Assembly (NCBI GenBank): GCA_947174725.1
Contig: CAMWKA010000004.1
Location: 1 to 17,984 of the forward strand
Direction of reading: 5' to 3'
DNA from: an uncultured Lachnospiraceae bacterium
GTDB taxonomy: Bacteria; Bacillota; Clostridia; Lachnospirales; Lachnospiraceae
DNA length: 17,984 nucleotides
Shown: piece by piece, positions 1-17,984 of the stretch
How positions within the stretch are numbered: the first letter of the stretch is position 1
How the letters are laid out: each line of letters begins with the position of its first letter
Notes under the pieces: generated by a model
What the model saw: the letters and a program-made list of their open reading frames with translations, nothing else
The model's database searches: none
Told to the model about the DNA's origin: nothing
Program-made: the position numbers and the translations under genes

Positions 1-112
1 TATAAGGTCCCTTTTGACACCCGAATCAAATTAGATAATCGCGAAAAAGTTATAAAGCAATTGTTTTTTGATCACATATAGTATTTTAAATAATTATAAG
101 GAGAAAATCAAT

Positions 113-919
113 ATGAAGATCGGCGGATTTCTTCCTACAACTTTATGAGATTATCCTGAAAAGCTGGCATGTACCATTTTTACATACGGCTGCAACTTCC
201 GTTGCCCGTTTTGTCAGAATGGTTCTTTGGTGCTTGGAACATCTTCCGGTGTTTTAGATGCTTCTACATACCGGAATTCAGATATTCTTGAACGGATCGA
301 AAAAAGGAAAAACGTACTGGAAGGCGTATGCATCACCGGCGGAGAACCCACCCTGCAAAAGGATCTTTCGGATTTTCTCAGAGAAATCAAAAATCTGGGA
401 TTGCTTGTGAAACTGGATACCAACGGCAGCCGGCCGGATGTCGTCAAGTCATTATATCAGGAAGGTCTTATCGATTACGTCGCAATGGACATCAAAACTT
501 CCAAGGAAAATTATCCTGCCGTCAGCGGTATTTCCGATCTTTCCATTGCAGCCATTGAAAAGTCCGTGGAATTTCTGATACATTCCGGTATCGTTTACGA
601 ATTCCGGACAACACTGGTCAAAGGGCTGCATACTTATGCCGATATGGAGGCCATTGCCGCATGGCTGGAAGGGGCGGAAAGATATTATCTACAGTCCTAC
701 GAGGATAGTGAGCAGATTCTCTGTAAATTAATACCGTCCTATACAGACAGCATGCCGCATACCGATTCTTTGCTATCGACGGATAACGAAAACGCTCCCC
801 AGACTGATAAATTTACGCTGGAAACATTTTCTACAGAGGAACTACAGCAGTTTCTTAAGATTGCGCAACAAATGATCCCTTCTGCCACGCTGCGTGGTGT
901 AGAGATGCCGACCTCCTAA
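113..919 (+). pseudogene. Radical SAM activating protein (NrdG2-like), interrupted by in-frame TGA
   Basis: The frame opening at ATG 113 reads as an anaerobic ribonucleotide reductase (or other glycyl-radical enzyme) activase of the NrdG2/TIGR02495 kind, which uses a 4Fe-4S cluster and SAM to make the glycyl radical. AAGGAG at 98-103 sits 9 bases before the ATG. Codons 27, 31 and 34 give the cluster motif CNFRCPFC, and a GGEPTLQ SAM-binding motif follows near codon 75. Codon 12 (146-148) is TGA, within the conserved N-terminal TTL-x-DYP motif where relatives have Leu, Ile or Ser; TCA to TGA is one base change. The frame is otherwise open to TAA at 917-919. The first usual start after the TGA is a TTG at 227, which lies beyond the cluster cysteines, so internal restart would give an inactive protein. 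A polar Thr/Asp/Ser-rich insert (about codons 205-232) lengthens the C-terminus. TGA is a normal stop elsewhere in the window, so this is a nonsense mutation, a base-call error or, less likely, recoding. Confidence 0.8.
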
Positions 920-1953
920 AATTCTACTTTCCGCATATAATATCCCACGCCGCCTGCCGGTTCATAACCTTCAAATCCAAACATCTCCGCCACCATCTGC
1001 TCCCGCTCATCAAAGGTGCCCGGCACACCGATATAATATCCCTGCCGTTCGTCATCCTGATAATATCCAAGGATAAGATGGCGGTAATTATAGAAACCAT
1101 GCAAAAGAAAACTGTTGTTGGCCAGTTTCCGGTATTCCGGCGCAAGTAATTTCAAGGTAAATGGATTGATACTGATATAATCCCCCTGATCTTCAAAGGG
1201 ATGCACCAGCTGATGCGTTTCTATCAATTCCTCCCATGTCGTCCTGTGGACAGACGTCTGCGCCTGGGAATCTGTCCTGAAATCGCTGCTATGCAATTCA
1301 TTCTCTGAATTGCCATTCAACTCGTCAACATATGCGACGCTTTCCAAATTGCCGTCCATTTCATCTACATATTCAGCGCTTTCCGGATTGCCGTTCATCT
1401 CATCGACATATTCGACGCTTTCCGAATTACCGTTGATTCCATCAATATATTCGACGCTTTCCAGATTTTCATCGTTATACCGATGATCATCCCGGTCAAG
1501 ATATTGTGTCTCTTCCGTATGACCACTGGTACTATTCTCGGAGGAATATGTCCTCTCAGGACGCTTCACAGGCTTCTCCTGAAAGGTCGGCTCCATATGT
1601 TGTTTTATATTCCTGAAAAAACAACTTCCCCAACGCCGTTTTCCTAGCGCAAAATAAAATCCCTCAAGCGCGGAAAAATCCACTTCCGTTTTTCCCAGAC
1701 TGTTTCTTTTATAACAGTTTACAAAATCAGCCTCTCCTTTTTCAACCCGGAATTCCTCCAAAAAAACCTGTTCACTGTTGATCAGACCAAACCAACGGCA
1801 CAGCCTGTTCTCCACGCCCGGAAGATTTCTGATCCCCACATGCACATGACAGTCATCGTCCTTAAACGTCAGGCTGATAAATCCTACATTAGATATTCTG
1901 CTGCCATTCTCATAATAATCTATGTAATATATCTTCTTATCAAAATAAAACAA
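916..1953 (-). CDS. DUF6128-like protein with internal 13-residue repeats
   Basis: An uncharacterised protein of about 345 residues. I recognise the layout of Lachnospiraceae proteins annotated as DUF6128: an N-terminal domain (FYFDKKIYYIDYYENG at the start), a variable acidic linker, and a C-terminal domain with HPFEDQGDYISINPFTLK and YYIGVPGTFDEREQMVAEMF. No catalytic motif, signal peptide or membrane segment is visible, so it is probably cytoplasmic. The linker holds four tandem 13-residue repeats. Start choice: GGAGG at 1961-1965 is 7 bases from TTG 1953 but only 1 base from ATG 1959. ATG 1971 has no Shine-Dalgarno and lies close to the predicted transcription start. I therefore prefer TTG 1953, with ATG 1959 possible. 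The gene converges on the activase; the two stop codons share the bases CTAA (916-919). Function unknown. Confidence 0.75.
   Translation of the reverse strand: MFYFDKKIYYIDYYENGSRISNVGFISLTFKDDDCHVHVGIRNLPGVENRLCRWFGLINSEQVFLEEFRVEKGEADFVNCYKRNSLGKTEVDFSALEGFYFALGKRRWGSCFFRNIKQHMEPTFQEKPVKRPERTYSSENSTSGHTEETQYLDRDDHRYNDENLESVEYIDGINGNSESVEYVDEMNGNPESAEYVDEMDGNLESVAYVDELNGNSENELHSSDFRTDSQAQTSVHRTTWEELIETHQLVHPFEDQGDYISINPFTLKLLAPEYRKLANNSFLLHGFYNYRHLILGYYQDDERQGYYIGVPGTFDEREQMVAEMFGFEGYEPAGGVGYYMRKVEF
1309..1464 (-). repeat. Four tandem 39-bp coding repeats
   Basis: Within the DUF6128-like gene, 156 bases encode four consecutive 13-residue units of the form x-ESVEYVDEMNGN. The variants are LESVEYIDGINGN, SESVEYVDEMNGN, PESAEYVDEMDGN and LESVAYVDELNGN. 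The units are in frame with no spacer and are strongly acidic. They differ from each other at several bases, so the array is not a very recent duplication. It sits in the linker between the two conserved ends of the protein. Confidence 0.9.
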
Positions 1954-1969
1954 CCTCATCCCTCCGATC

Positions 1970-1992
1970 ATATACTATTATAAATAGTATAT
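1970..1992 (-). promoter_or_regulatory. Palindrome containing the -10 box of the DUF6128-like gene
   Basis: A 23-base near-perfect palindrome has 10-base arms (ATATACTATT and AATAGTATAT) around a 3-base centre. Read on the minus strand it contains a perfect TATAAT (1977-1982), which places a transcription start near 1970, just ahead of the GGAGG site at 1961-1965. No good -35 box is visible 16-18 bases upstream. An operator overlapping the -10 is plausible but inferred. Confidence 0.4.
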
Positions 1993-2027
1993 GAGAAATG
2001 AAGTTGAAATATGACTTTAAATTGTTT

Positions 2028-3119
2028 TTATACGCTTTCCTGTTGGTGCAGATATTTCATATACCGGGCAACCATCAGCGCAATCTTAAAGGTCAATGCA
2101 TCATCAAACTTACGAATATCCAGACCTGTTTGTTTTTGCAGTTTTTCCAGCCGATAGACCAGCGTATTTCGGTGAACAAACAATTCCCTTGCTGTCTCGG
2201 AAACATTAAGATTATTTTCAAAAAACATATTGATCGTTCCCAATTCTTCTTCGCTTAGGTTCAGGATATCCTTATCCTCAAAGATCTCATAAAGATACAT
2301 TTCACACAGCGAGATCGGCAGCTGATGAATCAGACGTCCGATTCCCAGAGACGCATATGCCGCAATCTCATTGCCCTGATCAAAAATCCCCGCGACCTCC
2401 AGCGCTACTTTTGCTTCCTTATAGGATTTAGAAAGATCCTTCAATTCCTTAACTATCGTGCCATATGCTACCCTGACTTTCACCATCAGCTCCGTATTGA
2501 CCGTGCTGGCAATCTGCCTGCCGATTTCATCAAGCCGCTCCTTATCCCTCTCTTCAGGAAAGGATTTGATCAAAATCAGGTTTTTTTCGTCTACCGCGGT
2601 CACAAAATCGTCCGTATTCTCTGAAAAGATATTTCGCAAAAGTTCTCTGCAGGGTTCCGTCAGATCATTTCCAATCTCGATCAGATAGATCACCCGGTCA
2701 AGTATGGCTCGGATATTTAATTTATTGGCTTTATTATAGATATCCACGGTCAGAAGATTATCCATTAGCAAATTTTGGTAAAATCCATTATAATCAACCC
2801 TCTCCTTATATGCCGATAACAGATGCGTAATCTCGCTGACTGCAATCCGCCCCAGCACATATCCGTCACTTCCATCGCCATGGACAATAAGAACATAGAC
2901 GATATCATCTTCATCTATAATTTTCAAGAGATGGAATCCCGATATATTCTGGCTGTCCGCCGGAGACTCGGCAAATCCCCTGATGATATCCTGCTGCAGA
3001 TCCAAATATTCAAATGTCGTCACCAGTTCCCTACCATTCTCATCCGTCACGCAGAAATCCGCCTTGGTAATCTTTTTCAGGTCATTTATACTGCTCTGTA
3101 TAATCTTTGACGATAACAT
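2028..3119 (-). CDS. PucR/CdaR-family transcriptional regulator
   Basis: A 363-residue regulator with the CdaR/PucR layout. The N-terminal sensory part (about 1-110) contains FCVTDENGREL, which resembles small-molecule-binding regulators. A middle GGDEF-like CdaR region spans about 130-260. The C-terminal PucR-type helix-turn-helix is at about 290-350, with NNLNVSETARELFVHRNTLVYRLEKL followed by TGLDIRKFDDALTFKIALMV; this signature is very characteristic. It would bind DNA in the cytoplasm in response to a metabolite. The ligand cannot be read from sequence: family members sense sugar diacids, purines or amino acids. The start is well placed, with GGAGGG just upstream of ATG 3119, and a promoter-like pair lies at 3151-3179. 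The sugar-ABC ATPase gene lies upstream on the same strand, beyond comFB and two terminators, so a role in carbohydrate regulation is a guess from position. Confidence 0.88.
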   Translation of the reverse strand: MLSSKIIQSSINDLKKITKADFCVTDENGRELVTTFEYLDLQQDIIRGFAESPADSQNISGFHLLKIIDEDDIVYVLIVHGDGSDGYVLGRIAVSEITHLLSAYKERVDYNGFYQNLLMDNLLTVDIYNKANKLNIRAILDRVIYLIEIGNDLTEPCRELLRNIFSENTDDFVTAVDEKNLILIKSFPEERDKERLDEIGRQIASTVNTELMVKVRVAYGTIVKELKDLSKSYKEAKVALEVAGIFDQGNEIAAYASLGIGRLIHQLPISLCEMYLYEIFEDKDILNLSEEELGTINMFFENNLNVSETARELFVHRNTLVYRLEKLQKQTGLDIRKFDDALTFKIALMVARYMKYLHQQESV

Positions 3120-3150
3120 ATCTTCCCTCCGTCCGATTTAATCTATCTAT

Positions 3151-3179
3151 ATGGTACAATACCCTTATCAAAAAATCAA
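3151..3179 (-). promoter_or_regulatory. Probable promoter of the PucR-type regulator
   Basis: On the minus strand, TTGATT (3174-3179) is followed by a 17-base spacer and TACCAT (3151-3156). Each box matches the sigma-A consensus at 4 of 6 positions, and the start codon is about 30 bases further on. The site lies just after the comFB terminator, so the regulator is probably its own transcription unit. Confidence 0.45.
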
Positions 3180-3185
3180 GAAGCG

Positions 3186-3215
3186 TCAAAAACGCGTCCG
3201 CTGCTGCGGACGCGT
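3186..3215 (-). terminator. Rho-independent terminator of comFB
   Basis: A perfect 10-bp stem (ACGCGTCCGC, 3192-3201, with GCGGACGCGT, 3206-3215) closes a TGCT loop. On the minus strand it is followed by a run of five T (complement of 3187-3191). It lies about 40 bases after the comFB stop. Confidence 0.85.
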
Positions 3216-3253
3216 CATGCATCATTTCAAAATCTAACCCGTCATTTGGTTGT

Positions 3254-3562
3254 TCAAAGATGCGGTGCATTCCCCACAATCTCCATCCCCTTGCTGACTT
3301 CTACAGTGACTTCTATGTCTCTTTGTATCTGATTGGCTTCAAATCGATAAAACACATTTCCTTTAAGGGAGCGCACATATTGTGCCGGTAGCCGGTTTAA
3401 CGCATACGCCGCCACATCCATGCGACATTTTTCACATTTGCAGCAATCTCGTTCCGCCCACAACTGATCAATTTTATCAAGCACCGTCTGCTCCATTAAA
3501 TTTACTAACCCTTCCATACTAAGTTTTTCCCCATTTCTATCCTTTTTGTAATATTGGTGCAT
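3254..3562 (-). CDS. comFB: ComFB-family small protein
   Basis: A 102-residue protein matching the ComFB (late competence development) family. It has a helical N-terminus (LVNLMEQTVLDKIDQLW), a cysteine cluster CCKCEKC at about residues 40-46, then the typical MDVAAYALNRLPAQYV and a C-terminal acidic strand. The cysteines suggest metal binding or redox sensitivity. In other bacteria ComFB-type proteins have been reported to bind cyclic di-nucleotides; applying that here is inference. Start: ATG 3562 has no good Shine-Dalgarno and a TATTAT -10-like box lies only about 12 bases upstream. The in-frame ATG at 3517, preceded by GGGGA, may be the true start and gives 87 residues. The stop is TGA, followed by a strong terminator. 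It appears to be transcribed alone. Confidence 0.8.
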   Translation of the reverse strand: MHQYYKKDRNGEKLSMEGLVNLMEQTVLDKIDQLWAERDCCKCEKCRMDVAAYALNRLPAQYVRSLKGNVFYRFEANQIQRDIEVTVEVSKGMEIVGNAPHL

Positions 3563-3582
3563 ATCTCTGATTTATAATACAC

Positions 3583-3730
3583 TATCCGCAGTGCATCATT
3601 CGGAAAACCTCCGGTTTTCCGAATTCACGGGCTTCGCCCTATGCTCTCTCATGTATTCTTATCCGCAGTGCCCTGCTCGATTCCGCCTTGCTTCATCTCG
3701 CTCACGGGCTTCGCCCTATGCTCACTCATG
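3583..3730. repeat. Two-copy 77-bp-period intergenic repeat
   Basis: TATCCGCAGTGC occurs at 3583-3594 and 3660-3671. A 29-base block beginning TCACGGGCTTCGCCC occurs at 3625-3653 and 3702-3730 with one mismatch. Both pairs are exactly 77 bases apart, so this is a diverged tandem duplication whose middle third has been replaced: copy 1 holds a hairpin, copy 2 does not. Each block carries a small GGGC-ttc-GCCC hairpin. It lies between the ABC ATPase terminator and comFB; no protein is credible here. Confidence 0.75.
3598..3624. repeat. 12-bp-stem hairpin in the intergenic repeat block
   Basis: A perfect inverted repeat has arms ATTCGGAAAACC (3598-3609) and GGTTTTCCGAAT (3613-3624) and a 3-base loop. 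There is no T-run on either side, so it is not a typical terminator. It lies just upstream of comFB on the minus strand. Confidence 0.7.
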
Positions 3731-3779
3731 AAATCATATGCCGCCTGTAAGCAAGCTTCCAGGCGGCATATGATTTCAT
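3728..3779. repeat. Long 20-bp perfect hairpin
   Basis: Arms 3728-3747 and 3760-3779 are perfectly complementary over 20 bases, with a 12-base loop that itself contains AAGC-AA-GCTT. No T-run follows on either strand. The left arm begins inside the second copy of the 77-bp repeat. Its length and perfection suggest selection or recent origin, as a structured RNA, a protein-binding site or part of a small mobile element. Confidence 0.8.
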
Positions 3780-3851
3780 TCATTCGCGCACTGCTCATTG
3801 CTTACGTGGATATTATACCATATTTTCTTATTATATAAAGTATTATCTATC

Positions 3852-3888
3852 AAAAAATGCGCCTGTACAATAAACAGGCGCATTTTTA
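3852..3888 (-). terminator. Bidirectional-type terminator after the ABC ATPase gene
   Basis: A 14-bp perfect stem (3853-3866 with 3874-3887; core ATGCGCCTGT and ACAGGCGCAT) closes a 7-base loop, flanked by A-rich and T-rich runs. Minus-strand transcripts of the upstream ATPase gene would end in a run of six T. It is 18 bases past the ATPase stop. Confidence 0.9.
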
Positions 3889-3905
3889 AAACGAACGTCT
3901 GAAGC

Positions 3906-5018
3906 CTAGTTAGTAATCGTAACTTCTGTATCTTTGTCGAAAACATGAATCTTATCAACATCGAATGCGAACTTAACAACATCGCCAGGTCTTGCCGTTG
4001 TTCTCGGATCAACCCTTGCTGTCATCGGGAAGCCTTCCAGATCGAAGTACAGATATACTTCTGCACCAAGAAGTTCGTAAACTTTGATTGTTGATTCAAA
4101 TACGCTGAGCGGAGATGCCTCAACCATCATTTCGCTGTCATATACATCTTCCGGACGGATACCAAATGTAACGGTCTGCCCATCATAACCGCCATCGATC
4201 AACTTCTTGGACTTAGCCGGAGAAAGAGGAATGGAACGATCAGCAATCTTTAAGTACGCAACCTCGCCCTGAACTTCTACAACTGCATCCAGGAAGTTCA
4301 TCTGCGGTGATCCCATGAATCCTGCTACGAACAGGTTCTGCGGTTTCTCGTAAAGGTTCTGCGGTGTATCTACCTGCTGTACAATACCGTCCTTCATAAC
4401 TACGATCCTGGTTCCCAGCGTCATAGCCTCTGTCTGGTCATGTGTTACATAGATGATGGTTGTTCCAAGTCTCTGGTGAAGCTTAGCGATCTCAATACGC
4501 ATCTGTACACGAAGTTTTGCGTCCAAGTTGGAAAGAGGCTCGTCCATAAGGAATACCTTAGGATTACGAACGATCGCACGGCCCATAGCAACTCGCTGTC
4601 TCTGACCACCGGAAAGAGCCTTCGGCTTACGATCAAGCAGGGAAACCAGATCCAGAATCTTAGCTGCTTCCTTAACCATCTTATCGATCTCATCAGAAGG
4701 AACCTTTCTTAACTTAAGACCAAACGCCATATTATCATAAACTGACATATGAGGATACAATGCGTAATTCTGGAATACCATTGCGATATCTCTATCTTTA
4801 GGTTCTACGTCATTAACCAATCTGTCACCGATTCTTAATTCACCGGAACTGATATCCTCCAGACCTGCAATCATACGAAGTGTTGTTGACTTACCGCATC
4901 CGGAAGGTCCTACGAAGATGATGAACTCCTGATCCGCAATCTCAAGGTTGAAGTTCTTAACAGCTTCAAATCCGTTAGAATAAACCTTGCAAATGTTTTT
5001 CAAAGATAAACTTGCCAT
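3906..5018 (-). CDS. ugpC: Sugar ABC transporter ATP-binding protein (MsmK/UgpC/MalK type)
   Basis: A 370-residue ATPase energising carbohydrate uptake at the inner face of the membrane. The nucleotide-binding domain carries Walker [10 protein letters not shown] (37-45), Q-loop Q83, signature LSGGQ (135-139), Walker B VFLMDE (155-160) followed by PLSNLDAK, and H-loop H193. Residues from about 240 on form the TOBE/regulatory domain of CUT1-family ATPases ([21 protein letters not shown]). Length and motifs are complete. GGAGG lies 7 bases before ATG 5018. No permease or binding-protein gene is adjacent, and terminators lie on both sides. As known for MsmK and similar proteins, it probably serves several sugar permeases encoded elsewhere. 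The substrate is therefore not assignable, and ugpC is a family label rather than a claim for glycerol-3-phosphate. Confidence 0.92.
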
Positions 5019-5091
5019 TTTCCTGCCTCCTAATTATTGAATTATACTATGTACGTATATTCCGCACTTAAGTATAAGTATAAAATTTTTC

Positions 5092-5108
5092 CAATAGAAT
5101 TTCTATTG
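5092..5108. promoter_or_regulatory. Operator-like palindrome upstream of the ABC ATPase
   Basis: CAATAGAA-T-TTCTATTG is a perfect 17-base palindrome 74 bases upstream of the ATPase start. AT-rich -10-like boxes (TATACT at 5071-5076 and 5077-5082, TATAAT at 5041-5046, minus strand) lie downstream of it. No consensus -35 is visible. It may be a repressor or activator site; the regulator is unknown. Confidence 0.4.
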
Positions 5109-5232
5109 TTTACTTACCAAAAAATAAAGTTTTTCCTTGTGAGAAATACTAATTAATTCCCATGCCGGGCATTTCTTTCGTCAAGATGACAAGGCTTTTT
5201 TGTTTTTTATGTATAATTTGACGAACCCTTTT

Positions 5233-5781
5233 CTATCGCATAAAATACCATACCATCGGGGTATAACGGATCCCATCCTTGCTTTCTTCCGGTTTTACGG
5301 CGTGAAATCCGATCTTTTTATAAAATTCCACAGCATACGGCGCTGCATTGACCGTACAAAAAATCTTTCCCTTCTCCTCATACAGATACGTCGCCACATA
5401 ATTCAGCAATGCCCTGCCGATCCCCTGTTTATGATATTTTTCATCCACAAAAAGCAGGGAAATATGATTTCCTTCACGAAGAGAGATGAGCCCTACAATC
5501 TTCTCTTCTTCTCTGATCAATGTCCCGCCTTTTCCTGAGTCCTCCGCCAATTTTTTTTCTTCGGGCCTGACGTTGTACGTTTGCTGAACCTTTTCCACCG
5601 CCACAAAAAGCTGGTAGTTACCCATAATAAACATCCGATTCAGCGTCGTATCCGAAATAAAATCCAGAAAACTGTCAACTCCCTGGGGTGTATAGTCCGA
5701 AGCTTCAAAACGCAAAAAAGTCCTCCATGCCAACGCCATGGCGGACTCCCATTCATCTCGTTTTGCAGGTCTAATTTTCAT
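5233..5781 (-). CDS. GNAT-family N-acetyltransferase
   Basis: A GNAT acetyltransferase of about 182 residues that would transfer an acetyl group from acetyl-CoA to an amine; the substrate is unknown. The acetyl-CoA pyrophosphate-binding motif A is clear: ISLLFVDEKYHKQGIGRALL, with the Q-x-x-G-x-G/A core as QGIGRA. Motif B follows as TVNAAPYAVEFYKKIGFHAV, and an N-terminal MKIRPAKRDEWESAMALAW fits the usual first strand and helix. The protein is cytoplasmic. Start: I chose ATG 5781 because it gives the normal family N-terminus. ATG 5793 and TTG 5823 are in frame upstream, and the nearest AAAGG is rather far (13 bases) from 5781. It lies downstream of the beta-glucoside operon on the same strand, separated by a weak hairpin, and is probably functionally unrelated. 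Confidence 0.85.
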   Translation of the reverse strand: MKIRPAKRDEWESAMALAWRTFLRFEASDYTPQGVDSFLDFISDTTLNRMFIMGNYQLFVAVEKVQQTYNVRPEEKKLAEDSGKGGTLIREEEKIVGLISLREGNHISLLFVDEKYHKQGIGRALLNYVATYLYEEKGKIFCTVNAAPYAVEFYKKIGFHAVKPEESKDGIRYTPMVWYFMR

Positions 5782-5872
5782 ACTAATAACCATGCCTTTC
5801 CACAGCCTGCGAATTCTCGGCAACGAAAAATGTTATCTTTTTGTTGTATGCTGCCACAGGCATAATATTCGC

Positions 5873-5892
5873 AAAACGAATAAATTCGTTTT
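5873..5892 (-). terminator. Weak hairpin after the GH1 gene
   Basis: AAAACGAA and TTCGTTTT form an 8-bp stem with a TAAA loop, about 30 bases past the glucosidase stop. The T-run is inside the stem rather than after it, so termination may be partial. Confidence 0.4.
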
Positions 5893-5920
5893 ATTTATCT
5901 TTATTATAATTCCAGAATTT

Positions 5921-7384
<1,464 letters not shown>

Positions 7385-9304
7385 TTATTTTAATGCTTTT
7401 AAAATCTCTCTTCCTACCTCTACTTGACCGCTTACAAGACTCTGAATCTGCCCATATTTTTCGGAATTTGTGATAATAACGGGTGTAACAATTTCATACC
7501 CTTCCTTTTGAATTGCCTCTTTGTCAAATTCCAGAAGAAGCTGCCCTTTTTTTATTTTGTCATGTGAAGAAATTTTTGGTTGAAAATATTTTCCCTGTAA
7601 ATTTACCGTATCAATTCCAACATGGATGAGTACTTCAACACCGTTTTCCCCCGATAGACCAAGCGCGTGACCTGTTTCAAATACAGTGTCGACAACGCCA
7701 TCAAACGGCGCATAGACCTTCCCTTCCTGCGGAACGATGGCGATGCCCTGACCCAAAACAGCTTCTGCAAAGGTTGGATCATTGACCGTATTTAAAGGAA
7801 CGGCTTCTCCCTTTATCGGAGCAAATATTACGCTATCCCCTGCCGCTTTTTCGGCTGTACTCTCATCCGGTGCAGATGTACGTTCACCTGCAGCATATTC
7901 TCCTACCGTCGATTTTGCCGTATTTTCCTCTTTCTCCTCCACAGGATCTTCTATGCCAAGGATCAGGGAAACAATAAAGGAAACCGCAAAGGCTATAGCA
8001 GCGCCAATACATGCAAAGATGATATTTCTGGGTCCCTCCGTTCCGATATATCCGGGCAGCGCAAGAAGCCCCGGCGAACCGGAAGTATATCTTCCAACAC
8101 CTGTAATACCGAGAAACAGTCCGGATACGCCACCCCCAATCATGGCTGCAATCAGGGGCTTTTTAAACCGTAAACTGATACCATACATAGCAGGTTCCGT
8201 AATACCACAGACCGCCGTAATACCAGCAGATGTTGCGAGCTGCCTTACCTCCGAATTTTTTGTACGAACCGCTACTGCAAGAGATGCGCCTCCCTGGGCA
8301 ATATTAGAACCTAACATCCCCGGTCCTACCACCGTATCAAAACCTGCCGTTGCAATATTATTAATCCCTATAGGGATCAAACCATAATGCATACCTGTCA
8401 TAACCATAAGCGGGGTAAAAGTACCAACGATCAATGGCACCAGCCAGCTTACATGAGTATTCAGGAAACTAATCGCCGTTGCAATGCCATCTCCGATGAT
8501 ATTGCCCAGAGGTCCCAGAACTATCAGGGTTACAGGAGCCGTGACAATCAATGTTAACAAGGGTTTTGTAAAAAACTTCACCGGTTTTGGGGAGACCTTG
8601 TCTGCCAGCGGTTCTACAAAAGACATAAACCAGACTCCCAGAATAATTGGTATAACCGATGACGAATAACTGGTCAGAGATACCGGAATTCCTATAAATT
8701 TAAGACCTGTTTCCGCTTCTTTTGCAGTATTTACCATACTGATAAACGTAGGATGTAGGATGACGCCTGCAATTGACATTGCCATATAAGCATTGCATTT
8801 AAATTTCTTTGCCGCGGAATTGGCAATCAGAAACGGCAGGAAATAAAATGCAGCATCCGCAATGAAATTCAAAAACTGATACGTCTCCGATGTGGTATCA
8901 ATTACTTTAAAAGCAACTAACAGCGCCATCACTGCCTTTAACATACCGGCGCCAGTAATGGCAGGGATGATCGGCGTAAATATGCCAGCAATAGTATCAA
9001 GAACCCTGACGACCGGACCCTTTTCATCTTTTACCTCATCTTTTCCACTGCCACCTTCAAAACTTCCCAGTTCCAAAATTTCTCTGTAAACGTTTGCCAC
9101 GTCACTGCCAATCACGACCTGATACTGCCCGCCTTTATTGACAACGCCCATTACGCCTTTCGTACCTTTTAGCCTGTCTGTCTGTGCTGCTGAATCATCT
9201 TTCAGATTAAACCGCAGCCTTGTAGCACAATGCGTTACAGACTGTACATTTTTCTCTCCGCCGACCAAGTCAACAATATTGGCGGCAAGTTTTTTATAAT
9301 CCAT
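7385..9304 (-). CDS. bglF: Beta-glucoside PTS transporter, EIIBCA
   Basis: A 639-residue membrane permease that imports beta-glucosides and phosphorylates them using phosphate from HPr. Domain order is IIB-IIC-IIA. IIB (1-90) carries the phospho-cysteine Cys26 in VTHCATRLRF. IIC (about 105-460) has many hydrophobic segments and the sugar-binding GITEPAMYG motif. A charged Glu/Lys/Ala linker leads to IIA (about 480-639), with His546 (GHALGL) and the phospho-acceptor His561 (VLIHVGIDTVNL). The order and length match BglF/BglP/AbgF. Start: ATG 9304 has AAGGAGG 6 bases upstream and gives the normal IIB N-terminus; upstream in-frame starts do not. It is the first gene of the operon with the GH1 gene. 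No BglG-type antiterminator gene lies next to it, and no typical RAT sequence is visible in its leader. Confidence 0.95.
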   Translation of the reverse strand: MDYKKLAANIVDLVGGEKNVQSVTHCATRLRFNLKDDSAAQTDRLKGTKGVMGVVNKGGQYQVVIGSDVANVYREILELGSFEGGSGKDEVKDEKGPVVRVLDTIAGIFTPIIPAITGAGMLKAVMALLVAFKVIDTTSETYQFLNFIADAAFYFLPFLIANSAAKKFKCNAYMAMSIAGVILHPTFISMVNTAKEAETGLKFIGIPVSLTSYSSSVIPIILGVWFMSFVEPLADKVSPKPVKFFTKPLLTLIVTAPVTLIVLGPLGNIIGDGIATAISFLNTHVSWLVPLIVGTFTPLMVMTGMHYGLIPIGINNIATAGFDTVVGPGMLGSNIAQGGASLAVAVRTKNSEVRQLATSAGITAVCGITEPAMYGISLRFKKPLIAAMIGGGVSGLFLGITGVGRYTSGSPGLLALPGYIGTEGPRNIIFACIGAAIAFAVSFIVSLILGIEDPVEEKEENTAKSTVGEYAAGERTSAPDESTAEKAAGDSVIFAPIKGEAVPLNTVNDPTFAEAVLGQGIAIVPQEGKVYAPFDGVVDTVFETGHALGLSGENGVEVLIHVGIDTVNLQGKYFQPKISSHDKIKKGQLLLEFDKEAIQKEGYEIVTPVIITNSEKYGQIQSLVSGQVEVGREILKALK

Positions 9305-9447
9305 AATCAGCCTCCTTATGATACATGCTATTTCATTAAAAAATCCGAATGTCAGAGTTAACAAATACCGTATCATTTCTTACATCCGTATTTTACATAT
9401 GGAAAACCACTTTTCTCTTTTTTATTAAAATGTCTATTTTTCCACAG

Positions 9448-9475
9448 AATATACATGCGTTTCTTGAAATTTCAA
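9448..9475 (-). promoter_or_regulatory. Probable promoter and operator of the beta-glucoside operon
   Basis: On the minus strand TTGAAA (9470-9475), a 16-base spacer and TATATT (9448-9453) form a sigma-A promoter with a leader of about 135 bases before bglF. The -35 lies inside the perfect 12-base palindrome TTGAAATTTCAA (9464-9475), and a further TTGAAAT half-site follows upstream (9481-9487). This suggests a repressor or activator site at the promoter. Confidence 0.5.
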
Positions 9476-9593
9476 TCATCGATTTCAAACATAGAAGATA
9501 AATAAACTGCAATTTTAAAGTGCATAAAAGAGCGTCAAAATTGACAGTAAAGGAGCGTATTTTGTTTGACCTTTTTTATAGGTGCGTTTACCA

Positions 9594-9622
9594 TTGCCAT
9601 CTTACAGGACAGGTATTATAAT
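9594..9622 (+). promoter_or_regulatory. Strong sigma-A promoter of the two-component operon leader
   Basis: TTGCCA (9594-9599), a 17-base spacer and a perfect TATAAT (9617-9622) place a transcription start near 9629, about 180 bases before the response regulator. Further upstream, 9534-9545 is the inverted repeat GTCAA-AA-TTGAC, possibly a regulator site. Between this and the bglF promoter (9476-9533) I see only AT-rich sequence. Confidence 0.65.
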
Positions 9623-9631
9623 AAATCCGTA

Positions 9632-9767
9632 GATTCCGGAAGGGCATTGAGCCGCCGTAGGCGGCATGGAGATTAGTGTGAGAAGAACTTCTAATCGCTC
9701 GCAGCAAAGGCTGCCTCGCGAAGAATTTCTAAGTCTCACACCGAAAAACGCAAAGTCGGCGTTTTTT
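9632..9767 (+). ncRNA. Structured leader or small RNA upstream of the response regulator
   Basis: Downstream of the promoter there are, in order: a GCCGCC-GTA-GGCGGC hairpin (9651-9665); a long rod whose base pairs GTGTGAGA (9676-9683) with TCTCACAC (9734-9741), continues through AGAA/TTCT, TTCT/AGAA and TCGC/GCGA, and is capped by GCAGC-AAAG-GCTGC (9701-9714); and a terminator (9744-9767). The CGGAATC segment at 9792-9798, next to the ribosome site, can pair either with ATTCC at 9781-9785 or with GATTCCG at 9632-9638, so two folds are possible. The RNA is either an attenuating leader or a separate terminated small RNA of about 140 nt. I do not recognise it as a known riboswitch class, and there is no convincing small protein in it. 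Confidence 0.5.
9744..9767 (+). terminator. Terminator inside the leader, before the response regulator
   Basis: AAAAACGC (9744-9751) pairs with GCGTTTTT (9759-9766) around a 7-base loop, ending in six T. It stands 45 bases before the response-regulator start and after the only strong promoter seen, so read-through must be allowed or controlled. Confidence 0.65.
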
Positions 9768-9811
9768 ATCAGGATTTGAGATTCCACAAAACGGAATCAT
9801 AAAGGAGTAAT

Positions 9812-10480
9812 ATGGAACAGATTATGATCGTTGAAGACGATAAAGAACTAAACCACGGATTGTGTATGGCGTTAAAAGCCGATCACCGGCAGATCGTATC
9901 CTGCCAGAATATTCATTCCGCTAAAGAACAGCTTCTGATGGGATATCCTGCGCTTGTACTGCTGGATGTTACCCTGCCCGATGGAAGCGGTCTCGATCTG
10001 CTTAGGCAGATCAAGAAGGAGCAGCCCCTCGTTCCGGTCATTCTATTGACTGCCAATGATACGGACATGGATATTGTAGAAGGACTTGAGCAGGGTGCAG
10101 ACGATTATATTACCAAACCATTTTCCTTATCCGTCCTCCGGGCAAGAGTCAATACCCAGCTGCGGAAACACAGTGTCCCCGCCGGAGAAAATATATTCCG
10201 TACGGATCGATTTCTCTTTGATTTTTCCCATATGCGCTTTACCGTAAATGGCACCAATGTGGAATTAAGTAAAACGGAACAAAAACTTCTTCACCTGCTG
10301 ATAGAGAATCGTGGTAATACATTAAACAGGAATTATCTGATAGACCACATCTGGTCAGACCCTTCTGTATATATTGACGAAAGCGCCCTCTCAGTTACGG
10401 TAAAACGGCTGCGGGATAAACTGGATGCCCATGATGATATCAAGACCGTCTATGGCATCGGCTACCGATGGATCGTATAA
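9812..10480 (+). CDS. OmpR/PhoB-family response regulator
   Basis: A 222-residue DNA-binding response regulator. The receiver domain (1-115) has the acidic pair Asp9/Asp10 (IVEDD), phospho-acceptor Asp52 (LLDVTLPDG), Thr80 and Lys102 (TKPF), all intact. The C-terminal winged helix (about 130-222) contains LSKTEQKLLHLLIENRG and the closing SALSVTVKRLRDKL with VYGIGYRW, typical of the OmpR class. AAAGGAG lies upstream of ATG 9812. It is followed 78 bases later by its histidine kinase and then, after a gap, by an ABC exporter. This order is usual for antimicrobial-peptide sensing systems in Firmicutes, where the regulator activates the transporter. The target site is not known; a shared sequence in both upstream regions is described under findings. 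Confidence 0.93.
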   Translation: MEQIMIVEDDKELNHGLCMALKADHRQIVSCQNIHSAKEQLLMGYPALVLLDVTLPDGSGLDLLRQIKKEQPLVPVILLTANDTDMDIVEGLEQGADDYITKPFSLSVLRARVNTQLRKHSVPAGENIFRTDRFLFDFSHMRFTVNGTNVELSKTEQKLLHLLIENRGNTLNRNYLIDHIWSDPSVYIDESALSVTVKRLRDKLDAHDDIKTVYGIGYRWIV

Positions 10481-10558
10481 GACACATGAATACCGGGTAA
10501 AGTGGAATAGCGGTATGACCGGAAGATGGAATGATTGAAAGGAGCAAAATTTATAGAC

Positions 10559-11458
10559 ATGAGCGATATCCTATGGCTGGCTGCCGCATTATCTCTGCCG
10601 ACTGCAATCATTATCGTATGCTGCAACTATTACCGCACAAAAAAAACTCTGGATACCTTAGAAAAGATGCTGGACTCCGTTATGGATGGATCATTTTCGG
10701 AAGAAATTTTTGACGAAAGACGCCTGTCCCGGCTGGAGACCAGATTCGCCCATTATCTGTCTGCATCTGCCGTTTCCGCAAAAAGGACAGCAACTGAAAA
10801 AGACAAAATCAAAACTTTAATTTCGGATATTTCCCATCAGACCAAAACGCCCATTGCCAACCTTCTTCTTTACAGCGAGCTCCTTGAGGAAGAAGAATTG
10901 CCGGACAACGCCAGAAGCAATGTAGAGGCTCTCCATAACCAGACGGAAAAGCTTCGCTTCCTGATTGATTCCTTAGTCAAGCTGTCCCGGCTGGAAAACG
11001 GCATTTTGTCCTTATCACCATCAAAAGATGCAGTACAACCCGTTCTTTTGACAATATGCAGACAGTATCTTCCTAAGGCGGAAGCAAAGGGGCTGACACT
11101 GCATATGTCAGATACGGACGCTTACGCTGTTTTAGATACCAAATGGACTGCCGAAGCAATCGGTAATATTGTGGATAACGCCGTCAAATATACAAAGCAG
11201 GGTGGGATCAACATTTCGGTTACGGAATATGAAATCTTTACTCGTATTGATATTACAGATACGGGGATCGGCATATCAGAAGAAGAACTCCCCAAAATCT
11301 TCACCCGTTTTTTCCGGTCGGAAAATGTAAAAAACTTTGAGGGTGTCGGCATCGGACTTTATCTTGCAAGGAAAATCATAAGTGAACAAAACGGCTACAT
11401 CAAAGTAACCTCCCATCCCGGAGAGGGAAGCTGCTTTTCGGTATTCCTTCCCAGATAA
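10559..11458 (+). CDS. Membrane histidine kinase without an extracellular sensor domain
   Basis: A sensor kinase of 299 residues. One hydrophobic segment lies at the N-terminus (about residues 4-23, ILWLAAALSLPTAIIIVCC). A linker leads to the dimerisation/phospho-acceptor domain with His93 in SDISHQTKTPIANLL, and then the ATPase domain with the N-box IVDNAVKYT, G1 DTGIGI and G2 GVGIGLYLA. There is no extracytoplasmic loop of useful size, so it probably detects its signal within the membrane or through a partner such as the ABC permease encoded downstream, as known for BceS-type kinases; this is inference. Start: ATG 10559 is preceded by AAAGGAG at a long spacing (14 bases). TTG 10535 is in frame but overlaps that Shine-Dalgarno. 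The kinase pairs with the regulator just upstream. Confidence 0.9.
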   Translation: MSDILWLAAALSLPTAIIIVCCNYYRTKKTLDTLEKMLDSVMDGSFSEEIFDERRLSRLETRFAHYLSASAVSAKRTATEKDKIKTLISDISHQTKTPIANLLLYSELLEEEELPDNARSNVEALHNQTEKLRFLIDSLVKLSRLENGILSLSPSKDAVQPVLLTICRQYLPKAEAKGLTLHMSDTDAYAVLDTKWTAEAIGNIVDNAVKYTKQGGINISVTEYEIFTRIDITDTGIGISEEELPKIFTRFFRSENVKNFEGVGIGLYLARKIISEQNGYIKVTSHPGEGSCFSVFLPR

Positions 11459-11520
11459 TATTTCTTTTAAAATTAGATATCTTTTTCGGAAAACGCTGAT
11501 CAAAGCGCTGTCTTAGATAA

Positions 11521-11581
11521 ATTGTCTAATCAATTTAAATTCTTACAAAATTGTCAGAATTAATTTCCCTTCTGTTAGAAT
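11521..11581 (+). promoter_or_regulatory. Candidate promoter and operator of the ABC exporter
   Basis: TTGTCA (11551-11556) may be a -35 box, with TAGAAT (11576-11581) as a -10 at a long 19-base spacing. TTACAA-AA-TTGTCA (11543-11556) is an almost perfect inverted repeat over the -35. ATTGTC recurs at 11521 and 11550, 29 bases apart. These are the expected kinds of site for an OmpR-family regulator. The intervening stretch 11459-11520 shows no clear terminator after the kinase gene. Confidence 0.4.
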
Positions 11582-11616
11582 GTAGAAAGAATCTTATGAG
11601 ATAATCAATGTGAGAA

Positions 11617-11828
11617 TAGGCAATTGCAAAACTCTATTTATGCAAACTCTCGTTGTGCAATACAGACATATCATCGCCGGGCACGCTTTCGCTGCGTGCA
11701 CTACGCAGCGGTACATAAGATGCCAAAATACGGCATCTAAGTACCGGCGAGCGCACAAGCGCCCTGCGTATGATATGGTCTATATTGCACAACTTATTGG
11801 GGGAAATCAGATATTTCGCAATTACCTA
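11617..11828. mobile_element. MITE-like palindromic element with direct-repeat flanks
   Basis: The 212-base element has terminal inverted repeats: left TAGGCAATTGCAAA (11617-11630), right end TTTCGCAATTACCTA (11814-11828), with one mismatch and one bulge. It is flanked by AATGTGAGA (11608-11616 region, starting at 11607) and AATGTGAAA (from 11829), an 8-of-9 direct repeat that looks like a target-site duplication. Inside, GTTGTGCAATA (11652-11662) pairs with TATTGCACAAC (11783-11793), and pairing continues through AGAC/GTCT, ATATCAT/ATGATAT, CGC/GCG, GGG/CCC and CGCTT/AAGCG. Two inner hairpins follow: CGCTGCGT with ACGCAGCG (11690-11710), and GTAC plus AGATGCC with GGCATCT plus GTAC (11711-11744). 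The RNA would fold as a long rod with a three-way junction. No transposase is present and I do not recognise the insertion-sequence family. Confidence 0.6.
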
Positions 11829-11859
11829 AATGTGAAATGAAAAAGGAGGATAACTAAAT

Positions 11860-12555
11860 ATGGAAATATTACAGGCAAAAGATCTGAAAAAAATCTACGG
11901 GTCCGGCGAAAATGCCGTTCACGCATTGGATGGCGTCAATTTTTCTGTTGATAAAGGAGAATTTGTCGCCGTTGTAGGAACATCGGGAAGCGGAAAATCC
12001 ACCCTGCTTCATATGCTGGGCGGTCTGGACCGTCCTACTGACGGAAAGGTAATCGTGGATGGAAAGGATATTTTTTCTTTAAAAGACGAAGCCCTGACCA
12101 TTTTCCGCCGCCGTAAAATCGGCTTTGTTTTTCAGGCATATAATCTGGTGCCCGTGTTAAACGTCTATGAAAATATTGTTCTTCCCGTCCAACTGGACGG
12201 CGGTGAAGTTGAAAAATCATTTATGGATCAGATTGTCCAGACACTGGGACTGGACGGACGGCTGGACGCTCTTCCTAACCAGCTTTCCGGCGGGCAGCAA
12301 CAGCGTGTGGCAATCGCCCGTGCATTGATCGCAGCGCCCGCCATTATCCTTGCTGATGAACCCACCGGCAATCTGGACAGTAAAACCAGTCAGGATGTTT
12401 TAAGCCTCTTGAAAGTTACCAGCCGGAAATTTACCCAGACGATTGTTATGATCACCCACAATGAGGAGATTGCACAAATGGCTGACCGTATCATCCGTAT
12501 CGAAGACGGACGCATTGTCAGCGGACATACTCCCGCCGGGAATTCACCGGCATAA
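11860..12555 (+). CDS. ABC transporter ATP-binding protein (MacB/LolD/BceA-like)
   Basis: A 231-residue ATPase that powers the FtsX-type permease encoded next. Motifs are complete: Walker [10 protein letters not shown] (about 40-48), Q-loop in FVFQAYNL, signature [14 protein letters not shown], Walker [14 protein letters not shown], and the H-loop in MITHNEE. The [10 protein letters not shown] form and size place it in the MacB/LolD/BceA group that exports or removes peptides and lipids, rather than in sugar import. GGAGG lies 10 bases before ATG 11860. The permease follows after 38 bases. The two-component genes are upstream in the same direction, separated by 400 bases that hold the candidate promoter and the MITE-like element. 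It is probably induced by that regulator. Confidence 0.93.
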
Positions 12556-12593
12556 CAAGTACGCTGCAAAAGACTTATCAAAGGAGGCCAATC

Positions 12594-15257
12594 ATGAAAG
12601 TAAAAAATCAACAATGCATCCGCCGTTTAAGCTATAGATCCCTGTGGGCGTCCCGGAAGCGGAACCTGATCGCCATCATTGCGATTGCCCTTACAACACT
12701 GCTATTTACGTCCCTGTTTACAATCGTCATGTCCATCAACTCCAGCTATCAGACCTATCAGTTCCGACAGCTGGGCGGCTATAACCATGGTACTTTTAAA
12801 TCTGTAAACGAGGAACAGCTAGCGGCCATTTCCGCCCATCCTAATGTAAAAGAAGCCGGCGTCCGCACGGTCATCGGATTCTTAAGGACGGATTCATTTG
12901 CAAAAATCCCGGCAGAAATCAGCTATATGGATGCCAATACTACCAAATGGTGCTACGCTCTGCCCACCACCGGACATATGCCGGAAAAAGACAATGAGAT
13001 CGCCATGGATACAACGGCGTTGAAACAATTAGGCATCACACCGGAACTGGGAGCCGAAATACAGCTCTCCTATACGCTGAACGACAAGGAGCAAGCCGGT
13101 CCGGAAATCACAGATACCTTTATTCTTTCAGGATATTGGGAGTATGATGATCTGATGCCGGTACATTATATCAATATTTCCGAGAGTTATTTGAAAGAAA
13201 TCATAGATACGGCTATGGCGGAGGGAATGGCACCGTTCCGCACAGACTTAAACGTGATGATGAAGTCCGCCATCAATATACAGGGACAGATGGAACAGGT
13301 AGATACGGATCTCGGCTATACATGGGACAGCTTTGTCGATGAAAACAGCGTCCGTATCGGCGTGAACTGGGGCTATACTTCTTCCCAGATCGATGAAACG
13401 CTGGATCCGGAGATGGTTCTGTCTATCGTTGCATTCATCATATTAGTAGTGTTTACCGGATATCTGATCATCTATAACATCTTTCAGATTTCCGTTACCG
13501 GGGATATCCGGTTTTATGGTCTTCTGAAAACCATTGGTGTAACACCTGCGCAGCTGCGGCGCATCATCCGGCAGCAGGCTTTACTTCTTTGCCTGATCGG
13601 GATTCCTATCGGACTCCTGCTTGGATATATCACAGGCGCAGTACTAACGCCGACAGTGCTCAAAAGCAGCACATCCCTCGGAGAAACATCTTCCACTATC
13701 AGCGTCTCTCCGCTTATTTTTGTGGGTTCAACACTGTTTTCCCTGCTTACGGTTCTGTTATCCTGCAAGAAACCCGGACGGATCGCAGCAAAAGTATCTC
13801 CTATCGAAGCGACAAAATATACGGAAAATACCCAGACAAGAAAAAAGCAGCGTCATACCCGTGGGGCAAAAGTATCCCATATGGCATTTGCCAATCTGGG
13901 ACGCAACCGGAGCAAAACCATTCTTGTCTTTGTATCGCTGGCTTTGTCTGTTATACTGCTGAATACCCTATATACATTCGTCGGTGGATTTGATATGGAA
14001 CTTTATCTCAGCAATCAAACCTGCGCCGACTTTATTGTCAGCAGTACCGATTACTTTCGTTTTAATCAATCTTCAGAATTTATTACGGAGGACGCCATAG
14101 AGCAGATAAAGTCAAATACCGAACAGTCCCTTGCCGGATGCGGTTATATCTTATCCGATTATAAGCACCCGTTATGCTGGGTATCAGAAGAAACCTATAG
14201 AGCTTTATATGCCAACTGGATAACCGAAGAGCAAATGGAGCAGTTATTATCACTATCCCTGGAAGTTAACGACGACAACAAAGTGTCTACCGACGTACAG
14301 CTTCTGGGGCTGGATCCTGCGCTGTTTGAGAAGCTGACTGTTCTGGAAGGAGATCTTACCTCCCTGTTTTCGGAAAACAACCACGCCATTGCTTTGTCTG
14401 TTTATACGGACGATTACGGCAACGTAATGCATCGGGAAATGTATCCGAAAATAGGAGATACCCTCAAGCTGACTTATGTTTCTGAGGGCTACTATATTGA
14501 CAGCCGCACCGGTGAATATTGTACGGAAAATACCCCTGAAGAATATATGGAATATCACATCAGCAAAAGCATTGATATAGACTATACCGTATGTGCGCTG
14601 GTAAGCGTACCACATTCCATGAGTCATAGATATGCTACCATCGGCGCCCTTGGCGCCATACTTCCGGCAGAGACAATCACACGGGACAGTGGCATGTCTG
14701 TAGTCCCCCTCTACTATCTGTTCGATACCCCGACAGAAGCGGCGGAACAAAACGCAGAAGCTTATCTGGCGGAACTGACTGCCAATGATCTCCCGGAACT
14801 GATGTATAACAGCAAGGAAACGCTGCGCGCGGATTTTAAGCAATTTCAGAACCTGTTTATACTGCTGGGCGGACTGCTTTGCACCATCATCGGGTTAGTA
14901 GGCATCCTGAATTTCTTTAATGCAATCATGACCGGTATCCTTTCCCGCCGCAGGGAATTTGCGGTATTACAGGCAGTAGGCATGACCAACAGCCAGTTAA
15001 AATCCATGCTGATCTATGAAGGGCTTCTTTATTCCCTTGGCTCCATATTGATCGCGCTGATCCTATCTGCTGTCATGAATCCGTTCATCAGTAAAATGCT
15101 GGCAAATATGTTCTGGTTCTTCCGCCCCCATTTTACCATCCTTCCCGTTGTGATCGTGATTCCTGTCTTTATGCTGTTTGGATGGCTGATCCCTACCGTC
15201 CTGTATGGACAGACCGCAAAACACAGCGTAGTAGAACGGTTAAGGGAAACAGAATAA
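12594..15257 (+). CDS. Large FtsX-domain ABC transporter permease
   Basis: An 887-residue membrane protein with two FtsX halves. Hydrophobic segments lie near residues 24-47, 274-297, 329-351, 373-392, 442-465, 755-780, 810-830 and 849-870, giving about eight spans. Two large extracytoplasmic domains (about 48-273 and 466-754) lie after the first and fifth spans. The cytoplasmic loops RFYGLLKTIGVTPAQLRRII and REFAVLQAVGMTNSQLKSML are the paired FtsX signatures. The first extracytoplasmic domain resembles the MacB periplasmic core region (MDTTALKQLGI, FILSGYW). AAGGAGG lies 6 bases before ATG 12594. Together with the ATPase it probably forms a mechanotransmission-type pump for antimicrobial peptides or envelope lipids, and may pass a signal to the sensorless kinase upstream. 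The substrate is unknown. Confidence 0.9.
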   Translation: MKVKNQQCIRRLSYRSLWASRKRNLIAIIAIALTTLLFTSLFTIVMSINSSYQTYQFRQLGGYNHGTFKSVNEEQLAAISAHPNVKEAGVRTVIGFLRTDSFAKIPAEISYMDANTTKWCYALPTTGHMPEKDNEIAMDTTALKQLGITPELGAEIQLSYTLNDKEQAGPEITDTFILSGYWEYDDLMPVHYINISESYLKEIIDTAMAEGMAPFRTDLNVMMKSAINIQGQMEQVDTDLGYTWDSFVDENSVRIGVNWGYTSSQIDETLDPEMVLSIVAFIILVVFTGYLIIYNIFQISVTGDIRFYGLLKTIGVTPAQLRRIIRQQALLLCLIGIPIGLLLGYITGAVLTPTVLKSSTSLGETSSTISVSPLIFVGSTLFSLLTVLLSCKKPGRIAAKVSPIEATKYTENTQTRKKQRHTRGAKVSHMAFANLGRNRSKTILVFVSLALSVILLNTLYTFVGGFDMELYLSNQTCADFIVSSTDYFRFNQSSEFITEDAIEQIKSNTEQSLAGCGYILSDYKHPLCWVSEETYRALYANWITEEQMEQLLSLSLEVNDDNKVSTDVQLLGLDPALFEKLTVLEGDLTSLFSENNHAIALSVYTDDYGNVMHREMYPKIGDTLKLTYVSEGYYIDSRTGEYCTENTPEEYMEYHISKSIDIDYTVCALVSVPHSMSHRYATIGALGAILPAETITRDSGMSVVPLYYLFDTPTEAAEQNAEAYLAELTANDLPELMYNSKETLRADFKQFQNLFILLGGLLCTIIGLVGILNFFNAIMTGILSRRREFAVLQAVGMTNSQLKSMLIYEGLLYSLGSILIALILSAVMNPFISKMLANMFWFFRPHFTILPVVIVIPVFMLFGWLIPTVLYGQTAKHSVVERLRETE

Positions 15258-15291
15258 CGCAATATATCGCTTACAAAAGTTTTTACGGAAA

Positions 15292-15320
15292 AGGAAGCAC
15301 TGACATCATCAGTGCTTCCT
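15292..15320. terminator. Shared terminator between convergent genes
   Basis: A 12-bp stem AGGAAGCACTGA (15292-15303) with TCAGTGCTTCCT (15309-15320) closes a 5-base loop between the permease (plus) and the hydrogenase-like gene (minus). The T-rich tail is better on the minus strand. The minus-strand stop codon (15319-15321) lies within the stem. Confidence 0.8.
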
Positions 15321-17268
15321 ATTTCACCTCATCCAAAGCTCCTTCCTGGATCAGCTCCAAAAGAATATCCACAATATGGGCATCCAGCTGTGTTCCTGAT
15401 ACCCGCTTCATCTCAGCAATAATGTTTTCCATCGGCATACATTCTCTGTAGGGGCGGGTAGAATGCATGGCATCAAAAGTATCTGCAACCGCAATGATCC
15501 TTGCAACCTGCGGAATTTCTCTTTCCTGCTTTCCGCTGGGATACCCCTTTCCATCCAGCCGTTCATGATGATACCCGGCGCCCAATGCCAGATTCGGCAG
15601 ACAGTCGATCTCCTTTAAAATCTCATAACCATATTGTGCATGCTGTTTGATCGTTTCGTACTCATCATTCGTAAGTTTTCCGGGCTTGTTCAAGATATCT
15701 TCCGGAATGACAACCTTCCCGATATCATGCAGCAGAGCAATATGATAAATGTTCTCCAGCATTTTGTCGTTATATCCCATCTTCGCTGCGATCAGCCTTG
15801 CATACTCCGCTACTCTAAAAGAATGTCCCTTTGTGTACTGATCTTTAATGTCAATGCTCTTGGCAAAAGCGCGTATCATCTGATTGATAAACAGCTCGCT
15901 TTCCTTTTCCTCCTTAATTGCCTGCTTCAATTCCTTATTCTGCTCTTCCAGCCTGACAGAAAACGCATGAATCCGGTCCTTCATAAAGTGGATGCAGTTT
16001 TCCGGTATATTGCTGCCATTGTAAATTGCCTCTGCCATTTCCATACAGTTTCCGTAACCGCACGCTCCGCAGTTAATATTCCTCTGCTCCCAGCTTATTT
16101 TGTTCATGGAAAGGAATATGGCATCCAGCTCCTTCTCATCCGGTTCACGCAGGGAAATACTGCCGGATTTATCGGTATAATTCCGCATAAAATCCCGGAT
16201 ATCCAATTGGGAAAACTGCTTGTTAAATTGTTTCAGGCGCTCCGCCGGCGCAAGCGCTTTTGAAAACGGACTCTCTCCGCTGTTCTTTTTGCAACGTTCC
16301 CTGATCTCCTGCAGATTATAATAGTTTTCTTCTGAATCATTTTTTTCAATTTCAATACCCGTCCCGTAAAGGCAGCCTCTGTCACAATTCAGTATATCTA
16401 TCATAAACGGTACTTTTTGTCCATTTGCCAATCTCTTTCTATAGTCCTTTAAGAAGGTATAGGCGCGCTTTTCCCCCTCTACCTGCCGTACAAATGCTTC
16501 CTCACCGCAAAACCAATAGACATTCTCCTTAAGCCCTCCCGGTGTAGGATAGACAGAACCCAAACCATATTCAATCTCGTCCGTTGCGTCTGCGCCGGTA
16601 ATATGGTGTTTCCGCGCATATTCCATAAAATGACGAAAGGTCAGATTATAAGATACATAACCATATGTATTAGGATCGGTAATCTCGATTTTTTTTGCCA
16701 TACACGGACTGATAAATGCCAGCTTATCCGTAATATGCAAATATTTTTTCGCATAAATCGCCGCACACAGCAGAGGACTGTGAATCGGTATCAGCTTCTG
16801 TATCAGGTCAGGTGCGTAATGCTCAATATAATTGACTACTGCGGGACAGGGTTGGGAAATTCCGCCCTGCAGGTCATGCTCTGAAATATAGTTGATATAT
16901 CCCCATGTGGTAATGTCAGCGCCGAAACTGACACTGATGATCCGGTTGACCCCCAAAGCCTTCAATCCGCCTAATATAGAGGCATATTCCTCCGGGTAAT
17001 TGGCTTGAAATGCCGGAGCGAGCAGCACAGAGATCTGTTCCCCCTGCTCTAAATCACGGAAAAACTGTTCCGTATCATCATAATAATCTCTGGCGTTATG
17101 TTCACACACATCAAAGCAGGCGCCACATGCGATACAATTTTCACTATGTACCTCAATCCGCTGTCCGTCCTCTGATTGAACGGAATAATTTGCAGTCAGA
17201 ACAGGGCAGACCGAAATGCAGCGATTACACCCCTGACATTTTTCATTTGTATAGACCAGCTGACTCAT
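15319..17268 (-). CDS. FeFe-hydrogenase-like sensor fused to an HD-GYP c-di-GMP phosphodiesterase
   Basis: A 649-residue cytoplasmic fusion. Residues 1-60 carry two 4Fe-4S ferredoxin motifs (Cys11/14/17/21 and Cys45/48/51/55). Residues about 78-305 match the FeFe-hydrogenase large subunit: QPCPAV with Cys141 (L1), SPCMAKKIE with Cys189 (L2) and CDRGC with Cys295/Cys299 (L3), so all four H-cluster ligands remain. The Cys used for proton transfer in catalytic enzymes is replaced by Pro140, and the GGG tail of L3 is altered, as expected of sensory (HydS-type) members. A second 4Fe-4S domain follows (Cys400/403/408/425, CGACGYGNC). A coiled coil (about 434-465) leads to HD-GYP (about 466-640) with His481, His514-Asp515, His543, His567-His568, GYP 575-577 and Asp596, a full active-site set. 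Predicted role: redox or H2 state controls c-di-GMP hydrolysis. A purine-rich Shine-Dalgarno (GAGAGGAAAG) precedes ATG 17268. Transcribed alone. Confidence 0.88.
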   Translation of the reverse strand: MSQLVYTNEKCQGCNRCISVCPVLTANYSVQSEDGQRIEVHSENCIACGACFDVCEHNARDYYDDTEQFFRDLEQGEQISVLLAPAFQANYPEEYASILGGLKALGVNRIISVSFGADITTWGYINYISEHDLQGGISQPCPAVVNYIEHYAPDLIQKLIPIHSPLLCAAIYAKKYLHITDKLAFISPCMAKKIEITDPNTYGYVSYNLTFRHFMEYARKHHITGADATDEIEYGLGSVYPTPGGLKENVYWFCGEEAFVRQVEGEKRAYTFLKDYRKRLANGQKVPFMIDILNCDRGCLYGTGIEIEKNDSEENYYNLQEIRERCKKNSGESPFSKALAPAERLKQFNKQFSQLDIRDFMRNYTDKSGSISLREPDEKELDAIFLSMNKISWEQRNINCGACGYGNCMEMAEAIYNGSNIPENCIHFMKDRIHAFSVRLEEQNKELKQAIKEEKESELFINQMIRAFAKSIDIKDQYTKGHSFRVAEYARLIAAKMGYNDKMLENIYHIALLHDIGKVVIPEDILNKPGKLTNDEYETIKQHAQYGYEILKEIDCLPNLALGAGYHHERLDGKGYPSGKQEREIPQVARIIAVADTFDAMHSTRPYRECMPMENIIAEMKRVSGTQLDAHIVDILLELIQEGALDEVK

Positions 17269-17371
17269 TATTTCTTTCCTCTCCCCTTATTCTATGGCAC
17301 GTATTGCTCAATACAAATAGCGTAAACTATATACATATTAGTCCTTAAGTTCATATAATTATCGTATAAAT

Positions 17372-17412
17372 ATTGTATTCCACTTGACAAACACTGTCAA
17401 TATTTATATAAC
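17372..17412. promoter_or_regulatory. Back-to-back promoters with mirrored -35 boxes
   Basis: TTGACA-aacac-TGTCAA (17384-17400) is an inverted repeat of two perfect -35 boxes. Minus strand: TTGACA (17395-17400), a 17-base spacer and TACAAT (17372-17377), leading to the hydrogenase-like gene with a leader of about 95 bases. Plus strand: TTGACA (17384-17389), a 17-base spacer and TATAAC (17407-17412), pointing into the 3' end of the D-LDH gene. Confidence 0.65.
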
Positions 17413-17454
17413 TTGCAGATTTACTTCAAAAAACTAACATTGTTATTTTTAATG

Positions 17455-17477
17455 CAAGGGGAACTATGTTCCCCTTG
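17455..17477 (-). terminator. Hairpin after the D-LDH gene
   Basis: CAAGGGGAAC (17455-17464) and GTTCCCCTTG (17468-17477) form a perfect 10-bp stem with a TAT loop, 17 bases past the D-LDH stop. On the minus strand the following bases are A-rich rather than T-rich, so it is not a textbook terminator. It could also end the plus-strand transcript from the promoter at 17384-17412. Confidence 0.45.
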
Positions 17478-17494
17478 TCATTGTCTTCAATGGA

Positions 17495-17929
17495 TCATTT
17501 GACCTCATTTGCTAACTCTTCCCCTTTTTCTACTGCCGTCGCGTTTTCAAGCGTGACCTGCGCAATAGAATGCATCGCCTCTTTTGTAAAAAAGCCCATA
17601 TGTGAAGTCAGGATAACGTTTGGAAATGTGGTGAGCCTTGCAAGGTTTTCGTCCCGTATGATTTTATTGGAACAGTCCTCATAAAAGATACCCTCTTCCT
17701 CTTCATAGACGTCCAGACCCACGCCGGCAATCTTCTTTGATAACAATCCGTCGATCAGCGCGCCCGCATCGATCAAACCGCCTCTCGAAGTGTTGACGAT
17801 ATAAACGCCCTTCTTCATCTGACTGATGCTTTCCTCGTCGATGATATGATACGTGTCCTTCATCAACGGACAGTGCAGCGAAATCACGTCCGCCTCTGCC
17901 AGTAGATCCTTTAATGGCATATATTCTAC
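17495..17929 (-). CDS. ldhA: D-lactate dehydrogenase, C-terminal part (truncated by contig end)
   Basis: The last 144 codons of an NAD-dependent D-2-hydroxyacid dehydrogenase that reduces pyruvate to D-lactate during fermentation. Visible are the end of the NAD-binding domain (ADVISLHCPLMKDTYHIID) and the catalytic triad: Arg in VNTSRGGLID, Glu 29 residues later in DVYEEEEG, and His 32 residues after that in TSHMGFFTKEA. This spacing equals that of Arg235, Glu264 and His296 in lactobacillar D-LDH. The IFYEDCSN stretch is typical of fermentative LdhA. The stop is TGA. The 5' half is missing because the sequence beyond 17929 is sequencing adapter, not because the gene is broken. VanH is a relative, but no van genes are nearby. 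Confidence 0.9.
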   Translation of the reverse strand, partial: VEYMPLKDLLAEADVISLHCPLMKDTYHIIDEESISQMKKGVYIVNTSRGGLIDAGALIDGLLSKKIAGVGLDVYEEEEGIFYEDCSNKIIRDENLARLTTFPNVILTSHMGFFTKEAMHSIAQVTLENATAVEKGEELANEVK

Positions 17930-17984
17930 ATGTCTCGTATACACATCTCCGAGCCCACGAGACGCTCATGAATCTCGTATGCCG
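17930..17984. other. Illumina Nextera adapter contamination at the contig end
   Basis: From 17931 the bases TGTCTC-g-TATACACATCT match the 19-base Nextera mosaic end (one substitution at 17937, plus a at 17930 for the leading C). They are followed exactly by CCGAGCCCACGAGAC (17949-17963), an 8-base index GCTCATGA (17964-17971) and ATCTCGTATGCCG (17972-17984), the start of the P7 primer site. The order adapter-index-P7 is that of a Nextera library read-through. This is an assembly artefact, not genomic DNA. Confidence 0.96.

Follow-up and report, generated by a model that had tools for sequence, protein, structure and literature searches.

In gut anaerobes the level of H2 sets the energetics of fermentation, and how sensory hydrogenase-like proteins transmit their signals is an open question. 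Two classes of these proteins, M2e and M2f, were reportedly defined by Calusinska in 2010 and include TamHydS of Thermoanaerobacter mathranii (group D, M2e) and TmHydS of Thermotoga maritima (group C, M2f); HydDB group C2 holds putative sensory [FeFe] hydrogenases linked to MCP domains. According to the available text of the respective reports, TamHydS, the model protein of group D, has lost the proton-relay cysteine C299 and carries Ser and Leu at the M353 and M497 positions (PMC8163306), position 299 is Ala in both TmHydS and TamHydS (PMC11803613, PMC10407848), and TamHydS depends on Glu252 and Glu289 (PMC10407848). The C-terminal cluster of TamHydS is not reduced by H2, as stated in the accessible part of PMC13104023.

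Here we describe a gene of an uncultured Lachnospiraceae bacterium that joins a module of this type to an HD-GYP domain. The gene lies in a contig stretch of 17,984 nucleotides (the window) from a MAG that is 72.67% complete and comprises 1.98 Mb in 321 contigs. Judging from its sequence, we give a probability of roughly 55% to the reading that the encoded protein is a redox- or H2-gated c-di-GMP phosphodiesterase. If true, a single protein would tie the c-di-GMP pool of gut anaerobes to H2 or to low-potential redox state as a one-component link, and redox or H2 state could directly steer moving versus settling in this gut bacterium. It would also offer a handle on signal transmission by sensory hydrogenase-like proteins: unlike PAS or MCP outputs, an HD-GYP output is a directly assayable enzyme, on which an effect of cluster state would be measurable in vitro.

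The fusion gene and its domains

The fusion gene occupies positions 15319..17268, the coordinates given in the original prediction, and reads on the minus strand from an ATG at 17268 to a TAG ending at 15319 (649 amino acids in the ORF calls); the plus-strand frame from 15319 is interrupted by stops. We annotate the whole gene as a sensory [FeFe]-hydrogenase-like/HD-GYP fusion from the ORF, the Pfam matches and 39 homologous protein clusters with the same pairing, and all features below share its strand. An RBS-like stretch, AAGGGGAGAGG (17278..17288), was read from the sequence, and a promoter-like site, TTGACA-17-TACAAT (17372..17400), is a match to the consensus at 11/12 positions. A terminator-like hairpin with a short T run, GGAAGCACTGA-TGATG-TCAGTGCTTCC-TTTT (15287..15319), was likewise read from the sequence, is absent from the site listing that gave the promoter and overlaps the final base of the stop codon. 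Because of these three elements the gene looks monocistronic. The upstream neighbour, on the same strand, is a D-2-hydroxyacid dehydrogenase gene (17495-17944) of which the contig end leaves only the final part, and the downstream neighbour is a convergent gene for an FtsX-type permease. Across 17 loci, some truncated at contig ends, no neighbour is conserved in position beyond the window's own clade (L094-L096), the only loci where a D-2-hydroxyacid dehydrogenase homologue precedes the fusion gene, at a distance of 0.1-1.1 kb. Near these 17 loci, paralogues of ABC-ATPase-like and kinase-like type turn up repeatedly at shifting positions, and no conserved tie to hydrogenase, motility or biofilm genes was found in them. 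An Rfam search of the window returned zero matches.

The domains predicted for the sensor module were borne out one and all. Residues 5-60 (17089..17256) hold two [4Fe-4S] ferredoxin clusters (Fer4_10 at 5-55, 1.9e-9), with C11, C14, C17 and C21 in one and C45, C48, C51 and C55 in the other, and these eight Cys are invariant in 106/106 H-modules of our tree set. Residues 79-302 (16363..17034) match Fe_hyd_lg_C (4.3e-29), and this H-domain has the [FeFe] hydrogenase fold together with its four [4Fe-4S]H ligands, the fusion's own C141, C189, C295 and C299, which are invariant in 25/25 aligned fusions and in 106/106 tree-set modules. A further [4Fe-4S] domain follows at residues 398-426 (15991..16077; PF04060 FeS, 3.7e-9), in which C400, C403, C408 and C425 form a Cx2Cx4Cx16C motif invariant in 106/106. 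The structure model of the sensor module is confident (pLDDT 93) and matches CbA5H and CpI; the PDB matches listed give no comparison with NARF/Nar1-like proteins. The fusion is under purifying selection: six pairs whose genomes gave no HydG match have dN/dS values of 0.02-0.21 across four regions.

At the other end of the chain, residues 468-632 (15373..15867) form an HD-GYP domain (HD_5, 2.8e-36; HD, 7.6e-23) that is a predicted c-di-GMP phosphodiesterase. Its signature, HD ... HHExxDGxGYP with the metal-binding His and Asp residues, is complete, and H482, H514, D515, K518, H543, H567, H568, D572, G573, G575, Y576, P577 and D596 are invariant in 25/25 fusions. The claim that all metal ligands are present thus holds for the signature residues, but the trimetal enzyme PmGH has an additional Glu (presumably E185), which faces Y478 of the fusion in the alignment, and the site therefore looks bimetallic. 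The best PDB match is 5z7c, a 3'3'-cGAMP-specific phosphodiesterase 3 (4.5e-41), which could mean that the substrate is a different cyclic dinucleotide, or that the domain only binds a partner, and that c-di-GMP is not hydrolysed. We consider this unlikely, given the invariant signature, a nearly as close match to 4mcw (3.9e-35), which we take to be PmGH, and the many GGDEF proteins in the fusion's own genome. The expected c-di-GMP context is indeed there, with 17 GGDEF matches in the window's MAG and 6 to 28 per genome across 16 fusion genomes.

Residues 427-465 (15874..15990) make up a helical linker and putative signalling coiled coil. A full-length AF2 model places helices at 426-441, 445-452 and 455-475; this model is of low confidence (pLDDT 59.8, from the shallow alignment A1), and we did not use it for the geometry of module and HD-GYP domain. 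Counted from the fourth Cys of Cx2Cx4Cx16C to the HD-GYP start motif, linkers are 50 (36 sequences), 57 (19) or 29 (1) residues long and all equal modulo 7, in 56 sequences that combine 39 cluster representatives with 17 locus copies and partly share proteins. Such lengths are suggestive of a register-bound coiled coil, with few independent length events. The coiled coil proposed earlier thus gains from the AF2 helices and the steps of seven, but the helices are of low confidence and the independent events few.

Second sphere of the H-domain

Beyond the ligands, the H-domain carries P140, C168, S187, K192, L246, D291 and L293 as residues of note. We compared them in an alignment (A2) of the window protein and 59 of 90 picked diverse modules (60 sensory rows in all) with 13 group-B-like and six group-A-like proteins. 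The Pro foreseen at the relay Cys299 position of CpI is P140, found in 60/60 sensory rows and in 106/106 of the tree set, with Cys in 19/19 group A/B-like rows. Other positions also divide the rows: L293 at the M497 position is Leu in 60/60 sensory and Met in 19/19 A/B-like rows; S187 at the M353 position is Ser in 59/60 sensory, Gly in 13/13 B-like and Met in 6/6 A-like rows; L246 is Leu in 60/60 sensory rows (106/106 of the tree set) and Val in 19/19 A/B-like rows; and D291 is Asp in 59/60 sensory rows (105/106 of the tree set) and Glu in 19/19 A/B-like rows. The Glu that group A rows carry at the G123 position (6/6) is replaced in the fusion. K192, which we take to be the equivalent of CpI K358 that contacts a cyanide of the diiron site, is retained in 79/79 rows. 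C168, within SPLLC, is Cys in 59/60 sensory rows and in none of the 19 group A/B rows; it is a possible extra ligand or relay.

These residues set the module apart from the described groups. In place of the group A combination of TSCCP with relay Cys299, M353 and M497, it has P140, S187 and L293. The group D (M2e) features reported for TamHydS are present in so far as the relay Cys is lost, M353 is replaced by a hydroxyl residue, the C-terminal cluster is Cx2Cx4Cx16C and PAS is absent (available text of PMC8163306). The Glu252-Glu289 proton path of that group is not there: L246 and D291 stand at these positions, which we located by hand, without the TamHydS sequence, from the primer motifs used to mutate E252 and E289 (PMC10407848). 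We therefore rejected filing the module in group D, the Glu252 position being Leu. No PAS domain, the mark of group C (M2f, TmHydS), is among the 18 Pfam families matched in the fusion at E <=0.1, and PF00015, the MCP coupling of HydDB group C2, has no Pfam match in the window protein and is present in relatives. The module is HydS-like yet has neither relay C299 nor Glu252, the first relays in the two proton paths that have been published. The original prediction of a HydS-type sensory module thus stands in that the module is joined to HD-GYP in one chain, but the protein is not simply a HydS, with Pro and not the reported Ala at position 299 as a further difference.

With neither relay C299 nor Glu252 present, turnover of H2 by the fusion may be negligible. 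The hydrogenase fold and the four ligands would also be expected of a slow working hydrogenase that the HD-GYP domain merely localises or regulates; that is very improbable, as other residues stand in for relay C299, for the group A Glu at the G123 position and for Glu252 of group D, and the same module drives MCP and kinase outputs. Most of the top-scoring group-A-like proteins (L046-L075) have TSCSP, with Ser at the expected L1 ligand Cys, as in HydA1 of 7q4v. We rejected a reading of these 'A-like' proteins as non-canonical hydrogenases, since 7q4v has TSCSP too.

Maturases and the nature of the cofactor

The original prediction held that HydE, HydF and HydG maturases should accompany a full H-cluster, and here the result is divided. 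The window's MAG (72.67% complete) gave no match for HydG or HydF_dimer and, for HydF, only partial matches below the cut-off, the best covering model positions 9-169 of 392. Among 16 fusion genomes, nine have both HydG and HydF and seven have neither, the latter including those of the three nearest relatives (L094-L096, 92-97% identity). We searched a panel made up of the window's own genome and 149 others with a completeness of at least 90%; HydG exceeds the cut-off in 73 of these genomes and HydF_dimer in 86. Maturases do follow catalytic hydrogenases, because HydG is found in 73/138 genomes with group A/B-type PF02906 genes and in 0/11 without (p 7e-4); the A and B types were binned for this analysis by the E-value of the best match to PF02906. 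With the sensory module no association was seen: HydG occurs in 17/31 genomes with the module and in 56/118 others (Fisher p 0.55; at least 31 module genomes, among the 150 matches listed). In 29 genomes a query with a family HydG protein gave results in agreement with those of the HMM, and we rejected search failure as the cause of absence.

These patterns raise the alternative that the H-domain holds a [4Fe-4S] cluster only, with no diiron subsite, and that c-di-GMP hydrolysis is controlled by simple sensing of redox state, O2 or NO. In the genomes where HydG and HydF were not found, the window's MAG among them, the cluster Cys are still invariant. The dN/dS of the H-domain amounts to 0.05-0.07 for six pairs whose genomes lack HydG and to 0.03-0.06 for three pairs whose genomes have it, so that selection constrains the module to a similar degree whether or not maturases were detected. 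The H-domains of two relatives, L102 with HydG found and L103 with HydG not found, are almost the same (dN 0.006), and the loss of both published first proton relays points the same way as the lack of association in the panel. The constraint in genomes without detected maturases may mean that there is no diiron site, that maturation takes a route yet to be recognised, or that the genomes have gaps. On the other side, genomes in which neither maturase was found are about as common among those with group A/B-type genes (51/138) as among those with the sensory module (11/31, at least 31 among the matches listed), and we therefore rejected their absence as proof of a missing diiron site. Twenty A/B proteins from HydG-lacking genomes keep their motifs (13 TSCCP, 7 TSCSP; PCxxK and CxxGC in 20/20), so that maturase absence is not diagnostic; the presumed cyanide contact K192 is kept in all 79 rows; and the related TamHydS holds a working H-cluster once activated in vitro, according to the available text of PMC8163306. 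On balance we lean against a [4Fe-4S]-only domain while regarding it as a real possibility and as the chief alternative to our preferred reading.

The genome copy of the isolate Kineothrix alysoides KNHs209 that we examined (G166) yielded neither HydG nor HydF and has TSCCP-type genes (L183, L201) as well as an MCP-type protein (L124). L091 (6011-7228, G105), L092 and L093 encode divergent HydF homologues of 43-47% identity in genomes where HydG is below the cut-off, and the neighbours of L091 within 13 kb include no other maturases. At L090 (5965-6432, G037), in a genome without a PF02906 match, a HydG match cut to its C-terminal third lies beside HydF, which looks like a decaying maturation locus. 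Eight of 15 HydF-only regions contained no N runs and, except for that C-terminal third in G037, gave only weak radical-SAM matches to HydG (26%).

A broader proposal, which we hold to be doubtful, is that the Lachnospiraceae receptors of H-cluster fold, with MCP, kinase or HD-GYP outputs, contain no HydEFG-made diiron site and perform [4Fe-4S]-based gas or redox sensing, one branch of them controlling c-di-GMP breakdown. Such a class would have its own fixed pocket, QPC141, C168, S187, L246, D291 and L293, and near-identical proteins with and without detected HydG would need no maturase.

Origin, proposed working and known systems

The fusion is real, selected and clade-specific. The architecture search called for by the original prediction found 39 protein clusters with H-module and HD-GYP domain (P0001-P0039) among the best 120 of 7,916 homologues, the others being 80 proteins with an MCP signalling domain and one with neither. 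By motif, 16 full-length fusions occur among 80 kept loci of 158 encoding a relative, all in MAGs (nine titled Lachnospiraceae, four Clostridium, and one each Coprococcus, Bacteroides and Bacillus, where the Bacteroides and Bacillus titles may be wrong); among the matches listed for the family panel of 150 genomes, a full-length one was found in the window's own genome only. A second sensory-type gene is present in 13/16 fusion genomes (PF02906 matches of 80-115 bits), and five of these genes (L203-L207) carry the module by BLAST. The paralogue in the window's own genome (L001) is an MCP fusion by motif, and the suggested motility-type context is upheld in that MCP fusions carry the same module as the HD-GYP fusion.

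In a tree of 106 rows, window included, 17 HD-GYP rows form a single clade (SH-aLRT 99) among MCP rows; the tree was built by a quick method with a midpoint root, and nesting presumes a root outside the HD-GYP clade. From 116 starting ORFs we left out L020 and L026 (in-frame stops), a second short L024 ORF, identical modules and the window copy L002. Apart from three kinases and the rows with an HD-GYP motif, every row is labelled MCP by default, a label that Pfam confirmed in 7/7 scanned and that the MCP motif supports in many, though not all, of the remaining rows. Three of ten scanned proteins carry the H-module on HisKA-HATPase or HisKA-HATPase-receiver outputs (L029, L038, L040); the other seven are MCP fusions. 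The H-module thus appears to be an exchangeable sensor module within one bacterial family. When searched with residues 395-649, the 39 fusions and one FeS-HD-GYP fragment rank first, down to 362 bits, and scores then drop to 306 with Reg_prop/Y_Y_Y HD-GYP proteins (PF07494 or PF07495 in 79/80 of the next rows). Since the 17 fusions form one clade among MCP fusions, an MCP-type sensor seems to have been output-swapped: the MCP domain of a sensory hydrogenase-like chemoreceptor would have been replaced by an HD-GYP domain near those of Reg_prop proteins, apparently once, in or near Lachnospiraceae.

Under our preferred reading of a redox- or H2-gated phosphodiesterase, the fusion would be a one-component signalling receptor, probably cytosolic. 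Its N-terminal [FeFe]-hydrogenase-derived sensor would read H2, the cell's ferredoxin redox state or both; this sensor consists of an H-cluster domain that has neither of the published first proton relays, preceded by two ferredoxin clusters and followed by a distal [4Fe-4S] cluster. Cluster state would be relayed through the heptad-constrained coiled coil to the HD-GYP domain, which would then hydrolyse c-di-GMP; we infer dimerisation and cofactor content. The reported failure of H2 to reduce the C-terminal cluster of TamHydS (PMC13104023) counts against this reading, as the equivalent part is nearest the output in the fusion. So do the HydG and HydF searches that found neither in the window's MAG and in seven of 16 fusion genomes, the loss of relay C299 and Glu252, and the lack of a conserved tie to hydrogenase, motility or biofilm genes.

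Our search of the literature, open access with subscription papers mostly outside it, found no description of HD-GYP joined with an [FeFe] hydrogenase, and the accessible parts of open-access work on [FeFe] hydrogenases and c-di-GMP (for example, PMC10787695) describe no such protein. The closest HD-GYP domains, at 58-70% identity among the 80 non-fusion matches listed (L043 scanned), belong to the Reg_prop/Y_Y_Y proteins, which have a propeller sensor where the fusion has the H-module. Putative [NiFe] group 2c enzymes linked to diguanylate cyclases are likewise proposed to connect H2 to c-di-GMP (available text of PMC5037454), but they use an unrelated metal centre and would make c-di-GMP where the fusion would break it down. 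TmHydS shares the two ferredoxin clusters, the H-domain, the C-terminal cluster and the lost relay Cys, but has a PAS domain and, in the available text of PMC8163306, Gly and Ser at M353 and M497. TamHydS resembles the fusion, with C299 lost, Ser at M353, Leu at M497, Cx2Cx4Cx16C and no PAS (same source); it differs in Ala for the fusion's Pro at 299 and in Glu252 and Glu289, where the fusion has Leu and Asp and, in addition, carries HD-GYP. Also among the closest systems are the MCP-linked putative sensory [FeFe] hydrogenases of HydDB group C2, to which we tentatively assign the MCP clade by description ('chemotactic'). They share the H-module at up to 72% identity over residues 4-430 and the same 16 cluster Cys, the HD-GYP clade sits among them, and the difference lies in the output, an MCP signalling domain there and HD-GYP here. 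The fusion thus adds a new kind of output to the putative sensory receptors that resemble [FeFe] hydrogenases, in a pairing that itself looks new.
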